In this document: piece by piece, positions 1 to 64,000 of the stretch
Layout of the letters: the number at the start of each line of letters is the position of its first letter
How positions within the stretch are numbered: position 1 is the stretch's first letter
DNA from: Spirochaetaceae bacterium
GTDB lineage: Bacteria > Spirochaetota > Spirochaetia > Treponematales > Rectinemataceae
Direction: 5' to 3'
DNA length: 64,000 nucleotides
Assembly (NCBI GenBank): GCA_025358255.1
Contig: JANYKC010000002.1
Location: forward strand, 1 to 64,000
The notes under the pieces: generated by a model
Database searches by the model: none
What the model was told of the DNA's origin: nothing
Seen by the model: only the letters and a program-made list of their open reading frames with translations
Translations under genes and position numbers: made by a program

Positions 1-1
1 G

Positions 2-589
2 GGGGCGGTCGCCAGCGCCGCGGGCCACGGTTCCGCTGGCGCGGGCTCGGACAAGGCCTTCATCGAGTTCACCAACCCCGAGGACCGCGGCGTGCGCTAC
101 CTCAAGCTCGGGAAGGACCTCTGGATGTGGTTCCCGAAGGAGGCGGACACCGTCAAGATCTCCGGCCACCTCCTCAAGGAGGGCATGATGGGCTCGGACG
201 TCTCCTACGAGGACGCACTCGAGTCCGCCGACTGGAAGCTCCGCTATGGCGCCACCGTGAAGGGAAGCGAGGAGGTGGACGGGCGGAAAGCCTGGATCCT
301 GGAGCTCAACGCGAAGGTGCCGACGGCCGCCTATGACCGGATCCTCCTCTGGGTGGACGCCGAGCGCTACACAAGGCTCAAGGAGGAGATGTACGCGAAG
401 TCAGGAAAGCTCCTCAAGACCAGTCGCAGCCTCGACTTCCAGCGGATCGGCGGCCGCTGGTTCGCGACGAGGACCGAGCTCGTCTCCGCCCTCAGGAAGG
501 ACTCGAAGACGACCTTCTCCATGGACAAGGTTGAGATCGACCCCGTCCTTGACGCGCGGCAGTTCACGATGGCCGCCCTGACCAAGTAA
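2..589 (+). CDS. LolA-like outer-membrane lipoprotein-sorting family protein (5' partial)
   Basis: The frame is open from base 2 and the GTG at 92 lies inside the conserved fold, so this is the last ~195 codons of a gene that begins before the window. The visible part resembles the LolA-like/COG2834 half-barrel family: alternating short strands with Trp/Tyr-rich turns (DLWMWFPKE, then a WILELNAK strand and a LLWVDAERY strand). Such proteins are periplasmic and bind lipid or lipoprotein; many spirochaete members sit beside RND/MMPL exporters. The next gene starts 20 bases downstream and encodes an exported protein, so the two are probably co-transcribed. The family call rests on pattern only, and the missing N-terminus hides any signal peptide. 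Confidence 0.65.
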   Translation, partial: GAVASAAGHGSAGAGSDKAFIEFTNPEDRGVRYLKLGKDLWMWFPKEADTVKISGHLLKEGMMGSDVSYEDALESADWKLRYGATVKGSEEVDGRKAWILELNAKVPTAAYDRILLWVDAERYTRLKEEMYAKSGKLLKTSRSLDFQRIGGRWFATRTELVSALRKDSKTTFSMDKVEIDPVLDARQFTMAALTK

Positions 590-609
590 GCGGAAAAAAT
601 GAGGCGATC

Positions 610-1776
610 ATGACCAGGAAGGCCATCCTTTTCCTTGCCGCCCTCCTCCTCGCGGCGTTCCTCCTCCCCATGGAGGCGATAGCCCAGGACAGCGGGCGCG
701 TGGACGCGGGGGGCAGCATCGAGACCAAGCCCTTCCTGGACTGGTCCGGCGCGGACGACCTCTCGGGAAGCTTCCTGTCCGGCTCGACGACGGCTTTCTT
801 GCTCGACCTCAGGGCGCGCGGGCCGAAGGCCGCCGTGACAGCCGGGGCGGGCGCTTCCCTCGAAGCCAGCCTCCACACTGGAGCCGCCGCCGCCCGCGCA
901 TGGGCATTGGCGCTGGCCGGGCTTGCGCCTGCGGACGAATTCCTCGCGCCCAGCCCTGCCGCGGCGGCGGCCGCGTCGGCGGCGGCCGCCGCGGCCGCCG
1001 TACCCGAAGCGCTGGCGGGGCTGAGGCTCAGGACGGCCTGGGTGAAGCTCGACGCAGGGGCGCTGAGCGCCACCCTTGGCCGACAGGTCCTGAGCTATGG
1101 CAGGGGCGCCCTGTGGAGCCCCGTGGACATCTTCTCGAGCCTCGAGGCCAGTGCCCTGTCCACGACGAGGCGCGGCATCGACGCGCTGAGGTTGACCGCG
1201 CCTTTCGGGGAGACCGGGCTTGCAGACCTCGTGGCGGCGCCGAAAAGCGATCCTGCGGCGGGACGATACGCCTTCCGTCTTTCGAGCCTCGTCGTGTCCG
1301 GCCTGGATTTCGGCGCGGTCGCCGCCTGGGACGGAACCGGGGAACGATGGCAGGCAGGAGCCGATTTCAAGCTCGACCTGGGGGCAAGTCTCTACGGCGA
1401 GCTCCTGTATTCCGCGCCGATGACCGGGGAGACAGGGCTCTTCCGCGCGGCTGCGGGCGGGGACTGGTCCGTCGGCGATTTCGGCCTGGCGGGCGAGTAC
1501 TACTGGAACGGCGGGGTGCAACCCTCCGCCGACCCCTACGCCGCCGGATCGCACAACCTGTACGCCGCGATCTCGTGGAAGGCCACCGATTTCCTCGTGC
1601 TGCGCGCCTGGGGCACCTGGGACATCGCGGACGAGGCGTACAAAATCGCATTCGCTTCCTCGCTCGACGCCGCCCAGAACGCCACGCTCGTGTTCTATCT
1701 CCTCGGCGCGAGGACGGCTTCAGCCGCCCTTCCCCTCGCCGCCGAGCTGGGAGCCATGCTCGCCATCGAGTTCTAG
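610..1776 (+). CDS. exported outer-membrane beta-barrel-like protein
   Basis: 388 residues. The N-terminus is a classic signal peptide: MTRK, a long Leu/Ala core, then AIAQD at residues ~22-26. The mature part alternates aromatic and small residues in short strands separated by Gly/Asp turns (for example RLSSLVVSGLDFGAVAAWDG and GLAGEYYWNGG), as expected of a porin-like barrel. A nearly pure alanine stretch lies at ~residues 116-135 (bases 958-1005), probably a loop. It sits directly behind the LolA-like gene and ahead of ileS. I do not recognise a named family; a role in export across the outer membrane together with the upstream gene is inference. Confidence 0.6.
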   Translation: MTRKAILFLAALLLAAFLLPMEAIAQDSGRVDAGGSIETKPFLDWSGADDLSGSFLSGSTTAFLLDLRARGPKAAVTAGAGASLEASLHTGAAAARAWALALAGLAPADEFLAPSPAAAAAASAAAAAAAVPEALAGLRLRTAWVKLDAGALSATLGRQVLSYGRGALWSPVDIFSSLEASALSTTRRGIDALRLTAPFGETGLADLVAAPKSDPAAGRYAFRLSSLVVSGLDFGAVAAWDGTGERWQAGADFKLDLGASLYGELLYSAPMTGETGLFRAAAGGDWSVGDFGLAGEYYWNGGVQPSADPYAAGSHNLYAAISWKATDFLVLRAWGTWDIADEAYKIAFASSLDAAQNATLVFYLLGARTASAALPLAAELGAMLAIEF

Positions 1777-1861
1777 GAGACAGGCAGCGCGGCCGTACTG
1801 GAAAAGAAAGGCGTTTTTATGGCATACTCCCCTCTCGTTGCCCCACCCAAGGAGGAGTACC

Positions 1862-5200
<3,339 letters not shown>

Positions 5201-5220
5201 CGCACGAGCAGGAGCATAAC

Positions 5221-6414
5221 TTGGATTCTTCCTCAGCCAAGGGGTCGCGCGACTTCCGGCTCTTCCTCATCGCCAGCGTCCTCATGGGCCTCGGCGCCTG
5301 TGTCAACGCCTCCGCCTTCAACAACTACCTGAAGGACGTGTTCCAGCTCGATGTCGCGCATCGCACCTTCCTCGAGCTGCCCAGGGAGCTCCCTGGCTTC
5401 CTCGTCAGCCTCTTCGTGGGAATCCTGGCGGCGATAGGCGAGCTCCGGATCGCCATGGTGGCGGGCCTCGTGGCCAGCGCGGGCATGCTCGCCCTCGGCT
5501 GGATACCCTCCTCCTTCGTCCTCATGGTCTCCTCGGTCTTCGTGTACAGCACGGGTACCCACGTCTACATGCCACTGGCCAATTCCATCGGCATGGGCTT
5601 CGCGGCCGAAGGCAAGGAAGGAAAGCTCCTCGGGCGGGTGAACGCCACGATGACGGCCGCGGTGCTGGGCGGCTCAGCGCTCTTCTATATCCTCCTGAAG
5701 CTCGTCCATCCCGGCTACAAGGTGATCTTCTCCGTGGGCGCGGCCTTCTACCTTGGATCGGCGATCGCCCTCATGCTGATGAAGCCCCACCCCCATGCCC
5801 AGCTGCCGCGCAAGTTCGTGGTCAGGAAGGAGTACGGCCGCTACTACTTCCTCTCGATCCTCTTCGGCGCCCGCAAGCAGCTCTTCATTACCTTCGGACC
5901 CTGGATGATCGTCGCCTACTTCGGGAAGGGCGTGGAGGTGATGACCCTCCTCTTTTTCATCATCTCGGCAGTGGGCATCGTCGCCGGCCCCCTCGTGGGC
6001 AAGCTCACGGACAAGTGCGGCCCGCGGGCGGTGCTGGGCGGCGAGGCATTGCTCATTGTCCTCGTCTGCATCGCCTACGCCTTCGCGCCCGAGCTCCTTC
6101 CGGCGGCAGCAGCCTTCATAGTTGTGTCCATATGCTACGTGCTCGACCAGAGCTCCAACGCAGTCTCCATGACGAGGGCGGTCTACGTGAAGCGCATCGC
6201 CGTCGACCCGGGCGACGTCTCCCCCACCCTGTCCCTGGGCATCAGCATCGACCACGCCGTGTCGATGTTCCTTCCCATGCTCGGAGGACTGGCCTTCGCC
6301 ACCGGAGGCTCGCGCGGCTACAAGTGGGTATTCCTGGGCGGCGCGGCCATCTCGGCGGTCAACTTCCTCGTGACGCGGGGGATGCCGGACGGGAGGAAGA
6401 TCGACCGGATATAG
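5221..6414 (+). CDS. MFS transporter
   Basis: 397 residues with about twelve hydrophobic segments and cytoplasmic loops rich in Lys/Arg, typical of the major facilitator superfamily. TTG at 5221 is the likely start: AGCAGGAG lies about seven bases upstream and the ileS stop is only 20 bases away, suggesting co-transcription. Substrate cannot be told from sequence. The last 33 codons (from the GYKWVF segment to the stop) are duplicated at 11204-11302, where they stand alone as a remnant, so this gene was one edge of a segmental duplication. Confidence 0.85.
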   Translation: MDSSSAKGSRDFRLFLIASVLMGLGACVNASAFNNYLKDVFQLDVAHRTFLELPRELPGFLVSLFVGILAAIGELRIAMVAGLVASAGMLALGWIPSSFVLMVSSVFVYSTGTHVYMPLANSIGMGFAAEGKEGKLLGRVNATMTAAVLGGSALFYILLKLVHPGYKVIFSVGAAFYLGSAIALMLMKPHPHAQLPRKFVVRKEYGRYYFLSILFGARKQLFITFGPWMIVAYFGKGVEVMTLLFFIISAVGIVAGPLVGKLTDKCGPRAVLGGEALLIVLVCIAYAFAPELLPAAAAFIVVSICYVLDQSSNAVSMTRAVYVKRIAVDPGDVSPTLSLGISIDHAVSMFLPMLGGLAFATGGSRGYKWVFLGGAAISAVNFLVTRGMPDGRKIDRI

Positions 6415-6421
6415 CCTGCAC

Positions 6422-6458
6422 AAAAAAAGCGCGATGCCGAAAATGTCGGACATCGCGC
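6422..6458 (-). terminator. rho-independent terminator for the leftward outer-membrane protein gene
   Basis: Stem GCGCGATG/CATCGCGC with an inner CCGA/TCGG extension. The adjacent A7 run (6422-6428) becomes a U-tract for leftward transcription. An almost identical hairpin lies at 11312-11347 in copy B. Confidence 0.85.
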
Positions 6459-6489
6459 GAGCGGGCAGGCATCGGCGCAGAGTCAGCGC

Positions 6490-7212
6490 CTAGAGGACGA
6501 TTCCACCACCTACGACAAACTCGCAGTGCGTGAGGATAGAATCGATCCCGGTCGAAAATCCTTCGAAAAAATTGCGGTATTGGATGCCTGCATTGAGTGA
6601 GAGGAAAAGGACACGGGCTTCGATCCCCAGGTAGGCATTGGCGCCGATCATCGGGCTGGTATTCGCATAGTAGACAACATGTTTCCTGAACACGTCGATA
6701 TAGGCGAAATCGCTCCCAGGGTCAGTTCCCTTGCCGGGAAGGGTCCCCCCGTTTTTCCCCTCCTGAAAGAGAACCGACGGCCCGACAAGGCCGATGATCC
6801 TCAGGATCTTGAGATCAGTCGACCATCCGAAATTGAAGTCCATGATGCGTGCGCCGGAGAATCCATACTGTTTCCAGGTCGAGGACGGATCGCCGCTCGA
6901 CGGGCCATCCCCATTAAAAAGGTACGGACCGGTCCAATCGCTGTCGGAGCTACCATCATTCTTGTAATAATAGAGCATTTCTCCGGCATTCAGGTGCACG
7001 AACAACCCCATCGTCAAGCCCTTCCGCTTCCCTGCGAAAAGGTACCATGAAGGTATCGGAACGACCGTTGTGGCAGAGACATCGAAGTATGTGGCGTCCG
7101 TTCGCATGAAACCCGCGAATAGGCCTGCCTGGAGCCGGAATTCATCGCGCGACTGCGCGAAGGCGAGGAAGGAAATAGCCAAGAAGAGCGTAAGGAGGAT
7201 GGCTTTTTTCAT
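6490..7212 (-). CDS. exported outer-membrane-type protein (copy A)
   Basis: 240 residues from ATG 7212, preceded by TTGGAGACTTC as ribosome-binding site. The N-terminus is a signal peptide: MKKAILLTLFLAISFLAFAQ. The mature chain is rich in Tyr/Phe and Gly and alternates strands and turns (SWYLFAGKRKG, YLFNGDGPSS, FGWSTDLKILRIIGLVGPS), suggesting a small beta-barrel or surface protein. Bases 6490-8340 are visibly less GC-rich than the flanks. A decayed paralogue lies at 11379-12211. It follows the lipoprotein gene (7292-8340) with a stem-loop between. I do not recognise the family. Confidence 0.65.
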   Translation of the reverse strand: MKKAILLTLFLAISFLAFAQSRDEFRLQAGLFAGFMRTDATYFDVSATTVVPIPSWYLFAGKRKGLTMGLFVHLNAGEMLYYYKNDGSSDSDWTGPYLFNGDGPSSGDPSSTWKQYGFSGARIMDFNFGWSTDLKILRIIGLVGPSVLFQEGKNGGTLPGKGTDPGSDFAYIDVFRKHVVYYANTSPMIGANAYLGIEARVLFLSLNAGIQYRNFFEGFSTGIDSILTHCEFVVGGGIVL

Positions 7213-7248
7213 GAAGTCTCCAATGAATGCAAAAAATCGGCCGACAAA

Positions 7249-7278
7249 CCCGTCCCTTCGACGGATCGAAAGGACGGG
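7249..7278 (-). terminator. intercistronic stem-loop, possible attenuator
   Basis: Arms CCCGTCCCTTCGA and TCGAAAGGACGGG pair at 12 of 13 positions around a short loop. In the leftward direction a T-run follows about 13 bases later, just ahead of the outer-membrane protein gene. It could lower downstream expression or protect the 3' end of the lipoprotein message; it is not an ideal terminator because the T-run is displaced. Confidence 0.4.
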
Positions 7279-7291
7279 ACAAACAGGTTCT

Positions 7292-8340
7292 TTATTGATA
7301 CAGCCTGAAGTAGGTCTTGATTGTGCTACTTGTGGTTTGATCATTATCGTCAGTGAGATTGGATGTCGTCATGTAGATCGTGCTCGCGTTGGTGAGGCTT
7401 GCGAGTGTCAAATCGAGTAACTGGCCCATATCATCGTCTACGTACTTTTCTCCTGACTTTAGGCTAGGGTTGCTGACGAGCCCATCCCGATCGCGGAATT
7501 GGATGGTTATGAGTGTCGGGTTCGTGTCAGTGACATAAACTTGTCGTTTGGTAAAGGTCAAGTCTTCGGTTCTGTAGATGCTTCCACTTTTCAAGGAGGT
7601 TCCTGCGGGATTCATCACATTGCTGAAGGTCGTTCCCCCGGTGACCGTACCGGCAGTCATGGCACCCTCGACGATATGGCAGTAGATCTCGGGCAAGGGC
7701 TCATAAAAAGGATCCATAGTGTTCTGCGGGAATGTATAACTGACATAATCGACATAGAGCGTCGTACGAGTCCCCCGCGCCGAATTAGAGGTGCTCACAG
7801 GATCACCATCAATCGTCCCCCTGGCCACGACGATCACCGGGAAGTCCGGAGCCACCCATGCCGATATCGACACGACTTCTCCGGTATTCATGCGCACGTC
7901 GATGTTCGTGAATTCGTCGTTCTCGAGGGAAGGGGCGGTTCCCACGGCCCACTTCGTGACGAGCGAAAGATCGACCGTGGCTACGCCGGACTCGGCCGCC
8001 TCCGTTCCGGTAAAGCCCGGGAGGTAGAGAAAAGCCTCAATGGGCGTCGCCGCCAGGTCACGAGCCGCGTTCCCGTGGGGAAAAAGCGACCGCGAAACGG
8101 CACCTGCTTTGGCGGAGGTCAGGCTCAAGGTCTTCTCATGGGCATTGAAGGAGGAATAATCGCGGAAAGCATCCAACCCCGAGCCCTGCACCAAGGCGAA
8201 CAGGTCGTCAGCGAAGCCTCTTGCCGTGGCAAGATTCTCGACCACGGAGGTCGGTGTCGCCGAAGAGCTCACGTGGTTACAGGATGTGGCGAGGATCAGG
8301 CAGAGAGAAGCAGAGAGAAGCAGAGAGAAGTCCTTTTCAT
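7292..8340 (-). pseudogene. lipoprotein gene, signal peptide out of frame through a 10-bp repeat (possibly phase-variable)
   Basis: ATG 8340 has a ribosome-binding site (AGGAG eight bases upstream) and a strong promoter, but the downstream frame (326 codons from GTG 8272) is shifted. Between them lie three perfect copies of a 10-bp unit (8301-8330). With four copies, or one, ATG 8340 would be in frame, and with four the N-terminus becomes a textbook type II signal peptide ending in the lipobox LATSC. As read, translation from ATG stops after 14 codons. The body (SSSATPTSVVENLATARGF...) has no domain I recognise. I label it pseudogene for the allele shown; a reversible switch is the more interesting reading. 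A truncated copy is at 12218-12500. Confidence 0.65.
8301..8330. repeat. three perfect tandem 10-bp repeats inside a signal-peptide coding region
   Basis: Unit CAGAGAGAAG three times on the plus strand (GCTTCTCTCT-type unit on the coding strand). Because ten is not a multiple of three, each gain or loss changes the reading frame of the lipoprotein at 7292-8340. The corresponding stretch of copy B (around 12470-12490) lacks the repeat. Confidence 0.95.
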
Positions 8341-8369
8341 AATTCGAGCTCCTATTGAAATGATAGGGA

Positions 8370-8398
8370 ATAATATGTGCGCTTCATGAATCCGTCAA
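8370..8398 (-). promoter_or_regulatory. sigma70-type promoter of the lipoprotein/outer-membrane pair (copy A)
   Basis: On the minus strand: TTGACG (8398-8393), a 17-base spacer, then TATTAT (8375-8370), about 30 bases ahead of ATG 8340. The same arrangement, TTGACA-17-TATTGT, is kept in copy B at 12525-12553, which supports a real promoter. Confidence 0.75.
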
Positions 8399-8500
8399 GT
8401 ATTTTTTCCGGCCGCGCGGAGCTATGCGCTCCATGACCTCCTCCGGGGTCACGTGCTCGAAGCGGCATGCGTCCTTCTCCGCGCAGCCGGAGGGAGCCAC
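8393..8500 (-). pseudogene. dtxR 3'-end remnant
   Basis: The reverse strand matches, by eye, the C-terminal coding end of the intact DtxR gene at 12559-12918 (the region covering EKDACRIEHVISEETMARIALR). Similarity stops near 8500, which marks the duplication breakpoint. No start or helix-turn-helix part is present, so this is a non-functional fragment. Confidence 0.7.
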
Positions 8501-8535
8501 GATCACATGCGATTGCCAAGCAAGGACCAATAAAC

Positions 8536-8564
8536 TTGCTCAAACCGGGAATCGACACTATAGT
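8536..8564 (+). promoter_or_regulatory. sigma70-type promoter for the Cache/MCP genes
   Basis: TTGCTC (8536-8541), 17-base spacer, TATAGT (8559-8564), 19 bases ahead of the Cache gene ATG at 8583. Confidence 0.55.
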
Positions 8565-8582
8565 TGGCTCAAGAGGTGCACA

Positions 8583-9056
8583 ATGAAACGGACTTCCTTC
8601 ATCCTGATCGCCGCCTTCATAATTGCCATGAGCCTGGCCGCGCAGACGGGACCCGCCGCATCCAAGGCCAAGGCCCTCGTGGAGAGCGGTGTCGCCTTCT
8701 TCCAGAAAAACGGGCAGGCGGCCGCCTTCGCCGCCTTTGATGACGTGAAGGGCAAGTTCCGCGACGGGGAATACTATCTCTTCGTATTCGACATCTCCAA
8801 GCCGGATTCCGCCATCTGCGTCTCGCGGGGCGACGGCAACAGGGCCCTCATCGGCAAGGACATGTGGACAACCAAGGATCCTGATGGCCTTTTCTACATC
8901 CAGGCCTTCGCGGCGACGGTCGCGAAATCCGGATCAGGCTGGGTGGATTACAAGCGCACCAATCCCGAATCGAAGAAGATCGAGGCCAAGAGCTCCTATA
9001 TCACCATGATCCCGGGCACGAAGTTCTTCATCGGCTGCGGTTTCTACAAAGACTGA
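8583..9056 (+). CDS. periplasmic single-Cache (sCache_2-like) sensor protein
   Basis: 157 residues from ATG 8583 with GAGGTG upstream. [21 protein letters not shown] is a cleavable signal peptide. The rest is one Cache-type ligand-binding domain: YYLFVFDI strand, then the typical [19 protein letters not shown] and [14 protein letters not shown] segments, and a final [19 protein letters not shown]. There is no membrane anchor or output domain. The MCP gene starts 13 bases later, so the soluble Cache protein probably binds a small molecule in the periplasm and presents it to that receptor (inference). The pair lies in the segment inserted between the two duplication copies. Confidence 0.85.
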
Positions 9057-9069
9057 TGCGGAAGCCCTG

Positions 9070-10884
9070 ATGAGGACTGACATCGGCTTCTCCAGCGTCC
9101 GCACGAAGCTGGTCATCCTTTCCGGCTTGACCCTCGTTTCGCTCCTTGCGGCAGCTGCCTTGTTCCTCTTCTTCGGCATCGAGCAGCAAAGGAAGATCGA
9201 TCAGCTCGTCAACGAGGAGCTTCCAAGGATCGAAAACGTCCATGAGTTCTCTCGTTCCTTCCTCGTGACCCAGGCTTCGCTCTCTCAATTGCTGAACCGG
9301 AAAAACGCGGGAGGATTCAAGGACGCGCAGCTTACAAGCCTCGTGGAGCTTGTCGAAGCGGGCTTGAAGGAGTTGGCGGTCCGGGCGCCGGAACTTGCCA
9401 AGGACGGAACAGTGGATGAAGCCTCCAGGAAAGCCATTGCGGATTTCTCGGAAAACGTGCAAAGCAGCCTGGACAACCTCGCATTCGATCCTGCCTACGC
9501 GACGATGAGCGCTGACGCGGCCTGGGAAAGCTACGTCCTCGTGAATGCCTTCCTCGAGAAGAGCCTTGAGGTCATGCGGAAAGACCTGGATGGCTTGCGG
9601 CTGGACGCCGAAGTCGAGGCCCGGAAAGGAAGGCTCCTCCAGATTGCCATACTCATCGCGGCGGCCCTGGCCAACATCATCCTCTCCGTCTTCCTTTCGC
9701 GCCTGATCATGAAGCCGCTTCGCGCCGCAGGCGAAGCCTTGCGGGCCATCGCCGAGGGTGATTTTTCGCAGGACATCCCGAAGCTCAGGCAGAAGGACGA
9801 ATTCGGCCAGCTCCTCTCCGATGTGGCCGACCTCAAGGAAAGGATCGCCGCGATGGTGGCGAAGGTCAGGGACGAATCCGATCTTCTCCTCGGGATCGGC
9901 GAGGGCCTTTCCGCCAATATGGTGGAGACGGCGGCGGCCGTGGGCGCCATCACCGCCAATATCGCGGGCGTAAAGGACCAGTCGCTCACCCAGTCCGCCG
10001 GCGTGACGGAAACACATGCCACGGTGGACGAGATCGTCTCGGTCATCCGGAAGCTCAATGGCTACGTCGAGGACCAGTCCTCCTGCGTCGATGAATCCTC
10101 CGCCTCCATCGAGGAGATGGTCGCGAACATCAAGTCCGTAACCGAAATACTGCAGCGGAACGCGGTCTCCGTGGACAAGTTGCTCGCGGCCTCGGAGGAA
10201 GGAAGGAGCGGGATGGCCGACGTGAGCGGCCTTGTCGTGGACATGGCCAAGGAGTCGGAGGGGCTTTTGGAGGCGGGCGACATGATCCAGAAAGTCGCCA
10301 GCCAGACCAATCTCCTCGCCATGAACGCGGCGATAGAAGCGGCCCATGCGGGGGAATCCGGCAAAGGATTCGCGGTCGTCGCCGACGAGATCCGGAAACT
10401 TTCAGAGGACTCGGGCCAGCAAGGCAAGGAAATCACTTTCGTCCTGCAGAAGCTCAAGGCGTCCATCGACAAGATCACCACATCATCGGAAATCGCCGAA
10501 GCGCTGTTCGAGAACGTCTTCCGGCTGGCGAAGGTCGTCGCCGAGCAGGAGGCGATCATCAACAACGCCATGACCGAGCAGAATACCGGCGGCGGGGAGA
10601 TCCTCCTGGCGATCGGGCAGATCAACACGACGACGAGCCAGGTCAAGGATGGATCGGCGCAGATGCTTGCGGGAAGCCGCGAAGTGCTCGATGAGATGAA
10701 CAGGCTCTCGGACGCGACGCGCATGATCACCGACCGCATGACCGAGATGTCAGCAGGCGCGGGCCAGATCGAAAACGCGATCGGTCATGTCGGGAGCTTG
10801 AGCAGGGACAACAAGGACGGCCTTGACCTGCTGAAGCGGGAACTGTCCTGGTTCAAGCTCGCCAAGGCCGGGACCGAAGGCTGA
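9070..10884 (+). CDS. methyl-accepting chemotaxis protein
   Basis: 604 residues. One membrane helix at ~13-36, a periplasmic helical domain of about 150 residues, a second helix at ~190-212, a HAMP linker ([19 protein letters not shown]), then a long coiled-coil signalling domain. The conserved hairpin tip that binds CheA/CheW is clear at ~405-445 ([29 protein letters not shown] is split here as [19 protein letters not shown] and [12 protein letters not shown]). No C-terminal NWETF-type tether is present. Co-transcribed with the upstream secreted Cache protein, its likely ligand-binding partner. Confidence 0.95.
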
Positions 10885-10901
10885 TCGGCCGAAAACAAAC
10901 C

Positions 10902-11201
10902 CTAGCCTTGGGGGGCGCCATCCTTGTTCCCTGAGGCGAAGGAAACAAGGGCCGCCTCGATGGTCGCGAAGGTCTCGAAGACCCGGTCCAGCCGGGTGAG
11001 CGAAAAGACCTGGGAGACCTGGGGCACGAGGCAGGCCAGCTTGAGGCTCCCTCCTGCCTCGACCGCCGCTTTGTAGCCTGCCACAAAGGCCGCGAGCCCC
11101 GAGCTGTCGATGAAGGCGAGTTCCCCGAGGTCGAGGACAAGGTTGTGGGATGTCTCCTTGACGATGGACTTGAGCCGATCCTTCGCCTCGGGAGCGCTCA
11201 A
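10902..11201 (-). pseudogene. STAS-domain anti-sigma-factor antagonist, N-terminally truncated
   Basis: The chain SAPEAKDRLKSIVKETSHNLVLDLGELAFIDSSGLAAF is the middle of a SpoIIAA-like STAS domain, with the phosphorylatable Ser in the IDSSG motif, followed by the rest of the fold. A normal member has ~25-30 more residues ahead of it (first strand and the GRLDA turn). Those are missing: the only start is a TTG at 11201, and the next bases already belong to the duplicated MFS fragment. The gene was cut at the duplication junction. It converges with the MCP gene. Some residual function from the TTG cannot be excluded. Confidence 0.7.
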
Positions 11202-11203
11202 GG

Positions 11204-11302
11204 GGCTACAAGTGGGTATTCATAGGCGGCGCGCTCATCTCGGCGGCCAACTTCATCGTGACGCGGGGGATGCCGGACGGGAGCAAGATCGACCGGGTCT
11301 AG
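11204..11302 (+). pseudogene. MFS transporter 3'-end remnant
   Basis: 33 codons, starting at GGCTACAAG and reading GYKWVFIGGALISAANFIV and so on to IDRV and a stop. This is the same sequence, with a few changes, as the last 33 codons of the MFS gene ending at 6414. There is no start or upstream part; it directly abuts the truncated STAS gene. Confidence 0.9.
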
Positions 11303-11311
11303 AGTGCGCAT

Positions 11312-11347
11312 AAAAAGGCGCGATGCCGAAGCATTCGGACATCGCGC
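11312..11347 (-). terminator. rho-independent terminator (copy B)
   Basis: GCGCGATG/CATCGCGC stem with inner CCGAA/TTCGG and an A5 run that gives a U-tract leftward. It is the duplicate of the hairpin at 6422-6458. Confidence 0.8.
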
Positions 11348-11378
11348 TTGCTCACCTGCGCCTGCGAACGGCTGGTTC

Positions 11379-12211
11379 CTAGAGGATGATCCCGACGCCG
11401 ACAACGAGTTCGCAACGATTGAAAAATCGGTCTACTGACCCGGCAACATAACATCGGGCGCTCTCCCATGATTCTGGCCCGTCGCTACGGGTCAGAATCA
11501 TGGTCCCAAGCCAATGTTCGGTTGCCGGGTCAGTAAGCTGCTAAAGGGGACATGATCTCCCAGGTTCCGGTATCTGACTCCAACATTCAACGACAGGAAA
11601 AGAACTTGAGTTTCGATCCCAACATATGCATTGCCTCCGATCCCCAGGCCAGTCGAAGGATAGAAGGCGACATGCTTCCTGAACTCCTCATCGTAGGCAA
11701 ACACGCCGGTGGTATCGCTTCCTTTTCCGTTGCCTCCGCTCAAGCCATTTCGGAAGAAAAACGATGGACCGATGAGGCCAACAAGCCGGAGGGCTTTCAG
11801 GTCTGTGGACCAACCGAAGGAAAAATCGACGATGTTCCCCGAAGAAAAGCCGTATTGCTTCCAGGGTCCGGTCCCATAGATCGTAGCCGGCGTGTCTCCA
11901 TTGAAATAGCACGGACCCGACCAATCGGTGACCGCGCCTCCATCGTTCTGGTAATAGCAAAGAACGGCACCGGCATTTATGTAGGCAAAAATGCCCATCA
12001 CAAGGCCTTGCCTTTTCCCCGCGATGAGATAGTACGAGGGCGTTGGAACGCTGCCATCGCCTCCTACATCGAAGCAGACATGCTCCACTCTTGAAAACGA
12101 GGCCATTAGCCCAGCCTGGACCATCGCCTCATCCTTCGCGATATCGCTCATGCGCGTCCTCAATTGCGCTGGGGACCCAACTACCCAATTCAGCTCAAGG
12201 CGCGGAATCAT
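11379..12211 (-). pseudogene. outer-membrane-type protein, copy B, interrupted by a MITE
   Basis: The frame from ~12170 leftward (VQAGLMASFSRVEH..., PSYYLIAGKRQG, FGWSTDLKALRLVGLIGPS) is clearly the paralogue of the protein at 6490-7212. Two lesions are visible. First, the signal peptide is gone: upstream of KDEAMVQAGL the sequence no longer resembles copy A. Second, a 99-bp inverted-repeat element at 11435-11533 adds a premature stop. Removing that element plus one TA rejoins PFSSL to DRFFNRCELVVGVGIIL and the stop at 11379, matching the copy A C-terminus. Not expected to make an exported protein. Confidence 0.8.
11433..11535. mobile_element. 99-bp MITE with TA target duplication (IS630/Tc1-mariner type)
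   Basis: Terminal inverted repeats CTGACCCGGCAAC...GTTGCCGGGTCAG (11435 on, to 11533) are perfect over 13 bases and extend imperfectly. TA flanks both ends (11433-11434 and 11534-11535). The interior is a second perfect-looking inverted repeat (CCATGATTCTG/CAGAATCATGG). There is no coding capacity. TA duplication is the hallmark of the IS630/Tc1-mariner superfamily; the parent transposase is not in this window. Confidence 0.85.
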
Positions 12212-12217
12212 CAGTCA

Positions 12218-12500
12218 TGAATCCGGAATTCAGTTCCATTCGTAGCGCTTTTCGTGAAGGCATTGTCATCATCATTGGCGGCGGTCAGGCTCCAGGTCTT
12301 CTCATGGGCATTGAAGGAGGAGCAACCACGAAAGGCTTCCAACCCGAGCTCTGCACCAAGGCAAACGGGTCGTCAGCGAAGCCCCTTGCCGTGGCAAGAT
12401 TCTCGACCGCAGGGGTTGATGTCGCCGAATAGCTCACGTGGTTACAGGATGTGGCGAGGATCAGGCAGAAAACAGCAGGAAGACGTTCTTTTCAAAATGA
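12218..12500 (-). pseudogene. lipoprotein remnant, copy B
   Basis: On the minus strand this matches the first ~80 codons of the lipoprotein at 7292-8340 (LATSCNHV, then VENLATARGFADD, ALVQ, FNAHEKT in a shifted frame). A frameshift after LVQSSG and deletion of the remaining ~250 codons make it non-functional. The 10-bp repeat of copy A is absent here. Confidence 0.75.
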
Positions 12501-12524
12501 GGGCTCCTATTGAAATGACAGGGA

Positions 12525-12553
12525 ACAATAGGGGCTTTTCGCACTGCTGTCAA
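12525..12553 (-). promoter_or_regulatory. sigma70-type promoter ahead of the copy B lipoprotein remnant
   Basis: TTGACA (12553-12548), 17-base spacer, TATTGT (12530-12525) on the minus strand. It begins a few bases past the DtxR stop codon and is conserved with 8370-8398. Confidence 0.7.
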
Positions 12554-12558
12554 GTTTT

Positions 12559-12918
12559 TCATCGGCGGCAGCGCAGCGCGATGCGCGCCATCGTCTCCTC
12601 CGAGATCACGTGCTCGATGCGGCAGGCGTCCTTCTCCGCGATGTCGGGAGGGACGCCAAGGTCGTCGCGGAGGAAGGCGGTCAGTGTGTAGTGGCGTTCC
12701 CGGATGGCGGCCGAGGCCTCCTTTCCCGCAGGGGTAAGGAAGACCTCGCCGTAGCTTTCGTGCTGGATGAAGCCCCTGCGCTCGAGCTCGTGGAGGGCCA
12801 CGTGGACCGAGGGCTTGGAGACCGAGAGCGACTTCGCGATGTCGGTCACCCGGGTGACGCGGTTCTTCTCGTGAAGCAGGCTGATGGTCTCGAGGTACAT
12901 CTCCAGGCTTTCGGTCAC
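12559..12918 (-). CDS. DtxR/MntR-family metal-dependent regulator
   Basis: 119 residues. An N-terminal winged helix (ESLEMYLETISLLHEKNRVTRVTDIAKSLSVSKPSVHVALHEL, residues ~3-46) is followed by the dimerisation/metal-binding part with the family's RHYTLTAFL and DACRIEHVIS segments. The SH3-like C-terminal domain is lacking, as in MntR/IdeR-short types. These proteins repress metal-uptake genes when bound to Fe or Mn. GTG start at 12918 overlaps the TGA of the upstream lipoprotein gene (GTGA), so the two are translationally coupled. Its original downstream neighbours were the lipoprotein and outer-membrane gene, which makes them candidate targets. Confidence 0.92.
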   Translation of the reverse strand: MTESLEMYLETISLLHEKNRVTRVTDIAKSLSVSKPSVHVALHELERRGFIQHESYGEVFLTPAGKEASAAIRERHYTLTAFLRDDLGVPPDIAEKDACRIEHVISEETMARIALRCRR

Positions 12919-14069
12919 TGGGTGGCTCCTCCGGCCGCGAGGCCAAAGCGGCTCATGGCTTCGGGACGGAGCAAGCCCTGGAGGCGCCCGAAGGGAACAA
13001 TGAGGAAGAGCTCCCCCGACTCCTTGGGAGCGAGTTTTCCCGGCGCGTAATGGAAACCGATCCCCTTCGAGTAGATGAAAAAATCGGCGGATGGCTGGGG
13101 CTCGTCGGCCACAAAGCCCTCGCCCACGAGGGAGGCGGACGAGGCCAAGCCAAGCTCCTCGCGGGCGCCGGCGGCGAGGATGGCGGGCAGCTTGCCCTCC
13201 CAGCCCTCGGCAAGGAAGTCGCCGGGTCCCAGGACGCGTTGCCCAACCTCGTCGATGACGGCGTGCCGCAGGGTCTGGCCGATCTCGCCCGAGCCGGTGA
13301 AGATGCCCCGGCGCAGGGCCATGACGAGGAGGCCGCCCCCCCGATAGGTGAGTATCTGTCGCCCTTCGTAATACCAGGGATGGACTGCGGTTTCGCCCAT
13401 CTGCTTTTTCAGCTCGGCTGCCATGACCTTGTGGTCATCGAGGAATTCGTCCCTTTCCAAGGCCATGATGGCCTTGAGGGTCTTGCCGCCCTGGAAGGTC
13501 CTTCGATAGAAATCCCGGAGGGCCGGGGGGGCGGAGGGCTCGAAACCTTCGTAGATGAACCGAGTCGCCTCGCTTTCCGAGCTCGGCAGGCCCTCGCGGG
13601 TCGTGGAGCGCAGGGCGGCCAAGGAAAGCCTGTCGGTGACTGCCTTCCTGGAGGCAAGCGTGACCGGACGCGCGGCTTCATCGCCGAAAACGAGTTTCCC
13701 CTCGATGCGGGACTCGCCTCCCGCATAGGCACCCTTCAAGGCCCCGACAGGAGCCGCGGTGATGACGCCGTAAAAGCGCAAGCTGAGGCTGCCGTCCGCC
13801 TTCGCCGCTCCTTCCACGAGGCCGTAGCGCGACAGCGAGACATCCTCCCAGCTTCCGAAAACCGATTCCCTGTCCCTGGACAGGTTGAGGCGCAAGCCCC
13901 CCGCGGCCGGAGCTTCGACCGTTTCGGCAAAGGAGATGAGGCTCTCGCCATCGAGCTTGAAACCCGCTGCGCAGGATGCGAGGAGGAGGCCTGCGGCGGC
14001 GGCGGCGGCGGCGACAAAGAGGGGGAGGGAGAACAAGGCGCGCCTTGACTTGCCGAAAATGCTCTTCAT
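12915..14069 (-). CDS. lipoprotein with RsiV-like DUF3298 C-terminal domain
   Basis: 384 residues from ATG 14069 (GGAGG ten bases upstream; a TTG two codons earlier is possible). Signal peptide with lipobox LLASC at ~30. The C-terminal half carries the DUF3298/RsiV-type pattern: HPWYYEGRQILTYRGGG, the HAVIDEVGQRVL segment, then FFIYSKGIGFHYAPGKLAP and a final LFLIVPF. In RsiV this domain binds lysozyme and controls an ECF sigma factor, but here there is no anti-sigma part, so it is probably an envelope sensor or wall-binding lipoprotein. Translationally coupled to DtxR downstream. Confidence 0.75.
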   Translation of the reverse strand: MKSIFGKSRRALFSLPLFVAAAAAAAGLLLASCAAGFKLDGESLISFAETVEAPAAGGLRLNLSRDRESVFGSWEDVSLSRYGLVEGAAKADGSLSLRFYGVITAAPVGALKGAYAGGESRIEGKLVFGDEAARPVTLASRKAVTDRLSLAALRSTTREGLPSSESEATRFIYEGFEPSAPPALRDFYRRTFQGGKTLKAIMALERDEFLDDHKVMAAELKKQMGETAVHPWYYEGRQILTYRGGGLLVMALRRGIFTGSGEIGQTLRHAVIDEVGQRVLGPGDFLAEGWEGKLPAILAAGAREELGLASSASLVGEGFVADEPQPSADFFIYSKGIGFHYAPGKLAPKESGELFLIVPFGRLQGLLRPEAMSRFGLAAGGATQ

Positions 14070-14113
14070 GGACAATTCGCCTCCACTGGATGATGCCGCG
14101 ACGGTTGGATCGC

Positions 14114-14365
14114 TTATTTTCCGGCCTCCGCGAAGGCCTTGGCTAGTTGGTCGGGGCAGGAGGTTTCACTGTCCCCGCAGCGGATGCCCGCGAGACGGCG
14201 CGCGGCTTCGGCGAGGTCCATGCCTTCCACCAGGACGGAGAGCCCCTGGAGGTTTCCCGAACAGCCACCGGAGAAAAGCACCTCGCGGACCTTGCCGTCC
14301 TCGACGGTGAAAGCGACGCTTTCCGAACAGGTTCCCACGTTCTCATGCCGGTATCTCTTGACCAT
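14114..14365 (-). CDS. TSCPD-domain protein
   Basis: 83 residues, whole length matching the small TSCPD family (TIGR03905 type). The four cysteines at 13, 35, 63 and 70, including the terminal TSCPD motif at 68-72, suggest a metal site. Sequence landmarks are YRHENVGTCSE, FSGGCSGNLQG and GIRCGDSETSCPD. The same domain is found at the end of some B12-dependent ribonucleotide reductases; standalone copies have no assigned role. It stands alone upstream of the RsiV-like lipoprotein, 44 bases away. Confidence 0.9.
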   Translation of the reverse strand: MVKRYRHENVGTCSESVAFTVEDGKVREVLFSGGCSGNLQGLSVLVEGMDLAEAARRLAGIRCGDSETSCPDQLAKAFAEAGK

Positions 14366-14438
14366 GATCCGGCACTATAGCAGAGGGAGGCAGGCCCGTA
14401 AATCATCCCGCCACGCCGTCCATACTCTGGAGGTAACC

Positions 14439-14510
14439 ATGCATACCTTTTGGGGGCTTTTTCAAAAGTCGTCTGTTCCCACCAAGAGTAATGTGTTATT
14501 CTGTCACTAG
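14439..14510 (+). CDS. possible 23-codon leader peptide with consensus ribosome-binding site
   Basis: ATG 14439 follows CTGGAGGTAACC, a near-perfect Shine-Dalgarno at good spacing. The product MHTFWGLFQKSSVPTKSNVL plus three residues resembles nothing I know. It lies 120 bases ahead of the Ala-rich lipoprotein gene in a 265-base intergenic region that otherwise shows no gene. It could be a leader peptide, a small protein or chance. Confidence 0.25.
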   Translation: MHTFWGLFQKSSVPTKSNVLFCH

Positions 14511-14630
14511 GAAGTTATGCACCTTCCATTTTAGGGCGGAAGGCAAGGTCATTGCCAGAGTCCCGATACCGAAGCCCGAGCACCAAAAGCTCCATCGACA
14601 CAAGTCGATTTCTTTTGCAAAGGAGGAGCC

Positions 14631-15836
14631 ATGAAATACCGGATCAAAAACCTCGGTGTATTTTTCGCGATTGCCCTCCTGGCGGCATCATGCGCCGGGA
14701 AAGCCCCTGTCAAGACTCCCGAACCCACGCCTCAACCTATCCAGCCTGTCGTCCAGCCCGAACCGCCCAAGGTCGTGATTTCCCAGGCCGAGCTCGATGA
14801 CCTGCTCTCCCAAGTGCAAGGATTGAAGAAGCATGCCTTCGACCTCAAGCTCTATGAAGTCCTGGCTGACGCCTACAAAGGGGCCAACGATTCCTATATC
14901 GAAGCCAAGGCCGCCTATGATTCCAAGGACGCGCCCGCAGCCAAGGAAAAGCTCGGCGGCTCGATCGGCCTTTTCAAGGACCTGATCGCCAAGGGCGTCG
15001 TGGAACTGGCGTCAATGCGCCGCAAGGACGCCGACGACCTCAGGGCCGCCTCGGTGAAGGTCGGGGCGGATGTCTCGATGCCGGACCGGTTCCTACCTGC
15101 GGAAAAAGCCTACGCGGCCGGCAAGACCGCAGTGGACGCCGCCGACCACGAAGCAGCCATCGCATCCTTCGAACGTGCCCGCCTCCTGTTCGAGCTGGCA
15201 TGGAAGCGCGCGCAGGCTTCCAGCCTCAAGGAAAAGATCGCCACCCTCGACTACTCGACCTGGGATTCAGGCAATGCCGCGACCGCGGACCTTAAGTACG
15301 CCGAGGAAGACCGGCTCTTTGCCGCGGCAGGTGGCCCAGAGACCGCCGCCTCCACGACTGTCGATCCTGCGAAGTTCGCATCCGGCATCGATGCCTTGGA
15401 CGAAGCCCTCCTCCGCTACAACCTTGTGGTCCAGAAGGGCAGGACGAGCATCGCGGTCCAGAAGAAGCAGAAGACCGATGAAGCCAAGCAGAGATCGGAG
15501 ACCATCAAGGCCAACGTCGCCGCGAAGGAAGCCTACGACGCCGCCCTTTCCACCTACCAGGCTGGCGTTTCGGCCCTCGCCGCAGGTGACTACGAAATCG
15601 CCTCCAATCGCTTCGAGGAAGCCGGAGTCGTTTTCGAGAGAGCCTATGAGATAGCCGCTGACAAGAGAGCCAAGGCCGCCGCCGCCATGGAAGCCGCGGC
15701 GACAGCGGCGGACGCCAGCAGGAAAAAGGCGCAGGATGCCGATGTCCAGGTCGGCAGCGAGTCGGCGACATCGCCGGAGGCAGCCCCGGCCGAGCCGACC
15801 GATCCGGCTCCTGCCACGACCGGCACTGGCAACTAG
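14631..15836 (+). CDS. Ala-rich helical lipoprotein (TmpA-like position)
   Basis: 401 residues from ATG 14631 with AAAGGAGGAGCC upstream. Signal peptide II with lipobox LAASC at ~17-21. A Pro/Gln-rich linker follows (PEPTPQPIQPVVQPEPP), then about 300 residues of Ala/Lys/Glu-rich amphipathic helix with repeated YxxGxxAxxxxDYxxA-like units, like TPR or coiled-coil stretches, and an Ala/Pro/Thr-rich tail. It forms an operon with the LysM protein 17 bases downstream. An Ala-rich lipoprotein followed by a second Ala-rich envelope protein recalls treponemal TmpA/TmpB; I could not align them, so this is only a suggestion. Confidence 0.7.
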   Translation: MKYRIKNLGVFFAIALLAASCAGKAPVKTPEPTPQPIQPVVQPEPPKVVISQAELDDLLSQVQGLKKHAFDLKLYEVLADAYKGANDSYIEAKAAYDSKDAPAAKEKLGGSIGLFKDLIAKGVVELASMRRKDADDLRAASVKVGADVSMPDRFLPAEKAYAAGKTAVDAADHEAAIASFERARLLFELAWKRAQASSLKEKIATLDYSTWDSGNAATADLKYAEEDRLFAAAGGPETAASTTVDPAKFASGIDALDEALLRYNLVVQKGRTSIAVQKKQKTDEAKQRSETIKANVAAKEAYDAALSTYQAGVSALAAGDYEIASNRFEEAGVVFERAYEIAADKRAKAAAAMEAAATAADASRKKAQDADVQVGSESATSPEAAPAEPTDPAPATTGTGN

Positions 15837-15852
15837 GAAAAGGAGGACCAGG

Positions 15853-16836
15853 ATGAAACGCTTCTATATAGTCGTCGTGCTCGCCGCGATCGCGGGGCTC
15901 CAGCTCCTTCCTGCGCAGAGCCTTGTCGATAATTCGTATTACAAGAGGAGCCTTGAGCTCCACGCCCTGGCTACCCAGTCATTCGAGGAAGGGGACTATG
16001 ACGGCGCCGCCGACTATGCCGCCCAATCCTCCGAATACGCCAGCCTCTCCGACAAGTTCGTCGAAAAGATGCTCAGCATGTCGGCGGCCGACAAATCCAT
16101 AGCCGCGGCGAAAAACGCCAAGGCCAGGGCGGATGCGGATAACGCGGCCATCGGATGGCCGACGGAATACCAGGCCGCCGCCGATGCCTTGGGCTCCGCC
16201 CTCTCTGCCTACAAGGACGAGGATTTCGGCACCGCCAAGGCCAAGGCCGACGAATCGATGGATTCCTTTGGCAAGTTGCGTGAGACCATGGCCGCCGCCT
16301 ACCAGGCGAAGCTCGTGGCCAAGGCCAAGGCAGACGCCGAATTGGCAGCCGCCAAAAGCGCCGCCGACCAGGCCATAGCGGCCGCAAAGGCGCGCATCGC
16401 CTGGGCCGCTTCCGTCAACGCCGACAAGAATTGGCCGGCTCCTTGGGGAGTTGCCCAGAAAGAGATCGCCACCGCCCTGACCGCCTATGGCCAGGAAAAC
16501 TATCCTTCCGCCCAAAGCCACGCGGAAGCGGTGCTTGCCGCCCTCGCATCCCTGACCGGCAGCTTGCCCTTCCCTGCCGTCTATGTGGTCCGCCTCATAC
16601 CCGGACGGAGCGATTGCCTCTGGCGCATCGCCGAGTACACCTTCATCTACAACAATCCCCTCAAATGGCCCGTCATCTATGAGGCGAACAAGAAGACCTT
16701 CAAGGATCCCTCGAACCCCAACCTCATCTTCCCGGGACAGAAGCTGCAGATCCCCAACATCTCCGGCGAGACGCGAAGCGGCACTTTCGATCCCGCGAAG
16801 GTCTACGACGTCTTCCCGAACCCGAAAAAGAAATAG
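15853..16836 (+). CDS. exported Ala-rich protein with C-terminal LysM domain (TmpB-like)
   Basis: 327 residues from ATG 15853 (AGGAGGACCAGG just upstream). Signal peptide MKRFYIVVVLAAIAGLQLL then PAQS. The middle is Ala-rich helix with repeated SFEEGDYDGAADYA and YKDEDFGTAKAKADE motifs, each a TPR-like half repeat. The C-terminus (~242-300) is LysM-like: YVVRLIPGRSDCLWRIAEYT, then NNPLKWPVIYEANKKTF, then NLIFPGQKLQIP. LysM binds peptidoglycan, so the protein probably bridges the wall and the partner lipoprotein. Followed by a strong terminator. Confidence 0.85.
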   Translation: MKRFYIVVVLAAIAGLQLLPAQSLVDNSYYKRSLELHALATQSFEEGDYDGAADYAAQSSEYASLSDKFVEKMLSMSAADKSIAAAKNAKARADADNAAIGWPTEYQAAADALGSALSAYKDEDFGTAKAKADESMDSFGKLRETMAAAYQAKLVAKAKADAELAAAKSAADQAIAAAKARIAWAASVNADKNWPAPWGVAQKEIATALTAYGQENYPSAQSHAEAVLAALASLTGSLPFPAVYVVRLIPGRSDCLWRIAEYTFIYNNPLKWPVIYEANKKTFKDPSNPNLIFPGQKLQIPNISGETRSGTFDPAKVYDVFPNPKKK

Positions 16837-16854
16837 CTTCCCTTCAGGGAACAA

Positions 16855-16888
16855 CAAGGGCCGTCCTTATGGGGCGGCCCTTGTTTTT
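16855..16888 (+). terminator. rho-independent terminator after the LysM protein
   Basis: Perfect 9-bp stem CAAGGGCCG/CGGCCCTTG followed by T5 (16884-16888). The next ~220 bases up to the apeB stop show no gene that I can support. Confidence 0.9.
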
Positions 16889-17109
16889 GGCTCGCTGGAA
16901 CCTTTTTAGGACCTGGAACGCGGGGCCTGGCGGCCGAAGGCAGGCGGTGGTTCGCTTGCGCTCAACCCCCTGCCATTGGCCGCCACCCGCGGCGTTGCAT
17001 ACCCATCAAAGAACGGGGGCGGGGTTCAACCAAGGGTGGCTGGCTATCTGGACTGTCGCACCACCGTGAGGAAAGCAAGACCTTCTTGGGATGCCGCCTC
17101 TCGGAGAGC

Positions 17110-18444
17110 TTAGGGAGCGATGCCAGGGGATGCGGTGAAGGCGCGGGTGAGGACGTCGATCATGGCTTCGTGGTCGCGGGTTCCGCCGGTCTCGCGGATC
17201 GAATGCATCGAGAGGAGGGGATGGCCAATGTCGACGGTGCGGATCCCGGTGAGGGCGTTGGACATCGGGCCGATCGTGGAACCGGGGCTCATGTCGGCGC
17301 GGCTCATGAATTTCTGGCAAGGCCTGCCGGATTCCTCGCAGAGGATGCGGAAACGCGCCTCGGCCTCGGCATCGGTGGCATAGCGAAGGTTCGCGTTGAC
17401 CTTGACGGCTGGGCCGCCGTTCAGGAGGGGTGCGTAGCTTTCGTCGTACTTGTCCGCATAGGCCGGATGCCAGGCTTGCGCCACATCCACGGATAGGGAG
17501 AAAGAGGAAGCCAAGGCGCGATAGAAGCCTTCGCTGGTCGTGCCTTGGAGGGCCGCGATCCTGCCCAGGAGATCGCGGGTGAAGGAGGAATCGGCGCCCT
17601 GGCTGCTGCGGGACCCGATCTCCTCGTTGTCCAGGAAGCAGGCCACCTGGCCGTGAAGGGAGGGTTCGGCCTTGAGGAAGGCCTCGAGGATCGCATGGCA
17701 ACCGAGGAGGTCATCCAGGCGGTAGCCATTGATGAGCTCTCCTTCCTTGCCGATCACGAGCGTTTTCTGGGCGTCCACGAAATATAGGTCGGCGCCGAGG
17801 ATGGCGGCCTCTTCCACGCCGAGTTCCCCGGCCACCAAGGCGGCGATAGGCGAGCGCGGGGCCTTCCCTGGTTCATCCGCGGAGGCTCCTCCTTCCATCC
17901 CGCTCGAGCCGATGAGGACAGGTAGCTGGGTCTGGACGTTGTATTCAAAACCCTTGTTGAGGTCCCGGTTCAGGTGGATCGCGAGGTTCGGGATCACGCC
18001 CACGGGGCGGGAGAAATTGACCAGGCGGTTCTCGACCCGGCCATCGCCCGTGCGCAGCGCCACACGGCCGGCCAGGGAAAGGGGCCGGTCGAGCCATGTG
18101 GAGACGATGGGACCTCCGTAGACCTCCACAGGGGAGCGCTGCATGCCGCGCGCGGCGACAGTCTTCTCGAAGCGCAGTTTCAGGGCAGGGCTGTCGGTAT
18201 GGGCGCCTGCAAGGACAAAGCCTTCCTCCACGGGGGGTCGGAGGCCCGGCCTGAAAGCGATGAGGGCCGAGAGAGAGCGCCTGACAAAATAGAGCCTTCC
18301 CGGTTCGAGATGCCAGGCCGAGCGCTCGTCGAGGCAGAGGCCGCCCCTTGCCTCAAGGGCCGCCGCCATGTTGTCGACCGCATGGAATGCCGTCGGGGAC
18401 GCGTCCACGAGATCGCAAAGCCGCCTGATGATCGGGTCGTTCAC
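17110..18444 (-). CDS. apeB: M18-family aspartyl/leucyl aminopeptidase
   Basis: 444 residues, normal for M18. Zinc/metal ligands are recognisable: His82 and Asp84 in GAHTDSP, the DNEEIGSRSSQGA motif, the SRADMSPGST segment and the final His in TVDIGHPLLSMHS. These cytosolic tetrahedral enzymes remove N-terminal residues from peptides. GTG start at 18444 has GGAGGTAGGC upstream. It is the last gene of a leftward group, ptsI-der-merR-apeB, with only 21 bases to merR. Confidence 0.95.
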   Translation of the reverse strand: MNDPIIRRLCDLVDASPTAFHAVDNMAAALEARGGLCLDERSAWHLEPGRLYFVRRSLSALIAFRPGLRPPVEEGFVLAGAHTDSPALKLRFEKTVAARGMQRSPVEVYGGPIVSTWLDRPLSLAGRVALRTGDGRVENRLVNFSRPVGVIPNLAIHLNRDLNKGFEYNVQTQLPVLIGSSGMEGGASADEPGKAPRSPIAALVAGELGVEEAAILGADLYFVDAQKTLVIGKEGELINGYRLDDLLGCHAILEAFLKAEPSLHGQVACFLDNEEIGSRSSQGADSSFTRDLLGRIAALQGTTSEGFYRALASSFSLSVDVAQAWHPAYADKYDESYAPLLNGGPAVKVNANLRYATDAEAEARFRILCEESGRPCQKFMSRADMSPGSTIGPMSNALTGIRTVDIGHPLLSMHSIRETGGTRDHEAMIDVLTRAFTASPGIAP

Positions 18445-18465
18445 GCGCCTACCTCCGTTGTCATG

Positions 18466-18813
18466 CTAATTGCGCTTGTCGTGGCGCGGCTTGCCGCAGC
18501 GCGCGCTGGCGAGCCAGAGGGAGATCAGCTCGCCCCGGAGCTCGGCCAGGCGGGAGCGGAACTCGCCCAAGGGGCCCTCTCCCGTCCCGCCCTCCTCTAT
18601 GAGGAGCCTTCCCGCGGCCCCGATGCCCAGGCCCCGCTCGAGGGCCAGGTGCCTCAGCCGCAGGAGGAGCCTCACGTCGGAATCCGAGTACACGCGCCGC
18701 CCGAAACGGTCCTTGCGCGGGCAAAGCATCGGCGCCGCCTTTTCCCAGTGCCTGAGGGTGGAAGCGCTCAGTCCCAGGAAGGCTTCGACATCGCCGATGC
18801 TCCAGCTCGCCAC
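18466..18813 (-). CDS. MerR-family transcriptional regulator
   Basis: 115 residues. The N-terminal 70 are a MerR winged helix-turn-helix (SIGDVEAFLGLSASTLRHWEK, then FGRRVYSDSDVRLLLRLRHL). The C-terminal part is a short helix (FRSRLAELRGELISLWLAS) long enough for a dimer coiled coil but with no effector domain. The single Cys at ~104 and His/Lys tail (CGKPRHDKRN) could bind a metal, but that is speculative. Starts with GTG three bases after the der stop codon, inside the ptsI-der-merR-apeB group. Confidence 0.9.
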   Translation of the reverse strand: MASWSIGDVEAFLGLSASTLRHWEKAAPMLCPRKDRFGRRVYSDSDVRLLLRLRHLALERGLGIGAAGRLLIEEGGTGEGPLGEFRSRLAELRGELISLWLASARCGKPRHDKRN

Positions 18814-18816
18814 GGG

Positions 18817-20733
18817 CTATTCGCCCTTCCGCCTGTCCTGGCGCGAGGCGCGGAGCTCCACGAACACCGGCACCTTGTCGTAGCCGAGTTCGTCCCTGAT
18901 CTTGTTGCGGAGGAAGGAGATGTAGGACTCCTTGACCGCGTCCGGGCGGGTGACGAAAAAGATGAAGTGCAGCGGATTCGCGCTCGTCTGAACCGTGTAG
19001 CGCAGCTTGAACTGGGTGCGCGGACCCACGGGCGGGGGCGTCTCCTCGATCCAGGCGGCGACGACCTTGTTGAGCTTGGGTGTCTCGATCTTCTTCGTGA
19101 GCTGGGCATGGACCGTCACGACCATGTTGAGGAGCTTGTCCACGCCCGTGCCGTTCTTGGCGGAGAGGGGCAGGACGGGCGCGTAGGCCATCTGGCCGAA
19201 GAAGTAGCGCAGCTTGTCGCGCGAGGCCTCGAAGCTGTTCTTGATGTCGGGCATCTCGTCCCATTTGTTGAGGGCGAAGATGACGCCCCTGCCCTTCTCC
19301 GCGGCGAAGTTCGTGATCTTCTTGTCCTGCTCGGTGATGCCCTCGCGGGCATCTATCATAAGTATGACGATATCGCAGTCGTTCACCGTGCGGATCGCGC
19401 GGTTGACCGAATAGTACTCGACATTGTCCGTGACCTTGGTCTTGCGCCGGATGCCCGCCGTGTCCAGGACGATGAGGCGGCGCTTCTTCCACTCGAAATT
19501 GCCCTCGACCACGTCGCGTGTCGTGCCGGCGATCTCGGAGACGATGGACTTCTCCTCGCCGAGAAGCCGGTTGAGGAGGGTCGACTTGCCGGTGTTGGGC
19601 TTGCCCATGATGGCCACGCGGATCTCGTGGCTGTTCGGGGGAAGGATCTCGACCGCCTTGAAGTCGAGGCGCTTGACCATCTCCTCCTCGAGCGCGTCCA
19701 TGTTGCGGCCATGCTCGGCGGAGACGAAGAGCACGGGGTCGAAGCCCCACTTGGCGTGGCCCCAGACCATCGCGTCGCGCTCGGGACTGTCCGCCTTGTT
19801 GACGACGAGGAGGATCTTCTTGGCGAATTTGCGGAGGAGGATGGCGAATTCCTCGTCCTCAGGCGTGATCTCCGCCGCGTCGACAAGGAAGAGTATGAGG
19901 TCGGCCCTCTCGAGGGACTGGAGGCTCTTTTCGACGACCAGGGAGTCGAGCCCCTCCCGCTCGAGCTTGAAGCCGCCCGTGTCGATGAGGGCGATGGGCT
20001 TGCCCGAATCGCGGAGGTGGCAGACCGATTCGACGGGATCGCGCGTGACGCCGGGCGTCGGGTCGGTGATGACGCGGCGCTTGCGGAGCATGCGGTTGTA
20101 GAGGGTCGACTTGCCGACGTTGGGGCGGCCGGCGATCACGACGACAGGGAGGCCGGAATAGCGGATCCGGCTTTCCTGGAGGATGGATTCGACTTCGGCG
20201 GCCAAGGGCGAACTGCCGACCGAACCTTCGACCCTGGCAGCGGCCAAGGTCGAGGCTTTTTCCTCGGCGCGGGTCTGGGTCTCGTCGTCTCCAGCCTTGA
20301 TCCTTCGACCGCGCACCTTGGCGGCCGCGGCCTTTGCCTGGGCAAGGGTCGAGGCGTCCGGAGGGGCGATGCGCTTGGCAGGCGCGGCCTTGGCGGCCTT
20401 CGAGCGCTTGGCGCCTTCCGCTGGGGCAGCGCGGCGCGAGGACGCGCGGGTGGAGGCCTCGGTACGATCGGGCCTTGACGCGACTTCGAGCCCTGAAGCG
20501 GTCTTGGTGGTGTCGATGACGCGGGACTTGGGGCCGCCATGCTTGGGGACGCCGGTCCGGTTGCGTTTCGCGCCGACCAGCTTGGAGGCGGCCTTGGACG
20601 CGGCGCGCTTGGGTGCGGAGGGCTTGGAAGCCGGTCGGCCGCCCACCTGCACGGCGGTCCGCCTGGAGATCACCTTCTTGCGGGCTTGGCCATCGTCGGA
20701 TTTCGGGGGATTGTCTTTGGGCTTGGCGCTCAT
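18817..20733 (-). CDS. der: ribosome-assembly GTPase Der (EngA) with long basic N-terminal extension
   Basis: 638 residues from ATG 20733. Two consecutive GTPase domains: the first with GRPNVGKS at ~200 and NKAD, the second with GKPNTGKS at ~376, TTRD, DTAG and NKWD. The C-terminal KH-like domain ends [19 protein letters not shown]. Der acts in 50S subunit maturation. The usual protein is ~440-490 residues; here ~190 extra residues rich in Ala, Lys, Arg and Ser precede it, like the basic extensions seen in some high-GC genomes. Its ATG overlaps the ptsI TGA (ATGA), so translation is coupled. Confidence 0.96.
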
Positions 20734-22484
20734 TTCTTTCGTTTCTCCGTTGTGGCGTCGCAATAGGGCTGGACGATGTCGGCGAGATAGGCGGCGGCTT
20801 CGGCGGAGGAGGACATTCCCATGACCACCTCCGCCGCCTTCCTGGCCTCGTCCGCTCCGACCGAGCGGATAAGGCGCTTCACCGCGAGGAGCGAGGCGCT
20901 CGACATCGAGAATTCCTCGAGGCCGAGGCCGATGAGGAGGAAAACCGAGGCCGGATCGCCTGCCATCTCGCCGCACATGCCGACGGGAATACCCGCGGCC
21001 TTTCCGTTGTCGATCGTCGTCTTGATCAGCCTGAGGACAGCGGGATGGAAGGGCTCATAGAGATAGGCGACCCGCTGGTTGCCGCGGTCCACCGCCATGG
21101 TGTACTGGATGAGGTCATTTGTCCCGATCGAGAAGAAATCGGACTTGCGCGCGAGGATGTCGCTGGCCATGGCCGCTGCCGGAACTTCGACCATGATGCC
21201 GGTCTTGATCCTGTCGGGCACGGCCTGTCCACGCTTGTGGCATTCCTCCCCGGCCATCTCCACCAGGACGAGGGCGCGGTCCAGCTCGGAGGGCGAAGCG
21301 ATCATCGGGAACATGATCCGCACGTCCCCGTGGGCGGCGGCGCGGAGGATGGCCCGCAGCTGGCCCAGGAAGACATCCTCCTTGGCCAGGCAGAAGCGGA
21401 TGGCCCGCCAGCCCAGCAAGGGATTCTTCTCGTCCGCGGCGCCCAGCTCGGGCAGGACCTTGTCCCCGCCGATGTCGAGGGTCCTGATGGTGACGGGCTT
21501 GCCCTTCATGCTCTCCACCACCCGGGAATAGGAGAGGTACTGCTCTTCCTCTCCGGGGACATGGCCGGGCTGGAAAAAGAGGAATTCGGAACGGAAGAGG
21601 CCGATGCCGTCGGCGCCGTGCGCCATGGCGGCTTCGCCTTCCTCGGGTACCTCGATGTTGGCCTTGAGGAGGATGCGCTTGCCATCGCTGGTCTGGGAAG
21701 GGAGGTCGATGAGCTTGGAAAGCTCGACAGCCTCGTCGTGGGCGAGGCGTTGGGATGCCGCCGCCGAGCTGAGGGTCGCCTTGTCAGGGTCGACGATAAG
21801 GCGTCCGGCCCGGCCGTCCACGACCAAGGCGTCTCCCGCCTTGATGCCATCGAGCACTTCTCCAAGGCCAAGCACGGCGGGGATCTCGAAGGCGCGCGCG
21901 AGGATGGCGACATGGCTTGTCCGTCCGCCCGCTTCCGTGGCGATGGCCACGACCTTGCTGCGCTTGAGGCTGATCATATCGGAGGGAAGGAGGTCGTGGG
22001 CCAGGAGTATGAAGCTTGTCTCGAGGTCTTCGAGGTTGAAGCGCTCATGGAACATGAGGTGGGAGAGGATGCGCCTGGCCACGTCGTGGACATCGGCGGA
22101 CCGCGCCTGGAGAAGGGGATCCTCGATGAGGGCCAGCTTGTCTACGAGCTCCCTTTCGAGCTCGACGATGACGCGCTCGATGTTCCGGTGGGTCGAGCGA
22201 AGGCGCGCCTCGAGGCCGTCAAAAAAATCCGGATCGCTGAGCATGAGGAGATGGGCTTCGAAGATGGCGGCCTGGACCTGCCCGGCATCGCGGAAGGTGC
22301 GGTCGCGCAGCTCTTCCACCTCGCGCTTGGCCTTTTCGACGGCCCTGAGGAAACGCGCCCATTCGGCGTCCAGATCGTCGTGATCGATGCCATAGCTCGG
22401 CACCGACAGCTCATCTTCGCGGAAAACGAAGGCGGGCGCGACGACGACGCCAGGCGATGCCGGAATGCCTTTGTACTCTCTCAT
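20730..22484 (-). CDS. ptsI: phosphoenolpyruvate-protein phosphotransferase (PTS enzyme I)
   Basis: 584 residues. Takes phosphate from PEP to HPr. The phosphohistidine motif [12 protein letters not shown] lies at ~185-196. The PEP-binding barrel has [22 protein letters not shown], the [15 protein letters not shown] loop and [10 protein letters not shown] start at ATG 22484 ([12 protein letters not shown]), where similarity to enzyme I begins. No Shine-Dalgarno is present, and a promoter ends only ten bases upstream, so the message may be leaderless. First gene of ptsI-der-merR-apeB; no PTS permease is visible, so it may serve regulation, as inferred for some spirochaetes. Confidence 0.96.
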
Positions 22485-22494
22485 CTGAATTAAG

Positions 22495-22523
22495 ACTGTA
22501 CCAAAACGGGGGGCCGCTGTCAA
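22495..22523 (-). promoter_or_regulatory. sigma70 promoter of ptsI, implying a leaderless mRNA
   Basis: On the minus strand TTGACA (22523-22518), 17-base spacer, TACAGT (22500-22495). Only ten bases separate the -10 box from ATG 22484, so the start site would fall 3-5 bases before the ATG. Confidence 0.65.
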
Positions 22524-22617
22524 AGCCTTGCCGGGGCAGGCAAAAGCCCGCCAGCGTGCGGCCTGACCCGCGGAAGTGGCCTTGTCCGCGACCGAACGGG
22601 ACTCCCGGGGCCCCGGC

Positions 22618-23628
22618 TTAGTGGAGGACGACCGTTGGATTCATGCCCCGGCCATTCTTGAAAACCGAGAAATGGAGGTGGGGGCCGGTGCTGTAGCCGG
22701 TGTTGCCGACAAAGCCGATGCGCTGGCCTATGCCGACCCACTGCCCTTCCTTGACGATGGAACTGTTCATATGGCCGTAAAAACTCATCCAATTCGAATG
22801 ATGGGCGATGAGGACATAGTTGCCGAAGGAGGAGGAATAGCCCTTCTCGATGACCCGTCCCTCCATCGCCGCCCCGATCGGTGTTCCGAGATTGGCGCCG
22901 ATATCCAGGCCGTCATGGAAGCTGCGGCTGCCGGTGAAGGGGTCGCTGCGCCATCCGTAGCGGCTTGTGACCCAGCCCCGGATCGGCCATTTGAATAGGT
23001 CGCCGTTGATCTCGCGGAGCTTGTTACTCGGCAACCTTGCGTCAGGCAGGAAAACCACCTTTCCCGCGGGAATCTGGAGGGCAAGCAAGCCGTTGCTTTC
23101 GATGATCCCGTTCGCGGCGATCTCCCAGGCCCTGGCAAGGCTTTCCGCCGTGTCCCCTTCCTTGGCCACGCAGAGGATGCCGGCCATGCTCGGTACCTTG
23201 AGGAGCTGGCGGGGACGGAGTGCCCTGGTATTCTGGATGTTGTTGAAGGAGACGATGCTGTCCACGCTCACGCCATAGCTCTCCGCGATAGCGCCTGCCG
23301 TATCCCCGGGCTTGACCGTGTAGACCGAATAGTAAAGGCCACGGTCTGGGCCGCCGCCGCTTTCCCCTGCCGGCCCCAGCGGGACCTGCCCCGGCGATAT
23401 TCCGTCGAGGGAAGCGGAAGCCGTCCCGCCAATGGCTTCCCCGTAGGCCGGAGCGGCCTCGGATGCGGGCGATTTGGCCTTTACAAGGCTCGCGGACGTT
23501 TCCATCAGGGCGGGGGAGCCCATGAAGGCAAGGCTCGCGACGAGGACTGCGGCGACAATGAAGAGGTTCTTTCCGCTGGCTACCCTCGCGAGGAGCTCGC
23601 CCTTTTCCTTGGGAGACCGTTTTTTCAT
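22618..23628 (-). CDS. LysM/M23 peptidoglycan endopeptidase
   Basis: 336 residues from ATG 23628. A basic N-terminus and one hydrophobic segment ([16 protein letters not shown]) anchor or export it. Two LysM-like units follow ([19 protein letters not shown] at ~105 and [18 protein letters not shown] at ~155). The C-terminal M23 domain has the metal motifs [10 protein letters not shown] (HxxxD), YGHM and GPHLHF (HxH). Such proteins cut peptide cross-links in periplasmic peptidoglycan or, if motifs degenerate, activate amidases; all ligands look intact here. Lies between ptsI and the VWA gene, same strand. Confidence 0.94.
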
Positions 23629-23697
23629 CCTCAAAAGCCCCTTCCCGCTTCGGAATTCATGTCAACTTTACACCGGATATTGACCATCATGCAACCT

Positions 23698-24945
23698 TCA
23701 ATCCGGCAGGATGATGGTATCCATCTCAATGCCGCGCTTGCCCGACTCCGCCTCGACCATTGCCCGGTCGATCTTGCCCCGCGGCAGGGGATGGGCAGGC
23801 GCATCCCCGATGAGGATTATCATTTTTCGCTCAGCCATCCAGGGATAGGTGGTCAGAGCTTCATAAAGGGCCTCGTAGACCGCCTCCGGTATGTCCCGGC
23901 CGCCGCCGACCCTGACCGACTGGACGTTGGCAAGCATCTTGGGAACATCGACCGTGAAGTCGAAATGCTTGACCACATATTCCTCGAAATAGTCCTTGTA
24001 CAGCACAAGTCCGAGGCGCACCGAGGTAAAGCCCGCTATCCGGTCCTGGATGATGCCCGGCAAGCTCGCCTTGACCGCATCGATGTCGTTCCCCATGGAA
24101 TCCGTCGTATCCAGGCAAAGGACCAGGTCGAGGCTCTTTCCCTTGGCCTTGTCCATGAGGCGGCCGATCTCAGGGGCGATGTCTTCAGGCTTCTCGACCA
24201 GGTGGGCCTCGCCCTTTCCCGCGTCGGCGATGGTCCGGAAATCGTCCACGGTCTTGGGAATATAGAGGCTGAGATCGGGCTCTTTCTCGGGAGGCTTGGG
24301 TTCTGGTGGAGCCATTACCTCCGGCGGCGGCGCCGGAGGGGGTTTGACCGCCGGCGGCGCGGCGTGGAGTTTCTGGGTGACCCTGATGAGGTAGGGGTTT
24401 TCCTGGAAGGCGGCCCGATAATCGGCGAAGGGCAGGGCAAAAGCCCGAATGTTTATGAAGGTCCCGTCATGGATGAAGGTCTCCCCGTGGCGACCCCAGG
24501 AATAGCCCCAGGCGACGACCCAAGGGATGAAGACATGGAAGGCCTGGCCGAAGACCGGATCCTTTTCGGGCGATGAGTCGATGAGCGACCAGATCTTGGC
24601 AGAGGCCAGGATCGCCTTGCCATCGAGGATACGCTTTTCGTCTCCGTTGATCGGGTTCCATTCCGGAGCCCGGTAGGCGTAGTTGTCGGTCTTGTGCTCC
24701 GGGTCCTTGGTGCTTTCGGTGAGGAGGATGGATCCGAGCCCGGGCTTCCTGCGGACGTAGAGATGATAGCCACCGTCCGCCAATTGCTCAATCCTGACGT
24801 CCTCTGGGCCGACCATGAGGTCGCCGACCATGAGGTCGGCCGCTGGCCCAGGCGCGGCGATAGCCGGAACGAGGGCGATTCCTGCCAAAAACGCCGCCCC
24901 GAGGAGGAAGGGGAGGCGGGCTGCGACAGCTCTGCCGATTCTCAC
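23698..24945 (-). CDS. secreted von Willebrand factor A-domain protein
   Basis: 415 residues. Signal peptide at 1-30 (Leu/Ala core then AIAAPG). A strand-rich N-terminal region (~45-195) is followed by a Pro-rich linker (~197-222), then a VWA domain at ~272-415 with the metal-ion-dependent adhesion site DTTDSMG (Asp279, Asp282, Ser283) and the GGRDIPEA loop. VWA domains bind protein partners through a divalent metal. The GTG start at 24945 sits inside the loop of a perfect 9-bp inverted repeat (24934-24960), so translation may be structure-controlled. Partner unknown. Confidence 0.82.
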   Translation of the reverse strand: MRIGRAVAARLPFLLGAAFLAGIALVPAIAAPGPAADLMVGDLMVGPEDVRIEQLADGGYHLYVRRKPGLGSILLTESTKDPEHKTDNYAYRAPEWNPINGDEKRILDGKAILASAKIWSLIDSSPEKDPVFGQAFHVFIPWVVAWGYSWGRHGETFIHDGTFINIRAFALPFADYRAAFQENPYLIRVTQKLHAAPPAVKPPPAPPPEVMAPPEPKPPEKEPDLSLYIPKTVDDFRTIADAGKGEAHLVEKPEDIAPEIGRLMDKAKGKSLDLVLCLDTTDSMGNDIDAVKASLPGIIQDRIAGFTSVRLGLVLYKDYFEEYVVKHFDFTVDVPKMLANVQSVRVGGGRDIPEAVYEALYEALTTYPWMAERKMIILIGDAPAHPLPRGKIDRAMVEAESGKRGIEMDTIILPD

Positions 24946-24960
24946 CTTATAAGAATCGGC
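24934..24960 (-). promoter_or_regulatory. perfect inverted repeat enclosing the VWA gene start codon
   Basis: Arms GCCGATTCT and AGAATCGGC flank a nine-base loop that contains the GTG start. In RNA this would hide the initiation region; in DNA it could be an operator. Confidence 0.4.
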
Positions 24961-24992
24961 GCCAAAAGGGGCCGCGATGAGGGAGTGCTACC

Positions 24993-25077
24993 AAGATTGT
25001 TGGGGTGGGGGCAGGCGGCGCAGCGGCCAGGCCGGGCATCCAGGCCAGGGGGAGCCGCCTGACCGGCCAACAATCTT
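24993..25077. repeat. 85-bp imperfect hairpin between GH3 and VWA genes
   Basis: Outer arms AAGATTGTTGG (24993-25003) and CCAACAATCTT (25067-25077) are perfectly complementary. An inner pair, CAGGCGGC/GCCGCCTG, extends the stem. No T-run follows, so it is not a simple terminator. It occupies most of the 150-base gap and may be a REP- or MITE-like element or an mRNA-processing site. Confidence 0.6.
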
Positions 25078-25094
25078 CGAGGAAGCCATCAAAG

Positions 25095-26351
25095 CTAGCG
25101 GATTAGGCGCTTGGACTCTTCAACGATCGCCGGCAGGGCTTCGATGCGTCGGGCGCGGGCGGAGGGATCCAGGGCGGCGGCCAAGCCAAAACGCAGCTTC
25201 AGCTCCAATATGCGCACGACCGCATCATCAAGCCTGGCCTCCGCGATCCGACCCGAGCGCACTGCGTCCACGAGGGCGGACTTGACCCTTGGCCCCGCCT
25301 GGCCATCCGAAAGCATGAGGAGGTCGGCCCCGGCATTCACCGCGGCCACGGCGGAAGCCGCCACGCCCGCCGGATCGGAGCCGGAACCCTCGGTCAGCGC
25401 CTTCATGAAGAGGTCATCGGTGACGGCGATCCCTTCGAAGCCCAGCTCCTTCTTGAGGATGGCAGTGGTGAGGCCATACGAGAGGGTGGCCGGCCGCGAG
25501 GCATCGATGCTGGGAACCAGGACATGGGAAAGCAGCACGGCGGCGGCGCCATGGGAGATGGCCGAGCGAAACCGGGGCAGGAAATCGCGTTCAAGTTCTG
25601 CCTTGGTCACCTCGAGGATGGGAAGGCCCCTGTGTGGGTCCGTGGCGGCATTGCCGGGAAAATGCTTGGCCGTGGCGGCGACTCCGGAAAGGGCGAGGCC
25701 TTCGATAAAGGCTCCTGCGCAATCGTCCACGCGCCGCGGGTCACGACCGTAGGATCGCGAGCCGAGAAGCTCCGCATTGCGGTCGCTGAGGGTCTCCACG
25801 ACTGGGGCGAGGGCCAGGTTGACGCCGATCGCCGCCAGCTCGAGTCCTGCCCGCCTGCCCAATAAGCCTGCGTAGCGCCCCCCCCTTTCACCGACAAGGG
25901 CAGGCGATGGCAGCCGGGTGACACCCTGCTTGAAGCGGAAAACCGTCCCCCCCTCGTGATCGATGGCGACGATCAGCGGCAGGCCATTGCCCTGCATGGC
26001 GGCGCCGTCCTGGTACCCGCCGACCAGGGCGGCCAGGGCATTCGGTCCTTCGGCAACGTTGAAGCCAAACAGCAGGATGCCGCCGGGAGCCGTGTTACTG
26101 AGAAAATCGACCGCGGCGCGGCTGGGCTTCGAATTGCCGCCCACACCCAGGAGGAGGAGCTGGCCGCACTTGGCCTCGAGGCCGAGATTCCCGAGCTGCT
26201 TGAGAGCTTCACGTCGAAAAGCCGAAGGAGGGGGAGGAAGATCCGCAGGGCCGCGGCTGGACGCGCTGGCCCTGCAGCCATTTAAGGCGGCCCAAAGCAG
26301 GACTGCGCCAAGGCCGGCCATGAAGAATCGCTTTTTTCCCATTGGATGCAT
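25095..26351 (-). CDS. glycoside hydrolase family 3 lipoprotein (beta-N-acetylglucosaminidase-like)
   Basis: 418 residues. Lipobox LNGC at ~23-26 predicts a lipoprotein. One GH3 barrel follows with the NagZ-type signature KHFPGNAATDPHRGLP (the catalytic acid/base His of the family is in DPH) and the nucleophile Asp in GIAVTDDLF. These enzymes remove terminal N-acetylglucosamine from wall fragments; NagZ is usually cytoplasmic, so a lipid-anchored form implies periplasmic work. The usual GDT of the motif reads AAT here. A second, longer GH3 is at 57621-59312. Confidence 0.9.
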   Translation of the reverse strand: MHPMGKKRFFMAGLGAVLLWAALNGCRASASSRGPADLPPPPSAFRREALKQLGNLGLEAKCGQLLLLGVGGNSKPSRAAVDFLSNTAPGGILLFGFNVAEGPNALAALVGGYQDGAAMQGNGLPLIVAIDHEGGTVFRFKQGVTRLPSPALVGERGGRYAGLLGRRAGLELAAIGVNLALAPVVETLSDRNAELLGSRSYGRDPRRVDDCAGAFIEGLALSGVAATAKHFPGNAATDPHRGLPILEVTKAELERDFLPRFRSAISHGAAAVLLSHVLVPSIDASRPATLSYGLTTAILKKELGFEGIAVTDDLFMKALTEGSGSDPAGVAASAVAAVNAGADLLMLSDGQAGPRVKSALVDAVRSGRIAEARLDDAVVRILELKLRFGLAAALDPSARARRIEALPAIVEESKRLIR

Positions 26352-26460
26352 CGCCCTAGAAATCTACCCCGAGGCGACCGGGGCAGGCAAGCGCCTTGAG
26401 CGCCCAAGGCGGCCAATCAGGGCTGGACAGGGAAAGCCCCGTCGTACTCTACTCTGTTCA

Positions 26461-27105
26461 ATGAACGATTATGCAAAAGCGGAAGGCGGCAGGAATGCCG
26501 GAGACCTTGCGGCGGGGGTTGTCCAGTTGCTCGGGGGTGGGCTCGCCCTCGTGGGCCTCCCCTTCCTCCTGGTGCAGGCCGCAGCCCATCCCTCCGCCGC
26601 CTTCACGGTCTCCTTCTCGATCTATGGCGCCTCGATCCTATATTTCTTCGCGATCTCCGCCCTGGCCCATCTCCTGGAAAGGCCCGGCGCGCGGAGGGTC
26701 ATGGGCGCGCTGGACGACGCTGGCTCCTTTTTCCTCGTAGCCGGCTCATATACGCCTTTTTGCCTGACGAGCTTTCACGGCGCGGCAGGTTGGATCATCC
26801 TTGGTTTGCTCTGGGGCTTCGCCGTCATCCTCTTCCTGGCGACCATCATCTACAACCAGAGGATCAGGGAGTTGGCGCTCGCGGTCTATTACCTTGCCTT
26901 CACCCTTTTCCTGCCGCTCATGCCTTCCCTCCGGAGCCTCCTGCCTGAGACGGTCTTTCCATGGACCCTCCTGGCCGGCCTGGTTTTTGCCCTGGGCCTC
27001 GCCTTCCGTTCGCGCGGGGGCATGCCCTACCACCACGCGATCTGGCACAGCTTTACCCTGGCGGCTTCCGTCGTCCTGTTTTTCGCCCTCCTCGCACTTC
27101 ACTAG
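26461..27105 (+). CDS. hemolysin III / PAQR-family membrane protein
   Basis: 214 residues from ATG 26461 with seven hydrophobic segments. Family landmarks: SIYGASILYFFAISALAH (SxxY/H pattern), GALDDAGSFFLVAGSYTPF (Asp plus GSYTP) and HHAIWHSFTL near the end (His residues of the putative zinc site). PAQR-type proteins are thought to be membrane hydrolases or stress proteins; toxin activity is not implied by the name. The stop codon overlaps that of the converging MinD-like gene within CTAG (27102-27105). Confidence 0.9.
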   Translation: MNDYAKAEGGRNAGDLAAGVVQLLGGGLALVGLPFLLVQAAAHPSAAFTVSFSIYGASILYFFAISALAHLLERPGARRVMGALDDAGSFFLVAGSYTPFCLTSFHGAAGWIILGLLWGFAVILFLATIIYNQRIRELALAVYYLAFTLFLPLMPSLRSLLPETVFPWTLLAGLVFALGLAFRSRGGMPYHHAIWHSFTLAASVVLFFALLALH

Positions 27106-28091
27106 CCCCCGGCATCCCCGCCGTCAAGCGCCTCGAGGGCCAGGCTCTCGAGCTGCGTGTCGAACTCCGACTCTGCTGGGATCGAAGGCAGCGCGAGAGC
27201 GGCATTCGAGATCCGGGTCGCCAAGGCCTGGACACCCCGCGCGAAAGGCGCCTGGGGATCGAGGAGGACGAGGGGCGTCCGCGTGGCGATGCTTCGGGAA
27301 ATGGCCGCGTCCTCGAGAAGGAAGCCCATGAAGGTCAAGGAAAGTCCGAGGTTCTTGAGGCTGATGTCCCGAAGGCGATAGCCGAGTTCCGCGTCCGGCC
27401 TCGTGCGGGCGCGGTTCATGACCACAAAGGGCAGGATCGACTCGAGCCGGGATAGGGCTTCCGCGCCTTTTTCCGGCAAGCTCCCGGCCAGGCCGCGCGC
27501 GAAGCCGACGAAGGATTGGCCAGAGCCTTCGGTCTTTGTCCCCGCGTATTCAAGGATGGCTGCCCGCTGGGGGCTCCCTTCCGGAAAGGAGCGCATGAGG
27601 CTTCGGTAGGCCGCGGTCTTCAGGAAGGAATAGGCGTTGAGGACCGAGGTTATCTCTGGGTTGATGACCAGGATGCCCGTCGGCGCCGACAGGTAAAAGT
27701 CGACGACATTGTATGAGGAACCCGCCCCAAGATCGAGGATCACATAGTCGGCGGGCAGGGAGGCGAGCCCTTTCAGGATGCGGCGCTTGGCATTCCATTC
27801 AAGGTTGGCGGTGCCAGGCAGGAGATTGTCACCAGGAATGAGCCAAAGCCGCTCTTGCCCGGTTTCGACAAGGAGACTCTCCAGGCTTTTTTCGTTTTTC
27901 CACACAAAGGAGCCAAGTCCCGGATGGCGGTTGCGCAGCCCCAGGCAGGTGTGGAGGTTGGAACCGCCGAGGTCGAGGTCCACGAGGACGACTGTCTTGC
28001 CGAGGCGGGCAAGGCATATGCCGAGGTTGGCGGCCAGGACACTCTTGCCTACTCCACCTTTTCCCGAGGCGAGGGGCAGTATCTTGAGCAT
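27102..28091 (-). CDS. MinD/ParA-family P-loop ATPase (FlhG-like)
   Basis: 329 residues. Deviant Walker A GKGGVGKSVLAANLG at ~10-24 with the signature first Lys, a DLDLGGSNLH switch, and DYVILDLGAGSS. Members position flagella, division machinery or chemoreceptors by ATP-dependent membrane or protein binding. A long C-terminal region (~170-329) lacks the usual amphipathic MinD helix and contains FVVMNRARTRPDAELGYRL. FlhG-like function is possible in a spirochaete, but no flagellar gene is adjacent, so the target is open. Confidence 0.88.
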   Translation of the reverse strand: MLKILPLASGKGGVGKSVLAANLGICLARLGKTVVLVDLDLGGSNLHTCLGLRNRHPGLGSFVWKNEKSLESLLVETGQERLWLIPGDNLLPGTANLEWNAKRRILKGLASLPADYVILDLGAGSSYNVVDFYLSAPTGILVINPEITSVLNAYSFLKTAAYRSLMRSFPEGSPQRAAILEYAGTKTEGSGQSFVGFARGLAGSLPEKGAEALSRLESILPFVVMNRARTRPDAELGYRLRDISLKNLGLSLTFMGFLLEDAAISRSIATRTPLVLLDPQAPFARGVQALATRISNAALALPSIPAESEFDTQLESLALEALDGGDAGG

Positions 28092-28205
28092 GGCGCCTCC
28101 TGTCGCTGGTGACTGTAGCGCGGCCTAGGAGGCTGGCACAAGTCCTTGACCGGTATCTTGCCCGCGGCGTTGCCGCCCTGCCCTCAAGCGCTGTAGAGTA
28201 GCATC

Positions 28206-29933
28206 ATGAGCCACGGATGCCATGCTCCTCGCCGAAGCCTCGCCCCTGCCCTTCTCATCGCGCTCGCTGGCCTGGCCTTCGCCAAGGGCGCATCCGCCAC
28301 GGCGGCCGAGGCCAGCCTCAGCACCGAGGCGACCACGACCGAAGGCTATGCGGGCCTCGTCGTCAGGGTTTTCGCGGGCGGGAACGAGCTCAAGTCCAGC
28401 TATGGCGGGGCCCTCGTGTCGGTCAACCGGAGCAGCGTAGGCTACGCGCCGTGGACAAACGAGGCGATGAGGCCGGGCAGCTATGTCATCGGGGTGGAGG
28501 CCGACAACTACTATCCCGTGGAGACCACGGTTGGCCTCCAGGAAAAGACCCGAAGCACCCTCACCTTCGCGCTCAGGCGCATGTCGGGCTTCCTTGACGC
28601 CAGGCTAACGCCTGAGGATTCGGAACTCCTCATAGATGGAAAGATCATGGGCTCCGGCCTCCTCGAGCTCCCGACGGGGAGGCATCATGCCCTGGTGCGC
28701 CGCTTCGCCTACCGGGAGAGAGGCGTCGATTTCACCATCCAGGACAAGGCGGTCACGACCCTCGATGTCAGCCTCGACGAGGCTCCCTTCGAGGTGAGCG
28801 AGTTGCGCTCGCGCCGCGCCGCCTTCGATCCCGGCAATGTCGGAGCCCTCGGGGCGACAGTGCTCTCTTTCTCCGTGACCTCCTACGGTTCAGCCACGCT
28901 CGAGATCCTCTCGGCCGCGCAGGAAGTCGTCGCGCGCTTCGACTTTCCCCTGTTCACCGAGTGGAAACAATCGGTCTCGTGGCCGGGACGCTCCATGGAC
29001 CCTCCCGGCGCGGCCCTGCCCGATGGAAAATACCTGGTCCGGCTCAGTGCCCTCCCCTCGACCGCAACCGCGTCGACGGCGCCGGCCACCGGGCCCGTCG
29101 TCCTGGAAACCACGGTGGCCATCGACTCCGGGCTTGCGGTCTCTCCCTACGGTGCGGCCGGCGCGATGCCCGGCCTCCTCCTCTTTCCCGAACCCGGAGC
29201 GATCGCTTTTGGCCTTGTCGCCCTCGACCTCGGGATCTCGGCGGAAAGCACCGTGATGAGCGATCCTTCCCTCGGTGCCGTCCTTGACCTCGGCATGTCG
29301 GCATCCTTGGGCCGTTTTGGCTTCGCCCTGGCCTCCTTCGTGTCCACGTCCACCCGGACCGGCTCAGCGGATTCGGCCCAGAATATCGGGGCGGCCATTT
29401 CCCTGCGATGGGCCTTTTCGGGCAGGGCCAGCAACTCGCCCGGCGTGGGAAGCGCGGCGGCGTCCCCGGGCGGCGACGAAGGGGGGATGCTGCCTGCATT
29501 CGGAGTTTTCCTGAAAGCTTCCTACAGCGGAAGCGCGGCCGCCGCTTCGATCCTCGCATCGGGGACCGTGAGCGGCGCAATGTGCATGGAGTTGGGCCTT
29601 CCTGCTGCGCTTGCCTCGCGGGGGCTCTCCCTGGGCCTGGCTCCTGCCCTCCTGGTCGCCTTCCCCGTCGATGGCCTTGCCGCCACGGTCGCGCCCCTCA
29701 TCCGTGGCGGCATCTGGTATTCGACCCGGCGCCTGCGGCTTGGCTGTTCCGCCATGGCCAATGCCGCATCCTTGGGCGCCATGCTCGAAGGCCCTTGGTC
29801 TTGGGCCGCGGCCGCGGAATGCCGCGCCATCCTTGGCGCGAGTCCCTTGGTGTTCTCCGTAGCCTGCACGGCGAGAAAGGGAGCCGCTTCGCCGGTTCTC
29901 GGCGCGAGCCTGGGCCTTGGCTACATGCTCTAG
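28206..29933 (+). CDS. secreted PEGA-domain protein with FlgD-like repeat and barrel-like C-terminus
   Basis: 575 residues. Signal peptide at ~12-30 (LAPALLIALAGLAFAKGASA). Two PEGA-like sheets follow: VSVNRSSVGYAPWTNEAMRPG...VIGVEADNYYPVE (split here) at ~75-105 and ELLIDGKIMGSGLLELPTGRH at ~140-160. A FlgD/Ig-like unit lies at ~215-290 (ATLEILSAAQEVVARFDF, GAALPDGKYLVRLSA). The C-terminal ~270 residues, Gly/Ala/Ser-rich alternating strands ending in SLGLGYML, look like an outer-membrane barrel. PEGA domains are common in surface proteins of spirochaetes. Monocistronic by spacing. Confidence 0.7.
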   Translation: MSHGCHAPRRSLAPALLIALAGLAFAKGASATAAEASLSTEATTTEGYAGLVVRVFAGGNELKSSYGGALVSVNRSSVGYAPWTNEAMRPGSYVIGVEADNYYPVETTVGLQEKTRSTLTFALRRMSGFLDARLTPEDSELLIDGKIMGSGLLELPTGRHHALVRRFAYRERGVDFTIQDKAVTTLDVSLDEAPFEVSELRSRRAAFDPGNVGALGATVLSFSVTSYGSATLEILSAAQEVVARFDFPLFTEWKQSVSWPGRSMDPPGAALPDGKYLVRLSALPSTATASTAPATGPVVLETTVAIDSGLAVSPYGAAGAMPGLLLFPEPGAIAFGLVALDLGISAESTVMSDPSLGAVLDLGMSASLGRFGFALASFVSTSTRTGSADSAQNIGAAISLRWAFSGRASNSPGVGSAAASPGGDEGGMLPAFGVFLKASYSGSAAAASILASGTVSGAMCMELGLPAALASRGLSLGLAPALLVAFPVDGLAATVAPLIRGGIWYSTRRLRLGCSAMANAASLGAMLEGPWSWAAAAECRAILGASPLVFSVACTARKGAASPVLGASLGLGYML

Positions 29934-29969
29934 CTCCCGGCACCGCCAAAGCGCTATAGTTTGCCTACG

Positions 29970-30032
29970 ATGAAAAGCACGATCACCCTCAGACTTGGCA
30001 CGGCCTCGGGGCAGGAAGTCCTGTGGCCATGA
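29970..30032 (+). CDS. possible 20-codon leader ahead of fumarase
   Basis: ATG 29970 opens a short frame (MKSTITLRLGTASGQEVLWP) whose TGA overlaps the fumarase ATG (ATGA at 30029-30032). No good ribosome-binding site is seen. It could be a leader peptide or the chance remnant of another reading frame. Confidence 0.2.
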   Translation: MKSTITLRLGTASGQEVLWP

Positions 30033-31732
30033 AGCTTCAGCCGACGATTGCCCATTGCCTGGATTTCGGCGGACAGGAAACCTGGCCGCGCCTCGACCTA
30101 CCCCCGGATCGGGAAAACGGCGTCGGCGCCGCCGTCCTCGAAACCCTGGCCCGCGTCGCCTTCGAGGAGATCGCCTTTTTCCTCCCCACTTCCCAGCTAG
30201 AGGGTTTCGCTGCCGTCCTCAAGGACCCGGGCGCAGGCGAGGCCGAACGCTTTGTCGCGGCGAGCCTCATCCGCAACGCCATCATCGCGGCGGAGGGCGT
30301 CTATCCCCTGTGCCAGGACACGGGCACCGCGGTCGTCTATGGATGGAGGGGATCGGGCTTCGCAAGCGCGACCTGCGATGAGGAGGAGGCCTTGGCCCGT
30401 GGGGTGCGGGCGGCCTACGCCGCCCGCAGGCTCAGGGCCTCGGTCCTCCGGCCCACCGGCTTCCTTTCCGAGGCAAACGCGGGGGACAACCTTCCCCTCC
30501 ATTGCGACATCAGGACCGACTACAGCGGCGAGGGCGCCGGCGGCGAAGGCGCCGGCGGCGAGGGCGCCGGCGGCGAGGGCGCCAGCGGCGAGGGCGCCGG
30601 CGGCGTGGGCGCCGGCGGCGAGGGCGCCGGCGGCGAGGCCTTCCGGCTCTGCTTCGTGGCCAAGGGAGGCGGCTCCGCCAACCGCACGAGCCTTGCCATG
30701 GAATCACCCTCCCTCCTCGACGCAGGCCTGCTCGAAAGGAGGCTTGATGGCCTTGTGAGGGGGCTCGGCACCTCGGGCTGCCCTCCGTATCGCATAACCT
30801 GTGTAGTGGGTGGCCTTTCCCCCGAGGAGAGCCTCTATGTCCTGGCGCTGGCGGGCCTGGGCCTCCTCGATGGCTTGCCTGCGGCCTCCGCGGGCGGGTC
30901 CCCGGCCCTCCGCGACCGCGGGTGGGAAGAGGCGATGCTCAGCTCGGCTGCCGCCGCAGGCCCAGGCGCCCAGTTCGGGGGGAGCCGGCTGGCCATCGAT
31001 GCCCGCGCGATCCGCCTCCCGCGCCACGCCGCGAGCCTCCCCCTAGCCTTCGGGGTCAGCTGCGCCGCGGCCCGTCGGGCACGGGCCTTTATCGACAAGG
31101 AGGGAGTCAGGCTCGAGCCGATGGAAAAGGACCCGGCCCGGTTCCTGCCTGACGGGATGCCCGCCCTCGATGGCGCACAACGCGTCAATCTCGACAGGCC
31201 GGCAAGCGAGCTTGCCGCCGAGCTCGGCGCCCTCCCCCCCGGCACGCCCCTCCTCATCTCGGGAACGGTGGTCACTGCCCGCGACAAGGCCCATGCCCGG
31301 TTCCGCGCCCTTGTCGCCGAGGGCAAGGACCTTCCGGCCTGCATTTTCCGCCATCCGGTGTTCTATGCCGGCCCCACCGACGCGGTGCCCGGAGCGGTAT
31401 CCGGCTCCTTCGGCCCGACGACGGCAGGCCGCATGGATTCCATGCTCCCCGAACTCCTTTCGCGGGGCGCGAGCCTCGTGACCATCGCCAAGGGATCCAG
31501 GTCCCCTTCCGCGGCCAGGTCGATCGCGGAGCATGGCGGGGTCTACCTTTGCGCCATCGGAGGCGCGGCAGCCCTCGCGGCCAAGGAGAATGTGGTCTCC
31601 AGCCGCATCATAGCCTGGCCGGAACTCGGCATGGAGGCGCTTCGCCTGGTCGAACTGCGGGACCTCCCGGCCATCATCGGCATCAACGGCGAGGGCCGGG
31701 ACTTCTACGCCGAATGCGGGGCGGCTCGATGA
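30029..31732 (+). CDS. class I (4Fe-4S) fumarate hydratase with a Gly-Glu-Ala repeat insert
   Basis: 567 residues from ATG 30029 (GTG 30023, closer to AGGAAG, is an alternative). Interconverts fumarate and malate. The three cluster cysteines are recognisable: YPLCQDTG (~95), TSGCPPYR (~250) and GVSCAAAR (~344). Alpha and beta parts are fused, as in FumA/FumB: GGGSANRT and SFGPTTAGRMDS are conserved. Seven 15-bp units (30527-30631) encode a (GEGAG)n stretch at ~167-201, between DIRTDYS and EAFRLCFVAKGG, inside the catalytic part; normal members lack it. The MFS gene overlaps its stop by ATGA. Confidence 0.93.
   Translation: MKLQPTIAHCLDFGGQETWPRLDLPPDRENGVGAAVLETLARVAFEEIAFFLPTSQLEGFAAVLKDPGAGEAERFVAASLIRNAIIAAEGVYPLCQDTGTAVVYGWRGSGFASATCDEEEALARGVRAAYAARRLRASVLRPTGFLSEANAGDNLPLHCDIRTDYSGEGAGGEGAGGEGAGGEGASGEGAGGVGAGGEGAGGEAFRLCFVAKGGGSANRTSLAMESPSLLDAGLLERRLDGLVRGLGTSGCPPYRITCVVGGLSPEESLYVLALAGLGLLDGLPAASAGGSPALRDRGWEEAMLSSAAAAGPGAQFGGSRLAIDARAIRLPRHAASLPLAFGVSCAAARRARAFIDKEGVRLEPMEKDPARFLPDGMPALDGAQRVNLDRPASELAAELGALPPGTPLLISGTVVTARDKAHARFRALVAEGKDLPACIFRHPVFYAGPTDAVPGAVSGSFGPTTAGRMDSMLPELLSRGASLVTIAKGSRSPSAARSIAEHGGVYLCAIGGAAALAAKENVVSSRIIAWPELGMEALRLVELRDLPAIIGINGEGRDFYAECGAAR
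30527..30631. repeat. seven tandem 15-bp repeats in the fumarase gene
   Basis: Unit GGCGAGGGCGCCGGC, seven copies with four single-base changes (GAA, AGC, GTG variants). In frame, so length changes keep translation. Confidence 0.95.
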
Positions 31733-32907
31733 GGGAAAAGTCGCGCCGCTACTCCCTCGCCTACTTCTGCCTTTTCGCGATCTATGGCGTCGTCTCGCCC
31801 TATCTCCAGCTCCTCCTGAGGGGACTCGGCTATGGACCGGCCGGCGTGGGGCTTTTCCTTGCCCTCTTCGAGGTCGTCGGCATAGTGGGTCCCCTCGCGC
31901 TTTCAAGGCTTGCGGACAGGTCAGGCAAACGGAAGCCCACCCTGGCGGCTTCCGCCCTGGCCATTCTCGTGGCCCTTCCGGCCCTGGTCCTCCTGCCGCT
32001 GCGCCTGGTGACCGGCCTGTCGATCGCGGTCTTCGCCATCGGGGTCAAGACCCTGATCCCGGTCATGGATGCCCAAGGCATGGCCTTCGTGGACGCCGGC
32101 CCCGAGGCGGGCAAGAAAAGCGGATATGGAGCGCTTCGGGTTATGGGCTCTATCGGCTTCATAGCCACGGCCCTCGTCCTCCAGTTCATCCCGGGCTTCG
32201 ACCGCAGCCCACCATGGCTCATCGCCCTCTGCGTGGCGGCGGCAACCCTGGTCTTCCTCCTGTCCCTGCTTTTCCTCCCCGAGAGCCCTGCCCTGCCCGC
32301 AACCCCGGAGCCAGGGCGAAAGGGCCCCCGCGGCGCAACGCGGATCGATCCCGTGTTCGCCCTCGGCCTCCTCGTGATCGGGGTTGGCCGCTTCGCGATG
32401 GCGCCCATCAATTCCTTCATTTCGCTCTATGCCACGGAGTCGCTGCATTTCCATGCGGTGGGAGCGCTCTGGGCACTCGCCAGCGCCACGGAAATCCCCC
32501 TCATGCTCGTGGCAGGGAGCATCATAGCCAGGACCGGCGCGATGGGGGCCATAGCCATAGCCACCGCCGCCGTCGGCCTCCGCCTGGCGGTCTACGCGAT
32601 CTTCCCCAGCCCCGCCGGCCTCCTTTCGGCCCAGCTCCTCCACGCCCTCTGCTACGGCCTTTTCCAGCCCGCCGCCGTCACCTTCGTGGCGGAGCGGGTC
32701 CATCCTTCCCGGCGCAGCACGGGCATGGCGCTTTACATGGGTCTGGGCGTCGGAGTCCCCGCCGTCCTGGGCAGCGCCTTGGGCGGTTTCGTCGTCGAAG
32801 CGGCCGGTTACCGCGCCCTCTTCCTGTCCTTCATCGCCTTTTCCCTCGCTTCCCTTTGCCTTTTCGCCGTCTTCCGAAAGCGCTTCAGCCTGGCGGCCAG
32901 CCGCTAG
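31729..32907 (+). CDS. MFS transporter (MFS_1-like/LacY-like branch)
   Basis: 392 residues with about twelve hydrophobic segments; the N-terminus YSLAYFCLFAIYGVVSPYL and the loop LSRLADRSGKRK between helices 2 and 3 are typical. The ATG overlaps the fumarase stop (ATGA), so it is translationally coupled and may import a dicarboxylate or related acid for that enzyme; this link is inference. A charged central loop (GRKGPRGATRIDP) separates the two six-helix halves. Confidence 0.88.
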   Translation: MREKSRRYSLAYFCLFAIYGVVSPYLQLLLRGLGYGPAGVGLFLALFEVVGIVGPLALSRLADRSGKRKPTLAASALAILVALPALVLLPLRLVTGLSIAVFAIGVKTLIPVMDAQGMAFVDAGPEAGKKSGYGALRVMGSIGFIATALVLQFIPGFDRSPPWLIALCVAAATLVFLLSLLFLPESPALPATPEPGRKGPRGATRIDPVFALGLLVIGVGRFAMAPINSFISLYATESLHFHAVGALWALASATEIPLMLVAGSIIARTGAMGAIAIATAAVGLRLAVYAIFPSPAGLLSAQLLHALCYGLFQPAAVTFVAERVHPSRRSTGMALYMGLGVGVPAVLGSALGGFVVEAAGYRALFLSFIAFSLASLCLFAVFRKRFSLAASR

Positions 32908-32952
32908 CCCGGCCACGGCCGCCGGTCCGCAAGGGATGCGCCGGAGCGGCGA

Positions 32953-34215
32953 TCAGCCCGGCACGGTGAAGATGAAACCACGCGGGTAATCGGCCGACTG
33001 TATCACCTTGAGCCGCCCTTCCTTGTCGAGGCGACGGGCGAATGCGACGGCTTCCTCCTGGGCGGCCCTTGCCGATTCGATGGACCATGTGGACCGGGCG
33101 ATCGCGGCTCGCAGCGAGGCGACGCGCTTCTCCCCGAGGTTTGCCAGGAGTTCGTCCCGTACCGGGATGCCGCATGCGGCCAGACCGGCGGCAAATAGGT
33201 CCTCACCCACCTCGTCCACGAGGAGGCTGAGGGCCTTGTCATCGAAGAGGACGAAGTCCTCGAAGACGAACATGTTCCTCTTGAGCTGCTCGCTCGTCTC
33301 CTTGTCGACCGTCTCCAGGCCTTCGATGATGCGCTTCTCCGTATAGCGATCCGTATAATTGAGCATTGACGCGAATTCCTTGACGTTGAGCCTCGATGCC
33401 ACGCGGCGCACGAACTCCGCGCCGATCGTGCCGTCCCCGTCGACTGCCACCTCGCCGATGGCCGAAAGGGACCTCTCGTCGAAGGCTTCGCCGCGCCGCG
33501 AGAGCGAAGCCAGGTGCATCTGGTCGTCGTTGGCGAGGCGCTCGATGATCGAGGCGCCGAGCCGCAATGTCTCCACGTTGTCCATGATCCTCTCCTCGAG
33601 TCCGAAAGGGATGCGGAAGCGGTGAATGCCGAAGACAGGCCCTGGGGCGCCGGGTCCGAGCCGCCGCCGCTGGCCGCCACGCCCGGCCAGCGCCCGCATG
33701 CGCCGCCGAGCCATGTCGAGACGGCCCTTGGCCGTCGATTCAGCGATGCCGCACACGAGGGCGACTTCCCTCACCGAGAAGCCACCGCCGTACTTCAGGG
33801 CCGCGGCGAGGGCTTCCTCAGGCCTCAGCTGGGAGAAAAGCCCACCGAGAAGGTCCTCGCCCTCACGCGCCTCCCCAGCCATCCCCGCCCCCCAGCTCCC
33901 ACCCTCGCCGTCGAGCTCGTCCGGATCGATGTCGACGATCCGGGATGAGGCTAGGCCCTTCCTTCCCCGCGAGGACAGCTCGTTGCGCGCCACCGACCAA
34001 AGCCAGGACTCGAACCGTGACTCGTTCCGTACATCGCGGATGCCCACGAGGACTTTCAGGAAAATCTCCTGAACCGCGTCCTCGGCCTCCGGAACGCTCC
34101 TCGTCGAGGCCAGGGCAAAGGAATAGAGGCTCTTCTCGTAGGTCCTGACGATGGCGGCGAACTCGGCCTTACCGCCAAGCCGGGCAGCCATCACGACGCT
34201 TTCTTCGATTTTCAT
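32953..34215 (-). CDS. ECF sigma factor fused to FliG-type motor-switch domains
   Basis: 420 residues in one uninterrupted frame from ATG 34215. Residues ~15-85 are sigma region 2 (YEKSLYSFALASTRSVPEAEDAVQEIFLKV and the core-binding ESWLWSVARNEL). Residues ~125-175 are sigma region 4 with a helix-turn-helix (FSVREVALVCGIAESTAKGRL). After a linker, ~265-405 match the middle and C-terminal domains of flagellar switch protein FliG: FASMLNYTDRYTEKRIIEGLE, the hallmark RNMFVFEDFVLFDDKAL, LGEKRVASLRAAI, and EEAVAFARRLDKEGRLKVI. The acidic pair of the FliG torque helix appears as Ala-Ala. No anti-sigma gene is adjacent. The FliG part may be a cis-acting regulator or tie transcription to the motor. 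Confidence 0.9.
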   Translation of the reverse strand: MKIEESVVMAARLGGKAEFAAIVRTYEKSLYSFALASTRSVPEAEDAVQEIFLKVLVGIRDVRNESRFESWLWSVARNELSSRGRKGLASSRIVDIDPDELDGEGGSWGAGMAGEAREGEDLLGGLFSQLRPEEALAAALKYGGGFSVREVALVCGIAESTAKGRLDMARRRMRALAGRGGQRRRLGPGAPGPVFGIHRFRIPFGLEERIMDNVETLRLGASIIERLANDDQMHLASLSRRGEAFDERSLSAIGEVAVDGDGTIGAEFVRRVASRLNVKEFASMLNYTDRYTEKRIIEGLETVDKETSEQLKRNMFVFEDFVLFDDKALSLLVDEVGEDLFAAGLAACGIPVRDELLANLGEKRVASLRAAIARSTWSIESARAAQEEAVAFARRLDKEGRLKVIQSADYPRGFIFTVPG

Positions 34216-34326
34216 GTGCTTCCACCCATATAGACGCCTCCCGCCCCGGAATGCCGATGGAAAAACCATGAATCGGCTGTTTACTTAGGCTTGGCAGGTC
34301 TTGGGATCCTCAAATAGCCCGTGACA

Positions 34327-34896
34327 TCATCGGCCAAGGACCCGCTGCGCGAGGAGGAGGGCGCATGCCATCAGGGCGTGGGAATATGGAGGCTCTCCCA
34401 TCTTCGCGAAGACCTCGTCCGCCGGCACCTCGTAGGCATCGACTATCTCGTGCTCGTCCAGGGACAGCTTCCCCGAGGCCGTCAGGTCGAAGGCGACGTA
34501 GACGTGATAGCGGTTGGCCATGATGGCCGGGTTAGGCGACACCGTTCCGGCATGGACCATGCGGCCCGCCCGATAGCCGGTTTCCTCCTCCAGCTCCCGC
34601 ACCGCCGCGGCCATGGGCGCCTCGCCGGCCTCAACGACGCCACCGGGGAATTCCACGCAGACTTCTTCCATCCCATGCCGGTATTGACGCACCATGAGGA
34701 AGGACAGGTCCTTCCCGCCGCCGATCACCGGGACGACCGTGGCCCAGTCGCGGGCCTCGAGCACCGAGAAGGTGCCGACCCTGCCTTCAGGACCCTCGCT
34801 CACAACCTCGGTGACCGTGAAGACGGGACCGGTCAGGAGGGTCCTTCCCTTGAGCCTTCGCCATTTTTCCCCGCCAGATCCATCGCCCCAGACCAT
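34327..34896 (-). CDS. Nudix hydrolase, ADP-ribose pyrophosphatase type
   Basis: 189 residues from ATG 34896 (GCGAGGAAAAC upstream; an in-frame TTG at 34917 is less likely). Complete Nudix box GGVVEAGEAPMAAAVRELEEETGY, split here as GGVVEAGEAP and AVRELEEETGY. The preceding FPGG and following VSPNPAIMANRYHVYVA fit the ADP-ribose/GDP-sugar hydrolase group, which cleaves nucleoside diphosphate derivatives. Stands alone; the ECF sigma-FliG gene starts ~110 bases downstream on the same strand. Confidence 0.93.
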   Translation of the reverse strand: MVWGDGSGGEKWRRLKGRTLLTGPVFTVTEVVSEGPEGRVGTFSVLEARDWATVVPVIGGGKDLSFLMVRQYRHGMEEVCVEFPGGVVEAGEAPMAAAVRELEEETGYRAGRMVHAGTVSPNPAIMANRYHVYVAFDLTASGKLSLDEHEIVDAYEVPADEVFAKMGEPPYSHALMACALLLAQRVLGR

Positions 34897-35007
34897 GTTT
34901 TCCTCGCGCTCCCGCAAGACGGAATACTAGCCCGCTTGCCCTGGGAAGGCAAGCGCGGGGACAATCCGGCGGCCCGGCATGCGCCCGCCAGGCCTGGCGC
35001 CCGAGGC

Positions 35008-35047
35008 GGCTTGCGCCTCAAGCGACTTGCGCCTCAAGCGGCTTGCG
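35008..35047. repeat. 2.5 tandem 16-bp repeats upstream of the PAS gene
   Basis: Unit (G/A)CTTGCGCCTCAAGCG, period 16, just ahead of the ribosome-binding site of the gene at 35080. Function unknown. Confidence 0.7.
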
Positions 35048-35079
35048 ATTTAGGATGGAGGACGACGACTGGAGGCAAC

Positions 35080-35415
35080 ATGTACGATTGGGCGCTCGAA
35101 TTCCCCGGAGCCGTGACCGTCTGCGACGGCGACTTCACGATCATTTACCTGAACGACAAGGCCGCGAAAACCTTCGAGAAGGACGGGGGCAGGGCCCTCT
35201 TGGGCACCGACCTCATGGCCTGCCACAACGAGGACTCGAAAGCCATCATGCGCCGCATCCTTGCGAGCGGCGAACCGAACGTCTACACCATCGAGAAGAA
35301 AGGCGTGAAGAAGTTCATCTACCAGGCCCCTTGGCGCAAGGCCGGCGCCATCGCCGGCCTAGTGGAGCTTTCGATGGAGATCCCCTTCGACCTTCCGCAC
35401 TTCGTGAGGTCTTGA
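35080..35415 (+). CDS. small stand-alone PAS-domain protein
   Basis: 111 residues from ATG 35080, with GGAGG directly upstream. The whole chain is one PAS fold: FPGAVTVCDGDFTIIYLNDKA, then LLGTDLMACHNEDSKAIMRRIL (split by a short gap), and a closing KFIYQAPWRKAGAIAGLVELS sheet. The CHN triad resembles PAS domains that bind small molecules. No output domain is present, so it must act through a partner. Stands alone between the Nudix gene and the converging vor operon. Confidence 0.88.
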   Translation: MYDWALEFPGAVTVCDGDFTIIYLNDKAAKTFEKDGGRALLGTDLMACHNEDSKAIMRRILASGEPNVYTIEKKGVKKFIYQAPWRKAGAIAGLVELSMEIPFDLPHFVRS

Positions 35416-35456
35416 GCGCCACCGCAACCTCGGCGCGGCCCATCGTCGGGGCCATG

Positions 35457-35990
35457 CTATACCGCTGCCCTTCCCGCCTCGATCGCCTTCATGTTCATGG
35501 GGATGAACTTGTGCTTGGATTCGGGGAAGAAGGTCTTGAGGACGGCCTCCAGCTTGTCGAGCTTGACCGCGCCCGTGGCCTTGGAGAGGGCTCCCATCAT
35601 GACCATGTTCGCGAACTTCGCGTCGCCGATCTCCTCGGCCAGCTCGTTGCATGGCACGCTGATGACCCGAAGGTCAGTGCGCTTGGGATCGACCTTGACG
35701 AGGCTCGAGTTGACGATGAGGGTGCCGCCCTGCTTCGCGATCGCCTCGCAGAGGGGAAGGGAGTCCAGGTTCATCACGATGGAGGAATCGGGCGAGGTGA
35801 CGAGTGGGCTCGCTATCTCGCGGTCTGACACGACGACCGAGGCGCGGGCGATTCCCCCACGTTTCTCGGCTCCGTAGAACGGGAAGAAGGTGACCTCGAG
35901 TCCCTCCTTCATCGCGCAATAGACCCAGAGCATGCCCAGGGAGATGATGCCCTGGCCGCCGAAGCCTGCCATGAAGGTTTTCTCGGTCAT
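35457..35990 (-). CDS. 2-oxoacid:ferredoxin oxidoreductase, gamma subunit
   Basis: 177 residues from ATG 35990, overlapping the beta-subunit TGA (ATGA). Sequence pattern of the gamma/POR_gamma domain: MAGFGGQGIISLGMLWVYCA, FFPFYGAEKRGGIARASVVV, and FANMVMMGAL. It completes the alpha-beta-gamma-delta oxidoreductase encoded by this operon and is the last gene of it. Conserved position and length argue for a functional enzyme. Confidence 0.94.
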   Translation of the reverse strand: MTEKTFMAGFGGQGIISLGMLWVYCAMKEGLEVTFFPFYGAEKRGGIARASVVVSDREIASPLVTSPDSSIVMNLDSLPLCEAIAKQGGTLIVNSSLVKVDPKRTDLRVISVPCNELAEEIGDAKFANMVMMGALSKATGAVKLDKLEAVLKTFFPESKHKFIPMNMKAIEAGRAAV

Positions 35991-36772
35991 CGCGTCGCCT
36001 CCTTGGTGGCGGGCGAGGCGCTGGCCGCGTCGATCGTGTTCTTGACCTCGCCGAGCTTGTAGAAGGAAATCATGTTCTCCTCGAGCCACTCGACCGCCTC
36101 GCCGGGCTTCATGGCCCAGTTGGTCGGGCAGGGCGAGAGGATCTCGACGAGGCCGAAGCCCTCGCCGCGCAGCTGCATCTCGAAGGCTTTCTTGATGTAC
36201 TGCTTGGTCTTGCGCGTGTTGGCCGCCGTGTTCACCGCGCCGCGCGCCAGGTACCGGGTCCCCTCGAGGGTCGCGAGGAGCTCGCATACCCGGATGGGGT
36301 AGCCCATGCCAGCCTCGCCGGGGTCGCGGCCGTAGGGGGCTGTCGTCGCCTTCTGGCCGATGAGGGTCGTCGGCGCCATCTGGCCGCCCGTCATGCCGTA
36401 GATGGCGTTGTTGACGAAAATGCCGGTGAAATGCTCGCCGCGGTTGGCGGCGTGGATGATCTCCGCGGTGCCGATGGCGGCAAGGTCACCGTCGCCCTGG
36501 TAACAGACGACAAGGTGGTCGGGAAGGCAGCGTTTGACGCCTGTGGCGCCGGCCGGGGTGCGGCCGTGGGGGACCTGGACGGAATCGAAATCGAAATAGA
36601 GGTCGGCCCAGATCGAACAGCCGACGGGATTCATGATGACCGACCTTTCCTGCACGCCCAGCTCGTCGATGACCTCGCAGACAAGGCGGTGGATGACTCC
36701 GTGTCCGCAGCCGGGGCAGTACTTGGTCTGTATTGGCTTCAGGCTCTTGGGATGCCCGTAGGTGAGTTCCAT
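35987..36772 (-). CDS. 2-oxoacid:ferredoxin oxidoreductase, beta subunit (TPP-binding)
   Basis: 261 residues. Thiamine-diphosphate site: YQGDGDLAAIGTAEIIHAAN followed by FVNNAIYGMTGGQ. N-terminal CPGCGHG and VGCSIW provide conserved cysteines. The subunit decarboxylates the 2-oxoacid, passes electrons to ferredoxin and forms the acyl-CoA. Located nine bases after the alpha-subunit stop in buk-ptb-fd-vorB-beta-gamma. Confidence 0.95.
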   Translation of the reverse strand: MELTYGHPKSLKPIQTKYCPGCGHGVIHRLVCEVIDELGVQERSVIMNPVGCSIWADLYFDFDSVQVPHGRTPAGATGVKRCLPDHLVVCYQGDGDLAAIGTAEIIHAANRGEHFTGIFVNNAIYGMTGGQMAPTTLIGQKATTAPYGRDPGEAGMGYPIRVCELLATLEGTRYLARGAVNTAANTRKTKQYIKKAFEMQLRGEGFGLVEILSPCPTNWAMKPGEAVEWLEENMISFYKLGEVKNTIDAASASPATKEATR

Positions 36773-36781
36773 GACTTCTCC

Positions 36782-37852
36782 TTACTTGCCCAGGATGCGG
36801 CGGGCTTCGGCGAGGACTTCTTCCTCGCTCGGGATGACGCCGCCGCAGCGGCCGTAGAACTGCACGTCGGCCTTGCCTGCGCCAGCGGAGCTGGCGACCG
36901 ACAGCCTGACGTCCTCGACCATCTGGCCCATGCTCATCTCAACCGCGAGGAAGCGCTTGCCCTTGGCGGCCAGCTCGGCCAGGCGCGCCGAGGGGAAGGG
37001 CCAGAGGCTGATGGGGCGGAAGAGCCCGAGCTCCATGCCGGCTTTCTTCGCCAGCTCGACGGCGCCGAGGGCGACGCGGCTCGAGGTGCCGTAGGCCACG
37101 AAGACCAGCTCCGCCTTCTCGATGTTCACTTCCTCGAACCTCGTCTCGGCCTTCCGGACCTCCTCGTAGCGCGCGAAGCGGACGCGGACCGCGGCCTCGA
37201 GCTCCTCGGGGACGAGGATGCAGGAGCTCACATGCCGGGGCCCGCCGCCCTGGCCCGCCGCCCAGGGCTTTTCCGGAAGGCTCGCGAGGTCGCGTTCCTC
37301 CGGGAGGACGACGCCTTCCATCATCTGGCCGATGAGGCCATCCGCGAGGATCATCGCGGGCATCCGCCACTTGTCGGCCAGGTCGAAGGCCTCGTAGGTG
37401 AGGTCGGCCGCCTCCTGGACGCTCTTGGGGGCGAAAACCATGTGGTAGTAGTCGCCGTGCCCTCCGCCGCGCGTGGCCTGGAAGTAGTCGCCCTGGCCGG
37501 GGGAGATGCCACCCAGCCCAGGACCCGAACGGGCCACGTTGACGAGGACGGCGGGGAGGTCGGCGCCGCAGAGGTAGGAGATGCCTTCCTGCTTGAGCGA
37601 CATGCCCGGGCTCGAGGAGGAAGTCATCGTGCGGGTGCCGGTCGCGGCCGCGCCATAGACCATGTTGATCGCGGCGACCTCGGACTCGGCCTGGATGAAG
37701 ACGCGCTTCTTGTCGAGCATGTTCTTAGCCATATAGGCGGTGAGTTCGTTCTGGGGGGTGATGGGATACCCGAAATAAGCCCGGCAACCGGCGCGGATCG
37801 CCGCTTCGCCGATGGCCTCGTTGCCCTTCATGAGCTTCTTCTCTTCAGCCAT
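36782..37852 (-). CDS. vorB: 2-oxoacid:ferredoxin oxidoreductase, alpha subunit (VorB type)
   Basis: 356 residues. The chain begins LMKGNEAIGEAAIRAGCRAYF and has the FGYPITPQNEL, ESEVAAINMVYGAA and TSSSSPGMSLKQEGISYL segments typical of VorB/KorA. Together with the beta and gamma subunits and the ferredoxin it oxidises branched-chain 2-oxoacids (from Val, Leu, Ile) to acyl-CoA. The adjacent ptb and buk point to that substrate class rather than to 2-oxoglutarate, though specificity is not settled by sequence alone. Confidence 0.92.
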   Translation of the reverse strand: MAEEKKLMKGNEAIGEAAIRAGCRAYFGYPITPQNELTAYMAKNMLDKKRVFIQAESEVAAINMVYGAAATGTRTMTSSSSPGMSLKQEGISYLCGADLPAVLVNVARSGPGLGGISPGQGDYFQATRGGGHGDYYHMVFAPKSVQEAADLTYEAFDLADKWRMPAMILADGLIGQMMEGVVLPEERDLASLPEKPWAAGQGGGPRHVSSCILVPEELEAAVRVRFARYEEVRKAETRFEEVNIEKAELVFVAYGTSSRVALGAVELAKKAGMELGLFRPISLWPFPSARLAELAAKGKRFLAVEMSMGQMVEDVRLSVASSAGAGKADVQFYGRCGGVIPSEEEVLAEARRILGK

Positions 37853-37864
37853 TGCCCTTCCTCC

Positions 37865-38080
37865 TTACAGCTTCCAGACGGTGACGGCCACGTCCGGACA
37901 GACGGTGTAGCAGTTGCCGCAGGCTATGCACTTCGTCTCGTCGATGACGCGCATGGGGTAGTAACCCCAGGAATTGGGCGAATCATCCACTCCGAGCACC
38001 TTCACGGGGCAGGAGCGTACGCAGAGCAGGCAGCCCTTGCAGCGTTCCCTGTCGACGACGGGCTTTCCCTTGTTGGCCAT
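37865..38080 (-). CDS. 2x[4Fe-4S] ferredoxin, delta subunit of the oxidoreductase
   Basis: 71 residues from ATG 38080 with AAGGAGAGG upstream. Two complete cluster motifs, CKGCLLCVRSCP and CIACGNCYTVCP, with the insert between them typical of the KorD/VorD type. It carries electrons from the oxidoreductase to soluble ferredoxin. Sits directly before vorB; the ~100 bases separating it from ptb contain no further gene. Confidence 0.95.
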   Translation of the reverse strand: MANKGKPVVDRERCKGCLLCVRSCPVKVLGVDDSPNSWGYYPMRVIDETKCIACGNCYTVCPDVAVTVWKL

Positions 38081-38181
38081 ATGTCCTCTCCTTGCAGAGT
38101 TTTCCCTTCCGGCGAACCGCGGCCGCATGCGAGGCGAGAGCCTCCCGCGCAACCGCGGCAAATCCACTCATTGCGGACGGC

Positions 38182-39093
38182 TCACGCGCCTTTTCCCTGA
38201 CTCACCAGCGCGGCGAAGGCGATGGAGGCCAGCTTGGTCTCCGCGCTGTCGGCACGGCTCGTGAGGATGATGGGCCGGGATGCCCCCATCACGATGCCGG
38301 CGCCCTTGGCGCCCCCCAGGTCGATGAGGCTCTTGTACAGCAGGTTCCCGGCCTCGATGTCCGGGGCGACAAGGATGTCGGCGTCCCCCGCCACCTCGGA
38401 CTCGATCTTCTTGATGCGGGCGCTTTCCGCGCTCACCGCGTTGTCCAGCGCCAGCGGCCCGTCCACCACGCAGCCCTTCACCTGCCCCCGGCGGTTCATC
38501 ATGGTGATGATCGCGGCTTCGGCCGTGCAGGGCATCTTCTCATAATTGACCTTTTCCACCGCGGCCAGGAGGGCCACCTTGGGCCTGTCCACGCCGAGGG
38601 CCTTCATGGCCAGGACGGCGTTCGCGATTATGTCGAGCTTGGCGGGGATGTCCGGCGAGATGTTGATGGCGGCGTCAGTGACGATGAAAAGCTTGTGGTA
38701 ATGGGAGGACTCGAAGACCGCGACATGGCTCGTGAGGCGTCCGGAGTTGATGCCGGTCTCCTTGTTGAGGGCGGCCTTCAGGATGACGGAGGTGTCCACG
38801 AGGCCCTTCATCAGCATGTCGGCCTTGCCCGCCCTCACGAGCTCGACCGCCTTGGCCGCGGCCTTGGCCGGGTCCCTCTCTTCCACGACCTCGAAGGGGG
38901 AGAGGTCGAGCCCGAGCTCCTTCCCGATGGCGGCTATCGCGTCGGGATCCCCCACGAGGACGCTTGTGGCCAGGCCGTGTCGATGGGCGTCCGAGACGGC
39001 TTCCAGGGCAGAGGCCTCCTGCGCGGCGGCCACGGCGATCCTTCGCGGCCCGGCGGCCGTTGCCGCGGCGAGGATGTCCGCGATCGTCCTCAC
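38182..39093 (-). CDS. ptb: phosphate butyryltransferase
   Basis: 303 residues. Converts butyryl- or branched acyl-CoA plus phosphate to acyl-phosphate. Family landmarks: LMKGLVDTSVILKAALNKETG, LFIVTDAAINISPD, and ILVAPDIEAGNLLYKSL, plus GIVMGASRPIILTSRADS. GTG start at 39093 overlaps the buk stop (GTGA), so the two are translationally coupled, as expected for enzymes acting in sequence. Confidence 0.96.
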   Translation of the reverse strand: MRTIADILAAATAAGPRRIAVAAAQEASALEAVSDAHRHGLATSVLVGDPDAIAAIGKELGLDLSPFEVVEERDPAKAAAKAVELVRAGKADMLMKGLVDTSVILKAALNKETGINSGRLTSHVAVFESSHYHKLFIVTDAAINISPDIPAKLDIIANAVLAMKALGVDRPKVALLAAVEKVNYEKMPCTAEAAIITMMNRRGQVKGCVVDGPLALDNAVSAESARIKKIESEVAGDADILVAPDIEAGNLLYKSLIDLGGAKGAGIVMGASRPIILTSRADSAETKLASIAFAALVSQGKGA

Positions 39094-40169
39094 GACGCGG
39101 CTCCATAGGCCTGGACCACGGCCGGGTCCTCGAGGGCGCGGGTGCCCGCGAGGGCAAGGGCCTCAAGCTCGCCCTCGCCGGGATAGGCAAGGACTGGAGC
39201 GATGAAATCGCACATCTCACGCAGGCCCTCGACGCATTCCTTCCCGTAGGCGATGCCGCCCGTCACGATGATGGCGTCCACGCGGCCCTTGGCGGCGGCG
39301 GCCAGCGCGCCGATACTTTTCCCGACCTGGTAGATGAAGGCATTGTAATAAAGGGTCCCTTCGGGATCCCCGGCGCGGCAGGCGTTCTCCGCCACCCTCA
39401 TGTCGTTCGAGCCCATGAAGGAGACCAAGCCCCCCTGCCCCGCTATCATCTTCGAGATTTCCTTCTCGCTGTACTTCCCGGAAAAACAGAGCTTGGCCAG
39501 CTGGAGGGTGGGCAGGGTGCCCGAACGCTCGGGGCTGAAGGGGCCCTCGCCGTTGAGCGCGTTGTTCACGTCCACGACGCGGCCGTTCTGGTGAAGTCCC
39601 ACGGAGACTCCACCGCCCAGGTGGGCCACGATTATGCTCGCCTCCTCGTAGTTGAGCCCATTCTCGCGGCACCAGCGGCGGGCCACGGCTTTCTGGTTCA
39701 AGGCGTGGAAAATGGAGATGCGCTTGAAGAGCTTGTGGCCCGAGACGCGGGCGAGGTCCGACAGCTCGTCCACGACGACGGGATCGGCGATGTAGGCGGG
39801 GATGCCCAGCTCCTCGGCCAGCGAACTGGCGATGAGGGCGCCGAGGTTGGATGCGTGCTCGCCGTATTTGGCGGAAAGCAGATCGTCCTTCATCCGTTCA
39901 TTGACGGCATAGATGCCGCCGGGGATCGGCATGAGGAGCCCGCCTCGGCCAACCACTGCCGAGAGGCGGGAAAGGTCGAAACCGCGGCTCTTGAGGAGGT
40001 CAGTGATCCTGGCGCGCCTGAAATCGTACTGGGAGGCGATGCTATGGAAAACCGCGAGTTCCTCGGAGGAATGCGAGATGCCTTCCGAGAAAAGCTCCTT
40101 GCTGTTTTCGAAGACGCCGATCTTGGTCGACGTCGATCCCGGATTGATGACAAGGATGATGCTTGGCAT
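39090..40169 (-). CDS. buk: butyrate (branched-chain acid) kinase
   Basis: 359 residues. ASKHA-fold kinase that makes ATP from acyl-phosphate and ADP. The ATP motifs are INPGSTSTKIGVFE at the N-terminus, then ISIFHALNQKA, IVAHLGGGVSVGLH and DAIIVTGGIAY. First gene of a six-gene leftward operon with its own strong promoter at 40208-40235. Position with ptb and the vor genes indicates substrate-level phosphorylation from isobutyrate/isovalerate-type acids. Confidence 0.96.
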   Translation of the reverse strand: MPSIILVINPGSTSTKIGVFENSKELFSEGISHSSEELAVFHSIASQYDFRRARITDLLKSRGFDLSRLSAVVGRGGLLMPIPGGIYAVNERMKDDLLSAKYGEHASNLGALIASSLAEELGIPAYIADPVVVDELSDLARVSGHKLFKRISIFHALNQKAVARRWCRENGLNYEEASIIVAHLGGGVSVGLHQNGRVVDVNNALNGEGPFSPERSGTLPTLQLAKLCFSGKYSEKEISKMIAGQGGLVSFMGSNDMRVAENACRAGDPEGTLYYNAFIYQVGKSIGALAAAAKGRVDAIIVTGGIAYGKECVEGLREMCDFIAPVLAYPGEGELEALALAGTRALEDPAVVQAYGAAS

Positions 40170-40207
40170 ACGACTCCCTCGCGCGCGTATGAGACTGGCC
40201 TTGATGG

Positions 40208-40235
40208 ATTATAGCATAAAGAAGGGAAGTCGCAA
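40208..40235 (-). promoter_or_regulatory. sigma70 promoter of the buk-ptb-vor operon
   Basis: On the minus strand TTGCGA (40235-40230), 16-base spacer, perfect TATAAT (40213-40208), about 40 bases ahead of the buk ATG. Confidence 0.8.
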
Positions 40236-40261
40236 GCCAAAAAGCGTAAATTTCAAAAGGG

Positions 40262-40280
40262 CGTTTCGATTATTGAAACG
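40262..40280. promoter_or_regulatory. palindromic operator candidate upstream of the buk promoter
   Basis: CGTTTC-GATTATT-GAAACG, perfect 6-bp arms with a 7-base centre, starting 27 bases upstream of the -35 box. Typical spacing for an activator or an upstream operator. The rest of 40170-40376 contains only this, the promoter and the GC-rich repeat. Confidence 0.45.
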
Positions 40281-40317
40281 AAAGGCGAATCTGCCTGGGT
40301 CAAGGCGCCGGCACTAC

Positions 40318-40360
40318 CGGCACGGGGTTCGTGCCGGCGGCACGGGGTTCGTACCGGCGC
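40318..40360. repeat. two 20-bp tandem units, each an inverted repeat
   Basis: CACGGGGTTCGTGCCGGCGG and CACGGGGTTCGTACCGGCGC follow each other; each can form a CCGGCAC/GTGCCGG-type stem. Lies just past the stop of the leftward gene at 40377 and may end its transcript, although no T-run follows. Confidence 0.6.
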
Positions 40361-40376
40361 AAGGGAAGCGGCTAGT

Positions 40377-42278
40377 CTAGCGCTTGAGGAGCTTGATCAT
40401 GTAGATCTGGACGTACTGTTCCAGGGCTGCGTGGTTCTTGATTTTCAGCAAGGCGGGGGTATCGGCAAGCGCGGCGGCCAGGTTCTTGAGCCTATCCGTG
40501 GTAAGGCCTGAAGGCTGGAGGCTCCTCAGGATATTCCGGAGGTAGTCCCGCACAAGGCTGTTCACGTCCTCGAGGAGGTCGGCCTTGGCCTGGGGATTGA
40601 GGAGGTTGTTCCACCGCCCCTCCAGCTCCTGGAGGTAGTCCTCCGTCGAATAGCCAGCCGGGACCAAGGTCGCGGCCACCACTTCCGCGGCCGCCGAAAA
40701 GGCCGCCCGCCGGGCCTTCAGGGTCTGGCCCTCGCCTCCCACAGGCTTGGCTGCCGCAGCCTTGACTGGCTTGGGATTCCTGGACTTGGAGGAAAACCGG
40801 CGGAAGAGGCGCACGAGGCCTGAAAGGATGGGCACAGAATACCAAAAGGGCAGGACCATCTTCGCGTCGGTGCAGAGGGCCTTGCGATCAAGATCGAGGA
40901 GCTCGTCGATGGGCAGGAGCTCGCCTTTATAGAAGACCTGGGATATGTCCGCGGGGGGATCGCCCTTTGCCGCGAGGTCGCCATAGGCGAGTTGCGGTAT
41001 CCTTTCCTTCATCAGGGCATCGAGGAGGGGGAAGCGCGACTCTATGAAGGAATGCAGCTCCTTCCGGAAATCCTCGTCCACCTCCATCGCGGGAACGACC
41101 TTGAAATCCTCGATGAGCCGGCTCCACTGTCCGGTAAGGCGGGTCCGGGCTTCCTGCCGCGCCTCGGTGAGGAGGCGAAAAACCAGGGGGAAGAGCCGGT
41201 CCCTGGCCATGTAGACCCGCCGGCCCTGCCCGGTGGTGACCACAAAAAGCTCCGGCAGGCTTCCTTCCTCGGCTTCGATGGTCTTGCGCTTCACGAAGGC
41301 CTCCATGTCCTCCTTGCTCACCTTCCCGAGAAGGGGCTGGCCTTGGGAATCCCGGAAAGCGGACATGTCATCAAGCCCGAAATGGTAGGGCGGCTTCCTC
41401 ATCGCCTGGTCAAGGGACCGATAGGCCTGCTCCATGTCGAGGATCCGCTTGGCCTTCGATTTGTAGTATCCGGAGTAGAACTCGCACAGGAGGGCAGCCT
41501 GGTAGATCGACAGGTCCTCCGCGGTCTTGTCCTGCTTCTTCTCGAGGTCGCGCTTGACATGGCTTGTAAGATGGGCCCAAAAGGGGAAAACCATCTCGTT
41601 GGCAGAGGACTTCAGTTCCTGGATCGCCTCGAAGGGCTTCGTGAAGACGGCGCCGAGCATTTCCTTGAGCTGGTTTTCCTTGCTCGCGAAAGCATAGAGG
41701 AGCTTGGTCTGGATGTACTCCCGGTTGGCGCCTTGCCTCAGGTATTGCCTGACCTTGATAATGGCGTATTCGAGGATCTTTTCCGGCACGAAGACCTGGG
41801 GAACGACAAAGGGCCGGATGCCACCGGAAAAAAGCACCCGGTACAGGGGCACTAGGGGCTCGGTCTCCCGGTCGGAAACATGGGCAAGGTCCGTATCGAC
41901 ATTGACCGTCTGGATCCATTCGGGGGGCACGGTGATCTTGAGCCCCTCCTCGTCGGGAAAGGGAAGCTCCGGGCTTTCGTCGATGCGCTTATACTCGGCA
42001 AAAAAGGCGTTGGCATAGTGTTCGGGCATCACGATGGTGGCCAGCTCGTTGCCGATGAGCTCGAGGGCTATCCGCCTTTCCTTGGCAAGCTTGTAAAGGC
42101 GGGGCACCAGGATGGAATCCGGATTGATGGCCAGGTCGCGGTAAATGGCCTCTGATTGATCCGAAAGGCTAGCCTGTCGCTGGACTGCCCGGGAAAACAC
42201 CGTATAGTCCATGGAAGTGAGGTTGTTCTTGTGGGCGAAGGCTCGCGCGAGCTGGTAGACGTCGATATCCCGGGCCAT
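40377..42278 (-). CDS. large hypothetical protein of spirochaete type
   Basis: 633 residues from ATG 42278 (ARDIDVYQLARAFAHKNN...). I recognise no catalytic domain. The chain is soluble, mostly helical and rich in charged residues, with one more hydrophobic stretch near 480 (PFWYSVPILSGLVRLFRR) followed by a basic Lys/Ala segment, so it may touch the membrane. Its GC and codon pattern match the neighbours, and it is a clean single long frame. Upstream the small basic-peptide gene reads the same way but ends at a terminator. Confidence 0.8.
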   Translation of the reverse strand: MARDIDVYQLARAFAHKNNLTSMDYTVFSRAVQRQASLSDQSEAIYRDLAINPDSILVPRLYKLAKERRIALELIGNELATIVMPEHYANAFFAEYKRIDESPELPFPDEEGLKITVPPEWIQTVNVDTDLAHVSDRETEPLVPLYRVLFSGGIRPFVVPQVFVPEKILEYAIIKVRQYLRQGANREYIQTKLLYAFASKENQLKEMLGAVFTKPFEAIQELKSSANEMVFPFWAHLTSHVKRDLEKKQDKTAEDLSIYQAALLCEFYSGYYKSKAKRILDMEQAYRSLDQAMRKPPYHFGLDDMSAFRDSQGQPLLGKVSKEDMEAFVKRKTIEAEEGSLPELFVVTTGQGRRVYMARDRLFPLVFRLLTEARQEARTRLTGQWSRLIEDFKVVPAMEVDEDFRKELHSFIESRFPLLDALMKERIPQLAYGDLAAKGDPPADISQVFYKGELLPIDELLDLDRKALCTDAKMVLPFWYSVPILSGLVRLFRRFSSKSRNPKPVKAAAAKPVGGEGQTLKARRAAFSAAAEVVAATLVPAGYSTEDYLQELEGRWNNLLNPQAKADLLEDVNSLVRDYLRNILRSLQPSGLTTDRLKNLAAALADTPALLKIKNHAALEQYVQIYMIKLLKR

Positions 42279-42318
42279 ACGTAGTTGTATCCTAGCCGCC
42301 CACTGGGTGGAAGGCAAT

Positions 42319-42357
42319 AAAAAAAGAAACGGCCGCTTCCTGCTTGAGGAGGCGGCC
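42319..42357 (-). terminator. rho-independent terminator after the small basic-peptide gene
   Basis: Stem GGCCGC..TCCT/AGGA..GCGGCC with a long A-run on the plus-strand side, giving a U-tract leftward. T4 on the other side makes it possibly bidirectional. Confidence 0.8.
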
Positions 42358-42384
42358 ATTTTCGATCCGAAGATCGCAACGCAA

Positions 42385-42474
42385 CTATCGGGTCTTGTGC
42401 CGATTCTTTCTCTTCTTCTTCTTGCGCTTGTGCGTCGCTATCTTCTTGAGCTTTCTTTTACGTCCGCAGGGCAC
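42385..42474 (-). CDS. 29-residue basic AURKAIP1/COX24-type peptide (ribosome-associated family)
   Basis: GTG 42474 follows AAAGGAGACCGGAA. The product begins MPCGRKRKLKKIATHKRKK and ends RKNRHKTR: half its residues are Lys or Arg. This is the pattern of the short bacterial AURKAIP1/COX24-domain peptides (typically MPSGKKRKRHKIATHKRKK-like) thought to bind the small ribosomal subunit. It is flanked by its own promoter (42546-42574) and terminator (42319-42357), so it is an independent transcription unit. It is easily missed because of its length. Confidence 0.85.
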   Translation of the reverse strand: MPCGRKRKLKKIATHKRKKKKRKNRHKTR

Positions 42475-42545
42475 TTCCGGTCTCCTTTGCGAAGCGATTC
42501 GAACCCAAGCGCGGCATAAACCGCGGGCCAAAATGCTAGGAGCTG

Positions 42546-42574
42546 ATTAAAGCATGTCGCTCCCTGATCGTCAA
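42546..42574 (-). promoter_or_regulatory. sigma70 promoter of the small basic-peptide gene
   Basis: TTGACG (42574-42569), 17-base spacer, TTTAAT (42551-42546) on the minus strand, 72 bases ahead of the GTG. Confidence 0.65.
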
Positions 42575-42661
42575 GTACTCCAGACCACCTCTTCGCTCCG
42601 GTAAAAGAGCCAAACTCACCGCGTTCTACGGTATATTCATATCCGGAAGAAAGGAGCCACG

Positions 42662-43399
42662 ATGGAAGCCCTTACGCGGGAATGCATCACCGGGGATTGC
42701 GCCAAGGCAGTGAGCAAGGAAGAACTGGAGGCCAAGCTCTCCGGGAAACCCGATTTCGCGCTTGAAGACCATTTTTGCCAAGGGAAGGGGGCTTTTTGCC
42801 TTGATGCCGACCTCTGCGTCCAGCTTGTGGCCCATGCCCATCTTCCGACCCGCTTCGGGGACTTTGAGCTCTATGGCTTTTACGACGCGAAGGCCGACAA
42901 GGAGCACACGGCTGTGGTGCGAGGCGACGTGAAGGACGCGCAGGCATTGCCCGTCCGGGTCCACTCAGAATGCCATACGGGCGATGTACTGGGCTCGCTG
43001 CGCTGCGATTGCCGCGACCAGCTCGAAGCCAGCCTCCGCTATGTCGGGGCCCAGGAAAAAGGGGCTGTCGTCTACCTGAAGCAGGAAGGTCGGGGCATAG
43101 GCCTGCTCAACAAGATCAAGGCCTACCAGCTCCAGGAACTGGGGCTTGATACCGTGGAAGCCAATCTCTACCTTGGCTTCCCCGACGAGGGACGCGATTA
43201 CAAGGTCGCCGCGAAGATACTATCCCTCCTCGGGATCGGCTCGGTGAGCCTCCTGACGAATAATCCGGATAAAATTGAAAAGCTGAAGGCGGAAGGCGTA
43301 TCAATTGTCGACCGCATCCCCATTGTCATCCCCGCGAACCCTTACGACGAGGCCTATCTGAACACCAAAAAGGAAAAAATGGGCCATATTTTCGGTTGA
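42662..43399 (+). CDS. ribA: GTP cyclohydrolase II
   Basis: 245 residues from ATG 42662 (GAAAGGAGCCACG upstream). First step of riboflavin synthesis. Zinc ligands are in CHTGDVLGSLRCDC and the catalytic KQEGRGIGLLNKIKAYQLQ block is intact, as is LLTNNPDKIEKLKAEG. About 60 extra N-terminal residues precede the enzyme core. It is a stand-alone RibA, not fused to RibB. No other riboflavin gene is nearby, so it may serve another pteridine- or flavin-type pathway. Confidence 0.95.
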   Translation: MEALTRECITGDCAKAVSKEELEAKLSGKPDFALEDHFCQGKGAFCLDADLCVQLVAHAHLPTRFGDFELYGFYDAKADKEHTAVVRGDVKDAQALPVRVHSECHTGDVLGSLRCDCRDQLEASLRYVGAQEKGAVVYLKQEGRGIGLLNKIKAYQLQELGLDTVEANLYLGFPDEGRDYKVAAKILSLLGIGSVSLLTNNPDKIEKLKAEGVSIVDRIPIVIPANPYDEAYLNTKKEKMGHIFG

Positions 43400-43454
43400 A
43401 GCCTTGCAAATTGCCGATTTCGACCGCATGATTTCCCCACCAAGCGGGGCGGTA

Positions 43455-43483
43455 TTGCAAAGACGCGTGGCATCTATTATAAC
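43455..43483 (+). promoter_or_regulatory. sigma70 promoter of the CheY-like gene
   Basis: TTGCAA (43455-43460), 17-base spacer, TATAAC (43478-43483), 70 bases ahead of ATG 43553. Confidence 0.55.
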
Positions 43484-43552
43484 CGAAGCAGTACAGCCGA
43501 AGGCTCATGCGAAATCGCGGTGCCCCGGTGAATCAAAGGAGCGTTGAAGCGT

Positions 43553-43990
43553 ATGATCGCCAAGTCCGACATGCCGAACATCAACGAGAAGCGCCCCGAG
43601 GGGATCAAGCCGGATGGCTCCGGCTATCGCGTTCTAATTGTTGACGACTCGATGTTCATCGCCAAACAGCTCGGTCAGATACTTACGTCAGAAGGATTCG
43701 ATGTCGTCGGCACCGCCGGCGATGGTGTTCAGGGCATCGAGAAATACAAGGAACTCTGTCCCAACATCGACCTCGTGACCATGGATATCACGATGCCGAA
43801 AATGGATGGGGTGACGGCCCTTGAAAAGATCCTGGAATTCGACAAGAACGCCTGCATCGTCATGGTTTCCGCCCTTGGGAAGGAAGATGTCGTCAAGAAA
43901 AGCCTTCTTCTCGGCGCCAAGAGCTACATAGTCAAGCCGCTCGACCGGAAAAAAGTCCTCGAGCGCATCCTGGCAGTATTGAAACGATAG
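43553..43990 (+). CDS. CheY-like single-domain response regulator
   Basis: 145 residues. Receiver fold with acidic pair in VLIVDDSMFI, phospho-acceptor Asp in LVTMDITMPKMDG, the switch Ser in MVSALGKED and Lys in YIVKPLDRKK. About 25 residues precede the receiver, more than in standard CheY. No output domain, so it acts by binding (flagellar motor or another kinase). AAAGGAG lies 11 bases upstream of ATG 43553; a TTG at 43544 is too close to that site. Ends in a strong terminator. Confidence 0.95.
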   Translation: MIAKSDMPNINEKRPEGIKPDGSGYRVLIVDDSMFIAKQLGQILTSEGFDVVGTAGDGVQGIEKYKELCPNIDLVTMDITMPKMDGVTALEKILEFDKNACIVMVSALGKEDVVKKSLLLGAKSYIVKPLDRKKVLERILAVLKR

Positions 43991-44013
43991 TCCTCCCCCT
44001 GCCGACTTCATGT

Positions 44014-44047
44014 ACGGACCGTCCCAAAAGGACGGTCCGCTTTTTTT
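44014..44047 (+). terminator. rho-independent terminator after the CheY-like gene
   Basis: Perfect 10-bp stem CGGACCGTCC/GGACGGTCCG with CAAAA loop, followed by C and T7. Confidence 0.95.
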
Positions 44048-44168
44048 GTCCCGAGGTTCGATGGGTGCATCAAGACGGCCCAAAAAACCATAGGCGTCGC
44101 AGGGCAACCATGCCCCTGCGGCTCCTGCGGCTCCTGCGATCCATGTTCCACCCGAGCCGAAGCCGGGT

Positions 44169-45554
44169 CTACATCCCGAGCCGCTTCAGGAGTTCGTCCG
44201 CCTTGGCACCGTATTTCTCGGGGGCGGCCTCCTTGGCCGCGGCAAGGAAGGTCTTGGCGTCCTGTGCGCGGTTCTGGGCGAAGGCGTTGACCCCGAGGGC
44301 ATAGTTCACCGTCGCGGCATCGCAGCCGAGCTGGAGGGCGCTTCGATAATCGTATTCGGCGAGGCTGTAGTCACCTGCCATATAGGCGATCAGGCCTAGG
44401 TAGTAGGCGGGGACATAGGATGTCGCATCCATCTCCGCGGCCGCCTCGAAGGAGGCCTGGGCCCTGTCATAGGCCTTGTCACCATAGGCGGCGACCCCGT
44501 CCGAAAGGAGCTCGCCGAAGGTCTTCCGCTCGTCGAGATAGGCGAGGAAGGCCTCTTCCAGGTTTTCCTTGCCGTACCAGATATCGACGAGGCTTGCGAT
44601 CACGCCCTGGTTGACCCCGAGCAATGCGTCTTTCCGGAGGGACGAGATGGAGTCCCACAGAAGGCGGTTGTAGTCGCGATTATCGGTATTGAGGAGAAAG
44701 GAAGCGAAAGCCCAGGCTTCCGGATAGAAGACCTCGAGATTGGCGCGGGAATCATCCATGGAGACCGTGAGGAGCTTGTCGAGGGGCAAGAAGGATTTCC
44801 TGGAGGCAAGGGCCTTGGACGTCTCGAGCCAGGCGAGGTTTTCCGGGAAACTGAAGGACTTCGCTTCGCCGTCCCAGCGCGCGGTCTCGAAGAAAACCGC
44901 GAAACCGTCCCGCATCCACAAAGGGGGATTCTTCACGAAAGCCTTGAGATACTGGACAAAAGCCTGATGGGCGAGGCTTGAGGCCGCGGAATCGTCGTCC
45001 TTAGAAAAGAGGACGAGTTCGGACCGCTCTGGATTCGTGTAGTGGAGATAGACGAAATCGTCCTTTGTCTGGCCCGCTACCTGGGTCAGATAAGCATCGA
45101 AGCCGACCTTTCCCTTGAACTCCCTGACATGGAGCTTGGCGGGAAGAAGGGATTCCTCGAAATGGAAGACGCTCGCATACAAGTCGAAAAGGGCTTCGAG
45201 GCGACCGTCGAGCTCTGCCGCCCTTTCGGCGCCGGCCTCCGAAAACACGATGTAGCGCGAGCTTTCGGTCTTGGCCATATCCGACATGGCCGGCTTCACT
45301 GCGGAGACCGTCGCGACAGTAGTCGGCGTCGCGACAGTAGTCGGCGTCGCATTGGCGGGCGCCGCGGTGGCCGCAGGCGGGGTGCTGTCAGCAGGCGCGG
45401 CGGCGGGCGCATCAGTTGCGGGAGCGACAGCAGCCGGCGCGGTCGCGGTCGCGGGCGAGGCGGCCGCCGGGTTGGGCGCTGCCGTGGAAGCTTGTGCGAC
45501 CGACATGGAAGCGGCGAGAAGGACGACGGCGATGGCGGCGATCATCTTCTTCAT
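44169..45554 (-). CDS. secreted TPR protein with degenerate MA-peptidase-like domain
   Basis: 461 residues. Signal peptide MKKMIAAIAVVLLAASMSVAQA, then a low-complexity Ala/Pro/Thr region (~21-90), including two 18-bp tandem repeats (VATPTT). The middle (~100-330) resembles the gluzincin/DUF1570-type fold: VYLHYTNPERSELVLF then LAHQAFVQYLKAFVKNPPLWMRDGFAVFFE. The HExxH zinc motif reads HQAFV here, so proteolysis is probably lost. The C-terminus has TPRs (AYDRAQASFEAAAEMD, DYSLAEYDYRSALQLG). Periplasmic scaffold is the likeliest role. Confidence 0.7.
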   Translation of the reverse strand: MKKMIAAIAVVLLAASMSVAQASTAAPNPAAASPATATAPAAVAPATDAPAAAPADSTPPAATAAPANATPTTVATPTTVATVSAVKPAMSDMAKTESSRYIVFSEAGAERAAELDGRLEALFDLYASVFHFEESLLPAKLHVREFKGKVGFDAYLTQVAGQTKDDFVYLHYTNPERSELVLFSKDDDSAASSLAHQAFVQYLKAFVKNPPLWMRDGFAVFFETARWDGEAKSFSFPENLAWLETSKALASRKSFLPLDKLLTVSMDDSRANLEVFYPEAWAFASFLLNTDNRDYNRLLWDSISSLRKDALLGVNQGVIASLVDIWYGKENLEEAFLAYLDERKTFGELLSDGVAAYGDKAYDRAQASFEAAAEMDATSYVPAYYLGLIAYMAGDYSLAEYDYRSALQLGCDAATVNYALGVNAFAQNRAQDAKTFLAAAKEAAPEKYGAKADELLKRLGM

Positions 45555-45629
45555 GGTTTCCCCCTGATACTCTCTGACGCGATAATAGTAGCTCCCGAAA
45601 GCCCGGCTGTCAAACTGAAGGTATGACGC

Positions 45630-46502
45630 CTAACCTTTGCGCGGCCCAAAACGGTCAATGACAATGTTCACTTCCTCGATGAGGATGCCGGCGAAGCGCT
45701 CGATGTTCTCGATGATGTATTCCTGGAGGGCCCGGGCGTTGGACGCCAGACGGGTCCCGAAGGGCACCTCGAGGACCACAGTGAGCCGATAGCCCTGGGT
45801 ATCCGCGCTCACGGTGAGCTTGCGCACACGGACGGTGTCGTCGAACTCGTCGATGCAATGGATGACCATCTGGGACAAGGCGGCTTCGGAGATGGAGACG
45901 CGGCCACGCTTGGAGTATTCGGGCCTGACCACGGATTTCTCGTAAAGCCTCGACCTGGCCGGGGCTGCGCCGAAGTTCTTCTTGAGGAAGACGCGGATCG
46001 AATCATAGAAAATTGAGGGGTAATTGCGCCGGATCTCGAGGGCGGGGACGGGGATGACGTGCTTGCCCTCGACCTTGCGCGAGCGGACGGCCTTGGCTAT
46101 CTCTTCCTGGCTGGCTATGTCCTCGATCTTGATGACCTTCACGGGATGGGGTATCTGGAGCCGGTCACAGATCCTCGTGGTCATCCGTTCCGAGGTGCCG
46201 ATGATGAGGATTTTCCGGAAGCGTTCCCGCTGCAGCGCCTTCGCGACCTCGTCGCGATGGGCCTTCTCGTGGAACAGCGCTGTCTTCACGGCCGACATGT
46301 AGAGCTGTTCCTTCTTGGCCGACTTGCCCGCGATGATGCCGTCGCCACGGATGAGGAGTCCGTCGTCGATGATCATCTCGATGCCGTACTTCTGCGCCAC
46401 GAGTTTCGCGCGGAAGCTCTTTCCGGTGCCGCTCTCCCCGACCAGGGCATAGACGCGGACACCTCGCGCGAGCCAAAAGGCTTCGCTGAACAGCCGTAAC
46501 AT
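45630..46502 (-). CDS. P-loop ATPase fused to an Asp23/Gls24-like domain
   Basis: 290 residues. Walker A GESGTGKS at 22-29 and a Walker-B-like ILIIGTSER near 100 form a small nucleotide-binding domain (~15-140). After a spacer, ~197-290 match the Asp23/Gls24 (DUF322) fold: GRVSISEAALSQMVIHCIDE, TVSADTQGYRLTVVLEVPFG and the closing ALQEYIIENIERFAGILIEEVNIVI. Asp23 proteins usually act alone near the membrane in Gram-positives; the ATPase fusion is uncommon. It diverges from the flagellar operon that starts ~160 bases to the right. Confidence 0.85.
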   Translation of the reverse strand: MLRLFSEAFWLARGVRVYALVGESGTGKSFRAKLVAQKYGIEMIIDDGLLIRGDGIIAGKSAKKEQLYMSAVKTALFHEKAHRDEVAKALQRERFRKILIIGTSERMTTRICDRLQIPHPVKVIKIEDIASQEEIAKAVRSRKVEGKHVIPVPALEIRRNYPSIFYDSIRVFLKKNFGAAPARSRLYEKSVVRPEYSKRGRVSISEAALSQMVIHCIDEFDDTVRVRKLTVSADTQGYRLTVVLEVPFGTRLASNARALQEYIIENIERFAGILIEEVNIVIDRFGPRKG

Positions 46503-46664
46503 GGGCTCAAACTATACCCGCAACACGCCCGGGGAAGCAATCACGCTTCCGTGCAAAGGCGAAACCGGCACATGGGGGAACGAAGCCGCCTCAGGGGGGC
46601 TGCGATGGAATTCGCTAACTTGGCCCCTCGGGACCGCCGATCAATAAGCGAAGGAGTGTGGAGT

Positions 46665-47162
46665 ATGCTGTCTTTGGTTTATGTGGGCGCCCTTGTCGCC
46701 GCGATGGAAAACGAAATCGCCTGCCTCGAGGCCTATGTCGAAGGCCAGAAAGCGTTCGCCCAGGCCCTGAAGGACCGCGACTGGCCCATCCTACAGTCCA
46801 CCATGGACAAGCTCGAAACGCTTTCCCGCGACCTCGCCTCTGTCGAGGAAGTCCGCGCAGGGGCGGAAGCAATGCTGAAAGCGGAAACCGAGTGCATGGA
46901 ACAGGGCTTCTACCGCCTGGCGCTCAAGGTGCAGGAGCCGGAACGCACCTCCCTCACCGACCTGTACCGCAGGCTCAAGATAGCCGCCATGCGCGCGAAA
47001 TTCGAGAACGGGGCTTCCGGCGACTACGCCGAAGGCAGCCGCGTCATGCTCGGCGCCGTTCTTGAGGAGCTTTTCCCCGAGAAAAAAGGCCGTATCTACG
47101 GCCGTTCAGGCCACGCCGTGCCGGCCGGACACGACGCCCTCCTCCTCAATACGGCCCTTTAG
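46665..47162 (+). CDS. flgN: FlgN-type flagellar export chaperone
   Basis: 165 residues from ATG 46665 with AAGGAG upstream (a GTG at 46656 lies too close to it). Entirely helical, acidic and coiled-coil prone (ALVAAMENEIACLEAYVEGQK, then TMDKLETLSRDLASVEEVRA). Sequence identity in this family is low; the call rests on length, helix pattern and position directly ahead of flgK and flgL, whose products FlgN delivers to the export gate. The only other gene in the gap upstream is divergent, so this is the operon head. Confidence 0.75.
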   Translation: MLSLVYVGALVAAMENEIACLEAYVEGQKAFAQALKDRDWPILQSTMDKLETLSRDLASVEEVRAGAEAMLKAETECMEQGFYRLALKVQEPERTSLTDLYRRLKIAAMRAKFENGASGDYAEGSRVMLGAVLEELFPEKKGRIYGRSGHAVPAGHDALLLNTAL

Positions 47163-47181
47163 AAAGCAAGGAGAGCATACC

Positions 47182-49080
47182 GTGCAGTCAACTTTCGCCG
47201 GACTTGAGATCGCCAAGCGGGGCCTCGCGGCCCACAACCAGGCCCTCCTCACCATCGGCCACAACCTCACCAACGCCTCGACCGAGGGCTATTCACGCCA
47301 AAGGGTGGAGTTCTCCGAGATGGATCCCCTCTATGCGCCGTCCTTGAACCGTGAGGAAACGCCGGGACAGATCGGGCAGGGCGTCGTGGTTTCGAGGATC
47401 GAGCGCGTCAGGGACGACCTTGTCCACGGCCGCATCGTGGCCGAAACCGGACTCCAGGGCTATTGGAGCACGCGGGACAGCTATATAGCTCAGCTGGAGA
47501 AGACCGTCAACGAGCCCTCCGACTCCTCGGTCAGGACCCTCATGGACAAGTTCTGGGATTCCTGGCAGGAGCTCTCCCTCCGCCCCGGCGAGCTGCCGGC
47601 GCGCGAAGCGGTCCTCTCGAGGGGTGGCGCCCTCACCGAAGGCATCCGCGACCGATACCGCAGGCTCTCGGACCTGGGCTCGACCCTCGACGGCGACATC
47701 CGCGGACAGGCCAGGCAGGTCAACGACCTCGCCAAGCGCATAGCCGAGCTCAACAACGAGATCCAGAAATCCAAGGCCCTCGGGGACAGCCCCAACGACC
47801 TCATGGACCAGCGCGACCTCCTCGTGGAAAAGCTCGGCACCATCGTCCCGGTGACGGTGGACCAGCGTGACAAGGACGAGTTCATGATCCATATCGAGGG
47901 CCTCATCCTCGTGCAGGGCAAGGAATCGCGAAGCTTCGAGATGGGCAAGCCCGACGCCGAAGGATATGCGACTCCCATCTGGGCTGACACAAAGCAGGCC
48001 ACGGCCTTCAAGGGCGGGAGCCTCGGTGCCCTCGTGGAGCTCCGCGACAAGGACCTCCGCGAAGCCGTGAACAGCCTCGACACGATGGCCCTTTCGTTCT
48101 CAGACCTCGTGAACGAGACACACAGGGCAGGCTACGGCTCCAACGGCAAGACCGGCCTCGACTTCTTCAAGGAATGGCCCTTCATCAACAACCTGGCCGG
48201 GAATTACGACGCCAACGGCGACGGCGCCTACGACTCCACCTGGCTCTATCGCATGACGGGCGGCAACAGCCTCTCCGCCCAGGAGCAGGTGGGACTCCGC
48301 GGCAGCATCACCCTTTCCGGCCCCGCGGCGCCGATCGAGATACAGTACTTCCCGACCGATACCGTCGCCGACGTCGTGGGCAGGATCAACAGCTCCGGCG
48401 CCGAGGTCACGGCGCGGCTCGATCGCGACGGCAGGCTCCAGCTCCGAGCCACACCGGCGGCGGACCGCGGGAACCCCTCTTTCGTGATCCGCCATGTCGA
48501 GGATTCGGGACAGTTCCTCGGCGGATACGCCGGCATCCTCAAGGGAAGCGGTCCGGCAAGCGCCTTCGACTGGGCCAAGGCAGACGCGGTCAACAGCCTC
48601 CGCGTCGCCACCGCAGGCGCCGATGGCGGCAAAGGCCTCGAGTACGCCACCGCCCCCCTCTCCCACCCTTCGGGCTGGCTCGACGTGGCTGCCTACATCA
48701 AGAGCGACCCCGGCAACATAGCCGCGGGCTTCGGCAAGAACGGCAAGAGCGCCGATGCCGGTGACGGCAGCGCGGCCCTCGCCATCGGAAAGCTCCGGAC
48801 CGAGCCCGTCATGGTCGGATCCCTGCGGACCTTCGACGACCACTTCGCCGAGGAAGTCGCGCGGATAGGCCTCAAGGGCGAAGAGGCGGGAAGGGCCGCC
48901 GAGAGCCATGCCCGCATCGGGAAGGAGCTCCACGACCTTCAGTCCTCCCTCTCCGGCGTCAACATGGACGAGGAGCTCGCGAACATGATCAAGTTCCAGC
49001 ATGGCTACGCGGCCGCAGCCAAGTTCGCGACCGTCATCGACCAGATGCTCCAGACGATCATCAACAAACTGGGAGCGTGA
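47182..49080 (+). CDS. flgK: flagellar hook-associated protein 1
   Basis: 632 residues from GTG 47182 (AAGGAGAG upstream). The N-terminal rod-family helix is clear: TFAGLEIAKRGLAAHNQALL then GHNLTNASTEGYSRQRV. The C-terminal helix INMDEELANMIKFQHGYAAA-type segment (here VNMDEELANMIKFQHGYAAA) pairs with it. The middle (~280-520) is a variable D2/D3 region. FlgK joins hook and filament. Followed by flgL after five bases. Confidence 0.95.
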   Translation: MQSTFAGLEIAKRGLAAHNQALLTIGHNLTNASTEGYSRQRVEFSEMDPLYAPSLNREETPGQIGQGVVVSRIERVRDDLVHGRIVAETGLQGYWSTRDSYIAQLEKTVNEPSDSSVRTLMDKFWDSWQELSLRPGELPAREAVLSRGGALTEGIRDRYRRLSDLGSTLDGDIRGQARQVNDLAKRIAELNNEIQKSKALGDSPNDLMDQRDLLVEKLGTIVPVTVDQRDKDEFMIHIEGLILVQGKESRSFEMGKPDAEGYATPIWADTKQATAFKGGSLGALVELRDKDLREAVNSLDTMALSFSDLVNETHRAGYGSNGKTGLDFFKEWPFINNLAGNYDANGDGAYDSTWLYRMTGGNSLSAQEQVGLRGSITLSGPAAPIEIQYFPTDTVADVVGRINSSGAEVTARLDRDGRLQLRATPAADRGNPSFVIRHVEDSGQFLGGYAGILKGSGPASAFDWAKADAVNSLRVATAGADGGKGLEYATAPLSHPSGWLDVAAYIKSDPGNIAAGFGKNGKSADAGDGSAALAIGKLRTEPVMVGSLRTFDDHFAEEVARIGLKGEEAGRAAESHARIGKELHDLQSSLSGVNMDEELANMIKFQHGYAAAAKFATVIDQMLQTIINKLGA

Positions 49081-49085
49081 CAAAG

Positions 49086-50354
49086 ATGAACCGCGTCAGC
49101 ACCGACCAGATGAACAATGACATGCAGTTCTGGCTCCGCCGGACCGAGCAGAGCATGTCCTCGATGGAAAACCGCATGGCCCGCCAGGAGAAGTTCCAGA
49201 ACCTCCGCGACGACCCCTTGGGCGCGGCGCGGGCCGTCCGCTACGACTCCGTCCTCCAGCGCCTGCAGCGCTACGATAAGAACGCCGCCGGCGCGGCGGA
49301 CCTGTACAAGGTCTCCGAGACCTATGTGCGGCAATCCCTGGACATCACCCAGCGCCTGCGCGAGATAGCCGTCCAAGGCGCGAACGGCGTGTACAGCAAG
49401 GACGACCAGAAATTCATGGCCGCCGAGGTGGACGAACTCATGAGCGAGCTCGCGAGCCTGGCCAACGCCCAGGGGCCCGACGGCTCCTACCTCTTCTCGG
49501 GGAGCAAGCTCCAGACCGAACCCTTCCGCGTGATCCGCGGCATGGCGTCCGGGGGCGGACGCGAGGTCATCACCGGCGTCATGTACCTCGGTGACCTCGG
49601 CGGCCCTGAGTCGCAGGTGGCCCAGGATTCGACCATCCCCTTGAACCAGCCAGGTTCGGACATATTTTGGGCGGAGAACCAGGAAGCCATCGCCAATGCC
49701 GACGGCCGCGACTGGCGCGCCATGGGCGATTCGAGGATAGCCATAGACGGCCAGGCCATCCAGATAAAGGCCGGCGATACCATTTATGCCCTCGCCGCGA
49801 AAATCAACGAATCGGGAGCCGCGGTCAAGGCGACGATCGACCCGAGGACCTTCGCCATCTCGCTCCAGACCACCCTCCCCCACCAGATGCGGATAGAAGA
49901 GCTCGTGGGAGGTGCGCCCGGCTCCGTGGCAACGGCGAAGCCCCTGCAGGAGCTCGGCCTCCTTGCCGCCAGCGGCCTTCCCCCGGACAACTTCGCTGCC
50001 AGCGCGCGCGTCACCGGGGGCTCCCTCTTCGACGTGGCCATCCGGCTTCGCGATTCGCTCAACCGTGGAGACGTGCTCGAGACCGGCGGCCTCGCCCTTG
50101 AAGGGCTGGACGCCGGCATCAACAACCTGAACCGCCGCGTCGCGGAGCTCGGCTCGCGGAGCGAAAGGCTGCAGACCGTGATGGCAAGGCTCAGCCGTGA
50201 GATACCCGACACGACCCAGCTCCTCTCGAACGAAAGGGACCTTGACGTGACACAGGCGATCACGGACTACAAGATGCTCGAGTATGCGCACAAGGCATCG
50301 CTTGGCTTCGCGGGAAAGCTCTTCCCGCAGACGCTCCTTGACTTCCTGCGCTGA
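49086..50354 (+). CDS. flgL: flagellar hook-associated protein 3
   Basis: 422 residues from ATG 49086. Flagellin-type N-terminus (MNRVSTDQMNNDMQFWLRRT) and C-terminal coiled coil (TQAITDYKMLEYAHKASLGF) with the family's LFSGSKLQTEPF segment. FlgL sits between FlgK and the flagellin filament. Reads on to fliW after 25 bases. Confidence 0.95.
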   Translation: MNRVSTDQMNNDMQFWLRRTEQSMSSMENRMARQEKFQNLRDDPLGAARAVRYDSVLQRLQRYDKNAAGAADLYKVSETYVRQSLDITQRLREIAVQGANGVYSKDDQKFMAAEVDELMSELASLANAQGPDGSYLFSGSKLQTEPFRVIRGMASGGGREVITGVMYLGDLGGPESQVAQDSTIPLNQPGSDIFWAENQEAIANADGRDWRAMGDSRIAIDGQAIQIKAGDTIYALAAKINESGAAVKATIDPRTFAISLQTTLPHQMRIEELVGGAPGSVATAKPLQELGLLAASGLPPDNFAASARVTGGSLFDVAIRLRDSLNRGDVLETGGLALEGLDAGINNLNRRVAELGSRSERLQTVMARLSREIPDTTQLLSNERDLDVTQAITDYKMLEYAHKASLGFAGKLFPQTLLDFLR

Positions 50355-50379
50355 CGCCCGCCATAGTGGGAAGGAAACC

Positions 50380-50820
50380 ATGAAAGTCAACACAAGAGCA
50401 TACGGGGAAGTCGAAGTGGACGAAAGGCAGCGGGTGAATTTCCCGGGCGGCCTCCTCGGCTTCGAGAAATTCACGGACTACGTCCTCATGGACGCCAGGC
50501 AGAAGCCCTTCATCTACCTCCAGTCGCTTGAGGTGCCGGAGCTTGCCTTCATCCTCATCGACCCCTTCCTTTTCAGGCCCGACTACGCCCTCGACATGAG
50601 CGACGAGGTCCTCGAGGACATCGGGGTGGAGGCTCCAGCCGACGCGGTGATCTTCTCCATCGTCACCGCGCCCGCCGACGGCACCGCGATCACGGCCAAC
50701 CTCATGGGTCCGGTCATCATCAGCAAGTCGAGCCGCAAGGGTATGCAGGCCGTCCTCGCGGACCCCAGGTGGCGCGTCAAACACGACATCATGGCCGAAA
50801 TGGCCGCCGCAAGGAAGTGA
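50380..50820 (+). CDS. fliW: flagellar assembly factor FliW
   Basis: 146 residues from ATG 50380 (GGGAAGGAAACC). Beta-rich FliW family: INFPGGLLGFE-like VNFPGGLLGFEKFTDYVLMD, PFIYLQSLEVPELAFILIDP, VIFSIVTAPADGTAITANL. FliW binds either flagellin or CsrA, releasing or blocking CsrA and so matching flagellin translation to export. csrA follows after four bases. Confidence 0.96.
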   Translation: MKVNTRAYGEVEVDERQRVNFPGGLLGFEKFTDYVLMDARQKPFIYLQSLEVPELAFILIDPFLFRPDYALDMSDEVLEDIGVEAPADAVIFSIVTAPADGTAITANLMGPVIISKSSRKGMQAVLADPRWRVKHDIMAEMAAARK

Positions 50821-50824
50821 CGCC

Positions 50825-51052
50825 ATGCTCATACTTTCCCGGCGGGTCAACGAGAAAATAGTCATCGGCGACAATGTGGTGGTCTCCGTCATCGAAGTGC
50901 GGGGGGACCAGGTGAAGATCGGCATCGACGCGCCGAAGACGGTCAAGGTATTCCGGCAGGAGGTCTTCGACGCCATCCAGAGCGAAAACCGCCGGGCCGC
51001 CGCGACCAGCGCCGACGATCTTCCGGTGATCGAGATCCCGGGGAAGCTGTAA
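50825..51052 (+). CDS. csrA: carbon storage/translation regulator CsrA
   Basis: 75 residues. Textbook CsrA: MLILSRRVNEKIVIGDNVVVS then VKIGIDAPKTVKVFRQEV, with the RNA-binding LTRR-like and VHR-like edges as LSRRV and FRQEV. It blocks ribosome access on mRNAs carrying GGA loops. Its operon with fliW is the known antagonist pair controlling flagellin synthesis. Confidence 0.98.
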   Translation: MLILSRRVNEKIVIGDNVVVSVIEVRGDQVKIGIDAPKTVKVFRQEVFDAIQSENRRAAATSADDLPVIEIPGKL

Positions 51053-51088
51053 GGCGCCCGCTCCGGCGCTTCCCAAGACCGGTAACGC

Positions 51089-51132
51089 GTTGTGCGATCC
51101 CACCAAAGCGTGGCATCGCACAACTTTTTTTT
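51089..51132 (+). terminator. rho-independent terminator of the flagellar operon
   Basis: Stem GTTGTGCGAT..CCAC/GTGG..ATCGCACAAC followed by T8. Confidence 0.95.
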
Positions 51133-51133
51133 G

Positions 51134-52273
51134 CTATTCGCCTTCCACGGGGGTTTCGTCCGGGCCGCGGGCGGCAGTCATGCCGCGGGCGGCATGCACG
51201 ATCATGGAGTACTCCCGCAGGAAGCGCGGGGCGATCTCGCCACGTCCCCCGGCGGCCTCCAGGTCCGAAGGCAGGAAAAACCGGCCCTCTGAGCCCTCGT
51301 CCGCCGATAGCGCGAAGGGACCGCCGTAGGGCAGGTAAAAGACGAAGACCAGTTCACTCTGGCCATCCTCGTCCCGGCGGTAGCGCAGCGCGCCTTGGGG
51401 AGAGCTTCCGCCGGCCTCGAGGGTGAGCGGCGCTACGCCGAGGGATTCGCGGATGCCGCGGGAGAGGGCGGCGGCAAGGTCCTCGCCGAGCTCCACATGC
51501 CGGGTGAGGGTCGCATCCCAGGCCCCTCCCGCTGCATGGCGCCGGAGGTAGACGGCTCCCCTGCCGTCCACGGCCATGAGGCGCAGCGCGGGATGGAGGA
51601 CACCTTCCCCCGCATGGCAGATGCGCTCGGGCGCCTGCCCGACGACGGCGCCATCCCCATCCACCACCGGCAGCAATCTCTCTCCCTTGGAGGCACCGAG
51701 GTCGGAACGGAGCTTACGGCCCTTCCATCTCGCAGCGACGAATTCCCCGAGCACGACAGCTCCGAAAAGGAGATAAAGCAGGACCCCGGATATGAAGCCC
51801 CACGCGGCGGCAGAAAGGAACAAGGCGGCCCAGACCGTGAGCAGGGCATGGAAGCCAAGGGCGGCTAGCATGGCGATGAGGCTCTTCCGCATGGCCGGGA
51901 TGGCAGCCGCCGGCATCTCGATGCCGCGCAACTGCCTCTCCATCCAGGACCTGAGGTAGGTCGGAGGCAGGACGAGGAAGAGGGCGAAGGAGGACGCGAA
52001 GACCAGCTCGACAAAGGCGGGCTTGAGCTTGAAAAACAGGTCATTGCCGCTCAGGATCGAAACCGCGCCTACGAGGACGAGGAGGAGGGTGTCGGCGGCG
52101 ACGAAGGGGTCGGGCTTTCGGTCGCGTATGAGGATGACGGCGAATTCCACGACACCGACGCCCACACCGACCGCAAGGCCGATGGCCTCGCCGAGGAAGG
52201 AGACGGCCGCCACGTAGACAATGAGGGGGAGAAGGCCGGGAAGGAGGGACTTGAGCATCCGTGATAGGTTCAT
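51134..52273 (-). CDS. YciB (septation protein A)-like membrane domain fused to a Nudix domain
   Basis: 379 residues from ATG 52273. The N-terminal ~190 have about five membrane helices and the YciB/IspZ pattern: PLIVYVAAVSFLGEAIGLAV, RKPDPFVAADTLLLVLVGAV and FFKLKPAFVELVFASSFALF. The C-terminal ~170 are an isopentenyl-isomerase-like Nudix fold (AVYLRRHAAGGAWDATLTRHV, LGEDLAAALSRGIRESLGV). The Nudix box is degenerate: the first Gly is Arg, and the REUxEE core reads RGIRES, so catalysis is doubtful. Divergent from the phosphohexomutase gene. Confidence 0.8.
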   Translation of the reverse strand: MNLSRMLKSLLPGLLPLIVYVAAVSFLGEAIGLAVGVGVGVVEFAVILIRDRKPDPFVAADTLLLVLVGAVSILSGNDLFFKLKPAFVELVFASSFALFLVLPPTYLRSWMERQLRGIEMPAAAIPAMRKSLIAMLAALGFHALLTVWAALFLSAAAWGFISGVLLYLLFGAVVLGEFVAARWKGRKLRSDLGASKGERLLPVVDGDGAVVGQAPERICHAGEGVLHPALRLMAVDGRGAVYLRRHAAGGAWDATLTRHVELGEDLAAALSRGIRESLGVAPLTLEAGGSSPQGALRYRRDEDGQSELVFVFYLPYGGPFALSADEGSEGRFFLPSDLEAAGGRGEIAPRFLREYSMIVHAARGMTAARGPDETPVEGE

Positions 52274-52424
52274 GGGCTTGTACGATAGCGATCTTTCGGC
52301 CGCCGGCACAAGGCCGTCGCGGCGGTGCCGGGACCCGGCTTCATGGGCCGCCCGGCTTCCGCGAATGGCCGTCCCTGTGCTACTGTCGGAATTTGGAATA
52401 AGGCATGGGCAGGGGGGGATCAGG

Positions 52425-54482
52425 GTGGCGGCGATTTTTCATCCGGCGACAGGTTTTGTGCTCGGCGATCCCGATGCCTCTCCCTTCGAGGAAGGTGCTG
52501 TCCCAAGCTGGGCCGAGGTGAACGACGCGGCCGCAGGCCTCATCCTCTCGGCTTCGGGATGGCGCAAGGTCTTCGCCGCGGCGGATCCCGGCGCTCCCCG
52601 GGCAGCCTGGGCTTCCCTCCCATCGTCCACCGGCGGCGCGTCCGACGAGGACAGCCTCTCCCTGCGCGTCGCGCCGGCGGACATTTTCATCGCGGGGACG
52701 ATGGCCAAGGTCTTCGTCGAATACCTGCGGGAACGCAGCGGCAAGCAAAGACCCACCATCATCATGGGCATCGACACGCGCCCCACGGGACCCGCCCTGG
52801 CGGATGCGATGTGCCGCATCTTCCTTGGCCTTGGCGCTTCGCTCCGCTACCTCTTCATCGTCCCCGCCCCGGAGATCATGGCCTACGCCAAGAGCTGCTC
52901 GCGGATGGAGGAAGGCGACGGGGAGTTCGCCGACGCCTTCTGCTATATCTCCGCAAGCCACAACCCTCCTGGCCACAATGGCGTCAAGTTCGGCCTTGCC
53001 GCCGACGGCGGGGTCCTTTCCGGCACGGAGGCAGCGAAGCTCATCGGGCGATTCCGGGAGGCCGTCGCGGGAAAGGACCTGGTCAGGCGCCTCCTATACG
53101 CCGCGGAGGAGGCGGATCCCCGCGCCATCGCCCGCATCTATTCCACGGCTCCCGGATGCAAGCGCCGCTCACTGTCGGCCTATACCCTCCTGGCCCGCGA
53201 GATGGTCACGGGAAGCGATGACCCCAAGGCCCAGGAGGACTTCCTCGAGGCCATGGGCCGCGGAGCCGCCATCACCCCGGCAGGCATCGTCGCGGAGCTC
53301 AATGGCTCGGCGCGGACCCTGACGATCGACGAGGATTTCCTTGCGGGCGCTGGCGTCTCCTGGAGGGCCCTCAACTCGACCCCTCGGGCCTTCGCCCATC
53401 GCATCGTCCCCGAAGGAGAGTCCCTCTCGGATTGCTGTCGTGCCCTCGAGGGAATCCATGCCGAAAACCCCGCCTTCGTGGCCGGCTTTGTCCCCGACTG
53501 CGATGGCGACCGGGGAAACCTCGTCATCTTCGACCAATCCACGGGCAGGGGCAGGGTACTGGCAGCGCAGGAAGTGTTCGCGCTCTGCTGCATAGCCGAA
53601 TCCGCGCAACTCGTGCGCGAGGGCTCGCTCACCTGGGACTCGGAGGGCAAACCGACCCGCCGCGTCGCGATCGCGGTGAACGATGGCACGAGCATGCGGA
53701 TCGAGGCCATCGGCGAAGCCTTCGGCATCGAAATCCACCGCGCCGAGACGGGCGAAGCCAATGTGGTCGGCTTGGCCAATGGGCTCAGGGCCCAAGGCTG
53801 CATTGTCCGCATCCTGGGCGAAGGCTCGAATGGGGGCAACATCACCTGGCCGGCGGCGGTGCGTGATCCCCTGGCCACAGTAGGCGCCCTGTTCAAGCTC
53901 CTCCTCCTCCGCGACATCGCCGAACCACCGCGGATGGGCGAAGCCTCCGGCCTGAGCGCGCATTCACGCGGGCTTTTCCATATCTGGATGGAGCGCAGCG
54001 GAAGGGCCAGCGGGTATCGACCGGATTTCACGCTCGCGGACGTCATCGGATCCTTGCCCGCATTTTCCACGACCAGCGCCTTCGAACCCTTGGCGGCGTT
54101 GAAGATCTCGACAATGGATCACGCAAGGCTCAAGGCGGCATACCGGGAGCTCTTCCTCCTCGCCTGGGAAAGGGACAGGGGCGAGTTCGCGAGGCGCTTC
54201 GGAGTCCAGTCCTGGGAAGCGTTCTCGACCACTGGCAGCGCCGAGGTGAAACTCGGCCTGGATTTCGCGTCATCGGGAAAAGGCGGACTACGCGTGGTCT
54301 TCCTTGACAAGGCCGGCAAGGGAAAGGCTTTTGTCTGGATGCGCGGTTCGGGCACCGAGGCGGTATTCCGCGTCATGGCCGATGTCGACGCCTCCACCGG
54401 CGATGGAGGCTCGGGCGAAGGGTGGCTCCTCGATTGGCACCGCAGTCTTGTACTCGAGGCCGATGCCCGCGCAAGGACATAA
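52425..54482 (+). CDS. phosphohexomutase (phosphoglucomutase/phosphomannomutase family)
   Basis: 685 residues from GTG 52425 (AGGGGGGGATCAGG upstream; ATG 52365 is in frame but has no site). All four alpha-D-phosphohexomutase landmarks are present: the phosphoserine loop YISASHNPPGHNGVKFG, metal loop VPDCDGDRGN, sugar-binding GEANVVGLANG/GEGSNGGN region, and phosphate loop RGSGTEAVFRVMAD. It moves phosphate between C1 and C6 of hexoses for wall or polysaccharide precursors. Longer than average because of inserts around 95-145 and 280-400. Confidence 0.92.
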   Translation: MAAIFHPATGFVLGDPDASPFEEGAVPSWAEVNDAAAGLILSASGWRKVFAAADPGAPRAAWASLPSSTGGASDEDSLSLRVAPADIFIAGTMAKVFVEYLRERSGKQRPTIIMGIDTRPTGPALADAMCRIFLGLGASLRYLFIVPAPEIMAYAKSCSRMEEGDGEFADAFCYISASHNPPGHNGVKFGLAADGGVLSGTEAAKLIGRFREAVAGKDLVRRLLYAAEEADPRAIARIYSTAPGCKRRSLSAYTLLAREMVTGSDDPKAQEDFLEAMGRGAAITPAGIVAELNGSARTLTIDEDFLAGAGVSWRALNSTPRAFAHRIVPEGESLSDCCRALEGIHAENPAFVAGFVPDCDGDRGNLVIFDQSTGRGRVLAAQEVFALCCIAESAQLVREGSLTWDSEGKPTRRVAIAVNDGTSMRIEAIGEAFGIEIHRAETGEANVVGLANGLRAQGCIVRILGEGSNGGNITWPAAVRDPLATVGALFKLLLLRDIAEPPRMGEASGLSAHSRGLFHIWMERSGRASGYRPDFTLADVIGSLPAFSTTSAFEPLAALKISTMDHARLKAAYRELFLLAWERDRGEFARRFGVQSWEAFSTTGSAEVKLGLDFASSGKGGLRVVFLDKAGKGKAFVWMRGSGTEAVFRVMADVDASTGDGGSGEGWLLDWHRSLVLEADARART

Positions 54483-54492
54483 GCAAGGCTTG

Positions 54493-54556
54493 CTTGCGGC
54501 GTCCTCGTGCCGCCGACTTGCGGCGTCCTCGTGCCGCCGACTTGCGGCGGCACGGC
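54493..54556. repeat. 2.5 tandem 24-bp repeats upstream of the PUR gene
   Basis: Unit CTTGCGGCGTCCTCGTGCCGCCGA twice in perfect register, then a partial third. Each contains CGGCG/CGCCG arms that could fold. Lies between the phosphohexomutase stop and the ribosome-binding site of the next gene. Confidence 0.85.
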
Positions 54557-54596
54557 TATTTCGCTACGATGGGTCCAGGCAAAGAAGGAGAGGTGC

Positions 54597-54989
54597 ATGG
54601 GCATACGCGGCGAGCTTTTTTCCACGAAGATAACCTGTGAGGGGCGGACCTACTTTTTCAATGTCAAGCAAAATCGCATGAATGATGTTTTCCTCACAAT
54701 CGTGGAATCCAAGCCCACCGAGGCGGAAACCTTCGACCGCCGCTCCATCGTCCTCTTCCGTGAGGATGTCTCAGGTTTCCTCAAGGCCTTCCAGGGAGCC
54801 CTCAAGTTCATGGAGAAGCCGGGCGCCCCGCCCCCCTCCATTTCCTTCTCCCCGCAGGCCGACCTCCCCGCTCCTCGCCGGCCCCGTTCCCCGAGGCCCG
54901 CAAGCCCCACCGAGGGCGGCAAGCCCGAGGTCAAGCGCCGCATCGTCGTGAAGCGCAAGAGCCCAGGGTCCGAAGCCGGCGAAGCCTGA
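54597..54989 (+). CDS. PUR-domain nucleic-acid-binding protein (DUF3276, BpuR-like)
   Basis: 130 residues from ATG 54597 (AAGGAGAGGTGC upstream). The N-terminal 80 are the PurA-type fold: RGELFSTKITCEGRTYFFNVK, DVFLTIVESKP, and FDRRSIVLFREDVSGFLKAF. The tail is Pro/Arg/Lys-rich (RRIVVKRKS). The Borrelia homologue BpuR binds DNA and RNA and represses targets including its own gene. The 24-bp repeats just upstream may be part of such control, which is inference. Confidence 0.92.
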   Translation: MGIRGELFSTKITCEGRTYFFNVKQNRMNDVFLTIVESKPTEAETFDRRSIVLFREDVSGFLKAFQGALKFMEKPGAPPPSISFSPQADLPAPRRPRSPRPASPTEGGKPEVKRRIVVKRKSPGSEAGEA

Positions 54990-55030
54990 TCCCCGTGGCG
55001 ACCTGCCTGAGACGTTAGGCGACACCGTAG

Positions 55031-55684
55031 TCAGTCCTCCTTGACCCTGAAGGTCATCCGCTGGATGGCCGATGGTCCTAGAAGGCGGATGGCGGCGCGG
55101 TGGGCCTTGGTCGGGTAGCCCTTGTGCCGCGAGTAGCCGTAGCCGGGACAGAGCCAATCCCACCTTTCCATCATCCTGTCCCTTGCCACCTTGGCAAGGA
55201 TGGAAGCCGCCATGACGGCTGGCACGATCGAATCGCCCTTTATCACGAGCGTCACTCCCCTTCTCCGCCTTCCTCCGTGCACAAGCCCGGGGTCCCGGTT
55301 CCCGTCCACGAACACGGATGCCGGCCTGCGGCCGAGTATGGCCACGCAACTCATGTACGACCGGCGCATCGCGAGGAGGCTCGCCTCCAGGATGTTGAGC
55401 TCGTCGATCTCCGCGGGCGTCGCCCAGTCGATCGCCCAAACCGACGAACAGTGGACGATCGCCTGGAAGGCCTCGTACCGCCGCTTTTCGGAAAGGGCCT
55501 TCGAGTCGCCCAGGAGGCCGAGGGGAAAGCCCTCCGGCAAGACGACGCAGGCCGCATAGACCGGACCCGCAAGTGGACCTCGACCGGCCTCATCGAGACC
55601 GGCGACATCGGCGCCGCATGGACCGCCTGCGGGGAAATCCGCGGCGCGAAGCACGGGCGGGGAATAGCGACCGTCCTTTTTCAT
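55031..55684 (-). CDS. rnhB: ribonuclease HII
   Basis: 217 residues from ATG 55684 (a GTG two codons earlier is possible). Removes RNA primers and misincorporated ribonucleotides. Active-site motifs: GLDEAGRGPLAGPV, SKALSEKRR, FVDGN, and KGDSIVPAVMAASILAKVARD (Asp ligands intact); HKGYPTKAH closes the core. A 25-residue N-terminal extension precedes it. Diverges from the DapF-like gene. Confidence 0.96.
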   Translation of the reverse strand: MKKDGRYSPPVLRAADFPAGGPCGADVAGLDEAGRGPLAGPVYAACVVLPEGFPLGLLGDSKALSEKRRYEAFQAIVHCSSVWAIDWATPAEIDELNILEASLLAMRRSYMSCVAILGRRPASVFVDGNRDPGLVHGGRRRRGVTLVIKGDSIVPAVMAASILAKVARDRMMERWDWLCPGYGYSRHKGYPTKAHRAAIRLLGPSAIQRMTFRVKED

Positions 55685-55750
55685 CGACACCTACGGTAGC
55701 CTTTCACCCTCCCCGCTGTCCACCGGCCTGCTGTCGACCGCGGCCCGTAG

Positions 55751-55795
55751 GCCTTCACACGGGCCTAGGCTCGTAAGCCTTCACACGGGCCTAGG
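55751..55795. repeat. two 19-bp direct repeats between rnhB and the DapF-like gene
   Basis: GCCTTCACACGGGCCTAGG occurs at 55751-55769 and 55777-55795, seven bases apart (period 26). Placement in the divergent gap suggests regulator sites. Confidence 0.75.
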
Positions 55796-55816
55796 TCAGC
55801 GATACAATCGGAAACA

Positions 55817-56740
55817 ATGGAACTGCGCTTTTACAAGCTCCGCATCTGCGATGCCGACCTCATCCTTGTGGACGACCTTTCCGGTGACGGCAGGGACCGT
55901 GATTGGGGCGGTGCCGCGCGGCTCCTCCTGGACCGGAAACGGGGTGCGGGGGCCGATCGCCTTGCCGTCCTTGCCAAGGCCGAATCATCGACCTGGCTGC
56001 GGGTTTTCGGCGCCGATGGCGAGAGCGTGCGATCCGTGGCGGACGCCGGCCTCTGCGCGGCCCGCTTCCTCCTTGATTCAGGGCGCTCCGAGCGTGGAAG
56101 CGTCCACCTTCGCGTGCCCGGCGGCGAGCTTTCGATCGACGTCCTTCCCGCGGCGAGCCTCGGCCTTTCGCTCGGCCCTCCCCGGGGCCTCCCCGATGGC
56201 GTTGCCCTCGACCAGGCGGGGGCGGCTGCCCGCCGATCCGTCATCGAGGCGGGAGGCGAACGCTATGAGGTCCTTCCCCTCGGCCTCTCCTTCGTGGCCG
56301 GAAACCGCCACGAAGGCGAAACCCTTCCGGGCTGTGATGCCGAAGCGGTGGCGGTCTTCTACGAAGGTGGAGCCAAGGCCGCCCGCGCCCGCATACGTGC
56401 GTCGACGCGAGGCCTCCGGGCACCGGAGGTCCTTCCCCTCCGCCTGGTCTCGCGCGAGGAGATATGGGCTGACGCTCCGCGGGGTTTCGGCTCGGGCCAA
56501 TCAAGGAACGCCGTTCCTGATGCCTGCGCCACTGCGGGAATAGCGCAGGCCGCCGCCGCCGCCGCCGGATACGCGGATCGAGGCTCGCTGGTCCGCCTGC
56601 GAGGAGGCGCGCTCTGGGTGGAATGGACGGAGGGCGGGAACCTGTACGCGGCCTCGAGGCCGGAATACGTGTACCGCGGCGAGTTCCATGTAGAGGACAG
56701 GCCGGACGAAAGCGGTGAGGATCAGTCGGGGATGAAATAG
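55817..56740 (+). CDS. divergent diaminopimelate-epimerase-like protein
   Basis: 307 residues with the DapF double-domain layout. RKRGAGADRLAVLAK matches the family's RxxGIGAD segment; Cys80 (DAGLCAARF) and Cys ~237 (DACATAGIAQAA) sit where DapF has its two catalytic cysteines (MCGNG and ACGTGA), and the C-terminal LVRLRGGALWVEWTEGG strand fits. The GNDF motif and the substrate-carboxylate residues around the cysteines (Asn, Glu-Thr) are changed, so the substrate is probably not meso-diaminopimelate. Its last 19 bases overlap the converging GNAT gene. Confidence 0.65.
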   Translation: MELRFYKLRICDADLILVDDLSGDGRDRDWGGAARLLLDRKRGAGADRLAVLAKAESSTWLRVFGADGESVRSVADAGLCAARFLLDSGRSERGSVHLRVPGGELSIDVLPAASLGLSLGPPRGLPDGVALDQAGAAARRSVIEAGGERYEVLPLGLSFVAGNRHEGETLPGCDAEAVAVFYEGGAKAARARIRASTRGLRAPEVLPLRLVSREEIWADAPRGFGSGQSRNAVPDACATAGIAQAAAAAAGYADRGSLVRLRGGALWVEWTEGGNLYAASRPEYVYRGEFHVEDRPDESGEDQSGMK

Positions 56741-57624
56741 TCCGCCCGGAAGGGACCCAGCTCCCCGAAGCCAAGCTCGTCATATAGCCCACGGGCGGCG
56801 AGGTTGGATTCCTTCACGAAGAGCACAGCGCCTTTGTCGAATGAGCGCAACAGCTCGACGAGGTCCGTGACCAGGACCCGGCCGATGCCTTTCCTGCGCA
56901 GGCGCCTTTCCACGTAGATGCCGCCGAGCTGGTCGAGGCTGAAGGCCCGGGCGTTGGTGGCGGCCTTGGCCACAGCCACCCCCTCGAGACGTCCAATTAT
57001 GACGATCTGCTCTCGCAGGGATTTCTGTAGCCCTGCCCCGCATCCTGACGCGTCGAAGCTATGGATGGGCGTGAGGACCTCCTCTTTCTCGTAGGCTTCC
57101 TGGAGGGGAAGGAGCTCATCCAGGTCCCCGCTCCCCGCGGGCGAGGAGACAAGGTCGGGCGGGCCTGGGCAGCCGGGCAATGGGCCAGCCGCAAGAGGCC
57201 TCGACATGAGCGCATAGGATATCGCCACGATGGGCTTCCTCCGCATGGCCGCCTCGAAGCGTTCGACATCGGAAAGGGGGCCGACGATGGAGGCGATCGA
57301 TTCGCCAAGGGCGGGCGGAATGCCGGAATCCGGGTTTCGGGCCGTCGCCGGGGGAAGGAGGGGAAAGGCCACGCCGGTGCTGGTCTTGAGGATCGCGCCG
57401 TGGATCCGTCCGCCTTCAAGCCGCATGGCAACGCCGGCCTGGCCCGCGCTCCCGGCCTCGGTCGCCACGTAGAGCGCCCCCCTGGAGGCCGAAGGCAAGG
57501 ATAGCCTGCCGTCGCGCAGGAGGCGATTGATGAATCCCGCCGCCTCTTCCTCGCGCGAGCGCAGGAAAGACTCGAGGTCCCCGAGCTCCTCCTCCGCCGC
57601 CTTCCTCCAGCACCAGGCTTTCAT
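56722..57624 (-). CDS. GNAT-family N-acetyltransferase
   Basis: 300 residues from ATG 57624, overlapping the GH3 stop (ATGA). The C-terminal ~130 are a GNAT fold with the acetyl-CoA loop in YVERRLRRKGIGRVLVTDLV and ESNLAARGLYDELGFGEL at the end. The N-terminal ~150 is a separate alpha/beta domain of unknown role. Third gene of trxB-GH3-GNAT, so a role in wall recycling or protein modification is possible. Confidence 0.88.
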   Translation of the reverse strand: MKAWCWRKAAEEELGDLESFLRSREEEAAGFINRLLRDGRLSLPSASRGALYVATEAGSAGQAGVAMRLEGGRIHGAILKTSTGVAFPLLPPATARNPDSGIPPALGESIASIVGPLSDVERFEAAMRRKPIVAISYALMSRPLAAGPLPGCPGPPDLVSSPAGSGDLDELLPLQEAYEKEEVLTPIHSFDASGCGAGLQKSLREQIVIIGRLEGVAVAKAATNARAFSLDQLGGIYVERRLRRKGIGRVLVTDLVELLRSFDKGAVLFVKESNLAARGLYDELGFGELGPFRADYFIPD

Positions 57625-59312
57625 GGCTCGAGGATGAGGGGAAGGCGCCCCTCGGCGGCCGTGCGGCCGGAAAGCGCGGCGAGGCCCGCGTCCATGCATT
57701 GCCGCGAATTTCCATATACGGCCACGGCGCTGTCTTTCGGGCGGCAGCGCACCAAGGGCTCGGGGGAGAAGAGGACAAGCACCGCGACGCGCTTCCCGAG
57801 CGCCCGCGCCATATCCACAAAACGCATGCCACCCTCGCTCTGGACACAGACCAGCACCGAGGATGACCCGGCGGCGGCGGCGGCGAAGGCTGCCCCCTCC
57901 TCCTCCCTCTTGGCCGCGGCGGCGCCGATCGTATAGCGGAAGGTCTGGGCGCCGGGATAGGCGACAAGGGCGGACGAGAAAAAATCGGTAAGCCCGCCGA
58001 CAAGGAGGATCTGGCCGGTGGGCTTCCACGGCAGCGATGAGGGATCGAAGGCGGTCACCGCGCGGTAGGCCTGTTCGGCGAAGAATTTCCTGCCTTCCGG
58101 GTCGGGGAGCCGGTCCTTGAGCCTAGCCGGATCGGCCACGAGGGCTGACTCGCCCTTCGGCCGGAGGTAGCGGAGCTTGAGCAGGAGGATGCGCGAAGCC
58201 GCTTCCCGGGCGCGGGCGCGGAAGGCCGGATCTCCCCTGTATGCGGAAAGCAAGGCCTTCCATGCCGCGTCGTCAAGACCGATGATGCGTGAAGCCATGA
58301 GGAGGTCGTTGCCCGCGCTGATCGCCTGGAGGCAGGCGGACGCCAGGTCCGCCCCATTGGCCGCACCCGACATCAGGAGGTCATCGGTCACGGCGACGCC
58401 GGAGAAGCCGATGCGGCGACGGAGGATGTCGGTCATGAAGGTTTTCGAAAGCGAAGCCGGATTCCCGTCCTTCGTGATCCGGGGGAAATTCAGGTGTCCG
58501 CTCATCACCGCGGGCACTCCCTCGGCCGCCAGGACCCGGAAGGGAAGGAGTTCCCTTTCCCAAAGGAGCTTGTCGTCGATATCGATGACGGGAAGGACCC
58601 CATGCGAGTCAAGGTCGGTATCGCCGTGGCCCGGGAAGTGCTTGGCCGTGGCGATGATGCCTGCCGCCTCGAGGCCCCGGAAATAGGCGGCGCCGAGGGC
58701 CGCCGTCTGTGCCGGGTCGGAGGAGAAGGCGCGCGGGCCGATGATCGTCGAGCGCGGCCTCGTGGCCAGGTCCACCGCCGGGGCGAAGTTCATGTTGATG
58801 CCGAGGGCATCGAGTTCGCGGCCGATGTAGTAGGCCGACCAATAGGCGTCATATGGCCTGCCCGAGGCGCCGATCGCCATGTTGCCCGGCGTGAGGCTGG
58901 TCGCGCCCTTGACATGCCTGATCCATCCCCCTTCCTGGTCGGTGGCCAAGAGGAGGGGGATGCCGCGGCCGGAGGCGAGCGCCGCTTTCTGGATCGCCGA
59001 TATGGCCGCCGCGAGCTTGTCGGTATCCTCGGCGTTCCAGCCGAAAATCTTCACTCCGCCAAGGCCCCGCCTCGTGATCCAGTCGAAAAGGAGGGCGGGC
59101 GGCGCATCCCCGGGATAGGCCATCATGAAAAGTTGGCCGAGGACCTCCTCGTCGCTCATGAGTCCCAGGATGGCCTGGGCCCGCTGTTCCGGGTTGCCGG
59201 GAGTCCAGAAATCCCGGCGTGGCGGGGCCGATGCGGCGATGAGGAGACTTGAGATCGCGAGCGCACAGAGGGCGAGGACGAGCCGGCCGGCCTTGCGCGT
59301 GGAAAGAGGCAT
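57621..59312 (-). CDS. glycoside hydrolase family 3 protein, two-domain
   Basis: 563 residues with a signal peptide (MPLSTRKAGRLVLALCALA core). The GH3 barrel has KHFPGHGDTDLDSHG (catalytic dyad His/Asp) and nucleophile Asp in GVAVTDDLL, followed by the second alpha/beta domain (~390-563) missing in the shorter paralogue at 25095. Likely a periplasmic beta-N-acetylhexosaminidase in peptidoglycan turnover. Sits between trxB and GNAT, same strand. Confidence 0.93.
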   Translation of the reverse strand: MPLSTRKAGRLVLALCALAISSLLIAASAPPRRDFWTPGNPEQRAQAILGLMSDEEVLGQLFMMAYPGDAPPALLFDWITRRGLGGVKIFGWNAEDTDKLAAAISAIQKAALASGRGIPLLLATDQEGGWIRHVKGATSLTPGNMAIGASGRPYDAYWSAYYIGRELDALGINMNFAPAVDLATRPRSTIIGPRAFSSDPAQTAALGAAYFRGLEAAGIIATAKHFPGHGDTDLDSHGVLPVIDIDDKLLWERELLPFRVLAAEGVPAVMSGHLNFPRITKDGNPASLSKTFMTDILRRRIGFSGVAVTDDLLMSGAANGADLASACLQAISAGNDLLMASRIIGLDDAAWKALLSAYRGDPAFRARAREAASRILLLKLRYLRPKGESALVADPARLKDRLPDPEGRKFFAEQAYRAVTAFDPSSLPWKPTGQILLVGGLTDFFSSALVAYPGAQTFRYTIGAAAAKREEEGAAFAAAAAGSSSVLVCVQSEGGMRFVDMARALGKRVAVLVLFSPEPLVRCRPKDSAVAVYGNSRQCMDAGLAALSGRTAAEGRLPLILEP

Positions 59313-59329
59313 GCTTTTCCCCGGCGCGG

Positions 59330-60271
59330 CTATCGGTAGCTCGTGCCCCGGAGGGCATCGATATACTGGGCTGCGGAATGCGCGGCAATGGCCCCGTCGG
59401 CGCAGGCGGTGACGATCTGGCGGAAGGGGGTGACGCGAAGGTCGCCTGCCGCGAAAAGGCCTGGAACGCTCGTGGCCATGCGTTCGTCGGTGAGGACAAA
59501 ACCGGATTCGTCCAATGCGGCGCCGGCGGCCTTGGCCAGTCCCGTGGTGGGGATGAAACCGATGAAGACGAAGACGGCCTCGGCGCCCTCCTCGGTCCTC
59601 TCGCCCGTGTCCACCCGTTCGAGGAGGACCGATTCGACCTTTTTCGCGCCCTTGATCCCAGCCACGACGGAATTGAATCGCACGACGATGTGGGGATTGG
59701 CGAGGACCCTCGCGGCCATCGAACGCTGCGCGCGGAGGCGGTCCTTGCGGTGGACGAGCGTGACCTTGTCCGTGAGCTTGGCGAGGAACATGGCCTCGTC
59801 GCAGGCCGCGTCTCCGCCTCCCACGACAAAGATCCGCTTTCCCTTGAAGAAAGGCCCGTCGCAGGTCGCGCAGTAGGAGACCCCACGGCCCGCGAGCTCC
59901 TCCTCCCCCGGGACGCCGAGGTGCCGATGCTTCGAGCCCGTCGCCAGGATGACGGCAGCCGCCTCGATCGGGCCTTCGGTTGTCCCTATCGTGAACTCCG
60001 CCTCGCCCCTCGTGATGGCGCCTGCCGATGCGGCGAGTATCGTCGCACCGAAACGCTCGGCCTGGTTCCGCATGCTTTCGGAAAAATCATAGCCATTCAC
60101 TGGCTCGGCGATGCCGGGATAGTTCTCCAGGCCATCGATAAGGAGGGCCTGTCCTCCCGGCGCCATCTCCTCTACCAGGAGGGTCGAAAGGTTGGCGCGG
60201 GCTCCGTATTGGGCCGCACAGAGGCCTGCCGCGCCGCCTCCGATGATGACGAGATCGTATTTGCTGCCCAT
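59330..60271 (-). CDS. trxB: thioredoxin reductase
   Basis: 313 residues. FAD site GGGAAGLCAAQYGARA at the N-terminus, redox pair CATC in SYCATCDGPFFKGK, NADPH site VVGGGDAACDEA, and the closing FAAGDLRVTPFRQI. Reduces thioredoxin with NADPH. Head of trxB-GH3-GNAT and divergent from the transglutaminase-like gene. Confidence 0.96.
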   Translation of the reverse strand: MGSKYDLVIIGGGAAGLCAAQYGARANLSTLLVEEMAPGGQALLIDGLENYPGIAEPVNGYDFSESMRNQAERFGATILAASAGAITRGEAEFTIGTTEGPIEAAAVILATGSKHRHLGVPGEEELAGRGVSYCATCDGPFFKGKRIFVVGGGDAACDEAMFLAKLTDKVTLVHRKDRLRAQRSMAARVLANPHIVVRFNSVVAGIKGAKKVESVLLERVDTGERTEEGAEAVFVFIGFIPTTGLAKAAGAALDESGFVLTDERMATSVPGLFAAGDLRVTPFRQIVTACADGAIAAHSAAQYIDALRGTSYR

Positions 60272-60338
60272 GGATCCTCCCCCGGACGATTGGATTGATG
60301 CTTTCGTTTTCAGTATGCTCTACAATACGGAAAGCGAC

Positions 60339-61715
60339 ATGACAACGACAAGACCCGTCCGTGAGCGATCAGCGGCCTTCGCGATACTCCTCACCTCGCT
60401 CGCCCTGACGGCACTTGCCGCCGGGCTTTCCGCGGCGGAAAGCCCGGCGGTCCAAGCCCAGGGTTTCGACGAGCTGTTGCGCCCTGATCCTGTCCTTGCC
60501 GCCCTTGGCTCGGGCTCCTCTCCCCTTTCGCCCCCGGATCTCGAAGCCCTGGCCCTCAGGGCTTCCGGCTTGCCGGAGACTTCCATCCCGGCATACCAGG
60601 CAAGGCTCGAAGCCCTCCTCGACCGGCTGGAAGCCTCGGTCTCGGCCTCTGGCGCAATTTCGGCGGCGGCCAGGGCCGAAGCGGCGCTCGGCTTCCTCCA
60701 CGACAACGCGCTCAAGTCCTATATGTCGGACGCGACGACCTTGAACCTCCTCCTCGACACAGGAAGTTACAATTGCGTCTCCTCCGCGGTGCTCTATCTC
60801 ATCGCCCTCAGGAGGCTCGGCATCGAGTCGGGCGGCATCAAGACGATGGACCATGCCTTCAGCGTCGTCCATGCCAAAGGGCGCGATATCGACGTGGAGA
60901 CGACCAACCGCTACGGATTCGATCCAGGCTCGCGGAAGGAATTCTCCAATTCCTTCGGGAATGTCACCGGCTACAGCTATGTGCCGCCCGGCAACTATGC
61001 CGCCCGCCGGAAAATCGGGGAGCGCGAGCTCATCTCCCTTGTCCTCTCCAACCGGATCGCCATGGCGGAGGAGGTGGGCGAATTCAGGGCGGCCTTGGCG
61101 ATGGCGTCCGACTGCGCCGCCCTTTCCCTCGAAACCGAGGCAGGAAGGGCCGAGGGCCGCAAGCTGCTCCTCGACTGCGTCAACAACCTCGGGGCCTCCC
61201 TCCAGGCCCGCCGGGACTACGCATCCATCGAGGCCCTGGCGCGTTCCGCCGAGGCCACGCTCGGCAAGGATCCACGCATCACGGGGCTCCTCTCGATAGC
61301 GGTCTACAACCGCCTCCTCGGCCTCTTCCAGGGGAAGGACTGGCAGGCCGCCGTGGTCGAGGCGGACAAGGCACTGGAATCGGGGGGCATAGACAGGGCG
61401 AAATACCTGAACCTCGTGGTCTATGCCTACGGGAATGCCGCGCAACGCATCGGCCAGGGAGGCGACTGGCTCGCGGCGGTCGCCCTGGCGAAGGAAGGGC
61501 TGGCCAGGACGGGAGACGAGGCGAGCCTGCGCAGGATCGCCGACTTGTGCCTGCAGAACTACGCCGTCGCGGCGCATAACCGCTTCGCGGCCCTCTTCAA
61601 CAAGGGCGACTTCGCCGCGGCCATCGATGTCCTCGTCGAGGCGCTGGCCAGGGTCCCGGGCAACCAATCGCTCGAGAGCGACCTGGCGGCCGCGAGGAAA
61701 GCGGCGAAACGCTGA
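60339..61715 (+). CDS. secreted transglutaminase-like protein with TPR helices
   Basis: 458 residues from ATG 60339 with a signal peptide (~18-40, FAILLTSLALTALAAGLSAA). The middle has the transglutaminase-like/SirB1 triad: Cys146 (TGSYNCVSSAVLYLIALRR), His (TMDHAFSVVHA) and Asp (DIDVETTNRYGFD). The C-terminal ~230 residues are helical repeats (VAEADKALESG-like: AVVEADKALES, AVALAKEGLARTGD, AAIDVLVEALARVPG). Such proteins are periplasmic peptidases or scaffolds of unknown substrate. Confidence 0.82.
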   Translation: MTTTRPVRERSAAFAILLTSLALTALAAGLSAAESPAVQAQGFDELLRPDPVLAALGSGSSPLSPPDLEALALRASGLPETSIPAYQARLEALLDRLEASVSASGAISAAARAEAALGFLHDNALKSYMSDATTLNLLLDTGSYNCVSSAVLYLIALRRLGIESGGIKTMDHAFSVVHAKGRDIDVETTNRYGFDPGSRKEFSNSFGNVTGYSYVPPGNYAARRKIGERELISLVLSNRIAMAEEVGEFRAALAMASDCAALSLETEAGRAEGRKLLLDCVNNLGASLQARRDYASIEALARSAEATLGKDPRITGLLSIAVYNRLLGLFQGKDWQAAVVEADKALESGGIDRAKYLNLVVYAYGNAAQRIGQGGDWLAAVALAKEGLARTGDEASLRRIADLCLQNYAVAAHNRFAALFNKGDFAAAIDVLVEALARVPGNQSLESDLAAARKAAKR

Positions 61716-61740
61716 CCTCCAAGGCGGGAATCCCCTTCCG

Positions 61741-63255
61741 TCAATCCGCGGCGGCGCCCTTCGAGCCGCCCACGTCCTTGGGCAGGACTATCCGGGTGCG
61801 GGCCCCGCCGTGGGAACTCCGCTCGAGCTCGCCGCGGAGCTGGGAGGCTAGGGCCTGGACAAGCTCCGTGCCGATGCCCGGCTCCTTTTCCGGGTTGCGC
61901 GACATCGAGGCAGCGAAGCCTACGCCGTCGTCGGAGACGATGAGCTCCAGGTAATCGGCCGATTGCGTCATCGAGATCGCGACCACCCCGCCCTCTCCAC
62001 CCGGGAAGGCGTGCTTGAAGGCGTTCGAGACGAGCTCGTTGACGATCAGGGCGACGGGGATGGCGCTGTCCAGGTCGAGGAAGATGCCTGTCGCGTCCAC
62101 CGAGCAGCGCACGCCGATCGCGGCGGCCTCATAGACGCTCGCGAGGTATTCCGTGAGGCGCTCGAAATAGACCTGCATCTCCACGCCCTCGAAATTGTCC
62201 GTGCGGTAGAGGACCTCATGGACCATGGCCATCGACTGGATCTGGGTCTGGCACTCGAGGAAGACCTTCCTCGCGCCGGGATCATCGACCACGTTCTCCT
62301 GCAGGTTGAGCAGGCTTGAGACCACCTGGAGGTTGTTCTTGACCCGGTGGTGGATCTCCTTGAGGAGGACTTCCTTGGTGGCAAGGGCTTTCTCGAGCTC
62401 GAGCTCGTGCTCCTTCCGCGTCGTGATGTCCCGGATGATCCCGACCGTGCCGAATTCCACGTTCTCGTACTCCGGAAGCTGCCAGCCGCCCGCGCTCACC
62501 TCGCCGTAGGCGTTCACGGACGCGTAGCAGTAGTCGCTGTTGCGGACATTGACGCGGAGCCTGAGCTCGAGGTTGCGCGTCATGCGCGGGCCGGAGCGCC
62601 GCTCGTCAAAGAGCTTGGGCGCGGACTCCGTGCCGGTCACGATGCCCCGGAACGAGGAAAGGACGGCGGACCTGCTCACCTTGGGCACGTCGGAGGGGTG
62701 GATGAGCTCGGAGAAATGCTTGCCGATGAGCTTTTCAGGCTCGTAGCCGAGGCTCCGGACCGAGTCGTTGAGGTACATGAAGCGCCCTTCCCCGTCCAGG
62801 GTGTACACGATGTCCGGAACAGCTTGCAGGAGGTTGAGGTACTGGTGCTCGGTCATCTTGAGGTGGGCGTTCTGTCGGGAGAGGCTCTCCCTGATGTTGA
62901 GGACCTTGCGCACGTAGATTGGGAGGCGTGCGAGATAGCTGCCTTCGGGATCCCGCTGGACGAAGAGGCTTGCCTCGTCGCCGATGGTGCGCTCTATCTT
63001 CTCAGGGGCGTCGGAGGGATCCACGAGGAGGATGGCGGGAAGCGGCCAGAGGGTGAGCCAGTCGGCGAAGGCTCCGGAGTGGAAGGTGAAGTCAGTGATG
63101 ATGATATCGGCCTGGTCGGTGGAGACGAGGGCCTCCACCTCGGCGATGTCCATGGGGAAATGCACCTCACCGAAACCTGCCCCGGCGGAGGCGGAGGAAA
63201 AAGCGCTGCGCTCATCTTCGCTGCCCACGGCGAAGATCACCCGGGGCGGGTTCAT
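61741..63255 (-). CDS. PAS-containing sensor histidine kinase (HisKA_2 type)
   Basis: 504 residues from ATG 63255 (AAGGAGGCCCACC). A receiver-like domain fills ~1-115 (ADIIITDF carries a phospho-acceptor-like Asp). A PAS domain follows (~135-255: AVPDIVYTLDGEGRFMYLNDS), then the HisKA_2 motif EIHHRVKNNLQVVSSLLNLQ (His phospho-acceptor) and a HATPase domain (NELVSNAFKHAF, DDGVGF, GIGTELVQALASQL). No membrane helix, so it senses inside the cell. Its partner regulator is not adjacent. Confidence 0.93.
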   Translation of the reverse strand: MNPPRVIFAVGSEDERSAFSSASAGAGFGEVHFPMDIAEVEALVSTDQADIIITDFTFHSGAFADWLTLWPLPAILLVDPSDAPEKIERTIGDEASLFVQRDPEGSYLARLPIYVRKVLNIRESLSRQNAHLKMTEHQYLNLLQAVPDIVYTLDGEGRFMYLNDSVRSLGYEPEKLIGKHFSELIHPSDVPKVSRSAVLSSFRGIVTGTESAPKLFDERRSGPRMTRNLELRLRVNVRNSDYCYASVNAYGEVSAGGWQLPEYENVEFGTVGIIRDITTRKEHELELEKALATKEVLLKEIHHRVKNNLQVVSSLLNLQENVVDDPGARKVFLECQTQIQSMAMVHEVLYRTDNFEGVEMQVYFERLTEYLASVYEAAAIGVRCSVDATGIFLDLDSAIPVALIVNELVSNAFKHAFPGGEGGVVAISMTQSADYLELIVSDDGVGFAASMSRNPEKEPGIGTELVQALASQLRGELERSSHGGARTRIVLPKDVGGSKGAAAD

Positions 63256-63350
63256 GGTGGGCCTCCTTGATGCAATGCATGAATAATACGTGCAGCCAAG
63301 GGGAGGCGTCAAGAAAGGCCGCGCTTTCCCGCCCGGAAACCGCCCAAGCG

Positions 63351-63427
63351 CCGGGTCCGCGCCGGGTCCGCCCCGGGTCCGCGCCGGGTCCGCCCCGGGT
63401 CCGCCCCGGGTCCGCCCCGGGTCCGCC
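63351..63427. repeat. seven tandem 11-bp repeats between the kinase and phosphofructokinase genes
   Basis: Unit CCGGGTCCGC(G/C), seven copies, in the divergent intergenic region. Eleven bases is about one helical turn, so protein sites on one face of the DNA are possible. Confidence 0.95.
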
Positions 63428-63497
63428 CCCGCCGGACGCGCATTGCCGCGGGCCAAGAGCTCCGCTATACTCTGTCAGAAAGAGCGAGGTTTGAGCG

Positions 63498-64000
63498 ATG
63501 GACACAAAACTGGATTTCACCGTGTCGACCCTGGGCGAGTGCACCATACCTTCACCCATCCGGCTTTCCGCCATTCAGGGAGAGCGCGTGGCCAACTATG
63601 TCCGCGATGACGAGTTCGTCCGCTACGAGACCGATGCGAAGGCCGGCCCCCAGCCCAGGCTCGATGCCGGCCAGCTCCTCCAGAAGGCGGGACCGCGCGA
63701 AAAGATCTATTTCGGGCCCAGCCACGTCCATGCGGGCATCGTCACCTGCGGAGGACTCTGCCCCGGCCTCAACGACGTGATCCGCTCCATCGTGCGTTGC
63801 CTGTGGTACCGCTATGGGGTCCGCCGGATAACCGGCATCCGCTATGGCTACAAGGGCCTGCTTCCCGACTACAACATCGACGTGAAGGACCTTGGGCCGG
63901 ATGTCGTGGACGACATCCACAAAATGGGCGGCACCATCCTGGGCTCCTCACGGGGCGGCGGGGAAAGGACCGGGGAGATCGTGGACGCGATCGAACGGCT
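63498..64000 (+). CDS. 6-phosphofructokinase (3' partial)
   Basis: ATG 63498 opens a frame that runs off the window after 167 codons. The segment [20 protein letters not shown] followed by [13 protein letters not shown] and [12 protein letters not shown] is the N-terminal half of the PFK fold of the plant/spirochaete long type, preceded by the usual ~75-residue extension. It phosphorylates fructose-6-phosphate. The residue that tells ATP from pyrophosphate enzymes lies beyond the window, so the donor cannot be called. Confidence 0.93.

Follow-up and report, generated by a model that had tools for sequence, protein, structure and literature searches.

A 10-bp tandem repeat among the signal-peptide codons of an orphan spirochaete lipoprotein gene: possible recent inactivation or phase-variation switch

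In a window of 64,000 nucleotides from the genome of a Spirochaetaceae bacterium (contig JANYKC010000002.1, positions 1 to 64,000), a 10-bp tandem repeat at the start of a lipoprotein gene places the body of the gene out of frame with its start codon. The explanation that we rank first, with about an even chance of being right, is that a recent slippage frameshift inactivated this gene, which belongs to a lineage-specific, duplicated and decaying cassette. On this view, the array is prone to slippage and lies among the signal-peptide codons of an orphan lipoprotein gene. The sequence shows that, at its present length, translation from the ATG ends after 14 residues, so that the lipoprotein should not be made. 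The gain or loss of a unit would have only just inactivated the gene, the sister copy having already decayed. The frame break is probably recent, since there are no differences among the three units and the body remains open. Another change in unit number would reopen the frame, so that reversion is possible in principle.

Results

Repeat array and reading frame

The array lies at positions 8300–8330 on the minus strand, within the signal-peptide coding region. TRF reported 3.1 copies of a period of 10 (unit GCTTCTCTCT in minus-strand reading) with 100% match, covering bases 11–41 of the coding sequence counted from the ATG at 8340. The 20-base double unit occurs a single time across the whole genome, and 100 shuffled versions of the window contained no match to it. 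The ORF read from ATG 8340 (8296–8340, minus strand) encodes 14 residues, MKRTSLCFSLLLSA, followed by a TGA stop codon. The lipoprotein body, from the Cys of the candidate lipobox to the stop codon (7292–8281, minus strand), consists of 329 open codons in another frame and begins with CNHVSSS, its Cys being encoded at 8281. Both TRF and translation bear out the sequence-only reading, according to which ATG 8340 and the body are in different frames when three copies are present. No ATG, GTG or TTG codon was found in the body frame between the preceding stop codon and GTG 8272.

The ATG and the CTG codon of LILATSC are 41 nt apart, and the two frames join only at multiples of three, such as 51 nt (four units) or 21 nt (one unit). 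The array is situated in the hydrophobic core of the signal peptide and is free of stop codons in all three frames. As in SSR contingency loci, the tandem unit inside the reading frame has a length that is not a multiple of three, and the downstream ORF is intact over 329 codons and would be rescued by a change in unit number. The earlier point about restoration by one or four copies is arithmetically true. However, it provides no independent evidence for a switch, because any unit whose length is not a multiple of three must behave in this way once the frame is right at some n = 1 mod 3.

Expression signals and signal peptide

ATG 8340 had also been credited with a good ribosome site and promoter, and both are indeed present on the minus strand: the ribosome-binding site AGGAG (8349–8353) is 8 nt upstream of the ATG and is kept in the aligned paralogue, and a sigma-70-like promoter, TTGACG-17-TATTAT (8370–8398), has the paralogous version TTGACA-17-TATTGT.

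Four units would place the lipobox Cys at residue 24, after a signal peptide of 23 residues, and with one unit the signal peptide would have an unusually short 13 residues. In a small sample of 13 lipoprotein candidates picked by a simple rule from the sampled part of the genome, 17 to 32 residues precede the Cys (median 21), and none of the candidates has 13. The A-T-S-C lipobox fits a loose PROSITE-type pattern and fails the strict pattern [LVI][ASTVI][GAS]C; an A at position -3 is shared by three of the 13 candidates. The four-unit signal peptide (LATSC), described as textbook in the sequence-only reading, is therefore of normal length and acceptable under the loose pattern, but the epithet does not hold under the strict one. 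At three units the encoded N-terminus contains no lipobox, and at four units it would contain one. Either four units represent the natural ON state, or the ancestral sequence at this place was somewhat different (the paralogue has 31 nt for 41). Since one unit gives only 13 residues, a working ancestor may already have carried an array.

Searches for relatives and alleles

The lipoprotein body had no match in Pfam, NCBIfam or PHROGs and nothing significant among PDB sequences, and its predicted structure was unusable (mean pLDDT 32). No relative of the body was found in GTDB r220, IMG/VR or plasmids, and no relative or orthologue with another number of units was found in 58 related genomes, 29 genomes of the family or 295 genomes of the phylum. 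The same 30-base array was absent from the 295 other genomes of the phylum, and no second allele of the locus was detected in the other contigs of the source genome. Several weak matches (L004–L008, L012 and L015; E 0.001–0.4 per genome) were judged to be due to chance; the best of them, L012, lies inside an unrelated-looking hydrolase-like gene. Length variation was thus seen only in a pseudogene paralogue, which is ten bases shorter, with no orthologue or second allele found. As an orphan with one degraded paralogue, the gene does not form a cluster of at least five homologous frameshifted genes with repeats, which is the GeneTack criterion for phase variation.

Genomic setting

The array lies in an island bordered by a gene for an MFS transporter (5221–6414, plus strand) and a gene for an intact DtxR/Fe-dependent repressor (12559–12918, minus strand). 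In three relatives (G001, G002 and G003), the DtxR-type regulator and the MFS transporter are convergent neighbours separated by 104–520 bp; in the source genome they are separated by 6 kb (6415–12558). The island contains the lipoprotein gene and its companion gene (copy 1), a cache/MCP/STAS group, and a degraded second copy of the lipoprotein gene with a copy of the companion gene. Remnants of the DtxR and MFS genes are present at the inner borders of the island. One of them, the 3′ end of a DtxR-type regulator (8384–8530, minus strand), lies upstream of the lipoprotein promoter and is homologous to the 3′ end of the intact gene at 12559–12918. The G+C content of the lipoprotein and companion genes is 54–55% (64% for the window), and their GC3 is 0.61–0.67 against 0.82–0.90 in the neighbours. 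The cassette appears to have been acquired and then duplicated. Genes for a cache-domain protein, an MCP and a STAS protein lie between the two cassette copies (8424–11201), and the relatives lack them at that place. In the same-genus relative G001, an ATTC tetranucleotide run (contig C11, L025, about 3998–4026) lies between the DtxR and MFS genes, that is, at the intergenic site of the island.

The companion gene (6490–7212, minus strand) starts 80 nt past the lipoprotein stop codon and encodes a signal-peptide protein of 240 aa (MKKAILLTLFLAISFLAFAQ...) of unassigned family, which is probably secreted or located in the outer membrane. Its AlphaFold model was unusable (mean pLDDT 29), and an alignment search of GTDB r220 found no relative. 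Its paralogue (11498–12211, minus strand) is 51% identical and has no signal peptide; dN/dS for the pair is about 0.1, with dS near saturation. Folding predicts a strong hairpin with a 13-bp stem in the stretch that separates the companion gene from the lipoprotein body (7249–7278, minus strand). The 96-nt stretch that contains it has a folding energy of -28.2 kcal/mol (z -2.0). This hairpin is unique in the genome, has no T run close by, and is possibly an attenuator or weak terminator. The stop after 14 codons could lower the expression of the companion gene through polarity.

Degraded sister copy

The paralogous lipoprotein gene, 4 kb away, is a pseudogene. Its start region (12274–12495, minus strand; TTG start) is out of frame in the alignment. 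The array there consists of two diverged units and is ten bases shorter, the frame is broken at this place, and the gene also has a 1-nt deletion in the body and lacks its C-terminal three quarters. Inactivating lesions are present in both recognisable copies, a frame break in the signal-peptide region of copy 1 and several lesions in copy 2. The two copies could be aligned over 380 bases with 82% identity (distance 0.20). They share the promoter spacing and show strong conservation of the promoter, the ribosome site and the lipobox region, and about 39 bases on the 3′ side of the array are identical. The dN/dS ratio of the pair was 0.54 (95% bootstrap interval 0.25–1.2), calculated over 65 codons.

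Neutral evolution of the copy 1 body was simulated over half the distance between the copies (a branch of about 0.1). The body stayed free of stop codons in 13–22% of the simulations, and free of both stop codons and frameshifts in about 1–3% or fewer at a low indel rate. This low survival suggests that the copy 1 gene was kept until recently. Selection probably maintained the body for most of that time, the frame break being younger or a reversible state; the simulation is based on assumed rates and does not distinguish a recent break from a reversible state.

Other arrays in the genome

In a 715-kb sample (17% of the genome), nine perfect arrays with at least 2.9 copies and units of 6–30 bp were found. 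Three Markov simulations of the same size yielded one array in total, with a 6-bp unit. The array is real and rare. In four of the nine the unit length is not a multiple of three, namely the present array, an 11-bp array at 63384–63429 of the window, a 13-bp array in locus L061 and a 7-bp array in locus L048. The 13-bp array (about six copies, contig C7, L061 18109–18188) is the only other one that breaks a frame. It lies inside a remnant of a lacI-family gene, upstream of a sugar-kinase-like gene; in this remnant, a stop codon occurs early and the C-terminus is missing. The array puts the two halves of the lacI gene in different frames and shows a 39-bp higher-order pattern. No further locus of the contingency type was found in the sample, the other arrays with such units being in the dead lacI gene or outside clear genes. 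A scan for frame breaks by two-copy duplications flagged only L068 6558–6573, which proved to be an ordinary gene junction.

Two further repeats were seen in the window. About seven 11-bp units (CCGGGTCCGCC, 95% match) occupy the intergenic stretch 63351–63429, flanked on one side by a divergent sensor histidine kinase gene and on the other by a phosphofructokinase-like gene at 63498, and this array could tune expression from a shared promoter region. A 15-bp unit (GCGGCGAGGGCGCCG) is repeated 7.6 times at 30525–30638, and its length keeps the frame.

Discussion

Inactivation or reversible switching

We place inactivation by decay first for several reasons: this is an orphan gene with a dead sister copy, its array comprises no more than three units, the genome sample contains no family of similar loci, and the other frame-breaking array is in a lacI remnant. 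Under every explanation except an assembly error, the array probably changed its length by slippage. Some observations fit inactivation less well: a stop-free array in the hydrophobic core, together with a normal signal peptide at four units, exceeds what a random inactivating indel needs, promoter, ribosome site and lipobox are strongly conserved between the copies, and the intact body also fits a switch that is merely OFF.

A true contingency locus, with reversible slippage leaving the lipoprotein OFF at two or three units and ON at four, is possible and ranks second, as less probable than inactivation. In the OFF state, polarity caused by the premature stop may reduce the expression of the downstream gene as well. 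The best argument for such a locus is that four units give a normal signal peptide length, typical for the genome, and one unit an unusually short one, which points to a long-standing array and hence to a switch. The layout of array and ORF matches that of an SSR contingency locus, the two copies differ in array length by exactly ten bases, and the body is still open. There are also precedents, as repeats occur in the leader-peptide coding sequence of Neisseria opa genes (PMC3745409), and SSR tracts within ORFs are an established type of ON/OFF switch (PMC11475388). However, longer tracts switch faster (PMC11475388) and this array has just three units; moreover, the searches gave neither a length variant nor an orthologue with the array, the sister copy is a pseudogene, and 17% of the genome contains no comparable locus. 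Under the GeneTack criteria, frameshifted genes that have no homologous cluster are not counted as phase-variable (PMC3711429). The sequence-only reading had proposed a phase-variation switch. The anatomy of a contingency locus and a plausible route by slippage speak for that proposal, but decay, considering the sister pseudogene and the array in the dead lacI gene, explains the facts at least as simply.

Two other explanations would leave the gene functional, and we consider both improbable. If the true number of units were four and the three-unit version an error of assembly or consensus, one extra unit would yield an ordinary lipoprotein; the genome is a draft of 99 contigs, and short tandem repeats can collapse. 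This is unlikely, as an array of 31 or 41 bp is far below the length of ordinary short reads, longer arrays were kept elsewhere in the assembly (about 6 × 13 bp and 7 × 11 bp), and the contigs hold no second version of the locus. It is slightly less likely still that the body is translated at three units by an unusual route, namely a CTG start within the array, re-initiation at GTG 8272 or ribosomal frameshifting. A CTG in the body frame, 7 nt after AAGGA, would open a short hydrophobic stretch before the lipobox, and the body has remained open, but CTG starts are rare and the resulting peptide would lack a positive n-region. A start at GTG 8272, a codon that lacks a ribosome site, would yield no signal peptide, and the overlap of the frames contains no recognised slippery heptamer.

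If the locus does switch, the range of phase variation through the signal peptide, as known from opa, would widen to include a decamer unit and a bacterium with a genome of 4 Mb, and the surface lipoprotein would be marked as being under fluctuating selection. If recent inactivation is the whole explanation, the locus serves as a warning: a repeat at the start of an open frame whose unit length is not a multiple of three, together with rescue at one or four copies, is not in itself evidence for a switch.

Comparison with known systems

In Neisseria opa genes, the number of CTCTT pentamers in the leader-peptide coding sequence sets the reading frame (PMC3745409). The present locus likewise has a pyrimidine-rich repeat, with a unit not divisible by three, in the signal-peptide coding sequence of a surface protein, its position in the hydrophobic core is as in opa, and the number of units sets the frame. 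It differs from opa in that the unit has ten bases instead of five, there are just three units, the gene is a single orphan with a pseudogene sister, and no length variant was seen. Furthermore, the product would be a lipoprotein, and Opa is an outer-membrane barrel; there is no sequence relationship, and the mature protein matched no Pfam or NCBIfam family that would place it in the Opa family. We regard as rather doubtful, on balance, that an opa-type signal-peptide switch with a 10-base unit acts here on a lipoprotein (and perhaps on its neighbour through polarity) in a 4-Mb bacterium that does not resemble a small-genome pathogen.

The array in the lacI remnant is similar in that its unit is not divisible by three and the C-terminal part is shifted out of frame, but that remnant, unlike the lipoprotein gene, additionally carries an early stop and lacks its C-terminus. 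In the GeneTack study, singleton frameshifted genes were taken as indel mutations or errors and not as phase variation (PMC3711429). The lipoprotein gene resembles these singletons and pseudogenes in having no homologues, a frame broken by an indel and a degraded sister copy. Unlike them, its indel takes the form of a perfect multi-unit array, neatly placed with respect to function, in a gene that is otherwise intact.

Follow-up and report, generated by a model that had tools for sequence, protein, structure and literature searches.

A single reading frame in the window, the stretch of 64,000 nucleotides of Spirochaetaceae DNA that was analysed here, joins an ECF sigma factor to a cut-down version of the flagellar rotor protein FliG, and a conserved ribosome-binding site with an in-frame start codon lies embedded at the border between the two halves. 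Judged from these signals, two proteins are probably translated from the gene, namely the full-length fusion and a free FliG-like protein of 210 residues. We put at about an even chance the reading that this is an ECF sigma factor under autoregulation, controlled in cis by an interaction module derived from FliG and complemented by a free regulator translated from the internal start. The features on which the analysis rests are listed in Table 1.

Table 1. Features of the sigma–FliG locus, in window coordinates.
Feature	Position	Strand	Remarks
ECF sigma–FliG fusion gene	32953..34215	(-)	420 aa, ATG start
Sigma-70 region 2 (residues 23-85)	33961..34149	(-)	Pfam PF04542 Sigma70_r2, E 1.2e-11
Sigma-70 region 4 (residues 126-173)	33697..33840	(-)	Pfam PF08281 Sigma70_r4_2, E 5.9e-5
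Second half of FliG ARM_M + ARM_C (residues 212-311)	33283..33582	(-)	profile and structure match
FliG_C (residues 299-403)	33007..33321	(-)	Pfam, 1.5e-15; MFVFED kept, torque charges lost
MFVFED hinge inside the FliG_C domain	33256-33273	(-)	
Embedded Shine–Dalgarno AGGAG, in codons E207-E208	33592..33596	(-)	6 nt before the internal ATG
Internal start codon, Met211	33583..33585	(-)	invariant
Predicted free FliG-like product	32953..33585	(-)	210 aa, internal start; free-standing relative L163
Possible ECF-type promoter TCGGC...CGTCTA	34231..34257	(-)	15 nt before the start codon; 10/14 to the family motif
NUDIX hydrolase gene, upstream of the fusion	34327..34917	(-)	neighbour shared with L007; reference point for the empty site in relatives

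By its domain make-up the window protein is an ECF (group 4) sigma factor, with sigma2 and sigma4 as its only sigma domains. The Sigma70_r4_2 score falls just below the gathering score in the window protein and lies above it in all six complete ECF–FliG homologues. The initial annotation had joined sigma regions at residues ~15-175 to the FliG middle and C-terminal domains at ~265-405. The fusion itself is confirmed; the FliG part begins earlier, at about residue 211, and includes only the second half of the middle domain. In the proposed HMM scan, Sigma70_r2, Sigma70_r4_2 and FliG_C were found in the window protein and FliG_M (PF14841) gave no match. The FliG identity of the C-terminal half is borne out by FliG_C and by TIGR00207 FliG, which covers residues 238-407 (2.3e-17). 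A profile built on residues 205-311 picks up canonical FliGs across the phylum, and since these ordinary proteins match over profile positions 15-101, the middle part corresponds to the second half of ARM_M followed by ARM_C. SnoaL-like sequence, by which ECF41 and ECF56 are recognised, is not present in the extension, which Pfam identifies as FliG_C.

A sequencing frameshift joining two genes was considered and is ruled out, because the suggested search of spirochaete genomes returned the same fusion, intact and in frame, at no fewer than six further independent Spirochaetia loci (L007, L022, L025, L159, L160 and L161), all within Spirochaetota. The copy in L007 belongs to the same family and another genus and shares 45-46 per cent identity with the window protein. 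Carriers are rare: the order sample of 394 genomes contains four, and in the class sample about eight genomes have a strong match. The phylum sample gave no strong match beyond the class, searches of the orders of G506 and G511 returned only the carriers already known, and no plasmid copy covers the fusion. Nearly all fusion loci come from metagenome assemblies. A related sigma–FliG gene in G467 (L165:1136-1864) is broken; its frame ends inside the FliG part and is followed directly by a transposase-like gene.

An AlphaFold model of the window protein, computed from a six-sequence alignment (mean pLDDT 75.6), agrees with this domain assignment on both sides. Its sigma half resembles SigW and CnrH (Z 14.7). 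Residues 214-406 match FliG 137-327 in the FliG–FliM crystal 4fhr (Z 14.2, 3.4 Å over 170 residues), as had been anticipated for the C-terminal half, and the FliG_C domain superimposes on 1qc7 with an rmsd of 2.0 Å over 88 residues. The linkers fall below pLDDT 50 and the placement of the sigma half relative to the FliG half is unreliable, so an inhibitory contact cannot be read from the model.

The embedded start is a property of the family. The arrangement GGAG-6 nt-ATG occurs in nine of the ten fusion genes, and in the tenth (L159) the spacing is 9 nt. Across 196 columns of a codon alignment we asked where G at the third position exceeds what the codon usage of the individual genes predicts. 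The columns of the two Shine–Dalgarno codons rank first (10/10 GAG, expected 4.8) and second (9/9, expected 5.2), with a joint probability from codon usage of 4.4e-7. In L161 a Trp codon yields GGGAG at this place, and genes with a GC content of 28 and 31 per cent also carry AAG GAG at the site. As both codons are the most G-biased of all columns, the DNA itself is under selection. Duplex energy alone, taken as a measure of Shine–Dalgarno strength, did not single out Met211 in the GC-rich genes, whereas the codon-level test did so. What is found at the domain border is thus the pattern expected of a dual-product gene, a conserved Shine–Dalgarno sequence followed by an in-frame ATG. A free-standing FliG-like half was found once only: in L163 (G591) it forms a 202-aa gene which begins at the internal start with AAGGAGGGTAACAATG. 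Located 5′ of it is a short out-of-frame stretch that looks like the N-terminus of an ECF sigma factor; the sigma gene may have decayed there.

A motif like CCAACTTT-N13-CGTCTA precedes the start codon of most copies by 8 to 29 nt; none was found upstream of L007. Since L027 and L028, two loci of a variant architecture described below, supplied the motif, their scores of 14/14 are no test of it. The others match at 12 (L159, L160), 11 (L025) or 10 positions (the window gene, L022, L161). Shuffled sequences give p = 0.016 for the window gene, which is weak, at most 0.0008 for L159 and L160, and at most 0.005 for L025. In a regulon search of five genomes the exact motif occurred once in G506 and once in G054, each time at the sigma gene itself, and a single-mismatch match in G475 was no better than the backwards control. 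This promoter pattern is consistent with autoregulation and with a regulon of very small size, as reported for ECF41, whose regulons have a single target (PMC3426412).

How could such a protein be controlled? The full-length sigma–FliG protein and the free FliG-like protein would be produced from the same gene, and the FliG module would act as an anti-sigma-like domain which keeps sigma2 and sigma4 off RNA polymerase. In FliG, ARM_C and the MFVFED hinge take part in FliG–FliG packing. Like-with-like contacts of ARM_C and the C-domain hinge, both within the chain and with free copies, could hold the sigma factor. A signal altering these contacts would release it, the released factor would mainly fire its own promoter and few others, and the free copies would set the threshold. 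Here we infer the inhibitory sign of the regulation, the contacts and the signal. The initial annotation had argued for in-cis control from the lack of an adjacent anti-sigma gene; this idea fits the data, as no anti-sigma gene recurs near any fusion copy among the neighbours inspected, and an extension fused to the sigma factor with no such gene beside it is what characterises a known class of ECF sigma factors (PMC8999054). More tentative, and in our judgement somewhat less than an even prospect, is a fully self-contained sigma/anti-sigma switch having both a fused and an extra free FliG-derived inhibitor, its own promoter as the main target and STAS–SpoIIE as an exchangeable signal input.

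The last element refers to a second architecture, in which the same sigma half and FliG middle part are followed by STAS and SpoIIE domains. It occurs in L027 (G506) and in L028 + L164 (G054), the latter two being contig ends with shared identical sequence. STAS (3e-10, 2.9e-16) and SpoIIE phosphatase (2.9e-17, 1.9e-18) matches replace FliG_C in these proteins, and G506 has both architectures. A tree was built from nine fused sigma domains and 74 other ECF sigma domains picked by likeness to the query. The nine form one group (support 99/95; 98 per cent of bootstrap trees), within which the STAS–SpoIIE variants nest; on this tree the sigma halves of the fusions share one origin. STAS and SpoIIE domains are units of partner-switch sigma control, and in the variants a phosphorylatable STAS unit would take over the signal-receiving end. 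Inspection by eye indicates that the phosphorylation-site Ser of STAS is kept in L027 and L164, and that the SpoIIE parts (L027:5962-8016 and L164:5661-7022) have lost metal-binding Asp residues; instead of being active phosphatases, they may bind a signal. No RsbW-like kinase was seen near the variants.

The main rival to an inhibitory module is an activating or oligomerising platform of the ECF42 type, which the sigma factor would need and which another protein would switch on. That extensions are swapped at the C-terminal end while the FliG middle part is kept speaks for such a platform, as do the ARM-type repeats, which are protein–protein modules, and the TPR extensions of ECF42 provide a precedent (PMC8999054). 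The extension could just as well be a requirement for activity, which it is in ECF42 and in part of ECF41. However, an embedded start supplying free copies is easier to reconcile with an inhibitor or titrating partner than with an activator in cis, and no partner gene recurs beside the copies. We regard the activating platform, as a whole, as unlikely, at roughly half the weight given to the inhibitory module.

Less probable still is docking of the sigma factor to the flagellar C-ring through its FliG part, or sensing of motor assembly, both of which were among the options of the initial annotation; release would then come when the rings are built or missing. The losses in the FliG part weigh against this reading. 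EHPQ is the FliM-binding motif of FliG, the N domain of FliG binds FliF and the torque-helix charges serve torque. When eight fusion FliG parts were aligned with eight canonical FliGs, ARM_C and the motifs ILNxxDRxTEK and MFVFED were found retained, the first and last of which could favour docking. The FliG part starts past EHPQ, which is absent, and the FliF-binding N domain is missing altogether, its place being occupied by the sigma domains. The torque-helix acidic pair had been described as Ala-Ala; this holds for the window protein and L007 and is not uniform across the family, the aligned pairs in other fusions being PR, AR, IE, EE, RK and ER. None of the eight fusion proteins retains the Arg of GPVR. 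As far as the alignment goes, what remains of FliG is half of ARM_M, ARM_C, the MFVFED hinge and the C-domain, with the motor contacts lost, which makes motor docking less likely. In two clade members, moreover, FliG_C is itself replaced by STAS–SpoIIE.

The gene neighbourhood argues in the same direction. No copy of the fusion lies among flagellar genes. The context of the L007 copy is that of the window, with the NUDIX gene upstream and a fumarase gene downstream. Two relatives, G012 (same genus) and G011, keep fumarase–MFS–NUDIX–PAS in order without the fusion, the gap between the MFS and NUDIX matches being ~80 and ~25 bases, respectively, and in G004 fumarase, NUDIX and PAS are kept and the fusion is absent. 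Since the locus order is kept there and the gene is lacking, the flagellated sisters G012 and G004 do without the fusion, which therefore is not a motor part. On the other side, canonical FliG and FliF are present in all carriers, if only as a fragment at a contig edge for the FliF of G096, a genome 57 per cent complete; in the class sample FliF occurs in 280 of 395 genomes. About nine carriers are, though, too few for such an association to count, as it could arise by chance with a probability of ~0.05.

Some further features were seen around the gene. The fumarase-like gene (30023-31732) carries repeated GEGAG units, inserted at ~30524-30645 (+), which are absent from the L007 relative. A MinD/ParA-type ATPase of FlhG-like look (27102-28091, (-)) and a PEGA-domain protein (28206-29933, (+)) are encoded a few kb from the fusion, with no sign of a link to it.

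Finally, the internal start might be a productless relic, left over when an ECF gene fused with a FliG-like gene downstream of it, as ECF genes usually lie upstream of their regulator's gene and L163 shows the downstream half on its own, but this is very improbable: at 30-46 per cent protein identity third positions should be saturated, yet the Shine–Dalgarno codons end in G in 10/10 genes, even in those of 28 and 31 per cent GC, which is unlike a relic.

FliG domains also turned up in other unusual settings. A 630-aa frame in G002 (L012:1447-3339, (-)) is a natural FliM–FliG fusion, with FliM (1.3e-44), FliG_M (8.2e-19) and FliG_C (1.1e-22), and a 582-aa frame in G024 (L011:160-1908, (+)) combines FliN-type SPOA (FliMN_C, two stretches) with a full FliG (N, M and C). 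G000 and G012 share a conserved gene pair outside flagellar loci (L202:2842-4409, L203:1187-2721, L205:516-2029), consisting of a 137-aa protein without a Pfam match and then a 367-385-aa protein with a divergent FliG_C at its end. On contig C60 of the window genome a 223-aa protein has FliG_C at its start (L201:4214-4885, (-)), and a separate ECF sigma gene follows ~90 bases downstream on the same strand (L201 ~3640-4214, (-)); the two may form an unfused FliG/ECF pair. FliG_C also occurs in other Spirochaetia genomes in frames of 726, 621 and 631 aa (L178, L180 and L190), which may be more rotor-domain fusions.

Extensions of ECF sigma factors can act as fused anti-sigma domains, and C-terminal add-ons form a known class, as the initial annotation had noted (PMC8999054). 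Neither FliG nor STAS is mentioned in that review, and the literature searched, with partial coverage, held nothing to the point on a FliG–ECF fusion or on an internal start within an ECF sigma gene. An unnamed group with a FliG extension may be listed in the newest ECF classification. The combination of an ECF sigma factor, a FliG-derived extension and an embedded start was found nowhere in the literature searched and is, to that extent, new. It adds a type of extension to the ECF sigma factors, in which a rotor protein domain is reused as a likely regulator and fused and free forms of one regulator are apparently made together from one gene. Two matters become testable: the balancing of a fused anti-sigma-like domain by free copies, and FliG–FliG contacts outside the motor.

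Four known systems come close. With FliG itself the fusion shares fold and sequence of ARM_C, the MFVFED hinge and the C-domain; it differs in being joined to a sigma factor and in lacking the N domain, EHPQ and the torque residues. The variants in L027 and G054 use the STAS and SpoIIE domains of partner-switch regulators, but here these stand in one chain with an ECF sigma factor and a FliG-like middle. ECF41 (SnoaL-like), ECF42, ECF56, ECF238 and ECF243 likewise consist of ECF sigma2–sigma4 and a C-terminal extension (PMC8999054, PMC3426412), and ECF41 and other extension groups resemble the fusion in having no separate anti-sigma gene and an apparently tiny regulon; in contrast to all five groups, the extension is FliG-derived and the internal start is conserved. 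The closest parallel for the embedded start is SpaO/HrcQ (SctQ) of type III secretion, whose C-terminal domain is made by internal translation (PMC4443714, PMC8553256, PMC13059759). In both cases one gene with an embedded start encodes a full-length protein and its free C-terminal part, the latter as a predicted product in the fusion, and proteins of the rotor-ring type are involved; there, however, the domains are SPOA and the full-length form is a ring scaffold, whereas here a sigma factor is combined with a FliG-like domain.
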